This document shows, in pieces, positions 1 to 64,000 of a stretch of 64,000 nucleotides of DNA; the first letter of the stretch is position 1; every line of letters begins with the position of its first letter. Made by a program: the position numbers and the translations under genes. Source of the DNA: Siphonodentalium dalli (lineage: Eukaryota > Mollusca > Scaphopoda > Gadilida > Siphonodentaliidae). The stretch covers positions 276,079,426 through 276,143,425 of the forward strand of contig CP136063.1 of the NCBI GenBank assembly GCA_032622095.1. The letters run 5' to 3'. The notes under the pieces are model-generated. The model was not told the origin of the DNA. It made no database searches and worked only from the letters and a program-made list of their open reading frames with translations.

Positions 1-287
1 AAGAATTATACTCTTGCGCTTCCATAATTTCCATTAACTGTGAAGGCATACACTACTCACTAGTCCTAAAATTAATTGTGATATTCGGCAAGTGAAAGAA
101 AGAATTCAGTCAAATTTCCGATTTTGGAATCAATTGTTGATTATATGTAGGCGTTACCATTTATGTCACAATTCCAGTTTTAAAAGCCAATGTAGGCGTT
201 ACCATTTCAAAACTCTGAAACATGCCTCGAAAATTGGTGACGGAAACCACCTGAACGTGATAATCTTTACAACCGTTACATATATAT

Positions 288-1373
288 TAGGGTCCTGCGA
301 ATTGGATATTTTGATCGAATCGAATATCGAATCGAATTCACGAAATCGAATCGAATATCGAATCAAATATCGAATCGAATCATATCTGTGTGTTGCATTC
401 TCAATTAGGTATGTTTTGTCAACGATTAGATTATTTGTGAAACGTTCTATGAACTACATTCATGAAGTTCCATCAGAAGTTATGTGGCGATAAACCGTCG
501 TTTGATATACTATTAACTTCAATTTATAATTGTCAAGAAAACAAAGCAGATTAAAATGTCCATGCGGCCATCACAACGATTAATATATTACCACTAAACA
601 GATTATCAAACTAAAATCACACGAAATTTCTACAGTTTGCATGTACATGCAAAATTGCAAATCGGCATTCGGAAACACCCGTTGTTATAAACTTGAAGAC
701 GCAACAACAGTCGCAGTGTAGCCTCTTCATGTATTGGTTGATGCTTCTTGAACAGATGATTCCATAGATGGGTCATTGTCCCAGATGCTTGCGATTTATA
801 CACCATGCATGTTGCATTCATCACACGTGCCTGCAGTTATTTCATGTTTAAAATAAACATGAATGATGGACGACATTTTGTCCATTGTAAAAGAAAACTC
901 TGAAACTGAAAGTCAACTTCAAAAGAGAACAGTGCCAAAATGCACTTTTCCACACAACATGTGTTGTTTACATTCTCACCCATATTACATAACGCGGAAT
1001 CGAATAGACGATGGATAACGCTATCGGTAGCCCAGTCTCATAGCTATTATAATTTACCGCGTCGTCGGTCCATTGGCTATCTGCTAGCTTTTGCTACCAT
1101 TTTAAAGCTATATAATTTAGACCTATTTAGTCGTCCTATCGTGGCTAATTGTTGGCTATGTACAATAAGAATTATAATGTGCATATATACATAATTTTCT
1201 GGAATTAAATGCCACAAACAGCTAAGATCGACATGTGTACTTGTCCTGAAACAGCCTACTTTTCCGTCATAGTATATTCGAAATTTCGAGTTGGCAATTT
1301 CGACTCGATTTCGAATCGAATTTGACTTTCGAATCGAATCTCGAATCGAATATCGAATATTCGCAGGATCCTA
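288..1373. mobile_element. Non-autonomous hAT-type transposon
   Basis: The ends are inverted: TAGGGTCCTGCGAAT at the left and ATTCGCAGGATCCTA at the right, followed inwards by TCGAATCGAATATCGAA-type repeats on both sides. The element is flanked by an 8-bp direct repeat, atatatat at 280-287 and 1374-1381. An 8-bp duplication and a TAGGG start are hAT hallmarks. The interior holds a fragment resembling a BED zinc finger but no full transposase. The duplication is a simple AT repeat, so it is weaker evidence than the inverted ends. Confidence 0.8.
630..824 (-). pseudogene. BED-type zinc finger remnant of a hAT transposase
   Basis: A 64-codon open stretch inside the hAT element. It contains TCMVYKSQ followed by THLWNHLFKKHQP, which matches the second half of a BED finger (aromatic and Trp, then H-x4-H). 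In another frame just upstream there is a C-x2-C (CDEC), so the finger looks frameshifted. No RNase-H-like catalytic domain follows. Judged a relic of the parent transposase. Confidence 0.5.
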
Positions 1374-1381
1374 ATATATAT

Positions 1382-1694
1382 CTCGGTATAGACGACTGTG
1401 AGCTAGCAAACAATGTTTTACAGCTCATAAGCTATGATTTTTTTAGTGGTTTAAGTACTTAGTTTGCAAAAACGATAAATACTCACTTCGAGTCGCACTG
1501 AGCAACCGCCATTTTTCGGTGAAAAACTTTGTTTTATGATGTAGGTTCCAGGCCCTGTATATATGCGAACGCATATAAAAAAGCATGCATTGGCCCAGGG
1601 TTTTCGCATGAAGATATCCTCTATCACGTAATTACAGAATATGTTTTACTTTCAGAGAGAGAGAACTCAATGCTCAATGATTTGTTTATGAATG
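1382..1694. other. Unassigned AT-rich spacer
   Basis: No coding signal was seen. Bases 1570-1595 contain a fragment (gcatatata ... gcattggccc) of the hairpin repeat found in many TTAA elements of this window. Confidence 0.4.
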
Positions 1695-2212
1695 AATGAG
1701 TCAGGACTGTTGTTAATGAGTCAGGGCTGTTGTTAATGAGTCAGGGCTGTTGTTGTTGTTAATGAGTCAGGACTGTTGTTAATGAGTCAGGGCTGTTGTT
1801 AATGAGTCAGGGCTGTTGTTAATGAGTCAGGGCTGTTGTTAATGAGTCAGGGCTGTTGTTAATGAGTCAGGACTGTTGTTAATTAGTCAGGGCTGTTGTT
1901 AATGAGTCAGGGCTGTTGTTAATGAGTCAGGGCTGTTGTTAATGAGTCAGGGCTGTTGTTAATGAGTCAGGGCTGTTGTTAATGAGTCAGGGCTGTTGTT
2001 GTTGTTAATGAGTCAGGACTGTTGTTAATGAGTCAGGGCTGTTGTTAATGAGTCAGCGCTGTTGTTAATGAGTCAGGACTGTTGTTAATGAGTCAGGGCT
2101 GTTGTTAATGAGTCAGGGCTGTTGTTAATGAGTCAGGGCTGTTGTTAATGAGTCAGGGCTGTTGTTAATGAGTCAGGACTGTTGTTAATGAGTCAGGGCT
2201 GTTGTTAATTCA
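1695..2212. repeat. 20-bp minisatellite, 25 units, each with a TGAGTCA motif
   Basis: The unit is aatgagtcagggctgttgtt, repeated head to tail. Two places carry an extra gttgtt. Variants are G/A at the 'ggact' position, one 'cgct', and one TTAGTCA. I count 25 units, 24 with exact TGAGTCA, the AP-1/TRE consensus. The array lies downstream (in the gene's direction) of the HSDL2-like exon at 3349-3562, probably in the next intron. Confidence 0.95.
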
Positions 2213-2213
2213 A

Positions 2214-2460
2214 TTTAACCCTTCCATTACTAAAAAATGGATTGTCCCAAACAGTTATAAAAGTATACATTGGAATGATCTATTATTCATTTTGGGGCGG
2301 GGTGGGGGGGGGTGTTCAGACGAAAAGATAATACAGGTGCAGAAGGATTCCTATTCATTGGTAGGAAAAGTTCAGATAATAAGTTCAACAAACGTGGCCT
2401 TTGTAGAACTTTAGTTATCAGAACATGTCCATGGAAACTACTCATATACGTATTCAGTAA
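2214..2460. repeat. Dispersed repeat related to the TTAA element at 24961-25289
   Basis: Segments such as 'cagttataaaagtatacatt', 'tattcattggta' and 'ttcagataataagttcaa' recur in order at 45816-46020 and in reverse orientation at about 25060-25280. The left edge reads TTAACCCTTCCATTACT, like other TTAA-type ends in the window. It appears to be a partial copy. Confidence 0.6.
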
Positions 2461-3184
2461 TTTTGTTTGTATACAGGTTTAATTATCCAAGCCAGTGATA
2501 ATATTGTTAACCTCTTCGCTGCTAAATGACAGTATGACGTCGTGTCGTGTGCTGGGCTGTTGATGTTATTGACATTTTCCAGTGGAAAAATATAACAGGA
2601 ATAGCAAAACTTAAAGAACCATAAAATTGACTCAGTTGAAAGGCTATTATCGTTCACAATCATGGAACATCATAAACTGTTTGAAACTTCGAGATAGTTA
2701 TTCGGGTGCACCCATCTCTGAGTTCCAGTTATGTATAATGGCCTAATGCTAGTGTGCTGAAGTAGGTCCGTAGTATCTACGAACCATATAGCACATGACA
2801 TGCACTTTTACGTCAGTAATAGTTACGGTTGTCATAGCACTGAAGAGGTTAGTTAAATCATGTGACTCTTGTACATAATTATCTGTGCCCTTTTCTTGTT
2901 CTATCATGGAGACTCCATTATAATGAGTCACTTTTCTTTTTGCAAAATAAGAGCACATAATGGAATGTAACTTACTATTTCCAACAGATATAATTTGTGT
3001 TCCCATGAAGTCAATATTTTCATTACTATTTTCAGCACAAAATCATCAAAATAAAATCAAGAATAAATAAGGTTTAAGACCAACAAGGAGTTTAAGTAGA
3101 GGATATTGAAAAGTTCAGATGTCAGAAGATGCTTCACTAAGTCAACAATTTCAAAATGTGATTCAAATTCTCTGATAATTACTA
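2461..3184. other. Unassigned non-coding stretch
   Basis: No recognisable exon or repeat boundary. The minus strand was checked for the HSDL2 exon that should follow the one at 3349-3562, and nothing matching was seen. Confidence 0.4.
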
Positions 3185-3337
3185 TAAACCCTTTCAGTGC
3201 CAAGTCCGATTTTTGTATCAACCCATATTAAGAGCTCTTTCCATCAATGTATCACATTATTATAATCAATAAATTTGAAAAATGATCAAAAAAATATGGG
3301 TTGATACAAAAATCGGACTTGGTACTGAAAGGGTTAA
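3185..3337. mobile_element. TTAA-type palindromic MITE next to a splice donor
   Basis: The inverted ends are CCCTTTCAGTGCCAAGTC and its complement. The right side is flanked by TTAA (3334-3337); the left side has a mutated TAAA. It is the same family as the near-perfect palindrome at 29535-29687, but the left arm has diverged internally. TTAA targets and CCCTTT ends are typical of piggyBac-like elements. Its edge lies about 11 nt inside the intron that follows the HSDL2-like exon at 3349-3562. Confidence 0.85.
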
Positions 3338-3348
3338 AATCAGCTTAC

Positions 3349-3562
3349 CACAAATAAGTTCCCCTGGCATTTATGTTGTTCATCAAATCATATTTCTTCA
3401 TTGGCGTAGCAATGGTACCAGTCAAACTAATCGCACTAGCATTGTTCACTAGGATATCGATGCCACCAAACTTTTTGACAGCATCATCTACAGCCTTCTT
3501 GACCTGGTCCTCATAACGAATGTCCACGAGACAAGGCAAACATTTGCCGCCAGCATCTTCAA
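3349..3562 (-). CDS. HSDL2: HSDL2-like dehydrogenase, internal exon (NNAS motif)
   Basis: A 214-nt exon. The acceptor tttttttag is immediately above 3562 and the donor TG|GTAAGC is at 3348-3347. It encodes EDAGGKCLPCLVDIR, then KKFGGIDILVNNASAISL, then NINARGTYL. This closely follows hydroxysteroid dehydrogenase-like protein 2, a peroxisomal/mitochondrial SDR protein implicated in lipid metabolism. NNAS is the SDR structural motif after beta-4. The catalytic Tyr-x3-Lys exon is not in the window. Phases fit: the exon at 8659-8822 ends in A, this one starts TT, giving an Ile codon. It ends in two bases (TG), probably starting a Cys codon. The open frame continues above 3562 into intron and MITE sequence and is not coding there. 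Two MITEs sandwich this exon. Confidence 0.93.
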
Positions 3563-3595
3563 CTAAAAAAACAATGCTCAACTTATACCGGTATA

Positions 3596-3815
3596 TAGTA
3601 ATGCCCTCAATAATCGACTCCTTAACCACAGCAGAATTATGGGTAATTTTTCAGGATTTAGTTAGAAATATGGCTTGTTGCCATTCATTGGAAAGTGATA
3701 GGGAAAGTGAGAGCTTTCCGATGAATGGCAACAAGCCATATTTCCGACTAAATCCTGAGAAATTACCCATAATTCTGCTTTGGTGTTAAAGAGTCGATTA
3801 TTTAGGGAATTACTA
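3596..3815. mobile_element. TA-type palindromic MITE ('AATGCCCT' family)
   Basis: The ends are TAGTAATGCCCTCAATAATC and its imperfect complement (GATTATTTAGGGAATTACTA). The interior is a long inverted repeat around 'ggcttgttgccattc'. It is flanked by TA. Relatives are at 8927-9059 and about 62757-62855. It starts about 33 bp upstream of the 3' splice site of the exon at 3349-3562. Confidence 0.85.
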
Positions 3816-4366
3816 CTCTTGAGTGCCTAATAAACATACAGGGCGGAATAAACATACAGGGTGGAAATTTTCCCAAATCTATTGAAATACTCATTTAAAA
3901 TCCACCATAGCTCGTCCTATTATTGTACTAGTACTAATTTATATGTTATTACTACATTGTAATCCACTTTGAGAAATGGATTGTATATTCAGCAATATTA
4001 TCCTTACTAGTAAGTACTAGTACTAATACTAAATACAATTTGGGATCCAAGGATATATATACGACTACTGTAGTATGTTTTGCGAGATACTTTAACATAT
4101 ACAAAAATCACCCACTAATACTACTAGTAGGAAGGGAGAACCCTAACCGATTTTTGTTCAGCCTTGGGCCGACATTAAAAAGAGGTTTGTTTGTCCACTC
4201 CCGACCGACTCATTTTTACCCCCCCGACCGAAATATTTTTATTGCACTTCCCTAAAATTGTTTTTGTTTTTTTGTTTGTCAAAATTGGAATCCTCGGTAC
4301 AATCGGAATCCTCGGTACTTTCCGTCGATTCCTCGGAATGTATAATCGGAATCCTCGGTACAATCG

Positions 4367-4903
4367 GTGACGATTGCGGCTAACCCGTTTCCTCTTAACG
4401 GCAATCCTTTGCCGTCCGGAACATATTACTCCGTACTTTTTCTAGTGCATAATCGAGTCGTTTACGTTACGGAATCGGCCGAAATGAGCCGAATGATCGC
4501 GGTGACACTTTGTGTGTCGGTAATAAAAAGAACATTATTTTCTAAGACTAAACAGCCCGTGCAAACTTGTGTTTTAGTTCAAAATATAATCAATGCCATG
4601 GGACATTTATTGAACGAAGTGTCCAGCGATGCGGAATGTGAGCCTTCCAGTGTGGAAGTGGAATTGAGTTGAAGTTTCAGGGACCTAGATATCTTTACTC
4701 CTGTGTGTACAGAACCCATTCAGATTGCTTTGGACTTAGAAAAAATACTCAAATTTGTGAAATTTACAGTGATTGAGAGAGTGCCTGAAAGTGAAACAGC
4801 ACAAAACAGGAAGGATCAGCGCACTAATACTTTCGATATGCTTTTGGGAACATCAAAAGAAAAGGTTCTGCCCAACTTAAGTTTCTTCCAAAGGAAAACA
4901 TGA
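4367..4903 (+). pseudogene. Element-internal ORF fragments, function unknown
   Basis: Two open stretches (4367-4672 and 4703-4903, different frames) inside the TIR element. The first is mildly acidic at its end (SSDAECEPSSVEVELS). The second ends with TFDMLLGTSKEKVLPNLSFF and FQRKT. No family was recognised. The frame change at about 4675 suggests a decayed gene or a small intron. Confidence 0.35.
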
Positions 4904-5364
4904 ATCTTAATATTATAAATATATTATTATTAAAATTAAAAATGATTAAAAAAATTATTGAGTTAAATTGTGCTATTATTACTCCAACCTTTCTTTGAGA
5001 ATATGTCACAAATATGCCATGGGGTGTCCACTTTATATTCCTCCCCCACCCTGTCCCAACCAATCCCACCGCGACGCATACCCAGTTTTTGTTCAATTCC
5101 GGCTTGTATATAGCTTGAACTAAGAATATTTTGAAGGTTTCACGGCTGCAGCAGGCATGATCCAACGCTGGTGACTGGAGACGACTCAGATGACACCACT
5201 CTGGATGTAAGTTGTAAGACCATGTGTTCAATGAATAAAATCTGAGAGACACTGTCAGGCCACCCCACACGCCTAAATGTAACTGCCCCTATCTTCTAAC
5301 TAAAAATCTGGGATACATGCATCGATCCTGCCATGTGTGCCCCGACCCTTGATATACATGTCAA

Positions 5365-5559
5365 TTGAACAACAATTGTGAAGCTCATGTTGAATTTGAG
5401 TTTTATTCTTCGCAAGAGAGTCTGGACATCTGCTGCCACTGCTGTGGGCCTAACTGCACAAGGGACCCTGACATATTAAAGAGATACAAGGTGGTGCTGC
5501 CAGTGTGCAAGAAATGTGCAGAAATTCACAAGGAGATCCCAAAGAGGAGTCCAAGATAA
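5365..5559 (+). pseudogene. Cysteine-rich C-terminal fragment inside the TIR element
   Basis: A 64-codon open frame with ICCHCCGPNC and then VCKKCAEIHKEIPKR. The paired Cys (CxxC ... CxxC) look like a zinc knuckle at the end of a transposon-encoded protein. It could be the last exon of the protein suggested at 4367-4903. No family was assigned. Confidence 0.35.
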
Positions 5560-5809
5560 AGTCCTAATGACAAGTTTCAGCAACATAACTAGTCAAATAA
5601 AGCATGCCGAATCATGATATTTGTGATATGTTTTATATGGGAAAATTATAACATGGTATAAATATCAGGTCTAATGAAAAAAAATAAAAATATTTACCTA
5701 CCTACCTACCCACTTCCAAAATCTAGGGTCGGGAGTGGACAAACACAGATATTTTTAATAGTGGCCTTAATAATCACAAATCATCCCTGTATAAAAAAAA
5801 GATTGGTTG

Positions 5810-5935
5810 ACATATTTTGACGGTTCGACCGCCAAATTTAATAAACGTACAGGGCCAAATAACGATCGTACAGGCGGGAATTTTAACTCAAATTTAACAA
5901 TCGTATATGTACGTTTATTTGGCACCCAAGAGTAT
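5810..5935. repeat. Short inverted repeat around AAACGTACA
   Basis: 'gccaaatttaataaacgtaca' on the left is mirrored by 'tgtacgtttatttggc' on the right. Similar 'aataaacatacagggcgg' copies occur at about 3826-3865. Probably a small MITE remnant. Confidence 0.45.
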
Positions 5936-6179
5936 ATCAATCCATGAAATTGGCATTTTTCTTTAGAACTGCATAAAATTCTATATTGGCTTCTACAGCA
6001 GATTTTTTCTACTGCATTGAATTTTGCTGAAGCTAATCAGTATAATAATGACTCTGATCAGTGTGCAGAATCAGTAATGGATGCGACAAAAAGATAATTT
6101 ACAACTTCCAATGAATTCCAATATGATAATGAACACTTTAACTATTTATTTATAAAAAGTTATTATAAACAAGAGATGG

Positions 6180-6700
6180 AGTGTCGTCTGGTGCATACCC
6201 CCATGTGGCATACTGCCTAGTTTGGGCATACATGTACCTACAACCTATGACTGAGATACTCAGACGGGCTGAACCAAAAATCAGCATTTTCAGACAAACA
6301 AAGACGAATAACTCTAGAGCAGACAACCTGAACAAAACGGTTGAACACTCTATTGAATGTCCTCATCGAAGTGAACATCTATACCAAATTTCATTGAGAT
6401 TCGAGCACTACTGTTCAAGTTATGTCCTAAAAAGACATCGGATGGACCAAAGAGCCAACATTTCCTGATAAACAAAGATGAATAACTCTAGAATGGAAAA
6501 CTTAAAGAAAACGATTGTACCCTCTATTGAATGTCCTCATAGAAGTGAACATCCATACCAAAACCTTGCCTCTCATTCGGGACAGATAATACAAAATTAT
6601 ACTTGTCATCCTCATGATCCAGTAACCGTGACTTGTCAGTGACAGGTAGACAGGTGTACATTTCGAGTCCTGGAGGCGGTATAACTTCATCACCTTATTC
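6180..6700. repeat. Dispersed repeat with internal direct duplication
   Basis: The motif 'agacgaataactctagag' followed by 'ctctattgaatgtcctcat' and 'gaagtgaacatc' occurs twice (about 6300-6380 and 6478-6555). A related 'tctagagttattcatctt' stretch lies at about 50685-50850 in the other orientation. No coding content was seen. Confidence 0.55.
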
Positions 6701-6712
6701 GGGTGTAAATAC

Positions 6713-8628
6713 TAGTAATGTGCGGTTTTGATATTTCATTTCGGTTTTGGTTTGGTTTTTGTGAAAAAAACAGGTTTCGGTTTTAGTCAATACATCAATG
6801 AATTTATGCATACAAGTTAGAGATGGGCGGTATTGAAATTTCAATATCGGTATCGGCATCGGTAAATTTCCGTTGATTTACCTCGGTATTGGTACGGTAA
6901 TCGGTATTGCTATTAAATTACAAAACCAGAGCAGAGATTCCTGGCGATTAAAATTTTTAACTGAACAATACACATGTATATATGCCCATGTATTTACTAC
7001 ATTTGTGACAACAGCTAAACGAGGCAACAAAATGAATAACACAATTATTCAATTAAGTGATTAGTGATATTCACACATTTCTTTGATGATTTGCACGCAC
7101 GCCGTCGCACCGCTTTCGAAAAGAATAAGAGTTTGCATCATTGCATGGTTACAATATCTATACTTGTCAATTTCGTCACATTTTCGTGCGTGAATAGAAT
7201 TGTGAGAAGTAATCAGCGATCACAATTCACAAATCCCAATCAATAGCCGCAACGCCGAAATAAATTCGAGGGAATGCGTGGGTGTTAACATCAGTCACAA
7301 AAGTTTTGTGTTGTTCAGTGCCTCAGTCGGGAACCTGTCAATCTGATATTTCAACACAACAGAGAGAACGAGCTGAAGACAGTGAAATGTGATCGATCAT
7401 AGTCTCGCAGGCGGGAATATGGTATTATCCCATAACAAAGAGCAGTTAAAGACATATTATGTACTTATTCGGGTGGGTGAAACTGATCAGTTAGTAACCA
7501 GGCACTATGCCAACTTGAGGAATGTAGCATTCGACTAGCATCCGCGAAAATCTGAAGCAAATCGACCGTACCGCTCTATGAACACATCTTCTGAACGACG
7601 CTCAATTGTAAATATTTACTACTCGATTAGGGACGCATCTATCGGCGATAAACTAACGAAAACGATTTCGCCATCGAGAGTGACTGCATTTAATTAATAT
7701 AAAAGAATGATGGTGTGTGTTGTCAATTTGGATATAATATTTGTAAATATTACTACTTTGAACAATATTATTCTCCATTTTTATTTTATCACCCTACCGG
7801 AGTGTTTCACTTTAAGAATTAATTTCGATCATGAACAGAAACAGTCACTGAATTTCTGAAACACGGTTCAAACACCTTACAAAGATTTTATGAACCCCAC
7901 TCTAAAACATAATTGGTACGTCGTGGTTTCAGTAAAATAATTCTTATTGCTTTTCTGCATGTAGTATTGTATGTGGTACGTAACGAATACGATATGCTTA
8001 CCTTGTGTGAATTTAGAGTTGTCCTCCCTGCACCGGGTCACGACTCACAAACATGATTCAAAGAGAGCCGCTTCAGTTTTAGTTCTGATTCAGTATAAAT
8101 GAATGACATGACCTTATTTCTGTTTTAAAATATACAATGGCCGTGACTTTGAGTTAAATGGGAGTAAATGTTTTGACCCGAAATTGGACCCATGTTTTAA
8201 GCACAAATGCGTATCGTACCAAGCATGCAAACGCATTTTGGCGCATCTTCAGACTGTGTCTTAATTAATTCTGAAAATTATGATAGATGCCGCCGTAGGT
8301 TGCTTGTGTTTGAATTCGCTGAAACGACAGTCTTCGAACATGTTGTACATATTTTTGAGTTTTGTGATCGCGGATCTTGTGTATAAAAACTATACACTGC
8401 ATTCAATTGTCTAGACATGTTTGTTCCCAAATAGAACAAATATCAGCCGACAGAAGCACGTGCTAATCGTGCGCCGTGAGCGCGTGCAAGTTGCACGAAA
8501 CAGAGATATTTAGCTACCAAAGGCATCTGTGTATCGAAACCGATATTATAGGTTTTTATGGAATATATCGGTTATGGTTTGGTTTTGAAATGAAATCGAA
8601 AATAAAACCGAGAAACCGCACATCACTA
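6713..8628. mobile_element. Non-autonomous hAT-type transposon, 1.9 kb
   Basis: The left end TAGTAATGTGCGGTTTTGA is mirrored by the right end ACCGCACATCACTA. The flanking 8-bp direct repeats are gtaaatac (6705-6712) and gtaagtac (8629-8636), matching at 7 of 8. No transposase frame is left. A second hAT-like edge, 'agagatgggcggtattgaaa', lies inside at about 6820. The right end is about 30 bp from the 5' splice site of the HSDL2-like exon at 8659-8822. Confidence 0.85.
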
Positions 8629-8658
8629 GTAAGTACTACAATAGTACCAAACACTCAC

Positions 8659-8822
8659 TCTCTTTGGCTGCTGTGTAGATTGTCCCTGGCAATTTGGGGT
8701 GCGGTTCAGCTGTCTTTGCAGCTATGACAACATTGGCTCCATCCCGCGCTGCTTTCAAAGCTATCGCCTTTCCAATACCACGACTGGCCCCTGTGATGAA
8801 CAACGTCCTTCCTGCTAGTTTT
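8659..8822 (-). CDS. HSDL2: HSDL2-like dehydrogenase, exon with the dinucleotide-binding motif
   Basis: A 164-nt exon with acceptor tcttaaag above 8822 and donor A|GTGAGT at 8658-8653. It encodes KLAGRTLFITGASRGIG, then KAIALKAARDGANVVIAAKT, then AEPHPKLPGTIYTAAKE. TGASRGIG is the TGxxxGxG nucleotide-binding signature of short-chain dehydrogenases. The surrounding residues match HSDL2 closely. The first base completes a codon begun in exon 1 (family start: Met plus a few residues ending in Thr-Gly), and the last base begins the Ile codon completed at 3562. Exon 1 was searched for on the minus strand above 8822 and not identified. The intron to the next exon is 5.1 kb and mostly transposon. 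Confidence 0.95.
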
Positions 8823-8926
8823 CTTTAAGAAAAAAAACACAAACTCATATATAGCAGTTCATAAACATACATGTAGTACAGTACCAACTGGATGGTCATA
8901 TTCTCCAAACAGTCACCGAAAATAAC

Positions 8927-9059
8927 TACAGTAATGCCCTAAATAATCGACTGAGAGCTTTCCGATGAATGGCAACAAGCCATATTTCCGACTAAATCCT
9001 GAAAAGTTACCCATAATTCTGCTGTGGTTAAGGAGTCGGTTATTTAGGGCATTACTGTA
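8927..9059. mobile_element. TA-type palindromic MITE ('AATGCCCT' family)
   Basis: The ends are TACAGTAATGCCCTAAATAA and its complement, bounded by TA. The length is 133 bp. The core shares 'gatgaatggcaacaagccat' with 3596-3815, but half of the left arm is deleted. It lies in HSDL2-like intron 1. Confidence 0.88.
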
Positions 9060-10110
9060 GCTGTGCCAAAGGATTTAGTCATGCAAAGAGTAAAATCCAA
9101 GATGGCTGCTGGCGGCCATGTTTTTTGGCCAATTGACCCCAAAATGACTCGTTCCCATCTACATGTCAATGGCAACGTTCATGACAAATTTCATAAACAT
9201 CAGACAAAAGGTACGACCTGTAGCCCGTGCCAAAGGATTTAGTCATGTAAAGAGTACAATCCAAGATGGCTGCTGACGGCCATGTTATTCGGCCAAACGA
9301 CACCAAAATGACTCGTTCCCAGCTACATGTCATTGTTAACATCCCTGACAAATTTCATGAAGTTCCGACCAAAGCTACAACCTGTAGCCCGCGCCAAAGG
9401 ATTTAGTCATGCAAAGAGTAAAAACCAAGATGGCTGCTGGCGGCCATGTTTTTTGGCCGAACGACACCAAAATCACTCGTTCCCATCTACATGTCAATAT
9501 TAACATCCATGACATATTTCATGATGATCAGACGAATAATACGATCTGTAGCCCGCGCCAATGGATTGAATTTTGAAATCCAAGATGGCCACCAGCAGCC
9601 ATGTATTTTTGCCGAATGACCCCAAAATGACTCGTTCCCATCTACATGTCAATGGCAACGTTCATGACAAATTTCATAAACATCAGACAAAAGGTACGAC
9701 CTGTAGCCCGCGCCAAAGGATTTAGTCATGTAAAGAGTAAAATCCAAGATGGCTGCTGACGGCCATGTTTTTCGGCGGAACGACACCAAAATGACTCGTT
9801 CCCATCTACATGCCAATATTAACATCCATGACAAATTTCATGATGATCAGACGAACAGTACGACCTATAGCCCGCGCCAATGGATTGAATTTTGAAATCC
9901 AAGACGGCCATGTTTTTCGGCGGAACGACACCAAAATGATTCGTTCCCATCTACATGTCAATGTCAACATTCATGACAAATTTCATAAAGATCAGAACAA
10001 AGGTACGACCTGTAGCCCGCGCCAAAGGAAATTGTTGACGGACACACGGACGATGGACGACAAACCATGGAAATAGCTCAAACTTACAAAGTAAGTTGAG
10101 CTAAAAAGAC
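9060..10110. repeat. Tandem block of about 160-bp 'AAGATGGC' repeats
   Basis: About six imperfect copies of a module: 'caaaggatttagtcatgcaa' then 'atccaagatggctgc', 'ggccatgttttt', 'aaaatgactcgttcccatct', and 'atgacaaatttcat'. The block ends in 'ggacgatggacgacaaacca' and 'agttgagctaaaa'. A more diverged block of the same family is at 21760-22945. Non-coding; short frames in it are repeat artefacts. Confidence 0.85.
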
Positions 10111-10517
10111 AGTAAGGCAAGCAGTGAATTTGGACTACTGAGGCGAAATATCAGACATGGATCAGAGAACTGTAAAAAGGAGGTAAATGGGTTGACAAAG
10201 CCCTTAACAATGTTGACTATAGAAAACAATTGTGCGCCTACAGCCAAACAAAGGCTTCTACACCAAATCAACACAATTTGCAACAAAGGCTGGGAAAATT
10301 TCATGATATTCCTTCAAATGGAAATATTTATGTAGTATATGTTAAATACAGATTCAGGAGTGAAATGCAATTATTTATTTATAGCAAGGTGTTCAGCGAA
10401 AAAATTTATGAAGAAATATATTTTGGTCAAGAAAATTTTCATACCCTATCATGTCTTCATGGTTACGACCTTTTTTTGTCGATGTGCCATTTTTTTTGGT
10501 TATATTGAAAAGAGACC

Positions 10518-10688
10518 AGGAATCAATGTATTTATATCATCAGGAATCAATGTATTTATATCATCAGGAATCAATATATTTATATCATCAGGAATCAATG
10601 TATTTATATCATCAGGAATCAATGTATTTATATCATCAGGAATCAATGTATTTATATCATCAGGAATCAATGTATTTATATCATCAGT
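10518..10688. repeat. 24-bp minisatellite, 7 units
   Basis: The unit ggaatcaatgtatttatatc plus atca is repeated seven times, with one unit reading 'caatatatt'. Because 24 is a multiple of three, it opens frames on both strands (GINVFISS and DDINTLIP). These have no start context or homology. Confidence 0.95.
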
Positions 10689-10699
10689 GTTGGCCATTC

Positions 10700-11115
10700 T
10701 ACAACATGATTACCTCTGATTGTTGACTTCCAACATTCTATTGTACAATAAGAGCTCATTTCACAGCTGCTTGGTGACTTGTCTCACAAATTGCATGTCC
10801 ACTCTGTTACGGTACCATGATTCTGCTTATTGGAGGGTGGATTAATGGAGTTGTTGATGAGGTTAAACAGTGTTTTAATATCCATTTTATCTATGATCTG
10901 TGACCGTTTATATATAGAGTTGATTGGAAATCTTTAGCCCTTTATAATTATTTAATGGGTATCTGTCATAACAATAAAAAAATAGAAACAAATGAAAGTG
11001 TCAATGACACTGTAGCTCAACTGGATCAGTGCATCTATAACCATTTAGCCGACTTCCCTATGTTCTACATGGTAGAATGAATAAAAATCACAATTACGGG
11101 TGTCAGAATGGTGTG
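10700..11115. other. Spacer with a SINE-like fragment
   Basis: Mostly featureless. At about 10994-11035, 'gaaagtgtcaatgacactg' followed by 'tagctcaactgg' resembles a pol III A box. The same 19 bases recur at about 21059-21078. No B box was seen, so only a fragment is claimed. Confidence 0.35.
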
Positions 11116-12374
11116 AAAGCAGTGTTCGCGCTGTCGGTAGCCAAATTAGCCAATGGCTAATATTTTTCGAATTTGGCTAATAAAAATTTCATTTGGCTAA
11201 ACTTTTGGCTAAACTTTTTTTGAACCCAAATGGAGACTGAAAGCATGGAGCCAGAAAGCTAATTAATAAAAGCGCTCAATAGATCGACATTCAAGACGAA
11301 GTTGCAATTGGTAATATCCCGTAGAGAAAATTATCCCAGTTTCAAGTTAGGTAACCCTAAACATAACAAATACTCCGCCGTATGATGTGGCGCTCTATTC
11401 TTCCCGGAGTTCGCTTGGCGGTAATTGTAAGATCGGTTTACGATTGCATATTACATTTTTTGTCTATATCTGTCACATTTTGTGATTTTTTTCTGTTCTT
11501 CCCTCGATAAGATCCCCGGATACAGTCGAACGGTGCTCGATTGTAATCGGTAAATCTCCACTGGCTAAGATCCCAGATGTACAAGAGGGATAACTCTAAA
11601 TTCACGCACACAACTTTTACCTAACTAATTTAACCATATAATATGATCATCTTATCAATAAAAACTAGATTTTAAATATTTATTTTAACTTGTATAAATG
11701 TGAAAAAAGGAAGGATATCCTGAACAGAACATAATAGAACACCACGTTAGAATAACATTGCGTTAGTCTCTGGGGAAAATCATTGAAAATTTACTTACGA
11801 ACACCACGACATACTAAAACTATTTTAGAGTAGTGTTCATAAAAACTGTGTGAGGTATTTAAGTTTGATGGTGTGGTGCAACTGCCGTTTATATAGAGTC
11901 CGAACTTTACAAAGTTAGTATTTTCGTGACTTTAATTGATTTGTTTTAATTAAAAGTATTAATTCCATATACCTGGTACATTTCAATTTGAAAAAAAAAT
12001 TAAATACTAGCCTACAACTTATAGTTAGACTAGACTCCTGGTTCAATCAAGCATGCACTGACCCTGAAATGACCCTTTTCACATTTATTATTTATTTGTG
12101 CTTAATCAAATCTCGACCTAATGTAATTATCCGATATAATTACATTAGCTTTGATAAACTCAACGCCAATTTACTATAGAAAATGAAGTAGGTGTAATTA
12201 TGCTCAAATATATCTATCAATTTATTGCGTTTAAGCACAATCATTTGCGCTTAAGTGCAAATACCTAACACTCCCTTACTTCCCTCTGCTTGTGAATGAT
12301 TGAGTCCATCTCATAGTATATTATTATGGGCCCATAGTAATAGCCCCAGACAGACTCGAAGTTGAAGAAAAAAC

Positions 12375-12770
12375 ATATTTCCATATGCATATCAGCATCG
12401 ATATATCTCTGTCCCTGGTGTCCCAAGAATTGGTGCCTCCCACCCAGAGTTCTAGTATATTTTATTAAAGGGACATCTCCTGCACAGATATATACCATTT
12501 CCATGGCCATAAAAAGGGAATTGGGGGTTACCAGGGGCTTGCTTCCCTCATATAGTGTACTTATTGACTTGAAATAGGGGGGACCCTATTTTCATATTAT
12601 CAACATCCCTGTCCCCAAGAATTTGTGTCTCCATCCCATAGATCTAGTATATTTTATAAATGAGACATATCCTGCACAGATCTATATCATTTCCATGGTC
12701 ATAAAAGGGATCTAGGGGTTACTGGGGGTTTGCTTCCCTCATATGGTGGCCTATATAGACTTAAGTGATG
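12375..12770. repeat. Two-copy direct repeat, about 180 bp
   Basis: 'tctgtccctggtgtcccaag', 'cctgcacagatatataccat', 'ttccatggccataaaa' and 'gcttccctcatat' occur in order at about 12406-12560 and again at about 12606-12745. It sits in the centre of the composite inverted-repeat element. Confidence 0.7.
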
Positions 12771-12803
12771 TGTTTAGGCCTGTGCCAATTAAAATTAATT
12801 CAG

Positions 12804-12804
<1 letters not shown>

Positions 12805-12846
<42 letters not shown>
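12805..12846. repeat. Long poly-G tract
   Basis: About 42 consecutive G. Exact length is unreliable because homopolymers are often mis-assembled. It is followed by 'aagcgcaaat' / 'gcttaagcg' palindromic repeats to about 13035. Confidence 0.8.
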
Positions 12847-12847
<1 letters not shown>

Positions 12848-14618
12848 CAATGAATATTAATTTTTATTTGCGATTAAGCGCAAATGATTTGACCGTAAGC
12901 GTAAATAATTTTTTAAGCGCAAATGATTAACGCTTAAGCATAAATATTTACGCTTAAGCATAAATATTTGCACTTAAGCAAAAATGATAGAAGTTATTTG
13001 CAATTAAGCGCAAATATTTGCGCTTAAGCGTAAATAAATACTAAATATGAATAGGGCCTCCCATAACTATCACCGCCTTTCGTTCAGTTGGGACCCAGCT
13101 TTTATAACAAATTTCAGTTGGGTACCCAGCTTTTATAAAATTTACATTTGGGTATCGGTACCCAAATTTATTAAAGTAACCCGCATGACCTATGTCCTGT
13201 GCCTACAATTCTTCTCTCCGCTATTGTCAAGCTACAGGAGCCTGGAATTTGGAACCAGCACCCGGGACCGCAGGTTCCGCCAATAAAAGAGGGTTTTTGA
13301 CCAAATTCCAGGCTCCTGTGGTGAATATATATCATAGATAAACAAGTATTCACAAATTTAACAGGTTCATTTAAAAAACTGATGGCAATCACTAATTAAA
13401 TTACATTCTGTGTGAGATTTCATAAAGCTGGGTATCCAAATGTAAAAATTTTAAAAGCTGGGTACCCAACTGAATATTTAAAAACGCTGGGTAATGGGGT
13501 ACCCAAGTTTGGTCATCCAAAAGATCCATATGAAGTTTGGTGACGATCGGATGTGGTCTCTATAGGGACCAGGGTTAGTCGCCATATGAACGGCAGTTTC
13601 GCCACACCATCAAACTCGAATACATCACATAGTTTTTATGAACCCTTCTCCAAAATAGTTTTGGTATATCGTGGTGTAAATTCTCACTGATTTTCCCCCC
13701 CGAGACTGACGCAGCGTTATTCTAAAGTTGTCACGGTTCTTTTCTGTTCAATTCAGAATATCCCTCCTTTTTCACATTGATACAAGTTAAAATAAATATT
13801 TAAAATCTAGTTTTTATTGGTAAGATTATCATATATACGGTTAAATTATTTAGGTAAAAGTTGTGTTGCGTTGTTATGTTTAGAGTTACCTGACTTGGAA
13901 AGTGGGATAATTTTCTCTACGGGATATTACCAACTGCGACGAAGTTAGGTGACGAAAGTAATTCATTATTTTCGTACTTATGAAATATCGTACAAAGGGA
14001 AACCCGATCGACAACTCTATCAACCAAGCGATCACAAAGTGATATGCAATCATCTTTAGTTTTCACAAGACGGACATTCAAAGACGCATGGACATTAAAC
14101 CGACCGTGGTTGAATTATGACAATGTGAAGAAAGCAATGTTTTGTAAAGTGCATTGACGCCGGTATATAAGCAATTTGTTCGTAACATGCTGTTTTAATC
14201 TGGAGAAAGATTACGTCACTCTGCACGAAGCAGCAAAAGGTCATTATAATTTTTACATTTAATCCCCTAATCCCCCATTCAGCCCATTGTCACTCACGGC
14301 GCTCCTGCACAATGCATGTTTATGATGACATTGTATTTATGACTGTCGAGGTTTATGAGCACCAAGTGTAAGACAATAGCTTAATCAGCCAAATGTGAAT
14401 CACGACATATATTTTGTGGCTATTTGTCGTCAATACCGATACAGTCAAAATAATATGCATGCTTTTATGACAGATTGTAATTTGATAATGGCGTAACGAT
14501 ATTAAGTTATTAGTTTCCAGATGTCACTTAGATATTTTCGCAAGGATAAATATTTAATGATTTAAAAAAATGATATAAAACAAAAAAATAATGACATTAA
14601 GAAGGACAATCCCGGTTA

Positions 14619-14647
<29 letters not shown>
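14619..14647. repeat. Poly-C tract
   Basis: A run of about 29 C inside the right half of the composite inverted-repeat element. Confidence 0.85.
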
Positions 14648-14650
<3 letters not shown>

Positions 14651-14930
14651 CACTCTTTCACATAAAGATTAATAAATTTTAAATAAATGATATATATAAA
14701 AATACTTCTAGTTCATCAAAATTATTTAAATTATTGTGTATTTTACCTGCGTCTGTTAGATTTTACGTTTTAGTCATTAATTGTGAACCGACCAGAAAAC
14801 AATGATTTCATTTGGCCAAAGTTTTTTTTAATTTGGCCAAAAAACATTTGGCTAAAGTTATTTTCATTTGGCTAATAACATTTTCATTTGGCTAAACTTT
14901 TGGCTAAAGTTTTTTTCGGTCCAGCGCGGA

Positions 14931-15734
14931 CACTGTGTGAAAGGTCTTTACCGTTATTTGACCATTCTCAGAAAATGAACCAGTTTTGACTTTTGGTTGT
15001 TTTGTCTTTTGACCTTTACTTTTGGGTTTCGTCATTTGGCGATTATCGCAATACGCTAGTGGAACACAGTGTGCGTAACGTAACTATCACAAGTATAACG
15101 TAATCTGATAACAATTTATCGCCAAATTCATGCTTAAGTTAAGACTAAGACATTTTAAACATATCATCTTCGGCTTGTTTTATTTTATTTTTATTGTGGT
15201 GAATGTTGAGGTACACGTGTACTGTGCACATGTGTGTATTGACTATTGTTGTTGTGAACGATCACGTGAAAGGTCACGGCATCAGGTGACAGAATCCAGG
15301 GCGCTGAGTGGATGCACGAGGTGAGCGAAAAAGGCCACCGTGGTGCGGAGGAATACAAGACTCTCTCACTCTCTTGTCGTTTCAATCGTAGGTGGAACAA
15401 GTCGACAATATTGGACTTCTCCAGTTATTTAGGACGTTGGCCGATCCAACATTTCATCTACTTCATCATCATTACAACAGCCATCACGGACAACGACTAC
15501 GGACCCGCCCCAAGACCACGACAACTCTAAGCGGACTACACTGAACACGGACGAGAAGATTTACTGATTTAGGTGAGACATCTTTTCTTTAGCCATCTTC
15601 TGCCCCGTTTGCATTCAGTGTTGGAAAGATAAATGCAATATTCAATACAGTTAGACTTTGGCCCATCGTCAACTATTACTAGTATTACTATTAGGCAAAG
15701 TTCTAACATTTAAATGAAAAGGAATAATAAATGG
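14931..15734. other. Unassigned stretch
   Basis: It contains a 72-codon plus-strand open frame (15312-15530) with a good donor-like 'aggtgagaca' shortly after it (15570). No homology was recognised and no partner exon was found, so it is left unannotated. Confidence 0.3.
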
Positions 15735-16527
15735 GGTATCTGTATCTGTAGTTGTTACATCCTAGTGACCAAGGCTGGCTTTTACAGGACGGGATCGAGT
15801 AGCTATCCATAATTTTTCCAGGAAGTTTTTTTTTTTCGCCGAACCCGTGACTTCTTCGCCACGGTAGGGATCTTTAACGTGCGCACATTGTTGCACACGG
15901 GACAGCCATTAGCGTCGGCTCCCGATCCGACGGTGTGCCAAGCGTAGTGTCATCCCTGGTCATGACATTACGAGAGGATCAGAGGTACGAAGTTAGTCCA
16001 GTACGCATTTTTTCAAATTTTGTCTGAGACTCTTTGGCTTCTGGAATCTTTCTCAGATCACTGATCGTGGCTTCGATGATTGATTTGTGATGCCCATGGT
16101 TACGGTACTGGGAATGCAGATGGCGACACAAAGTCCGACCGATATTTTGTCGGATTTGAACCCTCGACCGTGTCGAAGGTGTAGCTCAGAGGTCGGCCCA
16201 CAAACCAACTGAGCTATCCGCTATCCACTCCAATGTTTGTACTCAGATTTCACCAATTTGTGTACCTAGCTTGCCTGTTTCTCAGGAAAGTGGGTAATTT
16301 GAGTCTGTTTGCTGTTATATATATATTATATTTATCACCCCGAGGAGGAGCGGATAGCTAGGAGGAGCACAATGTGCGCACGTTAAACTTAATTTAAAGA
16401 TCGCTACCGTGGCGAAGAAGTCACGGGTTCGGCAAAAAATTCCTGGAAAAATTATGGATCTACTCGATCCCGTCCTGTACAAGCCAGCCTTGGTCACTAG
16501 GACGTAACAACTACAGATACAGATCGT
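15735..16527. mobile_element. Inverted-repeat element containing a SINE-like head
   Basis: The arm at about 15741-15900 ('tatctgtagttgttacatcc', 'gtgaccaaggctggct', 'cgaacccgtgacttcttcgc') is mirrored at about 16372-16525. The central part contains the tRNA-like sequence at 16150-16222. The arms look like two opposed copies of one repeat. Confidence 0.7.
16150..16222 (-). ncRNA. tRNA-like pol III promoter (tRNA-derived SINE head)
   Basis: Read on the minus strand, it has an A box TAGCTCAGTTGG (16217-16206), about 50 nt later a B box GGTTCAAATCC, and a GGTCGAGGG run into the T-arm. Both boxes match the eukaryotic tRNA consensus. The sequence between them does not give a clean cloverleaf, and the repeat continues downstream, so it reads as a SINE head rather than a functional tRNA gene. 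Confidence 0.65.
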
Positions 16528-17164
16528 ATTGCGATAATCGCCAACCGGTTTCGTCAATGTCATGGTGACGCGAAAATAGGGAAACAGTCGTAAGAATTGA
16601 TGTTTATCACCACGAAATCATTACAAACAACATTTAAATGTCGCTGTTTGTGAAACACATAGTATCTTATACCCTGTGTTGGCTGCCATGGCTCCGGGAT
16701 GAACAAAACCGTGCGTGAATAAAGCTGGAATTGACGATTGTGAACTTTGATCATTCGGAAACACAATAAAAAGGAATCGGAAACGGAGTACGAGACGAAA
16801 ATTCACGAGACCGTGATCAACACAGTTTGTTGAGTTTGGTTTTGGTCGTCATAAAATTAACCTGAACGACAATATTTTAGGCCTAGGCCCTATATGTTGT
16901 ATTTTTATCTCATCGAGTATTTACAAATTGCCAATGTTATCCATAAGATCCGAATATATAGCTCGGTCTATATCTAGACCTACTATACGTACGGTATATA
17001 TAGCCTATGATTGTCCTTTAGGCCTACAATTATTTAGGCTGAATGTTCTACATGTAGGGCCTATATGTATTTATAAGATTCAGCCTAAAACATACCTTTA
17101 CTTTAAATATACACAATATCTACATCATAAGATGCACGGATTTAGATGCTTGTAATGATATATA

Positions 17165-18133
17165 TGCATCAAACACACAGGGGCCAGCTGTACATAACGC
17201 GCTCCGCTGTCCGCCCCCCTTTTGCACTGCCCATATATACGCCGCCTCTATATATATATATACGCGACTTCTTCGCGTTAATGGAACATTATATAGACAA
17301 GGGGCACTGTAGAAATTCAACGTTTCACCATCGCTCGGGAGTCGCACAAAGTTATAGCCCATTCACCCCAGTAATGATAACGATATATACACGGATGGAT
17401 CGGCAAAGAATTCATCTTTCAATAAATACCACAAACCCCCATCAGAAACATTCATACACGTTGCATTTGATAAAATTTAACCACCGAATATTGTCTCCGG
17501 AGAGCGTATTTTTCAGGATTGATCCGGCTCAGTAGCATGTGTCTCTAAATTCACCACCCATACAGTTTACTATCATTAAAAATCGGTCAAACGATCAACT
17601 AAATATCTGGAACTTAGTGATTTCTTGTCGGCTAATAATTTATTTACTCATACAAATCAACACATTGTCAGTAAACAATTTCTATAGAGGAGAAATCTGT
17701 CGATAATTCCAACTTAAAAAAAAAATTTGTCAAGTCACACGTACAGTTCCTAATTGTAATATTCATTGTGACCTGACCTTTCCATGACTGACATAGTAGA
17801 AACAGCCAATCACCGCTCAGTGTTAGAATCGAGGTCAGGTCATAATGAATATGTGTACATGAATGTTTCTGATGGGAGTTTGTGGTATTTATTGAAAGAT
17901 GAATTCTTTGCCGATCCATCCGTGTATATATCGTTATCATTACTGTGGTGAATGGGCTAAATTTGTGCGACTCCCAAGCGATGGTGAAACGTTGAATTTC
18001 TACAGTGCCCCTTGTCTATATAATGTTCCATTAACGCGAAGAAGTCGCGTATATAGAGGCGGCGTATATGGGCAGTGCAAAATGGGGGGGGGGGCGAACA
18101 GCGGAGCGCGTTACATGCCCCTGTGATCAAACA
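17165..18133. mobile_element. Fold-back element, arms about 290 bp
   Basis: The left arm (about 17167-17465) is mirrored by the right arm (about 17850-18133). Shared segments include 'acgcgctccgctgt', 'gcgacttcttcgcgttaatg', 'ttcaccatcgct' and 'cggatggatcggcaaagaat'. The centre is about 390 bp. There is no transposase. It ends about 700 bp upstream of the intronless gene at 18834-19349. Flanks are rich in TAGGCCTATA-like palindromes (16870-17100, 18180-18490). Confidence 0.85.
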
Positions 18134-18833
18134 TGACAACTTGTTGAGGCACACAATCATATATACAAGCCTCCAGATACATAGGCATGTATCTATAGGC
18201 CTATATACGTGTACACTATATCTAGTTAGGGCATAGCTAGGCCTACTATATATGTCTATACGGTTTGATATTTATTTTTAGAGCGACTATGAATTTGGAG
18301 TATAGGCTTAATTGCATGTCTTGCATGTGTATATGAACTACATTTAAAAATAATCACCGCACAAGAACGATATTAATTAATATATAGGCCTACGTATTTT
18401 TTCTAAAGGCATAATTATATAGGATCATATAGGCCTAGGCCTATAGACTACATGCAGCTATAGCCTACCGGGTAGGCCTATATATATTTTTTTTAAATGA
18501 TCGTCCATTAATAACTTTAGCGAATCACGGATCACGCCCTGCAAAAACCAGATTGGGATATATAGGACAATTATATATATACAGATACGGGCCTACCCCA
18601 TGCAATGCACACGCGTGTTTAGCCTGTAAAGTATCATCATAGACTATTCCTTCATCTGATTGGCTGACAATCGAATACGTCACTTCCGCGCGGGAAATAA
18701 AGTTTGTCGTCTGGTAATCTTTAAATCCATAAACACGTGCAAGCATCTGTTGCAATTTTCATTCCTATTGAGAATATTCTCGGATACCGCTATCGTACCT
18801 TTTCACTACTGCAGCCAGAAGTTGCCAAGCTTT

Positions 18834-19349
18834 ATGATGTTTTCGGATGAAAGTTCTGAATATTTCCCCGCGGAGGACATTGATTCCAATGATCCAACGG
18901 AAAATACGACAACAGAGGGTAGTTCGTCTGCTAATCACAATGGGCTTCCGAGGAACGACGCTTCACTTCAGGAAGAACTCAAGCAATTCACAGAGTTCAC
19001 GAGTCCAGGCACCCATTCAAATTGTCTTCAAAAAGAATACAACGACCTGATACACCGTGTCAAATACCGCATCAACGAATGCAGACGTCTAAAATCAAGA
19101 GCAGACGATTTAAAATCAGATTTCAAAAGTTTGAATGTTAAACTGCACACTGATCTCAGAAGGTTGAAGGTCGGAACCCGAGCGGCGGCATCAGAATATC
19201 TTCAAGAACTAGAGAAAGTGATATACCTCAATCGAGTTAGACATTTTATGGAGGGATCAGATAAGAGAATGCGACTTGAAGCCTGTGTGGTTAATACAAC
19301 TAAACGCGAGATCACACCACACCATGCTTCTTTGGAGAGTGTATTTTAA
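18834..19349 (+). CDS. Uncharacterised acidic/coiled-coil protein, apparently intronless
   Basis: A 171-codon frame from ATGATG to TAA. The N-terminal third is acidic and Ser/Thr-rich (MFSDESSEYFPAEDIDSNDP). The C-terminal half is charged and helix-prone: KEYNDLIHRVKYRINECRRL, then KSRADDLKSDFKSLNVKLH, then AASEYLQELEKVIYLNRVRHF. It has no signal peptide and no Cys/His clusters. The frame is open upstream to another ATG at 18660, but that segment (MADNRIRHFRAGNKVC ...) reads like untranslated sequence, so the start at the paired ATG was chosen. It is the only stretch in the middle third that looks protein-like over a full domain. Family not recognised. It could also be a single large exon or a retrocopy. 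Confidence 0.6.
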   Translation: MMFSDESSEYFPAEDIDSNDPTENTTTEGSSSANHNGLPRNDASLQEELKQFTEFTSPGTHSNCLQKEYNDLIHRVKYRINECRRLKSRADDLKSDFKSLNVKLHTDLRRLKVGTRAAASEYLQELEKVIYLNRVRHFMEGSDKRMRLEACVVNTTKREITPHHASLESVF

Positions 19350-21158
19350 CTTAAAGGTCGACGTTGTTTAGTTTTAGGTCACTCATTCCAGAGAATTAAC
19401 GGCTGCTCAGTAGCTTCAAGCCGAGTATATAACACAATGAACCATTATTAAATGCGGCATCAGAAGACTGAATATTATGTACAATCGTGATCTTAAAATA
19501 TTGAATGCCCGGTTTCTGTTCTAATTACAATGCTTGGTAGATTCTTGTTCAACATAATTTTGGCAACCATGGAGGCCCATGCATTGCAAGATAGGGAGAG
19601 AGAGAGCAACTCTCACCAGTATCTTGTGTAACAATTAACCACTCACGTTTTCGATTTTACTTGTGCATTACTAGACTGATATGCACTAAATATAACTGAA
19701 CTATATAAATAGTTGTAACTAAATAGAAATATTTTTACTTTCAATTGTGTTGGAATCCAATATCTGCACATATTATATGCCAACATATTACATTAAGTCC
19801 AATTGAAATAGGCAAATACTTACATCCAAATCAAATTGGCATTTGATCTCATATGGGAGACAAATTTACATTTATTAATTGAGCCTCAATTGCGCTGAAG
19901 TCTGAAGCGCCAACTCAATTGCACTAAATCACAATTCATTGTAAGGGAAATCAATTGCACTTCAAATAGCACAAATTGACAATTGAATTGAGTTGAAGTC
20001 CAATAATTATTCATATACATATACATCTCATAATCCTGCCAGATGACTAGTTAGCTCTGTGGATCTATCGGATAGTAATATCAACCAATTGGTGTGCTAT
20101 ATGCTATTCCTTGGCCAATATACTCCATGGGGATTAATACCCATTTAATGCATGTGTCAATCCAAAGTGCAAAATAATTTAATCACGTTTCAGCACAATT
20201 CAATTATTGGACTAGGCTTCAGTATAATTTCAATAATTTGATTGCAGTTCAGCAAAATACGAATTACTACTTAGTAGTGTAATTATAAATGAATGTGAAC
20301 ATGGCCTCACAATTACTGATGTACTGCTTAAACAGTTAAAAAGTATTTGCACAAACATTTAAATAAATATTTAGTTTTAGTAGACTTTAAATCATTTACA
20401 AAGGTTTTGCAGTGTTATCATTCCTGGCTAGGAGCTTCACCTCCTATATACCCTTTTTTTTTTTTACTAATATCACTTCATTCATATTCGTGCAGCTTTA
20501 TTAACATGGTTAATGTTGTTAAATTTGGGCGTGGTCATTGAACATGTTTTCAAAATGTGTGCATGAAAAAGGAGGCCATACATTGACATTGTCCCGGAAA
20601 TATATAACTCTGCAAAAAACCTGTACCCATGAGTGTTTTAGCCTTAATGAGGCCCAAAAAAAAAATTGTGTTGGGGTTTCCCTACTGACTATATTTTGAA
20701 ACCCCTGCCCTGAAAATTTGTTCAATGATACAAATGAAATCTCTTGAAATTTTCATCAGTCATCACATTATATTGGTATTATAACAAATGAACTGAAAAA
20801 ACAAAACAACTTTCAGTGACCAAAATCAGTTCATTTCTTAATCAAAGTATTTGGCTTAATATAAAAAAAAAGCAATGAAAACTTTTCTCAGACAAATTAT
20901 ATCACTGAATTTCAAATCAGAAAAGAAAGCCATAATAATATCTCAATAAAAAATTATTTTAAAAAATAAAATTTTTAGGCCCGCCTGCCGACCCCAATTT
21001 TTTCTGGTAACCAGACAATTAACTTTCTTTGGTCTGAGTGGGAAGTTCTGTATCAGTAATGAAAGTGTCAATGACACTGGCTACATAGCTCAACTTGGAG
21101 AGGGGATAATTAATGTCATACATAACAGACCAATAAGGAATGCGGAAAGTTTAAATGT
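19350..21158. other. Non-coding stretch after the intronless gene
   Basis: No exon recognised. A short GA run lies at about 19598-19609. Between 19860 and 20260 there are many 'tcaattg' / 'caattgcactt' motifs in both orientations, a decayed palindromic repeat. An AATAAA-type signal (aaataaat) is at about 20361. Confidence 0.35.
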
Positions 21159-21702
21159 TTAAAGGCCCACTTAATATTCGAACCACCAGATCACATTATT
21201 TACAACACATTCCATGTTATATACCATGAACCACCAGATCACATTATTTACAACATATTCCATATTATATACCATGAACCACCAGATCACATTATTTACA
21301 ACATATTCCATATTATATACCATTTGAAAGAGGAAGCTCCAAAACATACGTTATCAACTGATCTGGTCGAATAAACTGGGAACATATTGTTTTTGTCGAG
21401 GTACTGAGGTGTGTTCTGTGATTAATTGTTTGAACCAGACTGTACTATAAAGTCTATTATTATCAATGGAAGGGGAATAACTCTATCTCTTAGTTTGAAT
21501 TCTGATGCATTCTGGGTTGACAAAGGGGGAAGTCTTGGAATGAATCTGAGAATCTCTATCACTTGGTCGACACTCCAAGACCAAAGCTGTTCCGTATTCT
21601 GGTGGAATATATATATTTTTGGTTCCTCTTCCAAATGGTATATAATATGGGATATGTTGTGTATAATGTAATCGGGTTATTCGATAATTAAGTGGGCCTT
21701 TA
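21159..21702. mobile_element. TTAA-type TIR element with an internal 48-bp triplication
   Basis: The ends are TTAAAGGCCCACTTAAT and its complement, both with TTAA. Inside the left arm, 'ccaccagatcacattattta' plus 'caacatattccatattatat' repeats three times (about 21183-21320). The right arm mirrors one unit (about 21635-21670). No coding content. Confidence 0.75.
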
Positions 21703-21759
21703 AGTAATACTAGAGGTCAACCCTCAGAGCCATATGAAGTTTGGGATCAATCAGATGGG

Positions 21760-22945
21760 AATTATTGATGATTGTAGGGTGTGACAAAGGATTTAGTCAG
21801 GCAAATAACAAAATAAAAGATGGTGCCAGTGCCCATGTTTTTAATCAAAAATCAATCAAATTGCTCCCATCCCAAGGTGATCCTAAATATGCCTTTAAAT
21901 TTTAAAAACATTTCTCAAATAAATGTGGGCTGCAGGGTGTTTCCAATGGATTTAAATATGAAATACAAGATATGGTCACTGACAGCCATTTTCATTGAAA
22001 TTCAGTGAGAAAATAGGAAAAAATACATGGGTCCCATCTATAGGTCACCCCAAAGATCATATGAAGTTTAGGATGAATCAGATAAAACAAAATTGTACAG
22101 CATGCCAAAGAATTTAGACATGCAAAAAGTGAAATCCAAGATGGCTACTGGCGGTCAACGTTTTGGATTGAAACTGTTGTTCCAATTCGATAGCTCCCAT
22201 CTAGTGGTGATCCCAAACATGCCTGTAAATTTTCAGATTTCTCAGAAAAATAAAAGCTGCAGGGGGTGCCAATGGATTCATATATTAAAGAAAAGATGGC
22301 CACTGGATAAAATAGTAAACTCCATCTGGAGGTCACCTCGAGGATCCATGGCGATGATCAGATGAGAAAGTGGTTTGTGGGTTTATGCCAATTAAAGGAT
22401 TTAGTCATGCAAAGAGTGGCTGCCGGCATCTAGATATCAGAATTTAAATTCCGGAAAAATATATAGCTCCAATTGAGAGGTCACCACAAAGATCCATATG
22501 AAGTTTGGTGAGGATCAGATGAGAGACATGGTCTGTGGGTTGTGCCAAAGGATTTAGTCATGCAAAGAGTAAATCCATGATGGCTGGCTGCCGGCATCTA
22601 GATATCGGAATTAAAATTACAGATAAATTTATAGTTTCCCATAAAAAATATTAAAATTTAACAGCTCCCCAAACATGCCTGTCAATTTTCAAAACCTTTT
22701 GCCAATAATTGTGGGCTGCAGGGTGTGCTGATGGATTCAAATGTGCAATCCAAAATGGCCACTGGCATCCGTCTAACAAAATTCAGAAAAGTTCCCATCT
22801 AGAGTAGTGGTCATCCCAGATATACATATGAAGTTTGGCGATGATTGAATGAGGATGTGGTTGCAGGGTTTGCCGAAGAAATTGTTGACAGACATAAGCT
22901 AACGATGGCAATATCTCAAACTTGACTTCATCAAGTTGGGCTAAA
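21760..22945. repeat. Diverged tandem block of 'AAGATGGC' repeats
   Basis: The same module order as 9060-10110: 'aaaggatttagtcatgcaaa', 'atccaagatggc', 'tcccatctag', 'catatgaagtttgg'. It ends with the same 'aaattgttgacagaca' and 'gttgggctaaaaa' tail. It is older than the left block, with many substitutions. Confidence 0.8.
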
Positions 22946-23117
22946 AACTACATTCGGAGTAAAAAAACACAATTTTTCAAGAATGAGACTCTAAAAGTCT
23001 TTTAATTATCAAATTAGGCAGCAACAGAAATAAACTTTCTAAATTTGGTTTTACAACAGATATATAGAGAAAAAACAAAACAATCAAAGACTTTTGGTAC
23101 ATTCATCTCCAAGTCTT

Positions 23118-23360
23118 GAAATAGGGTGTCTGTCATTTGCAGAATGAGGTCCCCCAGAGGGTGAATTTAGTGATGCTACCCCGCATAGCGGGCTAGCATC
23201 ACTAAATTCACTCTGGGAACCTCATTCTGCTTACACCTCAGCAGAATGATGTCCCCAGAGGGTGAATTTGGTGATGCTAGCCCGCTATGTGGGATAGCAT
23301 CACTAAATTCACCCTCTGGGGACCTCATTCTGCAAATGACAGACACCCTATTTCAAGGCT
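23118..23360. mobile_element. MITE of the 'GAATGAGGTCCCCAGAGG' family (double unit)
   Basis: The ends are 'gaaatagggtgtctgtcatt' and its complement. Inside are two hairpins built on 'gaatgaggtcc' plus 'gagggtgaatttagtgatgc', each with a 'tagcggg' loop. Relatives: 28630-28880, 46390-46515, 48683-48800, 49945-50035, 60690-60810, 61018-61135, and a fragment at 25940-26040. Confidence 0.8.
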
Positions 23361-23525
23361 TGCATTCATCTCACTGAGGAGACAGGTCTTTGAGAGACTG
23401 CAATAGAAAGCAGTATTCAATACCGCTCCAATATGATAGAAGGGGTAATTGTTCTTGGAGAATAGATTATTGATTAAATAATATAAAGAGACTGCAGATA
23501 TTTTACACTGACAAACAGTAAACCT

Positions 23526-24265
23526 TTAAAGAAACCCAAGACACTCGCAGTTGGTAAATGTGCAAAACTTATAAAATTAAAAGTCTGTGAAAACATCACC
23601 ACTAAGAAGAACATGGAGAAATAGATCAATCTTGTTCTTATATTCATTAGTGTATGGACTAGTTGGACTTTTACTGTTAATTCCACTGAACATAACAGTA
23701 ATGTAATACATACACAGAACGACACGATGTGTAAATAGGTTTGTCGATACGGCACAAGTGCTGTTACGGAAGGATAGAACGAGAGGCGTTTGCTCCTCGA
23801 GTTCTATCCTTCCACGACAGCACGAGTGCCGTATCGACAAACCCATTTACACATCGTGTCGTTCTGTGTTTATTACACGCTTCGCATCCTATAATCCGTG
23901 CATTAAAAATACAAGATTAGAAGGTTTATTTAGGCACATACAGGGCGTGTTTGTCACGTGTGATGATTCTTTTATTTAAATAGTTCCAGTTTCATGGTTG
24001 AGGCGAACGTCATGTACGTCAACGAGATGCGTATGGAACCTACGTTCCATACGGATTTGTAAATATGGAACAGCAATAACACTGTACATCTAGGAACAAG
24101 CGTGTAATAAATAACAATGGCTTTTACATGCGAAATCCGAGTTATCAATAATGAAAATAAGAACAAAGTCAATCTATTTTTTTCATGTACTTATTGATAA
24201 TAATTGTTTTGCAGACTTGTATGTTATTTTGCATGAATCCACTTCAAATGCCTTGAGTCCCTCTA
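23526..24265. mobile_element. TTAA-type element, same family as 43056-44067
   Basis: The ends 'aaagaaacccaagaca' and 'tgccttgagtccctctaa' correspond to the cleaner ends of the copy at 43056-44067. The body shares 'aaaacatcaccactaagaag' and 'aacaaagtcaatctattttt'. The centre differs: it holds a hairpin at 23710-23873 with arms of about 75 nt ('gtttgtcgatacggcac', 'ggaaggatagaacgag'). Confidence 0.75.
23710..23873. repeat. Long hairpin inside the TTAA element
   Basis: 'cacagaacgacacgatgtgt' on the left is mirrored by 'acacatcgtgtcgttctgtg' on the right. The arms continue through 'ggtttgtcgatacggcac' to a small loop near 23790. Two short mismatched patches break the arms. Confidence 0.9.
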
Positions 24266-24464
24266 ACCTCTATTAGGTTCCGTTTCACCTACAAGGCCAA
24301 GTTATGACAATGTTTGTTTTATTGGGTGGAGGAACTCAGGTTTGACTGCACAAATGGTTAATTCCAGCAGGAAATCACCCCACTGACATAGAAACACGGA
24401 CTCCCGGATAGCAACTGACAAACTTGCCTATTACGACTATTGTATTTTCTTGTAATTGGATGTT

Positions 24465-24927
24465 TTAACCCTTTACCCAACAAAACGGCCAAAAACGCCC
24501 AAATAAAGCTTCAACAGCCTAAAATATCTTCGGTCTGTCTCAAGAACACCATACAAATATGGATATCATTGGAACCGATTCATTGACCACATTGTGATGG
24601 TTACAGTTATGCCCTGTGCCAATGCATTCTCTTATATATGCGAGTCAACCATAGGTCGCCTCGCATATATAAGAGAATGCATTGGCCTAAAAAAATTCTT
24701 TTTTAACACTTTTTACCATTTTTTCTTACATTCTTTAACAATTTTATAATTTTTTCTTACATTTTTAACAATTTTTATAATATTTTTCTACATTCTTTGA
24801 CAATTTTACCATTTTTAATATGTGTTAAGCCAATGCATTCTCTTATATATGCGAGGCGACCTATGGTCGACTCGCATATATAAGAGAATGCATTGGCACA
24901 GAACCGTTCTGTTGGGTAAAGGGTTAA
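24465..24927. mobile_element. TTAA-type MITE (CCCTTTACCCAACA ends) with two 69-bp hairpins
   Basis: The ends are TTAACCCTTTACCCAACA and TGTTGGGTAAAGGGTTAA. It contains the shared hairpin twice, at 24618-24686 and 24829-24897, separated by 'ttttaacaatttt'-type low-complexity DNA. A sister copy is at 50206-50615. Confidence 0.9.
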
Positions 24928-24960
24928 AACCGAAAAACATGAGATCGTCTCATTGAGATT

Positions 24961-25289
24961 TTAACCCTTTTTATACTAAAGCATCATTGATGAGTAGTTA
25001 TCCAGAAGGAAATGTTCAGATAATAAGTTAACCCTATCTATACTAAAGCACCATTGATGAGTAGTTATCCAGAAGGAAATGTTCAGATAATAAGTTCAAC
25101 AAACAACCATTGGTCATTTGTTGAATATATTATCTGAACATTTCCCTAAATTAATAGGACTCCTTCTGCACTTTTTTTTTATCGTTGTCTGCTTATATTA
25201 CCTGCCCATCCCTACAAATCAATAATAGACCATTACGATGTATACTTTTATAACTTAGTGGGAGAAACCATTAGTATAGAAATGGTTAA
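24961..25289. mobile_element. TTAA-type element with an internal direct repeat
   Basis: The ends are TTAACCCTTTTTATACTAA and TTAGTATAGAAATGGTTAA. An internal segment (about 60 nt, 'agtagttatccagaaggaaa' and 'tgttcagataataagtt') is repeated at about 24996-25030 and 25055-25098. It is related to 2214-2460 and 45816-46020. Confidence 0.8.
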
Positions 25290-25319
25290 TGTCCCAACTT
25301 GATCAACTAACTCCATATA

Positions 25320-25800
25320 ATGTTCAATAAGGGAAATACCCCTTTCATGACAGGATCTGTGCTGGTGCAGCATTAAATATCCTGTGCCAGTACATTCTCT
25401 TATATATGTGAGTCTCCCATAGGGAGTTGATTACACCATGAAGGTACCCTCATACAGAAAATTATAAAAAATGTCGAAAAGGGTTAATAACTCCATAAAT
25501 AAATATTTTTTCCGTCATCTATATATACATGTTGCACATCTCCAATATGTGGGTAACAATACTCTGAAGTTTCAAATATCTACGATCAAAACTGTAGGAG
25601 GAGTTGATTACACCATGAAGGTACCCTCATACAGAAAATTATAAAAAATGTTCTAAGTCGAAAAGGGTTAATAACTCCGTCAAAAAATAAATTTTCCATC
25701 ATCTATATACATGTTGCACATCTTCAATATATGGGCAACAATATTCTGAAGTTTCAAATCTCTGGGATGAAATCTGTAGGAGGAGATGATTACACCATGA
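25320..25800. repeat. Hairpin-MITE fragment plus two-copy 175-bp tandem repeat
   Basis: 25345-25425 is the left part of a 'ctttcatgacaggatctg' TTAA element, cut off inside its hairpin. From about 25426, 'gttgattacaccatgaaggt', 'cagaaaattataaaaaatg', 'tatacatgttgcacatct' and 'tctgaagtttcaaat' occur twice in tandem. Confidence 0.7.
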
Positions 25801-25929
25801 AGGTACTCAAAAGTGTGACGGACGGACAGAGCCCGTTTCTATAGTCCCCCTTTTCTTTCAGAACATCGGGGGACAAAAAGAAATAGAATCTATGTGCAGA
25901 AGTTGCTATAGAAATTTGATAATAAACAT

Positions 25930-26040
25930 TCCAGAGAGAATGAGGCCTAAGCAGAATGAAGTCCCCAGAGGGTGAATTTATTGATGCTCTGGGGACCTCA
26001 TTCTGCAAATGACAGGCACACTAAACTCAAGACTTAACTT
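25930..26040. repeat. Fragment of the 'GAATGAGG' MITE
   Basis: 'gcagaatgaagtccccagag' and 'ctctggggacctcattctgc' surround a short core. The outer end 'atgacaggcacactaaactc' matches the copy at 61018-61135. The remaining sequence to 26608 shows no feature except a partial 'taaccctttcagtgccaggt' TTAA-family end at about 26056. Confidence 0.6.
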
Positions 26041-26608
26041 GCTTGGGTCCCCATTAACCCTTTCAGTGCCAGGTCCAATTTTTGTACGACTATCCATTGT
26101 CATCTTGATTTTATGAATCGGTATCTGGACCGAGATCCAGTATATTGCCATGTTACTATAGGGGTTGTCGTGACATCTTGAAGCAGCTGTACCAACACTC
26201 TGTTGGAAATTATAACCTCATTTACTATAGTTTTATGGCATGAACAATATTTATAAGTTTACTGTTTTGGGTACCAAGAACGTCTGTAAAACAGATTTTT
26301 TTTCTTCGAAAGTGCAGTTCGTATATCCATGATATGGGATATAATATCTGAAGATCATGAGAGGGAACTTAATTTTTCTTGATTCAAGAAATTTCACAAT
26401 TACTTTCATGTAGAAAGATAGCCACCAATAAATCATTTCTATAATTGAAAAGGTTCATGACATGCCAGGAACAGTTTGGCTGAGATCACATGTCACAGGT
26501 CACATGTCCATATCCAAATCATAGCTGACCACTATATCTAAATACAATACTGTGGTCTAATTCCAGTTGATTGCTCCCTGTTATAGTGGACCAGACTCTA
26601 TATCAACA

Positions 26609-27090
26609 TTAACCATTTCAGTGCCAGGTCCGATTTGTGTATCAACCCATATACCCTGTGCCAATGCATTCTCTTATATATGCGAGTCGACCATAGGTCG
26701 CCTCGCATATATAAGAGAATGCATTGGCCTAACAATTTTTCATCATTTGTTATTGGTTTTTACAATTTTTTACAATTTTAATAATTTGTTCTTATATTCT
26801 TTAACAGACTTATTTTGTAGGTTTAGTGCCAGGGAATCTTACGTTTTTCATGGGCATCAAAATTATTACTATAAATACTTGGTGATAGTTTTGAGTTATA
26901 ACATGCCCCTAAGGACTTATCCAGTTTGTTTTTAAATTCGCTATAGCATGCTTAAGCATACTCATAAAACAAAATTAAATCCAAAAAATAAAAAAAATAA
27001 AAAAAATTTAGGCCGATGTCATCGGCCCTGGCATTCTACAGACCGCAAATTAGGGACGATGAGATCGGCCCCTGGCACTGAAAGAGTTAA
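26609..27090. mobile_element. TTAA-type MITE (CAGTGCCAGGTCC ends) with one 69-bp hairpin
   Basis: The left end is TTAACCATTTCAGTGCCAGG and the right end is CTGGCACTGAAAGAGTTAA. The shared hairpin is at 26660-26728, followed by poly-T/A spacer and a second GC-rich mirror ('ggccgatgtcatcggccc'). Same family as 30943-31182 and 49359-49598. Confidence 0.9.
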
Positions 27091-27297
27091 AGCCTGATTG
27101 CTTATGTAAATAAGGACACTTACTCCTGACTTTCTAATCCGACTAATTTGAGGCCGATCTTGTCAGCCCTAGCACTAAAAAATCTACAACTACTAAGGCA
27201 ACAGCAACTGATATTAATAGCCTGGTTTATGAACCCATCCTACAACTTGTTTCACATACTTAGTACATGTTTTGTAAAATAAATAAAATTGTTAACT

Positions 27298-27640
27298 CAC
27301 TGGTTCTGAAGGGGTCACTCTCATCACAAAAAAGTGCTGAAGAGTACACAGGTTTTGAAAATGTGCTGAAGGATACACAGGGCTTGTGATTAGCACAAAC
27401 ACAGTTATTTCAACTGTGTTCCTGAAAGCCTGGCACTCATTAGCAATTTGTTTCAGTTCATTTTAATTTTCATTGTAACGTAAACAATTATTCTATAACA
27501 CAAATCACAGACACAAAACTAAACATCATTTAGAACGATATTTCAAAACCTGTGCATCCTTCAGAACATTTTCAAAACTTGTGTACCCTTCAGCACATTT
27601 TGTGGTGAGAGTGACCCCTTCAGCATCACTGGTTGTTTAT
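27298..27640. repeat. Inverted repeat, about 80-bp arms
   Basis: 'ctggttctgaaggggtcact' (27300) with 'gaagagtacacaggtttt' is mirrored at about 27540-27632 ('gtgtacccttcagcac', 'gagagtgaccccttcagc'). A donor-like sequence here was rejected as an exon boundary because it lies in the repeat. Confidence 0.7.
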
Positions 27641-28462
27641 GTTCATTTTCACTAATGATGGTACAGTCTTTCGTTTTTCTTGCTCCTTCTATTCCATTAT
27701 TAAAACTTTTATTGGACGAATTACCTATTAATTTCATAATTAAAAAAAAACTTTGCTTTCAAAAATCTTGTGTAATTCAGGTACATTTTCAATATGTGTT
27801 TATTATTGGATTAATGGTAGAATTTTGTTTTGTATATTATTCCCCCCCCCATATCTACATTTTCTCTTCCCAAATGTTCGTAAACCAGACTATAATATAG
27901 GTGTGACCTAAGTTAAGTTTAATTAAACTAAGGACAGACCTAAAAGGTATCAATATTATGAAAAACGTAACTAACAATGTGATATGTCATATGATGCCTT
28001 TACTCTCAAAACTCTTGTAACATTGTGATATAAAATTATACAAATAAAATGAAATGCTACTTGTGAAAAGAAAAGTTGAATGGCTTGTCCAAAATAAACT
28101 GACATTGATATTGAATAAACTCTATGCCTTTGTGTTAACATTGAATCTTTATGAGAACGGCTAAACAATATTAAACACAATTGAGCAAATTCGCTACCAA
28201 TAGCATATGAAGTGCAATCAGGGACATGGCTAGAACATTCCAATGGGGGGGGGGGGATTTCGAACTCCCATGTTTACAAGTTACCATTTGCAACCCCCCC
28301 CCCCTTTTGGGTTGGAAATATTCAACCTGACACCTCCCTCCAAGGTTGAACAATTTCCTACTGATTGCCATTTCAGACCAAAATACCCATAAAACTGATG
28401 TCTTGTTAGGCATAAAATTTCCTACTATTGAACTTTTTGACTAAAGTTGCATCATATCCACA

Positions 28463-28880
28463 GGTCCGAAGATCAAAATTGACCCCACCCCAGTAATACT
28501 TAATCCTAAAGGATTAAGTATTACTGGGTGTGGGGTAAATTTTTGTGTTGGGGACCTGTGATCATATCCAGGTGCTGAAATTCTAGAAAGGCCCCTCTAA
28601 AGGTCCTCACAGATGATGTGGTGAGCAAACTTTGAGATAGGGTGTCTGTCATTTGCAGAATGAGGTCCCCAGAGGGAGAATTTAGTGATGCTACCCCGCA
28701 TAGCGGGCTAGCATCACCAAATTCACCCTCTGGGAACCTCATTCTGCTAAGGTGTAAGCAGAATGAGGTCCCCAGAGGGTGAATTTGGTGATGCTAGCCC
28801 GCTATGCGGGGTAGCATCACTAAATTCACCCTCTGGGGACCTCATTCTGCAAATGACAGACACACTATTTCAAGGCTTGT
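28463..28880. mobile_element. Short palindrome plus double-unit 'GAATGAGG' MITE
   Basis: 28463-28558: 'caggtccgaagatcaaaatt' mirrored around 'aatcctaaaggatt'. From 28625 to 28880 there is a full copy of the MITE described at 23118-23360, with the same ends and two hairpins. No gene lies in 27641-28462; two G/C homopolymers (28243-28255 and 28294-28304) are present there. Confidence 0.75.
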
Positions 28881-29034
28881 AAACTTGACAAAATCGAAGG
28901 AAGGTAACTTGAGATTTCGTACCAAAAACTTGCAAAATCTACTGGAAATTTGGGGGTAAAACAGGTTGTCAATCTGGGTGTCTGCCTACTACATGTATCT
29001 TCAATAAATAAATAAATATCCCCCAGTGTTTGTT

Positions 29035-29305
29035 ATAGGACATAAAATTTCCTTTCGTCGACATATAACTTGACAGAGTCAATTGAAGGGAAGTCGACAT
29101 ATCGTACTGGGAATTCGCAAGTTCGGTATTTGTGGTTGTAATAACTGAATTGGTATTTGTATGTGTATAATCACTACATTCCGGGCACCCATGCTTACAA
29201 CCGATTTTTGTCAGTCGATTTTGATATGATATCTCGACTTCCCTTCGTTTGATACAATCAAATTATATACCAAAATAAAGGAAATTTCATGGCAAATAAG
29301 ACACA
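29035..29305. repeat. Inverted repeat around 'GGGAAGTCGA'
   Basis: 'aaaatttcctttcg' and 'gaagggaagtcgacatatc' on the left are mirrored by 'gatatctcgacttcccttcg' and 'aaaggaaatttc' on the right. Degenerate. Confidence 0.5.
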
Positions 29306-29534
29306 TAGAAATATAATGTGACTGAGATGAACGATTTTGAGAATCTATGAGGAATTTGATAGATGGTGTGTCTTTCGTATTTGTGAACATTGTCACTGGT
29401 ATAGTAGATATTGGTTATCTGGAATTTCTCCCCAGGGGCCTGTTACATGAAATAAAACAAACCAATATAAAGCTTTATATTTTCACAATTAGTATGGAGA
29501 AAAAGGTTTTAGAATGAGATCGTAAACCTGGTTA

Positions 29535-29687
29535 TTAACCCTTTCAGTGCCAAGTCCGATTTTTGTATCAACCCATATTTCCTTGATCATTTTTCAAATT
29601 TATTGATTATAATAATCAATAAATTTGAAAAATGATCAAGGAAATATGGGTTGATACAAAAATCGGACTTGGCACTGAAAGGGTTAA
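29535..29687. mobile_element. TTAA-type MITE, near-perfect 153-bp palindrome
   Basis: TTAA at both ends, then CCCTTTCAGTGCCAAGTCCG reading inward from each side. By eye the two arms are identical all the way to a single-base centre (GATTATAATAATC). The DNA can therefore fold into a loopless hairpin. Same family as 3185-3337. Confidence 0.95.
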
Positions 29688-29971
29688 ATTGATGTTGCCT
29701 AAAAATATCTAGAAGTGCTGTAGTGCTGCTGGATGCAATTTTCCTTTCTAAAGAAATCCAAGAGGGCTATTGCATGGGGACACCTCCCCATCTACTGATG
29801 CTGAATTTACCAAGGTTACATGCTTTCACTGGTTAGGATACCCAGGATCGCAAAAGGTACCCAGGTCAGGATCTCCAAAGTTTATTTGGTAAGCATGTGA
29901 GCGTATGCCACTCAGAAAATGTTTTCGTGAAATTCTCATTCTTCTTTGAAAATTGGTTGTAATCTCATATA

Positions 29972-30776
29972 AGGCCCGTTTTATACGTCGAGCCAGACAC
30001 GGGTCGCACCAGCCTAATTAGTGTGAAAATGACAAAGTCCAAGATAGCGCAACTGGAGCACAACGTATAAAACCAACTGGCATGTCAGAATTTCTCTGGC
30101 ACGACCCGACGTGCTACATGTCTGGTACCGACCTGCTACACGTCTGAGGCTCGACACTGTTTTATATGACGTGCTAAACACAGGTCGTGCTAAGATGATT
30201 CAGGGAAAACCATTCCGCATTTAGGACCCATTTGGCGGAGAGCATGCGCAATTTGAAGTTTTTGGCGTCATTACGTTATCTCTTGAGTCATCTTAGCGCG
30301 ACCCGTGTCTGGCACGTCGTATAAAACAGCGTCGGGCCACAAGACGTGCTAACTCTTGGCCGTTGTAAATATACATTGAAGGCAATTGTGCTGTACTATG
30401 GGGACATGCATGTATCGACTGACAAAGGACGTTTCGCAAAAGTTGGGAATAAATATATTGCAGAGATAAATATTCGAAGGTTCAAGGGAAATGAATGACA
30501 AGATCCCGATTTTGAAACCAACGAAAGCGTAAATTATGAGATTCATGCACTGTATAGAGCGCCAGTTTATAGTGCATTGTCAGAGGACACTATCGCGGAA
30601 CTGATTATAGCATTTTGTATCAGAAATGCTATTTTTTTTCGAAATATACGATTACAAACGTGCCAGCTGGCTCGACGTATAAATCAAACAAACGTAACAC
30701 AAGCCAGAGACGCGCCAATGTCGAGCCAGGGGAAGATAGCGCGACCCGTGTTTGGCGCGACGTATAAAACGGGCCT
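29972..30776. mobile_element. TIR element with AGGCCCGTTTTATACGTCG ends
   Basis: The left end AGGCCCGTTTTATACGTCG matches the right end (CGACGTATAAAACGGGCCT). Subterminal 'gacacgggtcgc' is mirrored by 'gcgacccgtg', and further internal copies lie at about 30140-30345. Length about 0.8 kb. No protein. Confidence 0.85.
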
Positions 30777-30942
30777 AAGATTGCATATATCTATTCATTT
30801 TAGGCCACTCAAAGTCAATTTCCGGTTTATCAGGGCAACAATATTGAAAAAGCATGCATGTTTGCAGTTTAAAATTTTATTATTTATTTCCTGAGGCACC
30901 TGTCCAAAGATCATTCTATTTCTGCATCAGCTAGCTCTGAGT

Positions 30943-31182
30943 TTAACCCTTTGAGTGCCAGGTCCGATTTTTGTATCGACCCATATACCCTGTGCCAATG
31001 CATTCTCTTATATATGCGAGTCGACCATAGGTCGCCTCGCATATATAAGAGAATGCATTGGCCTAACCCCAAAAAAAAAATATTAAAAAAAAAAAATCAT
31101 CATTTTTTAATTTTTTTTTAGGGCACTCTACAGACCATAACTTAGGGCCGATGAGATCGCCCCCTGGCACTAAAAGGGTTAA
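30943..31182. mobile_element. TTAA-type MITE with one 69-bp hairpin
   Basis: The ends are TTAACCCTTTGAGTGCCAGG and its near-complement (CTGGCACTAAAAGGGTTAA). The shared hairpin is at 30994-31062, then poly-A/T, then 'agggccgatgagatcgcccc'. The stretch 31183-31622 shows no feature. Confidence 0.92.
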
Positions 31183-31622
31183 TTTCAATTGTGTAGTCAT
31201 CATTATCTGAAAAGATGTCCACAAAAGTTAGTTGATAGATCCTATGTGATTTTTATTTTGTCAAAAAATCACCCAATAAAGTATCATTGACAATTTTGTT
31301 TACCGAAATCATGATGCTATACATCACATGTTTAACACAAGTTTAAATTTAAATATGGTTACAAATAAGAGTTTTGAATTGGGAAAGAGGAATTTTTAAT
31401 TAAATAACGTACCACAATTATTTCGTACTGATAGCAAATTTCCCCCAACAAATTGAATGCAAATAAAAAGGTTTTCGGGACCGTTTTCGGGACCATGCGC
31501 ACGGGCATGAGGAACGGGAATTTTACTTTGCGTGGCCTTACAATTTTACTTTATTGAATGAATTTCGACATTATTCTCCAATCAAACGACAAATAAAAAA
31601 TGTATATAACTTCACTAGCTTC

Positions 31623-31830
31623 TTAACCCTTCCATGACTGGAGCTTCCATAGGGAACCTCACATATATAAAAGAATACATTGGGCTAACAATATTTACCT
31701 TGACCTTGTAAGCCAGTACATTTTCTTATATATGTGAGTCTCCCAATGGGAGACTCGCATACATAAGAAAATGCACTGGCACAGGATCTTTAATGCTGCA
31801 GCAGCGCAGCCCCAGTCATGAAAGGATTAA
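31623..31830. mobile_element. TTAA-type MITE (CCATGACTGGAGC ends)
   Basis: The ends are TTAACCCTTCCATGACTGG and CCAGTCATGAAAGGATTAA. It contains one broken and one intact version of the hairpin (about 31713-31787, 'gtgagtctcccaatgggaga' core). Family members: 42524-43059, 62993-63259, and fragments at 44064, 51918 and 25345. Confidence 0.9.
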
Positions 31831-31909
31831 TGTACAGCAATATAATCACAGATATATATGACGCTCAAATCCTGATAAATGGAGTGAAAGAAAAACAATA
31901 TTTTTCAAA

Positions 31910-32528
31910 ATAAGTAAAATATATATCTCCTAAAAGTATCTTGCCCACTGAGCTATATGGTATATTTCCCAATTTAACTAGGAAGGGTTAACAAACCCCT
32001 GAGTTGAAAATGGTACGAAAATTCTATGGTACATTTTATCATGGTTCATGACCTTCTGTAATATCCGACCACGTGATCTCCGATCCACCAAAACCAATTG
32101 CCGGGTCAATTCATCCTCTTTTTTCCCCATTAGGACATTCCTCGTGAGCGGGGTGGGTGCGAAACCCTGGGAGGGAGCTCAGTGGGCAAGATACTTCTAG
32201 GAGATACAATATTTTCCTAAATAAGTAAAATATATATCTCCTAGAAGTATCTTGCCCACTGAACTATATGGTATATTATCCCAAGTAGGAAGGGTTAACT
32301 CTCCGAGTTGAAAAAAACGTACGAAATTCTATGGTACATATCTTCTGTCATGTTCATGACCCGTGTAATCACGTGATTTCTGACACGTAGTGAAGTAATC
32401 GCCATATTTTTTATCCCCAGTAGGATATTCCTCGTGAGCGGGGTGGGTGCGAAACCCTGGGAGGGAGCTCAGCGTTCAGTGGGCAAGATACTTCTAGGAG
32501 ATATATATTTTACTTATTTAGGAAAATA
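31910..32528. mobile_element. Two short units of the TATCTTGCCCACTGA family
   Basis: Each unit (about 31917-32220 and 32226-32515) begins 'tatatatctcctagaag' plus TATCTTGCCCACTGA and ends with the complement. The insides correspond to the right end of the 5-kb elements followed by 'gtgagcggggtgggtgcgaa'. They look like internally deleted derivatives sitting beside their parents. Confidence 0.8.
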
Positions 32529-33739
32529 TTGTCAAAGGTATCGTGCCCACTGAACTATATGGTAAAGCATAGAATTTTCGAACAGGTGGAGGCCACGAGG
32601 AAACAAAAACACCGCTATGCATCTGAATCAAAGAACTGGATTGACCTGATAACCTACAATATATACATATACATGCAGACATATAGATATATATGTATAT
32701 ACATATATATATATATATACACACATGCACAATAGGACCATAAGCCAAATGTAATATTCCATCCTAAAACTAATACCTGTCAGCAAGCTCAAACGAACAA
32801 AAAGTGGCCACTTAAGAGTTTAAGACCCCTGCAAGTAAAGTAAATAGCTTCAGAAGACATGGAGATGGATACGACATTCGCATCGGAACTTAAGGCTAAT
32901 AATGTTTCAGCCGAGTACTTGCCGGGAAAGGTACGGGTAACACCCCCCCCCCTCCCCCCCAAAGGGGAGAAGCATCCATGTTCTAAGGAAATATGGAAAT
33001 AGAAAAATACCCGTTGACAAGAAATCCCCAGCCGGGTATTATAAACCCAGGGATGGCTAAATACTAATACCGCACCTAACAGGCTAACCCAGGCAGCAAA
33101 AGCCGCAAGTAATAACGAAGACCCCCCTTAAAAACAATAGAACCAACCCCCGAACCAAATCTTGAGTGGGTTAGGCCGTGTCCCAGTACACGATGAGAGC
33201 CCGATGAAAAACCAGCTGCAAGCTCCCAAGAAAGGGCCCGACACCAACTACTTGGAGACATGCCATTTTCGATAAGGAGGAGGTATCATTGACCAATAGT
33301 CTGACCGGGAAGCGAATGGGTATCACACAGACATACGTTGCAAGGCTCAGGCCGTATGAAGCACATGGCTCAGAATTGGAGTTTCACAGCAGAAAACTTA
33401 GTTTGAAGCCTGGAGTTCGAGATATGACCGACTAAGATGCAATAAGCCATGTCATTTTTCCCTGATGATGTTCCCAAATGTGGAAATGCCCACCAACACA
33501 GTTAAACCCAATTGACCAATCACAGGCTACTGAATCCATGACAGAAAGGCAGCCAGGAACCGAAATTCCAATGTCGTTAAGGTGGAAATCCACAAAAACA
33601 AAAATTGGACTAACGATGCATCAGGATTGTGGCACAAGCCCAAAACCAGCAGACACCGACGGCAGATATGTAATGAAAAGCAGACCAAGGGCCACCGCGC
33701 CCCAACTGTTCGAGCTCTGCTGACTGGTCCCCGACGAGT

Positions 33740-33814
33740 CGATGGCGCAAGATATCCCTTCTGGTAAGGATGGGGTGCCCTTTCAATGGGACCCTGTTCC
33801 GGAGACAACCATCG
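33740..33814. repeat. Structured motif, copy 1
   Basis: The outer stem is CGATGG with CCATCG. Inside are a CAAGAT / ACCCTG pair (degenerate) and GGATGGGGTGCCC. Followed by 'gcccgaagtgcga'. See the copy at 41153-41225 for the best fold. Confidence 0.6.
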
Positions 33815-34862
33815 CCCGAAGTGCGAATCGAGAGGGCGGATCATATGATCTGGCATCCGACACCCAATGCTAATGAATCTCGCACGAGGAGAAGCATCTG
33901 GCAAGAATTTTCATCCGGCTTTATGAAGTGTGCCCAACACGATTCATATGCTGCCCCACAGGTGCAACATTATCCTGCATTGGCAATCGCTGAGGTCAGC
34001 AAAGGACCTGGCTTAGTATGTTAAATGAGCACTAGGCGAATCAAGCACTATCAGGGAAAACAAAACCATTATGTACCGACAACCGAGCCCATAAGAAGAA
34101 TGACGTATTAGACGCAAAGGCCGATATCACAGAAGCCATTTCGTTCTTCTTTTCCACGCTGCTAATACGCCGTGTTGCCCATTAAGCCCGAGTGGGGTGC
34201 TGAACTAGACCTCATGTCAACAGTGTTCTGAAATTGAGCATATGTCGAACCATGGATAATGGACTCATCTATGTATGACTGGACAACAAAAGTGAAATCC
34301 ATGTTGAGTTAGCACTGAAAGCAACCTGAAGACAAAATATATGTCATTCGTATCTATTACGGAAACACAGCGAGGTCGGAGATAAAGCATGTATGCTTGT
34401 TTATCTCTGATTCTTGCGTCCCAAATCGAGATGTAAATATTTACCCTATCGAGCACCCGAACCAGTCCAGAACACGTCTTAAAAGTCAGGAAAATGAAAG
34501 GGCGAGAGTCATATACTAATCTAGTGATATGAATGACTATAGACATTCTCCAGCAAAGCCCGTGACCATGAAAGAGCTGGATGGAACATGGAAAGAAGCA
34601 ACAACTTATAAAGTAAGAAGTTGAACAGTAAAATGGTTGAATACCTCTCAGGATGGTCGAACCCAGGTCACCAAGTGTGCAGTCCGATGGCATAACCACC
34701 CAGCTCTGACGACGTTAGGCAGGGTACAAATTGACCGGCATCACAGGGCAAGTTGCTACCCAAATGCTAACAAAAGCCATGCAACTTGGATCCTATTTCC
34801 TCATTTGACTGTCCCAGGGTATGCCAACAGTCGTCCCGTAGTATCCGACTTGGAGTCCCTGT

Positions 34863-34944
34863 CGATAGTCCAGAAAGCCCACCAAATGCGGCCAATGGGT
34901 TCGATGGGTAGCCCCAACCCGCGACCTGTTTGGTGGGACTATCA
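34863..34944. repeat. Structured motif, copy 2
   Basis: The outer stem is CGATAGTC with GACTATCA (7 of 8). The inner hairpin is GGGTT ... AACCC enclosing GGG-TAG-CCC. The second stem is degenerate (CAGAAAGC / GCGACCTG). Followed by 'gagtgctaattacgccaat'. Confidence 0.65.
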
Positions 34945-36003
34945 TCCTGAGTGCTAATTACGCCAATGAAGGGAACTCTATACATCGACAAGTGACAGTG
35001 TCCTGGTCGTAAAGGTTTCTATCTCTTCCTTGGAACCCTCGAAACAAGGGAAAGCACTCTGATGTTCTGTTAAATTGTAAATGATTGTAGAACAATGCTA
35101 TCAAATCATGTCAATCTGAGGTTATTTGTTAATCAAAATTCGACATTAATTTACTTCCTGCGCTTGGCTGCATCAGAGAACACTGAACAACTAACTGAGC
35201 TCCCTCGTAAGCGCATGTAAAGGTGACCCGAAAGGAATGTCGAAAGCCCTTTCACCTCGTGCTGGAGCGACTGCTCGATCTGATCCTGATCTCCATCCGT
35301 CGATGGGGTGTTAACAGCACAATACACCACGACAAGCTTCATTTCTAATTGCATGTGAGGTCTGGTCATTGGGGACCCCGGAGGAATGTCCAGAGCCTGT
35401 ACATCTCGGGGTGGAGCAGCAGCACGACCGATCCCGATATCCAACCGACCGATGGGAGGTTAGTAAGTACCAATTCCCAAGCAAGCTTCCTGCTATAATG
35501 GCGTCAGGGAATAAGATCTTTTGTTTTCATTTAAAATCAAACCCGAAGTTACTGGCAGCTGTTGGCCAGAATGCGGCTAGTAACCTGTCTGCCAAGCCCC
35601 CGGAAGTGGTGACTTATAATAAGGAGGAAACAAGCCTGTGAACTGTGATCCCATTCCAAGCCCAGCTGGGGCAGAAGGCATGGAGGATAAACTTTCAGGT
35701 GCCAAATAATTGCGTAAATGTAATAATTTGAGAAAAAATCTCTTAATTTGAATTGAGACAAAGTAAAATGGCCATTCGACTAGTAATTTTAGCCCAAATC
35801 TCCACACACTATGATCATAAGGCACCGGAGAGCATGGTCAGGGACCACTGAGGGTGTATCCCCCAGCCGCGCTGACCCCGAGATGACGACTTGTAGCGAT
35901 GGATGGCGTGTGTCGAGTGTTTTAGTAGAGCTCAGTGGTCACAGCCGTCCGGGGCACGTCAACAGCCAACGGTCGACCCGCAGAAGCAGATTGACGTCCC
36001 GTT

Positions 36004-36084
36004 CGATAGTCCAGGGAGCGCACCAATGTGACTAATGGGTTCAATGGGTAGCCCCAACCCGCGCCCTGTTTGGTGTGACTATCG
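36004..36084. repeat. Structured motif, copy 3
   Basis: The outer stem CGATAGTC / GACTATCG is perfect. The second stem CAGGGAGC / GCGCCCTG has one mismatch. The inner hairpin is GGGTT/AACCC. Followed by 'gcccgagtgctaattacgcc'. A right-half-only copy lies at 36506-36556 with the same downstream sequence. Confidence 0.7.
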
Positions 36085-39000
36085 CCCGAGTGCTAATTAC
36101 GCCAATTAGAGGAACACGATATATCGGCAAGTCAGAGAAGGATACAGGGATGTTTTGATACCTGTTACAGGTTTGGGTGCCCAAACTATAGAGACCCAAA
36201 TGTCCCCAAATTCCATGTAGATAGTATTTATTCCAGTTGGATCTTCCATATTTTCAAGGAATTTTTCTACAATTCAACAAAATGTCCTAGTAATGCAAAT
36301 CATCAGCCCGCAGACGATATATAGTCTATATAATATGGAGCCTTTATTTGCCCAATCAAGTACATGTATTCAGTACTGAATATTTTAACATCCAAATTTA
36401 TATGGGCACATACTCAAACAGAACAGGTGTCCCCAAAAAAAAATTCTCTGGATCCTTCCCCGCGAGTTTGTCCGTGTCTTAGGGGAAGCAACTCGTGTGA
36501 GCTACGGGTTCGATGGGTAGCCCCAACCCGCGTCCTGTGTGGTGTGACTATCGCTCCGAGTGCTAATTACGCCAATTAGAGGAACCCTATATATCGACTT
36601 TCGTTCTCTATTCTTGGGACCTCGAAACGAGGGAAGCGACGTCAAGGGGAGCTACAGGGAAGGCGATTCATGAACCTGTTCTTACCTCGATGAGCAGTCC
36701 TGTGAAAGTAATTAATGTGATTACGAACAATCACAAATACACCTGTTGTGTTATGTTACCATGCCTGTGTCAACCAAGGCAGTAACAGCTCCATTGTTGG
36801 TTAAAAAGGTTTAAATTGACATTCAGGATTTTACAATCCTATCAGCGTATTTCACAAGCGTTAAAACAGTGCTTTTGTCTTCAGTTTTACACCAGACGAT
36901 GATTGTCAAAGTCTAAATAAAGCCGTAAAACGAAAAAATAAACTCCAAAGTAAGTCACCTAATTTCGTGATACCTTTAACCACCGTCAACGCACGTGGTA
37001 ACTTAAATTATATGTCACCTGTATGCCATAGATTTGTTATAAAGAAAACGATCAGCGTCTTTAGTCATATCCAATGGTGCCTCGAATGTTCTGTCGTTAA
37101 TAGGCCAGAAATTCTTATATTGTCGGCATAAACAGCGGATATTACTTCATTTGACCGATTAAAATTATGGAAGACAAAGTCCGTTAAAACGAAACGAGTC
37201 ATCCATTTCCGATCTTATATTCGGAACAAAACCGCGTAATCTTTATGTGAATTGTTACATAATTTTCAACTATAAGCAAAGAAATAATGTTGTTTGTATA
37301 AAACAAAAACAAAACTGTTTTTGCTATACAAACTGCAACTTAGCTTCGTATTCTTTGTGAGAGATTCTTTTTGCACCCGTCCTGGTGAGGAGGGAAAAAA
37401 ATATGGCGATTACTTCACTACGTGTCAGAAATCACGTGATTACACGGGTCATGAACATGACAGAAGATATGTACCATAGAATTTTGTACGTTTTTTTCAA
37501 CTCGGAGAGTTAACCCCTCCTACTTGGGATAATATACCATATAGTTCAGTGGGCAAGATACCTTTGACGGAGATATATATTTTACTTATTTTGAAAAATA
37601 TTGTATCTCTGTTATCTTGCCCACTGAACTATATGGTATAATATAAAATTTTCTGGCAGGTGGAGGCCACGAGGAAAGATAAACACTCCTATGCACCTCA
37701 ATCAAAGAACTGGCTTGACCTGATATGTTGATCCATTTCCATTACTCGGAATTCCGCTCAATTGAGTCAACCAACTACCGGAAGTCGAACAGTGAGAAAA
37801 ACAGCGCGGCCTAGACGAATTGAAGAGCGACACATGAACATTGAGGAGAGCGGACAAATGTAAAGAGGTAATTCAACATGATAACCTACAATATGTACAA
37901 TATCACCATAAGCCAATGTATGTAGTTACACCATAAGACTTTTATACATGTTGGCTAGCTACCAGAGAGCCCAAACTAAACAAATAGTGGTGACTTGGAT
38001 TGAAGACCCTGCAAATAAAGTAGATAGTTTCAGAAAGACATGGAGACGGAGATGACCTCCCCTTCGGAGCTAAGAGCTAGCCATGTATCAGTTGAGTACT
38101 TGCTGGACAAGGAATGTGTAACCCCCCCCCCCCCCCCCCCCCCCAGAAGGGAAGAGAAATATCTATTTTCTGATGGAATAGAAAATGAAAATTGAGGGGG
38201 ATTTCGCAATAATGCATTTAACGGGCTAACCCATGTGCAGGCAAAGACAATAAGGAAAAAACAGCCTTATAAGGGACATGAAGAAACAACCAGAGGCAAA
38301 GGCCTCAAATTATAAAGGAGACCCCTATAAAAACAATAGAACCAATCCCAAAGTCAATTCATGAGGGGGGCAGTGTCTTAGTATGAGATCTAGCCCGATG
38401 AAAAAACGGCTGCAAGCTCAAAAAGGGCCCAGACACCCACTAATCCATGATCTGCCATTGTCTATAAGGATTGAGATATCATGGACAGATAATCTGTACT
38501 AGTGACCGGAAAGAGATTCTCGCCGAAATAGTTGATTGCACCAACCCTGTAAGATAGCCGGAAGAAGTCGAATGGAAAGAATACTAACATAATCCTACAT
38601 ATAGGGAACCATACATATAATTTGGAACAAAAAGAAAATTTGTAGGAAACTTAGAGTCCCTTTGATGACAGAGCACACTACAATGCTGTTTTTGGAAAGC
38701 ACCAGAAGAATCAAATGTGTCAAGATGACCCACTAATGGAGATTCAAATAGGGCAGTGTAGTATTAGCGTTTACTAAAAAGAAAACGTCGTGTTGACCGT
38801 ATAACCAGTAAGTAAAGGAGTAATCTATTCGTGGAATGACCTCAATGACATGTGTCCCGTCGAGTAAGTTCCTGCCTTCCTGAGTTAGCCTCAACATTGA
38901 GTGAATTACAGGCTTACGGAGTCCGGATGACTGCCGTGATGACCAATGGAGACACCAGCGCGTGGACACTAGCTCGCACATACAAGCAATTACGCAACAT

Positions 39001-39615
39001 TTGTAATGAACCATTGAATACGCGAACAAGAGAATCCTAATGAATCATTGAACATTATGGACCATAAGCAGTCATCAACAATTTATTGGTCTAAATGAAG
39101 CCCCAAAATACAACCGTCGCTGTCAATGTGTCTCATGTCATTGAGAAGAAGATAAGAGAATGGGACGAGAAATCAGAGTGACCGAGAAAGGCTACTTCTA
39201 ATCAATTGTATGCTAAAGTATTCAACAAGTGGTTGCAAGCCTTGATATTCAATGAGAATCACCAAAACTATTCTCGTAATGATTCTCGTGAAACTTTTCA
39301 AAGTTCAGTGCTGTATGACTAACTTGATGCAGCATTCGATGCTCACAAAAGTAAATGCATTTGGAGCCTGGCGTTGATATGTTTCATGGTTTCAATAAGG
39401 CTTTCCATTTCCAACCTGACTATATTCAATATGTTGAAATACCTGCCAGCTCCAAAGTTAAACCCAACTGAGAAATCACAGGAAACATGCACTGTGATTG
39501 TGGCACCAGCCCAAAACCAGCTGAAACAGATGGCAGGTTGAATTAGTGAAATACAGAGACCCAGGCGCAGTGCGCCCCCAACCATTCTTGCTCTTCTGGC
39601 TAACCCCTGACGGGT

Positions 39616-39690
39616 CGATGGTTCAAGGTACCCCTTCTGGGACGGATGGGGTGCCCCTCCGATTGCACCTTGTTCTTGAGATAACCATCG
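39616..39690. repeat. Structured motif, copy 4
   Basis: The outer stem CGATGGTT / AACCATCG is perfect. The second stem is CAAGGT / ACCTTG. The inner hairpin is GGA-T-GGGG-TG-CCCC-TCC. The spacer before the outer stem closes is TTCTTGAGAT. The stems differ from copies 3 and 5, but pairing is kept. Confidence 0.75.
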
Positions 39691-41152
39691 CCCGGGTTGC
39701 GAATCTAGTGGGCGGATCATATGATCTGGCATCCTACACCCAATACTAGTGAATATGCGCACGAGGGGAAGCATCTGGCAAGGATCTTCTTCAGTCTGTA
39801 TGAAGTGTGCACAATGTTACTAATATGTTGCCCCATATATATGCAACATTATCCTGCAGTGGCGATCTCAGAGGTCAGCAATGGACCTTGCTGTGTATAT
39901 TAAATGAGTCCACTATGCGAACCAAGCACTATCAGGAAAAACAAAATCATTGTGTACCGACAACAGTGTCAATAAGAAGAATTACATATTAGAACCAAAG
40001 GCCGATATCACAGAAGTCTGACACGCTGTGTCACCCAATAAGCCCAAGTGGGATGGCTGATATAGACCTCACTTCAACTGCCGAGACCATGTCACAAAAT
40101 CATGTAATTAAATCCAATAGTCGTCCCAACAAGCTGATCACGGATAACTTCCTGATTATGAGAATGTGCATTGCATTGAGTAATGTGAATCGTGATGAGA
40201 GGAAATCAGTTGCGTTCTGAAGATGAGCATATGTCTAGTATGTATAGAATGGACTCCGATATTTATTATTAACTATGAAACTGAATGTTAGTTAGAATTG
40301 AATGCAACCTGCAGATAAAAATATGTATATGCACCCTCGTAAAATATATAACCCACATGTACCATATTTACAAGATTTATACCTATATATGGGTATTTGT
40401 CAACCATAGGTGGTATTAAAGTCAAGAATATTAATGGTCGCGATTCATATAGTGACCCAGTGTATCATTACCGCCCGTAGTGATATGACTGACCCATCAT
40501 CCAAAGAATATTCCTCTATTCCAGCAATGACCATGACCTCGCAGGGGCTGGATGGCACATTGAAAGAAGCAACAACTTATAAGGCAAGGAGTTGAACTCT
40601 GCACAATCCGAGAACAATGTCTGTATCAGAGAACCCCGAACAACTATCTGAGCTCCCTCGTGAGCGCATGTATGGGTGACCCCTAAAGGAATATCCAAAG
40701 CCTTTTCACCTCGGAGATAGAGCTACAGCGCGTCCCGATCTCCATCTGTCCGAACTGGCAATGGGTTGTTAGGAGGGGCAGGGTCCGAAGCATGCCTCCA
40801 ACTAGAACGGCATCGGGGAAAATAATCTTTTGCATTAGGATTCAAACCCGAAAGTACTGGCTGCTGTTGATCAGAAGGCGGTCAGTAACTGGAATTCCAG
40901 GCCCACGGACATGGAGTTGGCCAACAAGGAGGAAGCATGCTTGGGAATTTTGGCCCCAGCCCAAACCCAGCAGGGACCGAAGGCATATAGGATTATAATA
41001 TGGACAGGGCGAACCCCCAGCCATGCTGACCCCGAGATGTTGACTTGTAGCGGTGGACGGCGTGTGGATCACATGTAGATGAGAAACCATGGCCGTACCT
41101 GGGCACGCCAACCCACCAACGGACGACCCGAGGGTATGATTGGCGTCCCGTA

Positions 41153-41225
41153 CGATAGTCCAGGGAGCCCCCCAATTGTGGCCGGATGGGGTGCCCCTCC
41201 CGCTCCCTGTTTGGTGTGACTATCG
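41153..41225. repeat. Structured motif, copy 5 (best fold)
   Basis: CGATAGTC pairs with GACTATCG (8 of 8). The adjacent CAGGGAGC pairs with GCTCCCTG (8 of 8). The inner hairpin is GGATGGGGTGCCCCTCC. An 8-nt bulge TTTGGTGT lies on the 3' side between the two stems. Followed by 'ccccgagt'. Confidence 0.8.
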
Positions 41226-42380
41226 CCCCGAGTCACTTTCTTTAGTGTCCTGGTCTCAAAGGTGGTACCATCGAAACGAGGGGAAGCAACTCTAGGGGAG
41301 CTACAGGGAAGGAGATCTTCTGTACCTGGTCTTACATCGTGTAGCAGTCCTTGTCCTGAGAAGGTATTTAGTGTGGTTGCACTGTCAACACCAGTCAAGT
41401 CTTTTTGACAATTGCTAACAATCAAAAATATCTGTTGTTTTGTGTTATGTTGATAAGCACCTTGGCTGTGGCAACTAACGGCAATAAGCTAATCGATTGT
41501 GACTGTCGAATAACCTTTGTTTGCATGAAATCAATTTTGAACACAATATTATTAAGTTGAAGAAAAAAAATTTGTAACAAGTGCAAATTTACACTCGGGA
41601 TTTACAATCCTATTTCACAAGATTTAAATTCTGCTTCCGTCAGTTGTACACCAGACTACGATTGTCATAGTCTAAATAAATATAGTAGCTATAAAGCCGT
41701 CAAACGGCCGAAAGTAAGTCACCTAATTTCGTGATATCGTTATTGTAGAGGCCGTAGCACGTGGCACTCGCCCAGACCATAGAATAAATCTCACATGTAT
41801 GCAATAGATTCTTGCTATAAAGAAACGATGAGTGTCTTTAGTCATATCCAAATGTGCATCTATTATTCTGCCTTTCGGCGACAAATCTTCTTAGATGCCA
41901 TGTTTTATCGGCTGTTTAAAAATATGGAAAACAAAATTTCTTTAAAACGAAACGAGTTTTCCCATCCGAACTGACAAAGCCGATTACAATATTATTAAAA
42001 CGCTATAAAAACACGAGTCCGCTCACGTAGTCTTTGTGTCAATTGCACACAATCAATAATAATCAAAGGAAATAATGTTTTTTGTATAATACAAAAAACT
42101 GTCAACACTTAGCTTCGATTTAGGAGATGTTCCTTCCAGCTAGTTAACTAGAAAAAAGAGGATGATTTGACCCGGCAATTGGTTTTGGTGGATCGGAGAT
42201 CACGTGGTCGGATATTACAAGAGGTCATGAACCATGATAAAATGTACCATAGAATTTTCGTACCGTTTTCAACTCAGGGGTTTGTTAACCCTTCCTAGTT
42301 AAATTGGAATATACCATATAGTTCAGTGGGCAAGGTAACTTTGACGGAGATACTCTCATATTAGTTCTTTTCTTGTCTCT

Positions 42381-42480
42381 TCAGTCAGAAACTTGTCCTC
42401 CAAGTGCCTTCAATATCGCCTGGGAATACTTTGGCAATTGTGTGTTGACACCACTGTCCCCAACTTGCCCATCTTCATAT
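42381..42480 (-). CDS. PARP6/8-like ADP-ribosyltransferase, terminal exon
   Basis: A 100-nt coding part. The acceptor atttcag is above 42480; the stop TGA is at 42383-42381. It encodes YEDGQVGDSGVNTQL and then PKYSQAILKALGGQVSD. This matches the C-terminus of PARP6 and PARP8 (family form VYEDGQVGD...NTQ). The first base completes the Val codon from the exon ending at 46237. A transposon end lies 36 bp past the stop, and no AATAAA is visible in the short native stretch between them. Confidence 0.95.
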
Positions 42481-42523
42481 CTGAAATGAAAAAAAACACT
42501 GTTATGAAAAACACATGCATCCA

Positions 42524-43059
42524 TTAAGCCTTTCATGATGGGAGCTGCGCTGGCGCACCATTAAAGACCCTGCGCCAAAGCATTCTCTTATATATGCGAG
42601 TTGAACAGTAATTAACACAGGCCGCACACATATATAAGAGAATGCATTGGCCTAACAATTTTTTATCAATTTTTCTTACATTCTCTCACAATTTTTATAA
42701 ATTTTTATAATTTTTTCTTACATTCTTCAAATTTTTTTTATCATTTTTGTTATTAATTTTTAACATTTATTCTTACATTCTTCACCAATTTTTATCATTT
42801 TTATCACCTTTTCTTACATTGATTAACAATTTTATGATTTTTTTTCTTACATTCTTTATCTATTTTTTATTAAATTCTAAAAAAAAATTTACCATTTTTT
42901 CGTACATTTTTTAACAATTATGAAAAATAATATTAAATTTGTTAGGCCAGTGCATTCTCTTATATATGCGAGGCGCCCTATGGGTGATTCGCATATATAC
43001 GAGAATGCATGGCACAGGGCTTACAAAAATTCAGGAAGCTCCAGTCATGAAAGGGTTAA
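42524..43059. mobile_element. TTAA-type MITE (CATGATGGGAGC ends) with two hairpins
   Basis: The left end is TTAAGCCTTTCATGATGGG and the right end is CCAGTCATGAAAGGGTTAA. A degenerate hairpin lies at about 42574-42652 and a good one at 42946-43014. Between them is a long 'ttttcttacattctt' repeat. Its right TTAA is shared with the next element. Confidence 0.88.
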
Positions 43060-44067
43060 AGGGACCAAAGGCATTCGCAGTGGGTAAATGTGTAAAACAT
43101 ATAAAAGTCTTTAAAACATCACCACTAAGAAGAATATGGATAAATAGATAAACCGTTTCTTATTTTCACTATTGATAGTTCTCCAACAACGAAATACCAC
43201 GTGTTGAAATTGTTGTTATGTAAACAAAACTGTCACAGTGATTTGTCAACAAATATCGCTAATAATGTAGTATGTTTAAAATATTTTAGTCTGAACATGA
43301 TTTTCAGAATATTTTTCAAAGCCTTGACATTTTCCTTTGACCTGTAAAATTTTGATTAAACTTTGGTATTTTATTGGACTTTTCTTGGTAATTCCACTGT
43401 AACAGTAATGTTTACATAAGGATTAACTGTCATGTGGACTGTTTTTATGGAGATGTAAACTTGAGGTAAGTGGATATAACTTGTGTAAAACCCAAAGGGT
43501 TTTACATACAAGTTATGACCACTTACCTCACGGTTACATCTCCATAAAAACAGTCCACATGACAGTTAATCCTTATATTTATATATATTTAGCGAAAAAG
43601 CCACTTTTGTAAATGTATTTAAATCGAAAAGTGTATCGGGACAAAAACAGCCCAAAATACCCAATAGCACCCTTGGCAAAAGTTAATAGGAACAATTTCT
43701 CTTCATATTGAAACCCGATGATGTATTAAGTCAATCCTGCGCGAGTCCAAATGCGCCCAAAACATTACGCGTTCGTCTTTCCAAACCCAATGACGCATGA
43801 GCTTGGTGTTGCGCATTCACCGAGAAATAACTGCAACTAGCCACGTGGGCGCCGACCAATCAGAATGCTGGATTTAGTGATGACAACACTTAGTATGTAA
43901 ATATATAACAATGGCTGTGACAAGTGAAATCTCGTTATTGGAGAGTTAATAATAATGAAAACTAGAACAAAGTCAATCTATTTTTTCATGAACTAGTTGA
44001 TGATAGTTGTTTTACAGACTTTTATGAAATTTCACATGAACCCACTTTAATGCCTTGAGTCCCTTTA
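43056..44067. mobile_element. TTAA-type element (AAAGGGACNNAAGGCAT ends)
   Basis: The left end is TTAAAGGGACCAAAGGCATT and the right end is AATGCCTTGAGTCCCTTTAA. Inside, at about 43418-43577, is a palindromic MITE ('taaggattaactgtcatgtg' ends). The region after it (to about 43950) is repeated at 55617-55970. It is abutted on both sides by other TTAA elements that share its TTAA. A truncated hairpin element follows at 44064-44152. Confidence 0.85.
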
Positions 44068-44544
44068 ACTCTTTCATTACGGGATTTGCGCTGGTGCAGC
44101 ATTAAAGATCCTGTGCCAGTGCATTCTCTTATATATGCAAGTCTCTTGCCTAATTGCAATATTGAACAAGAATAACATACCAGAATGACCCAACAGACTG
44201 TGTTACATGTAGCGTGTTATATGCAATGCCCGACATGGGAGTTTAACAAACTAAAATCATTTGAGCTTTCACATGGAATATGTCACAAGTGTTGCATATG
44301 TCTAATTCCAAGTTTCCGATGCAAAAGTAGCATAATGGTAAGTGTTATAATGTGGTGTCGCATGCCTCGTCGATTACTGTCTTTCACAACTAGGGAAACT
44401 GACAAAGATACTGGTAATGGATTGATTCTATTAATGCTAATTGAGTAAATATTTGGTCTTTTCAAATTGACTTCTGATTTATAAGGTTTAGCAACTTCCT
44501 ACCATGTAACAATGTGCAGGTTGAACATTTAGCACATTCGATAC

Positions 44545-45812
44545 TACAGTCAGTTTCGGTTAATAGAATATGCTCGGTGAAGCAATTTTTTATTAGAATA
44601 ACCGATTATTTGATTAGACGAATTTGCACCAAAACGTTGTAATTTCGAGTTGACGATGCACCAAAACGTTCTAATTTCGAGTTGACGATGTACCACTGAC
44701 TTGACCGATGTTTGTTTGATATAAAAACTTTAAAATACCTGTTATTAAATGTGTATTTACTTCATAATATTGTTCTCTTTATTGATTGTTTCATTATAAT
44801 ATTAAAATATTTGTAATACCATTGTCAGATTGTGTGTTTGTTGTTACTTTTTACCGAGGGAAAATTGTAAAAACATCGATCGATAAAAGCACATGTTTAA
44901 TGTTTACATTGAAGGACCGGTTAAAGTTATTCACCTTTGATCGAGTGATTGAGGAAGACATTTTATAGAACATGATTTATTTTATTTATTTTAAAACATA
45001 TAACGGATAAATATTAAATAACAGTGACTAGTAACTTAATCACTTCAAACTTATCAGTGATTTTACATTGGCGCTTTCGTTTCGAGTTCATAATGTAATT
45101 ATGACTGGTGTACCCACAGCATCGCATATATAATAGCCCTGGTACGTTAATTTGCCCTTTGTTAGCGGGTGTACTCATTGTTTCCTGACGTGTGACCCTT
45201 ATGACTTGTGACCATGACTCAATACTTAAACAAACACTCTGTCATCATTAATGGGACAATCCTTTGTGTTAAGTGCGAAACGAACACAAGCCTAATTCTT
45301 TATGCATGGTCACGTGATAAGCAGGTGTCTGTTTGATGGCTTGTTTTCATAATAAACGCACGCGCTTCAATTTATCTGTGAATAACATTGCTTTGTGTGG
45401 ACAATTAAATCAAAAATACAAGTTACTATTTTCTTCTTCTATAGTGTTTGTCAATAATATTTCATTGATATGTCCAAGAATTTATGTCATAAACTACAAA
45501 ATATGATCGTAAAGCACTCGCTTTTGAAACGTTTTATGTCATCCTTTTTCGATCTAATACGATTGTCTGCGGTTTCTTGACATAAACTATAATATTTTGG
45601 ATGAAATACCTTCAACTAAGTTCTAGAATGCACGAAAATACTGACTTTCAGAGCACATTTTTGCGATTAAGCGATAGTCCGCTTGGGAGTCTATTCGAAT
45701 AAGTAATTAAAAAATACAGATGTACTATTAAAATGGTTTTGGAATCCGAAATATTATTTTAATAAACGAATTATTCGATTAACCGCTATTCGATTAATTG
45801 GAATTGACTGTA
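44545..45812. mobile_element. Pogo/Tigger-like non-autonomous element
   Basis: The left end TACAGTCAGTTTCGGTTAAT and the right end ATTAATTGGAATTGACTGTA are inverted. Sub-terminal 'aataaccgattatttgatta' is mirrored. TA flanks and CAGTCA-type ends with GTTAAT are characteristic of pogo/Tigger transposons. No transposase was recognised inside. It lies in the last PARP intron. Confidence 0.75.
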
Positions 45813-45815
45813 AAT

Positions 45816-46020
45816 GGATTCTCCCGCACAGTTATAAAAGTATACATTTATTTTTTATTTATTTGGAGGGGTGTTCATATAATAAAAGCAGAGGACAGGC
45901 AGAAAACAGATAATATAAGAGCCGATTGATCCATATTCATTGGTGGGAAATATTCAGATAATAAGTTCAAAACAATTATTATCTCAACATTTCTCAAGAA
46001 AACTATTCATCAATGAGTAT
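45816..46020. repeat. Dispersed repeat (family of 2214-2460)
   Basis: It shares 'cagttataaaagtatacatt', 'gaggggtgttca', 'atattcattggtgggaaa' and 'ttcagataataagttca' with 2214-2460. 46020-46236 shows only a short internal repeat ('ggggatgccctgctaa'). Confidence 0.6.
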
Positions 46021-46236
46021 TTAGTACAGAAACGATTAAACAATGATACAAACACAATAGAACAATTTCAAAACAGAGTGTTGTCATTGGTCCATAGTGA
46101 CATTCCTCTGGATAATAATTCCATTTGTTTAGTTATGCTTGCCCTGCTAACTATGGGCGGGGATGCCCTGCTAAACTATGGATGGGATGCACTGCTAATA
46201 ATGCGTGGGGATGCCCTGTATGAAACATGAACTCAC

Positions 46237-46321
46237 ACAAAGAAGAATCTTGTACAAACGTAGTTTTCTTCTGGACACACCCAAATACTGTTGTTTTTCT
46301 TTAGATCAGGCCATTCAATCA
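46237..46321 (-). CDS. PARP6/8-like, penultimate exon
   Basis: An 85-nt exon with acceptor ctattttcag above 46321 and donor GT|GTGAGT. It encodes IEWPDLKKNNSIWVCPEE and then NYVCTRFFFV. The family form here is EVIT..DL.KHG.IWV.P...HVCTRFFFVYEDG. The first two bases complete the Val codon begun at 48547. This part replaces the catalytic-Glu loop of polymerising PARPs, and no Glu is seen at the start of the FFFVYED strand, in keeping with the mono-ADP-ribosylating PARP6/8 group. Confidence 0.95.
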
Positions 46322-46389
46322 CTGAAAATAGGAAAAACAATAAAAGACCACTAGGCCACACGTCCAACCGTTACAATCCTGGATTTAGT

Positions 46390-46515
46390 GTGTCTGATAT
46401 TGTGGAATTAGGTCCCCAGATGGTGAAATTAGTGATGCTATCCACACAGCATCATTAAATTCTCCCTCTGGGGACCTCATTCTGCAAATGTCAGACACAC
46501 TATATCCAGGTTTGA
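46390..46515. repeat. 'GAATGAGG' MITE, single unit
   Basis: 'ttaggtccccagatggtgaa' and 'tctggggacctcattctgca' surround 'gatgctatccacacagcatc'. The ends match 'tgtcagacacactatatcc'. Confidence 0.7.
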
Positions 46516-46603
46516 GTTTCCCATATAAGTTGGTTTTATTTGATTGGTGGCATTTTAAGATATGAAAAATTTGATTCTGGGAACAATCGTTGAATAAATC
46601 TTT

Positions 46604-46695
46604 GCTTCTACACTGGCTTCCACACTTTGCTTCCACACTGGCTTCCACACTGGCTTCCACTGGCTTCCACACTGGCTTCCACACTGGCTTCCAAC
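46604..46695. repeat. 12-bp minisatellite (TTCCACACTGGC)
   Basis: About seven tandem copies of 'ttccacactggc', with shortened copies. Opens a spurious minus-strand frame (KPVW / EAS repeats). Confidence 0.9.
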
Positions 46696-47399
46696 TGTCT
46701 TTGTTGTTAACACACCTAATTTTATTTGATACCAAAATTATCAGTAAATTCTAAGTCTATGAAGTTATCATCCTGAAACCAAAATAGTCGGGAAATCCCT
46801 ACAAATCAAGCCATATTATAATTTTCCAATAAGTTTAGGTCAAAATAAAAGGTCAGCCGACCACAGTGTCCCCTGAAAACGTGGCAAGTTGATGTCGCTT
46901 TGTTAAAGAAATTTAAAAAAATGTTGAAATTTTCTAAGTCGAAAAGGGTTAATAACTCTGTAAAAAAATAATTTTTTATTGTCCCCCAAAAATACATTTT
47001 TCGGGGGACAATAACATACACATTTATGATACGGGTAGTTCATTGAAATTGAGAGGGTCAAATGGGAAGCTATAAGTAATATTTTAAAGACAATTATTTT
47101 GTAGAGTCAAACCACGAAATCAACGAAAATAATAGACCCCAAAAAATTAAATGGATTTTACAGTATTATAGACTTACTTCATTAAATAATACCAATAAGT
47201 TAGTTTCCAAACACTGTCTCCACTGGACGAATGTAGCAAGCAACTAAGATTGTTGAAAATTCCAATCACATTGACTGTACCATTTCAGAGAACACAACAT
47301 TTGAACTAAATTATTGGGTGATAAACATACAGCAATGATTCCATCAACAAAAGTCACTAAACGTAAATCTTTTACAGCAATTACACTGTTTTCTGCCTA

Positions 47400-48044
47400 T
47401 ATGAATATAAAATTTATAAAAATAACTCATTTTGGCATGATTATTTACTATTTCATTCTGAACACCTCAGCATAGTGTTTCACATTAAATATAAATTGTT
47501 CAGTTTAAATGTGCTGTTTTTTTATGTATTTGGTGTAAACAATATTTATTTCAACAAATCAAACATATGACACAAACACAATATACATGAAGAAATATAT
47601 AGATTTATGAAGAGGATTGGACAACAAGCAAAATGCTTTTTTAAAGTCCTCTCCTCATGGAATAAATGTTACCTCAAGTGACAAAAATATCACTTGGGGT
47701 AAAGCAGACGGGATATATAGATATGAATATAAAATTTATAAAAATAACTCATTTTGGCATGATTATTTACTATTTCATTCTGAACACCTCAGCATAGTGT
47801 TTCACATTAAATATAAATTGTTCAGTTTAAATGTGCTGTTTTTTTATGTATTTGGTGTAAACAATATTTATTTCAACAAATCAAACATATGACACAAACA
47901 CAATATACATGAAGAAATATATAGATTTATGAAGAGGATTGGACAACAAGCAAAATGCTTTTTTAAAGTCCTCTCCTCATCGAATAAATGTTACCTCAAG
48001 TGACAAAAATATCACTTGGGGTAAAGCAGACGGGATATATAGAT
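47400..48044. repeat. Tandem duplication, two 320-bp copies
   Basis: 47400-47722 and 47724-48044 are nearly identical, starting 'atgaatataaaatttataaa' and ending 'agcagacgggatatatagat'. Very few differences were seen, so the duplication is recent. It lies in a PARP intron. Confidence 0.93.
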
Positions 48045-48107
48045 TTGATTGATTGGAATATTATTTAGGATTGAGATACGGTATTACATTGTAATACGGA
48101 AGTTAAG

Positions 48108-48188
48108 GGTGAGAAAGGGAATGAAAGAGAACGAGAGAGAGAGAGAGGGGAGAGTGTGAAAGAGAGAAAGAGAGAGAGAGAGAGAGAG
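48108..48188. repeat. GA-rich microsatellite
   Basis: Runs of 'gagaga' with interruptions. Confidence 0.9.
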
Positions 48189-48546
48189 GTTTGACACAAC
48201 ATACATTCGATACAAAATAACACAAAAAACATCCGTTCAGTGGGGAAATCACTTCAGTTGTGTTGCCCTACACCAACCCCCAATTGAGTAGGTTACTTCA
48301 CAGTTTGTTTAGGACAATGTTCTCAACCCAAGGCTTATAATCAGGCTTGTTATTAATGACTTAATTGGAATCTATAGGTGTGTTCACTTCCTGCATGAAA
48401 AAGAGTTAGAAATAGAATAAAACATATTCGCCAAATAAGAATTGGACAGGAAATAAATTTTCACCATAATAAACACTGAATGCAATTTGTTTGAAAACAA
48501 TAAATTAATGGATTGTGGGCAATATATTATTGGCAATGTTACTCAC

Positions 48547-48604
48547 CTTCACATAAGGCAATACAATTTAAGTTGGTACTCTGAAGAAATCTAGAATCTT
48601 GTCC
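48547..48604 (-). CDS. PARP6/8-like internal exon
   Basis: A 58-nt exon with acceptor ccctgtcacag-like above 48604 and donor G|GTGAGT at 48546. It encodes GQDSRFLQSTNLNCIALCE. PARP6/PARP8 have SRFLQSRNLNCIALCEV at this place. It starts in phase 0, as the preceding exon (51351-51458) ends. The longer linker found here in vertebrate PARP6 is shorter or absent. A small missed exon between 48605 and 51350 cannot be excluded. Confidence 0.93.
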
Positions 48605-48682
48605 CTGTGAAAATGAAAATAGTATCAAGTTTACAACCAGGAATATCTTCCCAAACATTTACTTTATTACTTTACCCAAACC

Positions 48683-48805
48683 TTGAAATAGTGTGTCTGT
48701 CATTTGCAGAATGAGGTCCCCAGAGGGTAATTTTAGTGACGATATCCTGTACAGTGGGCTAGCATCACCAACTTCACCCTCTGGGAACATCATTCTGCCG
48801 AGGCC
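48683..48805. repeat. 'GAATGAGG' MITE, single unit
   Basis: 'gaaatagtgtgtctgtcatt' end, 'gaatgaggtccccagagggt' and mirrored 'accctctgggaacatcattc'. The right end is lost. Confidence 0.75.
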
Positions 48806-48948
48806 TCAACTGCTATGGGAGACCTGGGATCAGATTGAAGTTCCCCAGTTGAAGTTGGTGACGTTCACCCAGTAATCACCTCGATTATGCATTTTATCTT
48901 CTTCAAATTATGGCATATAGAAACTGAACAGAATGGAAAATGTAACTA

Positions 48949-49796
48949 AGAATCATGCCAAAATTGGTTATTTTCATAAATTTGATATCAAAATAGGCAT
49001 TAAACGGGGTCATTGTTATATACAAATTACATGCAGTGACTATGGGTAGAATCATTGCCGTAATGTTTCTGCCCAATAACTCTTCCCGAATAAAGTAGAA
49101 ATTAGTTACATTTGTGCTCAGTACAAATGTCGTGTTCTTTGAAATGGTACACTCGATGTGGTTGGAATTTTCGAAATCTTAGATGATTTCTACATTCTTC
49201 CAGTGGATATAGTGTTTGGATACTCACTTATACGTTATATTTACTAAAAAGTACAATGATATGTCTTTAAATTTGCTCATGATATAAAAACTAAAAAGAA
49301 TGAGCAAGAATGTGAGAAAAAAGATTAAATTTTTTTATTTAAAATATTTTATTGCTCTTTAAAAACCTTTGAGTGCCAGGGGCCGATCTAATCAGCCCTA
49401 AACCTACACAATAAGTCTGTTAAAGAATATAATAAAATATATTAAAATTGTAAAAAATTGTAAAAAGAAAAAGGGTTAGGCCAATGCATTCTCTTATATA
49501 TGCGAGGCGACCTATGGTCGACTTGCATATATAAGAGAATGCATTGGCACAGGGTATATGGGTTGATACAAAAATCGGCCTGGCACTCAAAGGGTTAACA
49601 TATATAGCAATAAGATTGGGGGACAAGTGCTGGGGGCACCTAATCTTCCCTCCTCTCCAAACACAAATCTATCATAAAAATGATGACAAAACGAAAGTAA
49701 CATGAGCGTACAAAATAATGCTTGAATTAATTTACAAAGTAACAGAAATAAAATGACTAAACTTATAGAAAAAAGATGAGAGATAGACCTGGAAGT
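48949..49796. repeat. Segmental duplication, left copy (partner 59784-60396)
   Basis: Co-linear with 59784-60396 from 'atcatgccaaaatnggttat' to 'gatgagagannagacctgga'. The homology runs through the PARP donor and a few exon bases, and then stops. This copy also carries a TTAA MITE (49359-49598) absent from the partner. It is flanked by two copies of a 105-bp block (48843-48947 and 49793-49898, 'gttcacccagtaatcacctc'). Confidence 0.9.
49359..49598. mobile_element. TTAA-type MITE with verified empty site
   Basis: The ends are TTAAAAACCTTTGAGTGCC and GGCACTCAAAGGGTTAA. The hairpin is at 49480-49548. In the duplicate at about 60197 the uninterrupted sequence is 'ttgctctttaacatatagca' with a single TTAA. 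This shows that the element inserted at TTAA and duplicated it. Confidence 0.95.
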
Positions 49797-49939
49797 TGGT
49801 GATGTTCACCCAGTAATCACCTCGATTATGCATTTTATCTTCTACAAATTAGGGGATATAGAAACTGAAACTGAACGGAATGGAAAAAGTAACTAAAAAC
49901 AATGTTAATTTGAAACTATAGATACATCCCAGAAGATCA

Positions 49940-50035
49940 GGCTTAAGCAGAATGAGGTCCCCAGAGGGTAAATTAACCCCCTGGGGACCTCAGTCTGCAA
50001 ATGACAGAGACTATTTCAAGGCTTGACTTTATCCC
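49940..50035. repeat. 'GAATGAGG' MITE, shortened
   Basis: 'gcagaatgaggtccccagag' directly followed by 'ctggggacctcagtctgca'; the central hairpin is deleted. Confidence 0.7.
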
Positions 50036-50205
50036 AGCCACCCTCAATAATGTTCAACTTTGTTGCTATGAAATCCCTGAACAAAGAAAGTTATACGTTG
50101 GCATTTAGAGAATTGTGATCTGTTATCCATTTTTACACCCCCAGTTTTCAAAGAGAATTGACTGTGTCTGTCCTCTGTCCACCCAGGCATATATCTCAGC
50201 TTCGG

Positions 50206-50615
50206 TTAACCCTTTACCCAACAGAACGGCCCTGTGCCAATGCATTCTCTTATATATGCGAGTCGACCATAGGTCGCCTCGCATATATAAGAGAATGCAT
50301 TGGCTTAACAGATTAAAAATTATAAAATTGTTAAAGAATGTAAGAAAAAATGGTAAAAAGTGTTAAAAAAAGTTTTTTTTTAGGCCAATGCATTCTCTTA
50401 TATATGCGAGGCGACCTATGGTCGACTCGCATATATAAGAGAATGCATTGGCACAGGGCATAACTGTAACTATCACAATGTGGTCAAGGAGCCGGTTCCA
50501 ATGATATCCATATTTGTATGGTGTTATTGAGACAGACCGAAGATATTTTAGGCTGTTGAAGCTTTATTTGACCGGTTTTGGCCGGTTTTGGCCGGTTTGT
50601 TGGGTAAAGGGTTAA
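50206..50615. mobile_element. TTAA-type MITE with two 69-bp hairpins
   Basis: The ends are TTAACCCTTTACCCAACA and TTGGGTAAAGGGTTAA. The hairpins are at 50236-50304 and 50384-50452. It is the same family as 24465-24927, but the left arm between the end and the hairpin is deleted. 50620-50890 is a dispersed repeat with 'tctagagttattcatctttg'. Confidence 0.92.
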
Positions 50616-51350
50616 CCATTATCACCATGGATATTTGCTATCATGACTGCTTTCAAAAGAGGGGCAAATGACTTTGTTCCCGTTTTCTATTCTAGAGTTA
50701 TTCATCTTTGTTTATCTGGAAATGTTGTTTTTTTTCTCCATCCACGCAAATATCTGATCTGAATGAAATTTGGTATGGAGGTTCACCTTCATGATTGCTT
50801 TCAAAAGAGGGGAAAATGATGTTGTTCCGCTCTAGAGTTATCCTTCTCCGATTACCTGGAAATCATGTTTTTTTTGTTTTTGTGAAGAGAAAAAGGTGCT
50901 GTTTAGAATAATTTCACGAACACCTAAAGCTGATGACAAATAATGGGTATACCTTTGTTCAACTTCATTTCTGAGTACCCAGTTTGCAGCTCTGACACAT
51001 TAAAAGTAACTATAAAATGATTTATATTCACTAATATACTCATAGGACCTATCTATAGTCATCACCAAATGTCAAAAGAATGCCACATTCATTCTAAACA
51101 TTAGCATTGTTAGTTCTATCAAAATATTCATGAAATGCGCCATATCAGCAGTAGTCTGAACGTACTGAAACAGCATTTTCGTGTATCAAATTCCTTTGAG
51201 GCTATGCAGAAAATAGAATATAGATATCATTCATGATACATATCGCTACCCAAATGGTGTACCAACTAATTGATGAATACATTAACACAGTCCAAATGTT
51301 CAAATTATAGTAATAGAAATACTGCATTGCAATAGGTTGTTGATACATAC

Positions 51351-51458
51351 CTTGGTCCCTTTGTTTGTATGTGAACCATAGCCCATTCTAGAATAACTAA
51401 ATGATGTGCTAGAATCTGGGCTCAAATAGATTCCTTTACCATAGGCTGCCCCATTGCA
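51351..51458 (-). CDS. PARP6/8-like exon with the catalytic Tyr motif
   Basis: A 108-nt exon, phase 0 at both ends, with acceptor attttcag above 51458 and donor AAG|GTATGT. It encodes CNGAAYGKGIYLSPDSSTSF and then SYSRMGYGSHTNKGTK. GAAYGKGIYLSP is diagnostic for the PARP6/8 catalytic domain. The Tyr of 'GIY' is the second residue of the H-Y-x NAD+-binding triad. It follows the exon at 60390-60462 across an 8.9-kb intron holding the fold-back element. Confidence 0.97.
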
Positions 51459-51917
51459 CTGAAAATAAAATTACAATAATATGTTAATTCTGAAGCGACA
51501 ATAGGTTTTATCAGTGAACAGTCTCTTATGAAGTACTCTTGTGTCCCAAATAAATGTGCATGCATGTTTATTAAGTTCATTGAAAATTTTCACCCTGCTT
51601 GTTGCTTATTTGGGTCGGAATGTTTATTTTATTTGCTAACAGCGGGAAACTTGAGTATGTTTTGTTATCAAAAATTGCAGGGAGGTGTTTTTTATTTCCG
51701 GTTGATGCCAACTGTATACGTTTTGGTGCCAACTGTACATAATCACGCACAATTTGCAGGACTAATATTGATCCAAATTTATGACGAACATTTACTCCAT
51801 TGCACGTGCACAACACGCAAAAGCACTGTTTCAGAAGCACATAATAGTAAGTATTAGTACTTGGTAGAATCAGATGTGAAATAATCGTTTTGTGCAAGTT
51901 GGATCAGAGTAAATCAC

Positions 51918-52035
51918 TTTTAACCCGTTCATTACTGGAGCTTCCTGAAATTTTGCAAAAACCCTGTGCCAATGCATTCTCTTATATTGCGAGTCTCCCA
52001 TATGGAGCCTTGCATATATAAGAGAATATATTTAT
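51918..52035. repeat. Truncated TTAA hairpin MITE
   Basis: The left end TTAACCCGTTCATTACTGG and a hairpin at about 51967-52027 are present; the right half is missing. The next stretch to 52761 shows only a 21-bp triplication. Confidence 0.75.
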
Positions 52036-52498
52036 TATATATTTTCCATCACAACACCATAATATCTTCAAAAGCCAGCTGCAAAAGCTACCATTTTTCC
52101 ATGTCAAACAAGGCCAATAACTCTGACAAAACTCTATGGACGAAACCCGCTGCATGATAGTGTCGTTCCATCGATGCTGGTCTATTAGCAATCCAACTAA
52201 CATTTTAAGTTTGACCTTTGATACTGGAGTTACCATGCAAAATGTCTGTACTGAGTGAAAAGTCTCAAATTTTGAAGATCAAAAAGGGCCACATTTCCAG
52301 TTATATTGAATGGACAAACCCCGTAGTAAGTGGGTATCCTTTCCCTAAAGCTTGGCTATCATCACAAATGAAATCTGATGTCCAAATCCAAGTTACAAAG
52401 TGAAGTTTTTGTATGGAACAATATTAAATCATTTCTAAGTCGAACAAACCATAACTTTGGCAAGAATAAATTGACAAAACCCATATTATCCATTCCCG

Positions 52499-52563
52499 CA
52501 AGCCGGGCTAACACCATACCAAGCCGGGCTAACACCATACCAATCTGGGCTAACACCATACCA
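52499..52563. repeat. 21-bp triplication
   Basis: 'aagccgggctaacaccatac' repeated three times, the last as 'aatctgggctaacaccatac'. Confidence 0.9.
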
Positions 52564-55506
52564 AAGGACAATGCAATCTGATCGTTCGAACCCAAATTAC
52601 AAAGTGAAATGTTCATACAGGTGGAGCCCTGGTCTACCATATATGCCAAGAACCAGGGGAGCGGAGGCATAACATACACAAAAGAAAAGATGCACATCAG
52701 CAAAAGATAGTAAGGACTGCATGTAGTTTTAAATAAATGAAGATATGATTAAATTGTTTGTTAGTCCAGGAGATATTGGTCGACCTCTGCACCACCCCCA
52801 GGACTCAACTTCACCCCACTAATTTTCTTTCTCAATGTCTCCTCTAATTTTTTTCACTTGTTAACAAGAAAAAAAAGTGGCCACAGAGACTCCAGACAAG
52901 ATGGCGTCCATCATGGCGGCCATTTTTGTTTAATGCACCAGGTCTCTTTGATCGCCGTTATAGTAAAGATGATATCACATGCGGTCTTGTTTTCCGCTCG
53001 ATTCGTTATGCTAATATACAACCCTTACAAATTAGCCAAAAATCCGACATCAGAATTCAATATGGCGGCCAAGATGGCCGCCGAAATTTGAAAATATGCT
53101 ATTTTTCTGACATGTTACCACCTTTCGTTTTTCTCTGTGAGAAAATGTTGGCATTTTTGCGTCATGTTATGCATTTATCATATAGAGGAGTAATTGGCGA
53201 CCACATGGGGACCATAATATACATTCATTGCGGGATATTTTTGTCCGATATCACGTTTTTCCAAATGCCGGTATAATAGGTCAAAGCAGAATCTACGTTA
53301 ATTACGCGATGTAATGTTTCGAATCAATGAATGTTATTGCTATTATAACAACACCCATGCATATATATGTGCAGGAGATACTCGAGCTAGGATTCCTCTT
53401 ATACCTGAGTTGAGGAATATTTACCCAAATCCAAGATGGCGGCCAAAATGGCCACCAGAAATATAAAATTGCCGAAAATCGCTGATTTTAACATCAGTGA
53501 GCATTATTGTCATGAAAACTCCACACCTGCTTACTATTGTGAGCTGGGAACACCTAGGCGAAGAACTTTCCTTGTACCATATCCAAATAAAAAAAAGTCC
53601 CCCAAATCCAAAATGGCGCCCACAATGGCGGACAGATTTTGAAAAATCACCGAAATTCCCTCATATTCACATCATTGGGCATTATTGTCGAGACAACTTT
53701 ACCCATGCTTACTGTTGAGTTGCAAATACTGACGTGAAGTAATTACATTATATCTCATGCAAGAAATTGTTTTCCAAATTGAAGATGGCAGCCAAAATGG
53801 CGACCTAAATTTGAAAACAAGTCTACATTCCTTTACTTTCTTACGATGAACGTTATTGTTTCGCGATTTCTACCCACCATTCCATGTTGATATGGAATAG
53901 TGACATGAAGTATTCATTAGGGTTTGGCAATTGATACTCACAGCCAAGATCGCTGCTAAATTGGCGGCTAGAAATTGAAAAGAAATCGATATTTTCACAT
54001 ATTAATTTCAATTTTTTGTCATAATATCGGTATGATACTGTACATAAACCATCTACATTGTACTAGTTCAACTTAAAGGTATCACAACGCATAACATAGC
54101 TCGTATCCTTCTGGAAAGATGAAAAACCACAATTAATATCGCGATGTGGCATTTCGAAATCCATTCTCCACTTAGCGCCGATAATGGCTGTAAGCGCAGG
54201 TGCGCCGAATAGTTATATCAGAACAATTACCTGATAACAGATTCTGATTTGCCACGTCATGTCCATAATTATCTGGACCAGCTTCCATTTCTTTGTCTGC
54301 TAAATCTAGGTCGCTCATACCGACAAAGTATTCACAACTTCCTGGGAGTAGGGTCACTCTAATCATAACGTTTCAAACAATTCATTTTCCGGTGTCTAGC
54401 TTACGATTTTAAATATTTGCTAAATATGATATTTGTGCGTCATCTTGAACTAGAAAGGCATATGACCGATGAGTATACAGGCTTACAGAAGGTCATCTCT
54501 ATGTATGTGTCTCATACCCATGGGGATAACGACATGTACACCTGGCAAACCAGTTAGCTAGTCACTTCTCAATAGATGGATTGTCAACTCACAAACTCAG
54601 CGAACGCATTGGCATATGTGGACAACTTTGACAGTGTTTCGAAGGTTGCTAGCTGTCTCATTCCCTTGGACAGATGTCTATCTGCTAAGGAGAAGACCAT
54701 AGTGTACAGACTATCCACACTTCTTGACCATGATCCGAAGCAAACTGTGTGACGCCCCGCAATTGTCTCGTCGAATATTTCCCAGCAGAGAAGAACAATG
54801 CTCGCGGTGCTAGTTTGTGGACATGCGCCATGATAGTGGGAATGAAATGGGCCACGGTATATACCACCCCTACACCTGGTGCATGTTTAAGATATAGAAT
54901 GTCATGCGTGTCGGTTTTATTTGGTGTGGTAAGATTGTATTTCCACATCCGTTTCGAAGCCTTTCTGATTCAACTACGTACATTTTTGTCTGGATAATAC
55001 TATGCTAGCTTCCCTCAAAACAGTCGGATGGACTTAAGGATAATGTCTTTATAGCATGAATGTATGCGTTTTTTGTTACCATCTCTCAGGGTTAGTGTCA
55101 GTATGTGGGCGGTATTATTCAAGAAAATGTCAGGAACTGTGGTGCATTTATTTCACTATGTAAGAACAATTTACAGTCTCGATGGCAATGGCTGTGGACG
55201 TTGGTGAACGCGACCTTTATGATCATATAGCTTTATATATATAACTTTAGAATATAGTAGTTAATGTCTCATGCAGGAAAATGGTCGCAATGGTGATATT
55301 ACCAAGAAATCACTTGGTGTACCAACGTTTGTTGAACTGAATGCAAGAGCTCATCAACGTAACATTCCTCTTCGCGTTGAACATTTCACCCTTTTGTTGA
55401 TGGCATTTGTACTTTCTTGAACTATACCACCCAGCGTGAGTATGACATATCAACCAACTATAAAAGGTATCGCCTTTAAGACTACACCCCAGTCTTGGTG
55501 GGGCTT

Positions 55507-55970
55507 ATATAAGGATTAACTGTCATGTGGACCGAAGGGTTTTACATACAAGATATGACCACTTACCTCACGGCTACATCTCCATAAACACAGTCCACAT
55601 GACAGTTAATCCTTATAATTATATACATTTAGCGAAAGAGCCACTTTTGTAAATGTATTTAAATCGAAAAGTGTATCATGACAAAACCAGCCCAAAATAT
55701 CCCATAGCACCTTGGCAAAAGTTAACAGGAACTATTGAAACCCGATGATTTATTAAGCCAATCCAGCGTGAATCCAAATGCGCCCAAAATATTACGCGTT
55801 CGTCTTTCCAAACACAAATGACGTATCGATGTTGTTATGACCTTGCTTTTATTAGCTGTTGCGCATTCACCGAGAAATAATTGCAACTAGCCACGTGGGC
55901 GCCGACCAATCAGAATGCTGGATTTAGTGATGACAACACTTAGTATGTAAATATACAGCAGTAGCCAATG
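55507..55970. repeat. Repeat shared with the TTAA element at 43056-44067
   Basis: The palindromic MITE ('aaggattaactgtcatgtgg' ends) has most of one arm deleted. It is followed by 'tttagcgaaagagccacttt' through 'acttagtatgtaaatata', co-linear with 43418-43950. Confidence 0.85.
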
Positions 55971-57185
55971 GCACACACCTGGTCCAGTTGTTTAAGAACG
56001 GCTCTCAAACGGATGGGAACATACAATCTTAGCATAAAAGGAAAGCAAACCACACATGAGATCCTGTCTGAATCTAAAACATAACAAATAAGGGGCGGTG
56101 CAGTCATGGTCCAATTTCATTTCCACTATTATGACACATACCCAAAAACTAGCACCGTGTGTATTGTTATCATATGCTTGGATCTGTGAGACAGTGAGAC
56201 GATTGCTGGACACCAACAAGATTATTCTTATGATCATGTTCAAGGAGTTTGGGTATATTATGCATTATGGTCTTCTACGCCTTAGCAGAAATGCATCCGT
56301 CAAATGTCGGGCTTTCAACATTCGAAGCCATATACAGAAGTTGTCCGGGTACGTCAGTGCATTAGATGAGTATGTGAATTGATGAACCATATATTGAGAA
56401 GTGGCTGTTTGGGAAGATCACCAGGTGTACACGTTGTTATCTCAATTAGGTCACCAAAGCTGACAATACGCAGATAGATAAGTCCTTCTGAAAGCTAGTA
56501 TACGCATCGACCGAATACCTTTCTAGTGTATCACACAAGATGACGCCTATACCCCATATGCAGCATCTGAATTATACCATAAGCTATAACACGAATGAAG
56601 CTCGCTAAGAATTCCAAGCTTTCGAAACAAACATGTGAGCTGGACACCGGCATATGTATTGTTTGAAACATTCCGATTAGTGGCACCCTTCTACAAAGAA
56701 GTGTAGTAAACTGTTGTTGTGATTGAGATAAATTAATCTGACGAAGAGACGGAAATGGGTATAGATAATGCTGAATGTGGCAATTCAGAATAAGCTCAGG
56801 TACTGTTGTTTTTATTCTTGGAAGTCATAATATGACTATTCGGCGCATCTATATACGGTTACGGCCAGTATGAGCCCTTAGTGGAGAATGGATTTTGAAA
56901 TGCCACATCACGATTGTGGGTTTTCATCCTTCCAAAAGGCTACGACTTACATTGGAACTAATAGATGGCTTATATAATGTACTGTTTCGTCTATACAAAT
57001 CGATAATATGACAAAAAGTTGAAATTAGTATGTGATAATATCGGCTTCTTTTCAATTTCTGGCCGCCAGTTTGGCCGCCATATTGACTGTGAGTATCACT
57101 TGCCAAACCCTAATGAATAATTCATACATATCAACATGTAATGGTGGGTAGAAATCGCGAAACAATAACGCCCATCCTAAGAAAG

Positions 57186-58621
57186 TACCGTATTCTCGCG
57201 GGTATAAGCCCACTTTCGGGTATAAGACCACCCCAGTATTTTCACTAGAAGTAAGTTTTCAGGGATATAAGACCACCCCCTCCCTAGCCCTAACCATAAC
57301 CCCTCCAAAACGGGTTTATATGCCAGTATTTGAGAAAAATAAAGATGATTTATGTTACACTGTGTCTTGTTTCTTGTGTTCAATTAATAACTGGCCGGTA
57401 ACAGGTGTCGCACTGAGTGTATGGAAAAGATGAATACAAGAAACTATATTCAAGGTTAGATTACTTTTGAAATATGAAAACAATAAAGAAGATTTTTGTG
57501 ACATTGTGTCATGTTTGTGTTCAATTATTAACCGGCCGGTAGGCCTGTTTTACTGACGTTCAATCAACGGAAAAGATCACTGGAAAGAAACTATTGAAGG
57601 TATTTAAGACTGTGTCCTGTGTATGTGTCCTGTGTAAGTTTGTGCTGACAATGTGTGAACTGCTGTCACTGCTTTGTGTGTCCTTTGTTGTCACATTTCA
57701 AAGGCGGTCCGGTGTTGTTTTAGTCATTCCACTGTAAGCCATGTTCGTATATCGCCCCCACAAGACCCAGGACACCATCGACAAACTCGAAGCTCTAGAC
57801 ACCGATCTCGTTATAATACCAGGAGGTAAGAATTAAAATTTGTTTTGTTCCCCTAATTAATTATTCAATGTCATAAATTTACCATGAGTAAGGCCTACCA
57901 TAAATCAATATAACACCTTTCATGCATTGAAAGTACACAATGTAAGTTATGTAACAGCATCAGAATCGATTCTGGTGAAACAGTTTCCCCCCAGTGAGCA
58001 TAAGCTGTATTGTTGTCTCATTCTGAATAGCGATTGGATTTCTCAGTTAAATTTAACGCCCACTTTCTATTGATTGACATATGAAGCACAACATTCTTGT
58101 TTTAATGTATAGAGTTATCTCCCATCAACAGAATTTAAAATATTTTACGGAATGCAGGACTCCGTTTACGAAACGATTATCGGAATATAAATCCCCATTG
58201 TAATTCCCAAATAATTTATCTAGACAAAGTTTTACATACGTTTCTAGGCCTATATATATTCTTATACTGTGTTATGTATCACATGTGTTATTTTGACTGT
58301 TCGTTTCTGTGCATATTTTCCGTGCAAGATTTCCAAATCAATGTTAATTCTGTAATGACCACGTGCGAAACCGAAACTAAATGTGGGGAAATCCAAGCTT
58401 TCTGGTAAAGTTATATTTATACCTCGAAATGCAGAAATGAGATATGTTCGATATACTTACGCTAAATATACTTACTCATCCATCGTCCAAAGCCATATTT
58501 TCGCCAGTCCAGGTGATGACATCCGAAATACTCAATTTTTTCCGGGGTATAAGACCACCCATGCCTTTTCAAGCTATTTATTCCCTAGGCCCCCTGGTCT
58601 TATACCCGCGAGAATACGGTA
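57186..58621. mobile_element. Pogo/Tigger-like element nested in the fold-back arm
   Basis: The ends are TACCGTATTCTCGCGGGTAT and its complement, with TA on both sides. The opposite arm of the host element keeps the empty site: 'cattcctttactttctta' at about 53829-53846, with a single TA. This gives an exact insertion site and TA duplication. It contains a transposase fragment at 57741-57827. Confidence 0.93.
57741..57827 (+). pseudogene. Pogo/Tigger (DDE) transposase fragment
   Basis: 29 codons, MFVYRPHKTQDTIDK then LEALDTDLVIIPGG, followed by a stop three codons later. The 'LNTDLAVIPGG' strand just before 'TxxLQPLDV' is a conserved part of pogo/Tigger-type DDE transposases. A stop lies two codons upstream, so only this patch survives. 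Confidence 0.65.
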
Positions 58622-59783
58622 AAGGAATGTAGGTGTGTTTTCAAATTTCGGTCGCCATTTTGGCTACCATCTTCAATTTGGAAAACCATTTCTTGCATGA
58701 AATGTAAGGTAATTACTTCACGTCAGTATTTCCAACTCAACTGTATGCATGGATGGAGTTGTCCCGACAATAATGCCCAATGATGTGAATATGAGGGAAT
58801 TTCGGTGATTTTTCAAAATCTGTCCGCCATTGTGGGCGCCATTTTGGATTTGGGGGACTTTTATTTGGATATGGTACAAGGAAAGTTCTTCGCCTAAGTG
58901 TTCCCAACTTACAATAGTAAGCAGGTGTGGATTTGGCATGACAATAATGCTCACTGATGTTAAAATCAGCGATTTTCGGTGATTTTTCTATTTCTGGTGG
59001 CCATTTTGGCCGCCATCTTGGATTTGGGTAAATATTCCTCTACCCAGGTATAAGAGGAATCCTAGCTCGAGTATCTCCTGCACATATATATGCATGGGTG
59101 TTGTTATAATAGCAATAACAGTCATTGATTCGAAACATTACATCGCGTTATTAACGCTGATTCGGCTGTGACCTATTATACCGGCATTTGGGAAAACGTG
59201 ATATCGGACAAAAATATCCCGCAATGAATGTATATTATGGTCCCCATGTGTTCACCAATGACTCCTCTATACGATAAATGTATAACATGACGCAAAGATG
59301 CCAACATTTTCCCACAGAGACAAACGAAAGGTGGTAACATGTCAGAAAAATAGCATATTTTCACATTTCGGTGGCCATCTTGGCGGCCATCTTGGCCGCC
59401 ATCTTGGCCGCCATATTGGATTCTGGTGTTTGATTTTTGGCCAATTTGTAAGGGTTGTATATTAGCATAACGAATCGAGCGGAAAACAAGACCGCATGTG
59501 CTATTATCTTTACTTTTATGGCGATCAAAGAGACCTGGTGCATATAACAAAAATGGCCGCCATGATGGACCCCATCTTGACTGGAGTCTCTGCGGCCACT
59601 TTTTTGAAAGTGAAAAAAATTAGAGGAGACATTAAGAAGGAAAATTAGTGGGGTGAAGTTGAGTCCTGGGGGGGGGGGGTGCAGAGGTTGACCAATATCT
59701 CCTGGACTATGTGTAATCAGCCTCGATTAATGTTCTCATCATTTAAAGTGATGTGAAACACTCCTCTGCTCTGTTCAGGACTG

Positions 59784-60396
59784 AAGAATCATGCCAAAAT
59801 AGGTTATTTTCATAAATTTCATATCAAAATAGGTATTAAACAGGGTCATTGTTATATACAAATTACATGCAGTGACTATAGGCAGAATCATTACCGTAAT
59901 GTTTCTGCCCAATAACTCTTCCCGAATAAAGTAGAAATTATTTACAATTGTGCTTAGTTCAAATGTCGTATTCTTTGAAATGGTACACTCGATGTGGTTG
60001 GAATTTTCTATATTAAATCTTAGATGATTTCTACATTCTTCCAGGGGAAATAGAGTTTGGATACTCATTTATACGTTTTATTCACTAAAAAGTCCATGAT
60101 ATGTCTTTAAATTTTCTCATGATATAAAAACTAAAAAGAATGAGCCAGAATGTGAGAAATTTTTTTTAATTTTTTATTTAACATATTTTATTGCTCTTTA
60201 ACATATAGCAATAAGATTGGGGGACAAGTGCTGGGGCACCTAATCTTCCCTCCTCTCCAAACACAAATCTATCATAAAAATGATGACAAAACGAAAGTAA
60301 CATGAGCATACAAAATAATGCTTGAATTAATTTACAAAGTAACAGAAATAAAATGACTAAACTTATAAAAAAAAAGATGAGAGACAGACCTGGAAC
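59784..60396. repeat. Segmental duplication, right copy (partner 48949-49796)
   Basis: It ends inside the PARP exon at 60390-60462 and includes that exon's donor site. It lacks the TTAA MITE found in the left copy. Confidence 0.9.
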
Positions 60397-60462
60397 TTTG
60401 TCCCTGAGGCGACAACCAAACCGTTTCTGATAATGGAATGCCAGTTCTCTATTCCCGATCCA
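60390..60462 (-). CDS. PARP6/8-like exon completing the catalytic His codon
   Basis: A 73-nt exon with acceptor gtatttcag above 60462 and donor CAG|GTCTGT. It encodes GSGIENWHSIIRNGLVVASG and then TKFQ. PARP6/8 have HGSRIENWHSILRNGLVNAS. The first base (T) completes CA|T, the His of the HGS motif that starts the H-Y-x triad and contacts NAD+. A tandem copy of its 5' half lies just upstream at 60513-60564. Confidence 0.97.
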
Positions 60463-60512
60463 CTGAAATACACAAGAAAGTTTATACTATAATACATAAT
60501 CTAATTTATTCT

Positions 60513-60564
60513 GACAACCAAATCGTTTCTAATAATGGAATACCAGTTCTCTATTCCCGATCCA
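60513..60564 (-). pseudogene. Duplicated half-exon of the PARP gene with an intact acceptor
   Basis: A 102-bp tandem duplication (60411-60512 and 60513-60617) copies the acceptor and the first ~50 nt of the exon. The copy keeps tttcag|TGG and reads GSGIENWYSIIRNDLVV (His to Tyr, Gly to Asp), then RIN and TAG. It has no donor. In transcription its acceptor comes before the real one at 60462. Use of it would bring a stop codon. Confidence 0.9.
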
Positions 60565-60689
60565 CTGAAATACACAAGAAAGTTTATACTATAAATACAT
60601 AATCTAAATTATTCTGATATAATGCCTAATATATTCCTTACATAAATTATAAATACCCAATCCTACTTGGCAGAATATCAAGCCTGAGT

Positions 60690-61135
60690 TTAGTGTGTCT
60701 GCCATTTGCAGAATGAGGTCCCCAGAGGGTGAATTTAGTGTTGCTACCCCGCATAGCGGCTAGCATCGCTAAATTCACCGTCTGGGGACCTCATTCTGCT
60801 TAGGCCTAATCTTCTCTGGAAAGTTTCTTCATTATCAAATTTCTACAGAAACTTCTTCACATAGATTCTATTACTTTTTTAATTTAGTTTCTCTATATCC
60901 CCAAATTGGTAGACGATACATTGAATAATCAAGGTTCCCAATGGGTGTACATCACAATATTCACCATTTGGGAACTTCAATCTGAGTCTGTGTCTCTCAT
61001 AGCAGATGAGGCCATGCAGAATGAGGTCCACAGAGGGTGAATTTAGTGATGCTAGCCTGTTGTGGGGGGTAGCATCACTAAATTCACCCTCTGGGGACCT
61101 CACTCTGCAAATGACAGGCACACTAAACTCAGGCT
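60690..61135. repeat. Two 'GAATGAGG' MITEs
   Basis: Copies at about 60690-60810 and 61018-61135, both with 'gtgaatttagtg' and mirrored 'taaattcacc' arms and 'tgccatttgc' / 'aaatgacaggcacac' ends. The segment between them (60811-61017) is AT-rich and unassigned. Confidence 0.8.
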
Positions 61136-61180
61136 TGTTCCCGGAGGGAATTACTCAAGCTGAATTTAGAAGAAAGTGTT

Positions 61181-62504
61181 GTTAACTTACTGAAAGGCGT
61201 ATGTGCTTCCATGTTTGTTATTAACTTACTGAAAGGCGTATGTACTTCCATGTTTGTTGTTAACTTACTGAAAGGCGTATGTGCTTCCATGTTTGTTGTT
61301 AACTTACTGAAAGGCGTATGTGCTTCCATGTTTGTTGTTAACTTCTGAAAGGCGTATGTGCTTCCATGTTTGTTGTTAACTTACTGAAAGGCGTATGTGC
61401 TTCCATGTTTGTTGTTAACTTACTGAAAGGCGTATGTGCTTCCATGTTTGTTGTTAACTTACTGAAAGGCGTATGTGCTTCCATGTTTGTTATTAACTTA
61501 CTGAAAGGCGTATGTGCTTCCATGTTTGTTGTTAACTTACTGAAAGGCGTATGTGCTTCCATGTTTGTTGTTAACTTACTGAAAGGCGTATGTGCTTCCA
61601 TGTTTGTTATTAACTTACTGAAAGGCGTATGTACTTCCATGTTTGTTGTTAACTTACTGAAAGGCGTATGTGCTTCCATGTTTGTTGTTAACTTACTGAA
61701 AGGCGTATGTGCTTCCATGTTTGTTGTTAACTTACTGAAAGGCGTATGTGCTTCCATGTTTGTTATTAACTTACTGAAAGGCGTATGTACTTCCATGTTT
61801 GTTGTTAACTTACTGAAAGGCGTATGTGCTTCCATGTTTGTTGTTAACTTACTGAAAGGCGTATGTGCTTCCATGTTTGTTGTTAACTTACTGAAAGGCG
61901 TATGTGCTTCCATGTTTGTTGTTAACTTACTGAAAGGCGTATGTGCTTCCATGTTTGTTGTTAACTTCCTGAAAGGCGTATGTGCTTCCATGTTTGTTGT
62001 TAACTTACTGAAAGGCGTATGTGCTTCCATGTTTGTTGTTAACTTACTGAAAAGTGTATGTGCTTCCATGTTTGTTGTTAACTTACTGAAAGGCGTATGT
62101 GCTTCCATGTTTGTTGTTAACTTACTGAAGGCGTATGTGCTTCCATGTTTGTTGTTAACTTCCTGAAAAGCGTATGTGCTTCCATGTTTGTTGTTAACTT
62201 ACTGAAAGGCGTATGTGCTTCCATGTTTGTTGTTAACTTACTGAAAAGTGTATGTGCTTCCATGTTTGTTGTTAACTTACTGAAAGGCGTATGTGCTTCC
62301 ATGTTTGTTGTTAACTTACTGAAAGGCGTATGTGCTTCCATGTTTGTTGTTAACTTACTGAAAGGCATATGTGCTTCCATGTTTGTTGTTAACTTACTGA
62401 AAAGCGTATGTGCTTCCATGTTTGTTGTTAACTTACTGAAAGGCGTATGTGCTTCCATGTTTGTTGTTAACTTACTGAAAGGCGTATGTGCTTCCATGTT
62501 TGTT
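61181..62504. repeat. 39-bp array of 34 copies of a PARP exon end plus its 5' splice site
   Basis: On the minus strand the unit is the last 26 nt of the exon at 62515-62627 (AAACATGGAAGCACATACGC plus CTTTCA) followed by the first 13 nt of the intron (GTAAGTTAACAAC). Spacing is 39 bp throughout except two single-base deletions (about 61342 and 62129), so 34 extra copies lie downstream of the real one. Three lack the GT (about 61341, 61967, 62160); 31 keep GTAAGTTAA. Other variants are few ('ggcg' to 'agtg' or 'agcg', 'gtt' to 'att', 'gtgc' to 'gtac'), implying recent expansion. It opens long repeat frames on both strands, regarded as artefacts. Confidence 0.97.
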
Positions 62505-62514
62505 GTTAACTTAC

Positions 62515-62627
62515 TGAAAGGCGTATGTGCTTCCATGTTTTGCTTTGGCTGCTCGGAATGCTGCTTCTTTGGCAGGTGGACTTGACAGCAATACGAACTG
62601 ATGAGTCGTGTGCATAAAGTTCAGCCT
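62515..62627 (-). CDS. PARP6/8-like exon ending in the catalytic His codon
   Basis: A 113-nt exon with acceptor tatcttacag above 62627 and donor CA|GTAAGT at 62514. It encodes RLNFMHTTHQFVLLSSPPAK, then EAAFRAAKAKHGSTYAF, and ends with CA of the His codon. The family form is LKFM.T.HQF.LL.SPP.KE..FR.AKK..GS.FAFHGS. Its last 26 nt are the source of the 39-bp array that directly follows. If this donor is skipped, the next in-frame codons are CAG TAA, a stop, so only this first donor gives enzyme. Confidence 0.97.
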
Positions 62628-62754
62628 CTGTAAGATAGAAACAGAACTGCACTCGGATCAGCCTAGAAAGCAACCTTTTTTGTTCGTTCTGGGGAGAAGT
62701 GACTTCTCTCTTGTATACCGGTGTGCTATGACATCCCCCTGCACATCTTTACCT

Positions 62755-62857
62755 ACAGTAATGCCCTAAATAATCGACTCCTTAACCACAGCAGAATTAT
62801 GGGTAACTTTTCAGATTTAGTCGGAAAGATGGCTTGTTGCCATTCATCGGAAAGCTC
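62755..62857. repeat. Truncated TA-type MITE ('AATGCCCT' family)
   Basis: TACAGTAATGCCCTAAATAA end, then 'ccacagcagaattatgggta' and 'ggcttgttgccattcat'. The right half is missing. Confidence 0.85.
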
Positions 62858-62992
62858 GCAGTGATGTGTACCTATACACGCAAACTACAAAGTGAATTTC
62901 TGAAATCAGCAGCTTATCAATGGTCGTTAATATCACTTTAAGAACTTGCTTTCCACATTGGAATCCTATTGAAGTATATGGTTGTTCCAGGA

Positions 62993-63259
62993 GTAACCCT
63001 TTCATGATGGGAGCTGCGCTGGTGCAGCATTAAAGGTCATGTGCCAGAGCATTCTCTTATATATGTGCATCTCCCATAGGGAGCCTCGCATATATAAGAA
63101 AATGCACAGGCTTACAAGGTCAAGGCAAATATTGTTAGGCCAACCAATGCATTCTCTTATATATGCAAGGCTCCCTATGGGAGACTCGCATATATAAGAG
63201 AATGCATTGGCACAGGGTTTTTGCAAAATTTCAGGAAGCTCCAGTCATGGAAGAGTTAA
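62993..63259. mobile_element. TTAA-type MITE with two hairpins
   Basis: The left end is gtaaCCCTTTCATGATGGG (TTAA mutated) and the right end is CCAGTCATGGAAGAGTTAA. The hairpins are at about 63048-63112 and 63146-63212, with 'ctcccataggga' cores. It lies in a PARP intron, 64 bp from the exon at 63323-63371. Confidence 0.9.
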
Positions 63260-63322
63260 GAGTTGCATATAATAATGAGGCAAATATATTTAATTTGACG
63301 AGGAAATACAGCAATAACTCAC

Positions 63323-63371
63323 CCTCTCTGGTTGTAGCTTTACGATGTGTGATCTGTTACTGGTAATTATC
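63323..63371 (-). CDS. PARP6/8-like exon (SNRSHIVKL)
   Basis: A 49-nt exon with acceptor ttttcacag above 63371 and donor AGG|GTGAGT. It encodes IITSNRSHIVKLQPER. PARP6/8 have WIISSNRSHIVKLP at the start of the catalytic domain. Its first base completes a codon begun in an exon beyond the window. The seven exons found add up to 194 residues plus stop. Confidence 0.93.
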
Positions 63372-63396
63372 CTGTGAAAAGAGAGAAAAATCATTA

Positions 63397-63768
63397 ATAA
63401 ACTAGAGGTGAGACTGTCCCAACAGAACTAAATTTACCCCCGCAGTGCACAATATAAACTAGAGGTTAGACTGTCCCAACAGAACTAAATTTACCTCCGC
63501 AGTGCACAATATAAACTAGTGGTTAGACTGTCCCCTGTGACAATGATACTGAGGATACCCCCACAGTGCACATGATATAAACTAGAGTTGAGACTGTACC
63601 AATGCGACTCAGAATACCCCCGCAGTGCACATGATATAAACTAGTGGTGAGACTGTCCCAATGGTACTAAGGATACCCCCGCAGTGCACATGTGATATAA
63701 GCTAGAGGTGAAACTGTCCCTCCTAATGGGATAAAGGATACCCCCCCCCCCACAGTGCAGTTGGGCTA
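63397..63768. repeat. About 60-bp tandem repeat, 6 units
   Basis: Unit: 'ataaactagaggtgagactg', 'tcccaa', a variable part, then 'tacccccgcagtgcaca'. Six copies of 57-66 bp with growing divergence to the right. The remaining 63769-64000 shows nothing recognisable. Confidence 0.9.
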
Positions 63769-64000
63769 AATTAAGGACAGCCATATTAACACATTTGTCT
63801 TTTGAAACAAAATCACATGAACTACAAGCTTGGACTAAATTATGCATGTCGTGTTCTAAGTTGAACAAGAGTACGCCGTCGGGCGTGGCATAATACGCCC
63901 ATTTCTGGAGTAGAGTGGGGCATGCAGACAGAACCAATATTTGAACTTGATCTGTATACCAAATTTGGTTCAGTTCACTCGATTCAATCTAAAGTTATCA

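Follow-up and report, generated by a model that had tools for sequence, protein, structure and literature searches.

We report that the intron downstream of a PARP-domain exon in Siphonodentalium dalli opens with 35 tandem 39-bp units (about 61177..62540, minus strand), each built from the end of that exon and its own 5' splice site, the first unit being the real exon end and donor. The window analysed is a stretch of 64,000 nucleotides, C3:276079426-276143425 of an assembly of 2.23 Gb in 9 contigs. Repeats that span an exon-intron boundary have been named 'mirages' in amphioxus genes (PMC3087553 and PMC3902484, which both cite a 2002 Adh paper as the source of the term), and the PARP array is an extreme example of this known kind. 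It is probably a donor-type mirage, a recent and near-neutral minisatellite whose outermost, authentic site would be the one used in splicing.

The result added here is the occurrence of donor- and acceptor-type arrays in several unrelated genes of one genome, which makes this a promising genome in which to test the choice between identical splice sites. Arrays with up to dozens of near-identical sites beside a single exon offer natural experiments in spliceosomal choice among equals and, given RNA from Siphonodentalium dalli, could reveal exon definition and site competition gene by gene. Such arrays also show intron growth, and where unstable repeats can sit in genes without breaking the frame.

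The host gene

We located eight exons on the minus strand of the window and of 20 kb of upstream sequence, which is numbered onwards from the window as 64001-74000 (L009) and 74001-84000 (L010). The gene has at least eight exons, since the stretch between E_a and E_b, and that beyond E_h, were covered in part. The two most upstream are E_a (78677-78582) and E_b (66221-66088). E_c (63323..63371, IITSNRSHIVKLQPER) precedes the PARP-domain exon E_d (62515..62627, 113 nt), which encodes RLNFMHTTHQFVLLSSPPAKEAAFRAAKAKHGSTYAF and ends on the first two bases of a His codon; E_e (60390..60462) is the next exon, starting T/GGATCG, where '/' is the splice junction, and encoding GSGIENWHSIIRNGLVVASGTKFQ. 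Downstream lie E_f (51351..51458, CNGAAYGKGIYLSPDSSTSFSYSRMGYGSHTNKGTK), E_g (48547..48604, GQDSRFLQSTNLNCIALCE) and E_h (46237..46321, VIEWPDLKKNNSIWVCPEENYVCTRFFFV), the last of which was left out of the joined translation. The six exons from E_b to E_g join into one open frame, in which the E_d donor (CA/GTAAGT) and the start of E_e at 60462 together form a split CAT codon for a histidine that we take to be catalytic.

The initial annotation placed the array in a PARP gene and this identification holds, since E_d, E_e and E_f, joined into 98 aa, match PF00644 (PARP) in Pfam at 52.6 bits (cut-off 26.7); a single 37-aa exon alone gave no Pfam match. The best solved chains for the joined PARP exons are those of PARP16, and PARP6 and PARP8 are not named among the 46 sequences listed. 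From its motifs, the host may be a mono-ADP-ribosyltransferase of the PARP6/PARP8 type.

Anatomy of the donor array

TRF describes the array at 61177-62540 as having a period of 39, 35.0 copies and 97% matches, and direct parsing of the minus strand resolves it into 33 units of 39 bp and two of 38 bp, lying head-to-tail at the start of the intron, whose sequence continues beyond the last copy. The sequence shared by exon and array extends back to AAACATGG (26 nt) and forward as far as GTAAGTTAACAAC (13 nt), which fixes the limits of the unit; this direct comparison and the parse confirm the earlier description of the unit as exon end plus intron start. The authentic 5' splice site, GTAAGT, occupies 62509..62514, with the cut between 62515 and 62514. 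The hexamer GTAAGTTAA (GTAAGT) is intact in 32 of the 35 units including this one, that is, in 31 of the 34 extra copies, and the parse agrees with the copy number and approximate count of intact donors first proposed. These 31 decoy donors span 61185..62475, their first G lying at 62475 in the first and at 61190 in the last. The three other units have lost the GT, by a +2 T>G change where the CATGG start lies at 62186 and 61992 and by a 1-bp deletion where it lies at 61368.

The units are strikingly uniform. Identity to the consensus is seen in 23 of the 35 aligned units, the authentic one among these, so that 22 of the 34 extra units equal the authentic unit across all 39 bases, and only 18 of 1365 cells (1.3%) are non-consensus. 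This low divergence, together with an exon copy that is itself the consensus, indicates that the array is young. Ten unit types are nevertheless present, in an order that is not simple. As sequence, the array is far beyond chance. A query of exon plus donor returned 34 matches across the 2.23-Gb genome (9 contigs), all at this single locus, so the unit is not a dispersed repeat as far as can be seen by such a search, which skips very common words. The array is less exceptional when set in its repeat-rich genome, as TRF arrays with a period of at least 12 account for 12% of the surrounding 84 kb that we examined.

The consequences for the reading frame are uniform as well. Use of any of the 31 intact decoys would give an immediate CAG-TAA stop, the same codon in each case and two codons past the last Phe of E_d, which bears out the earlier statement that the frame reads CAG TAA at each skipped donor (31/31). 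Open frames do run through the array (e.g. NMEAHTPFSKLTT repeats), and a coding repeat was considered and rejected because a 39-bp unit easily leaves a frame open and the host frame stops at once.

Nothing local sets the real donor apart from the decoys. With 22 of the 34 extra units identical to it over 39 bases, a local explanation for the first donor winning is absent, which counts against the reading favoured here. Folding of the RNA likewise did not single it out, the authentic donor being unpaired at 0.442, inside the range of 0.425-0.467 for the 13 of 31 intact decoys in the folded stretch. The only marks of the real donor that we see are that it is the outermost copy and that it is fused to the exon body. 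Nor are the decoy hexamers kept or lost noticeably more than other positions, as 3 of 210 cells are changed within GTAAGT against 15 of 1155 elsewhere in the array; there is thus no sign of selection on the decoys.

Other boundary arrays in the PARP gene

Tandem copies of a boundary, as found by TRF, occur at four of the 16 boundaries of the eight PARP exons, two at donors and two at acceptors. The intron that begins with the donor array ends in an acceptor-type mirage of 102 bp x 2.0 (60411..60617, minus strand, 95% matches), in which a decoy acceptor and part of E_e are followed by the real acceptor; the decoy copy of E_e, which starts at 60564, runs into a stop. The second acceptor-type array, of ~50-bp units, lies before E_a (L010:4648-5719), where TRF finds 21.7 copies. 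It holds 21 TTCAG/TT sites, namely 20 decoys and the real one, with one further degenerate copy read at the far end, and 19 of the 20 decoys would put a stop into the E_a frame. With 92 of 1050 cells differing, it is more diverged than the donor array. The TTCAG of its last five columns is unchanged in 21 of 21 units, TTCAG having also served as the anchor by which units were split (unit lengths of 47-50 indicate that splitting dropped none). In an older array such constancy could hint at constraint, though weakly, because 24 of the 50 columns are invariant anyway. The remaining case is the E_b donor, CAATG/GTAAGG, which is present in two tandem copies with two more ~1 kb deeper in the intron, the 46-bp duplication forming tandem pairs at L009:2026-2115 and 1034-1131.

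Boundary arrays in other genes

For a sample of exons chosen without regard to arrays, we examined as loci 30 of 123 kinesin family matches and 26 of 85 myosin matches, some of which overlap or are paralogues and are therefore not independent. An array crosses an exon boundary in two of the 30 kinesin loci, one of 60 bp x 3.1 on the donor side (L040) and one of 31 bp x 2.0 whose unit is a few exon bases plus the donor (L020). Two of the 26 myosin loci (L047 and L049) carry boundary-crossing arrays of 67 bp x 2.1 which are alike and which, judged from unit and translation, lie on the donor side. The best chain among solved structures for the myosin exon is 2ec6 (scallop), about equal in score to human Myosin-7, so that this comparison does not separate lineages. 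A haemocyanin domain, tried as a lineage marker, matched neither this genome nor the control genomes and is uninformative. Eleven muscle-myosin matches lie close together at C4:274.2-275.5 Mb, at model positions of ~376-435 and with one TAG in each; they would form a tandem myosin cluster, and each TAG could belong to intron sequence beyond the donor. At C6:220293900-220294900 (L067), an SNF2 exon (47 bits, cut-off 24.9) carries an array of 127 bp x 5.0 on its acceptor side.

A genome-wide pattern survey for triplets of AGGTAAGT separated by gaps of 10-40 yielded 1168+769 = 1937 matches against 636+685 = 1321 for the pattern read backwards, a ratio that is only a hint because matches overlap within arrays and most of the counts come from a few long arrays and one satellite. 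Among the matches listed, all on C1, we distinguished 11 clusters by eye and read the 5' side of ten; the eleventh is a 26-bp satellite of which only array was seen, its 5' end not being reached. In four of these 11 listed clusters the array is preceded by an acceptor, open frame and donor. One is a USP47-like exon at C1:65905 (L068; USP47_C, 47.9 against 27 bits) with a donor array of 41 bp x 11.0. Two others, at C1:123799 (L069, 43 bp x 7.6) and C1:145005xx (L079, L070), have exons with no family match above the cut-off, as judged for the latter from the L079 exon. The fourth is a phosphatase-like exon ending in HCHAGLG at C1:250508 (L071, C1:250507600-250508400), for which phosphatase families matched below the cut-off; its 47-bp donor array extends over ~2.1 kb from the listed matches, or ~45 copies by division, and so exceeds the PARP array. 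A further cluster, of 27 bp x 3.0 (L076) and without a family match, is a possible fifth case. The other six of the 11 showed no exon, and include the satellite and related dispersed minisatellites.

The 26-bp satellite (C1:231979802-232057384) carries AGGTAAGT in some units, with no exon in the pieces read, which are from its first part. Similar minisatellites with CAGGTAACCA and AGGTAAGTG occur at three distant places on C1 (L073, L074 and L078), apparently members of a dispersed tandem-repeat family.

Origin and consequences of the array

The donor-type mirage that we favour would have arisen by one tandem duplication across the exon-intron junction, the array then growing inside the intron via slippage or unequal exchange. 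The working site would be the outermost copy, which is continuous with the exon body, and all remaining copies would be removed with the intron. We infer that exon definition, through the exon body and the acceptor 113 nt upstream, steers U1/U6 to the first donor. Decoy use adds CAG-TAA and destroys the product, so that the arrangement could persist only if decoys are rarely used; the array would on this account be near-neutral and, by the amphioxus precedent, it plausibly varies in copy number. A broader generalisation, that junctions in many genes have grown into arrays with up to tens of splice sites and that for the spliceosome the 'outermost copy wins', position alone distinguishing the sites, we offer tentatively, as a possibility that is rather less than even.

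An alternative is that the genome duplicates exon-intron junctions in preference to other DNA, for instance through transcription- or splicing-linked breakage. The probability of a boundary lying inside a unit, estimated by summing unit lengths and dividing by the number of bases, is 1.6% for the kinesin loci, 1.3% for the myosin loci and 2.5% for the PARP gene, and the four events at 16 PARP boundaries compare with ~0.4 expected from the unit density in the surrounding 84 kb; this gene, however, was selected because of its own array. The excess of forward AGGTAAGT triplets also points this way, subject to its being driven by a few long arrays and the satellite. In the kinesin and myosin exons, which were not picked for arrays, there are four events (three if the alike myosins are counted as one) at 112 boundaries, a total taken as two per locus and not checked one by one, against ~1.6 expected, which is not significant. 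Exon windows (match ±60) that overlap any TRF array number 2 of 30 for kinesin and 2 of 26 for myosin, where flanking windows predict 5.8 and 3.9; exons are if anything array-poor, and the arrays seen at them are the boundary-crossing ones. Preferential duplication of junctions is unlikely.

The initial annotation suggested that the copies might tune the level of functional PARP by nonsense-mediated decay. In such a rheostat some transcripts would use decoys and be lost, with array length setting the amount of PARP. The immediate stop that follows all 31 intact decoys speaks for it, as does the identity of 22 of the 34 extra units to the real one. Against it, the decoy hexamers carry no visible mark of selection, and regular splicing is reported for the amphioxus precedents in the accounts given by PMC3087553 and PMC3902484. 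Arrays of the same kind, built from other sequences, also stand at boundaries in unrelated genes, which argues for a general repeat process and not for PARP regulation. We therefore regard decay-tuned expression as improbable.

The copy number of a tandem array is often wrong in assemblies, and the array, or its length, might be the product of a mis-assembled short repeat; one globin mirage was indeed aberrantly assembled in a draft genome, according to PMC3087553. The ten unit types in non-simple order speak against this, as do the confinement of the unit to one locus and the similar arrays seen in other genes, and an artefact is very unlikely.

Set beside all the U1 and ordinary donors of a nucleus, the thirty-odd U1 sites of a single intron are negligible. 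The least credible proposal is accordingly that the 32 U1-matching hexamers within 1.36 kb form a U1-binding sink, as initially envisaged, or a U1-rich platform, e.g. against premature intronic polyadenylation, for boundary arrays occur in other genes too and acceptor-type arrays, which by that logic have no U1 site, are equally frequent in the PARP gene (2 vs 2).

Comparison with known systems

The donor-type mirage in the PARP gene shares the anatomy of the amphioxus cases. Its tandem units are of minisatellite size (39 bp x 35.0), the unit spans a real boundary with the terminal copy as the real one, and the splice signal is present in many copies, though not in all (32/35). Amphioxus mirages are described in Adh3, with units of 10-72 bp, and in the globins BflGb6 and BflGb9, BflGb6 having units of 150-160 bp, 6 in one haplotype and 3 in another (PMC3087553); a troponin C mirage is also reported, along with imperfect PGBD5 repeats that are likened to mirages (PMC3902484). 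In the PARP gene, by comparison, the donor units number 35 and measure 39 bp, and the 21 acceptor sites sit in ~50-bp units. The boundary repeats of amphioxus are reported without disturbed splicing (PMC3087553, PMC3902484).

Beyond amphioxus, a limited literature search found human and potato cases. The human CBS 844ins68 allele is a 68-bp tandem copy of an intron-exon junction that, as reported, leaves the mRNA normal with one copy strongly favoured, but unlike the PARP array it is a polymorphism with one extra copy, at the intron 7/exon 8 junction (PMC2630376); the same source speaks of 'splice donor sites' for that junction, although the paper it cites concerns the selection of 3' splice sites. 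Variable tandem repeats at exon-intron boundaries are likewise known from human genes within segmental duplications; unlike the PARP case, these belong to recent primate paralogues, where they reportedly can lead to alternative splicing and to new introns (PMC2812944). In a potato gene a duplication also crosses an intron-exon boundary, and there an intron was reportedly gained by it (PMC4974935), whereas in the PARP gene an existing intron merely grew. Intron gain by tandem duplication was considered for the PARP array and rejected, the array lying within an existing intron across which the exon frame continues. Minisatellites within introns are also treated, together with alternative splicing, in a report on C. 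elegans (PMC4039745).

Further repeats around the PARP gene

Several repeats of other kinds lie in and near the gene. The two pairs of E_b donor copies are separated by an array of 170 bp x 4 and by a tetranucleotide run, and a 24-bp x 3.3 array (window 46140-46218) begins ~18 bp past the E_h donor, which it does not cross. A repeat of ~100 bp, GCAGAATGAGGTCCCCAGAGGG..., recurs at 28655-28850 of the window, at L009:6151-6345 and at L010:6273-6466; its ends look inverted, and it is probably a short non-autonomous transposon.
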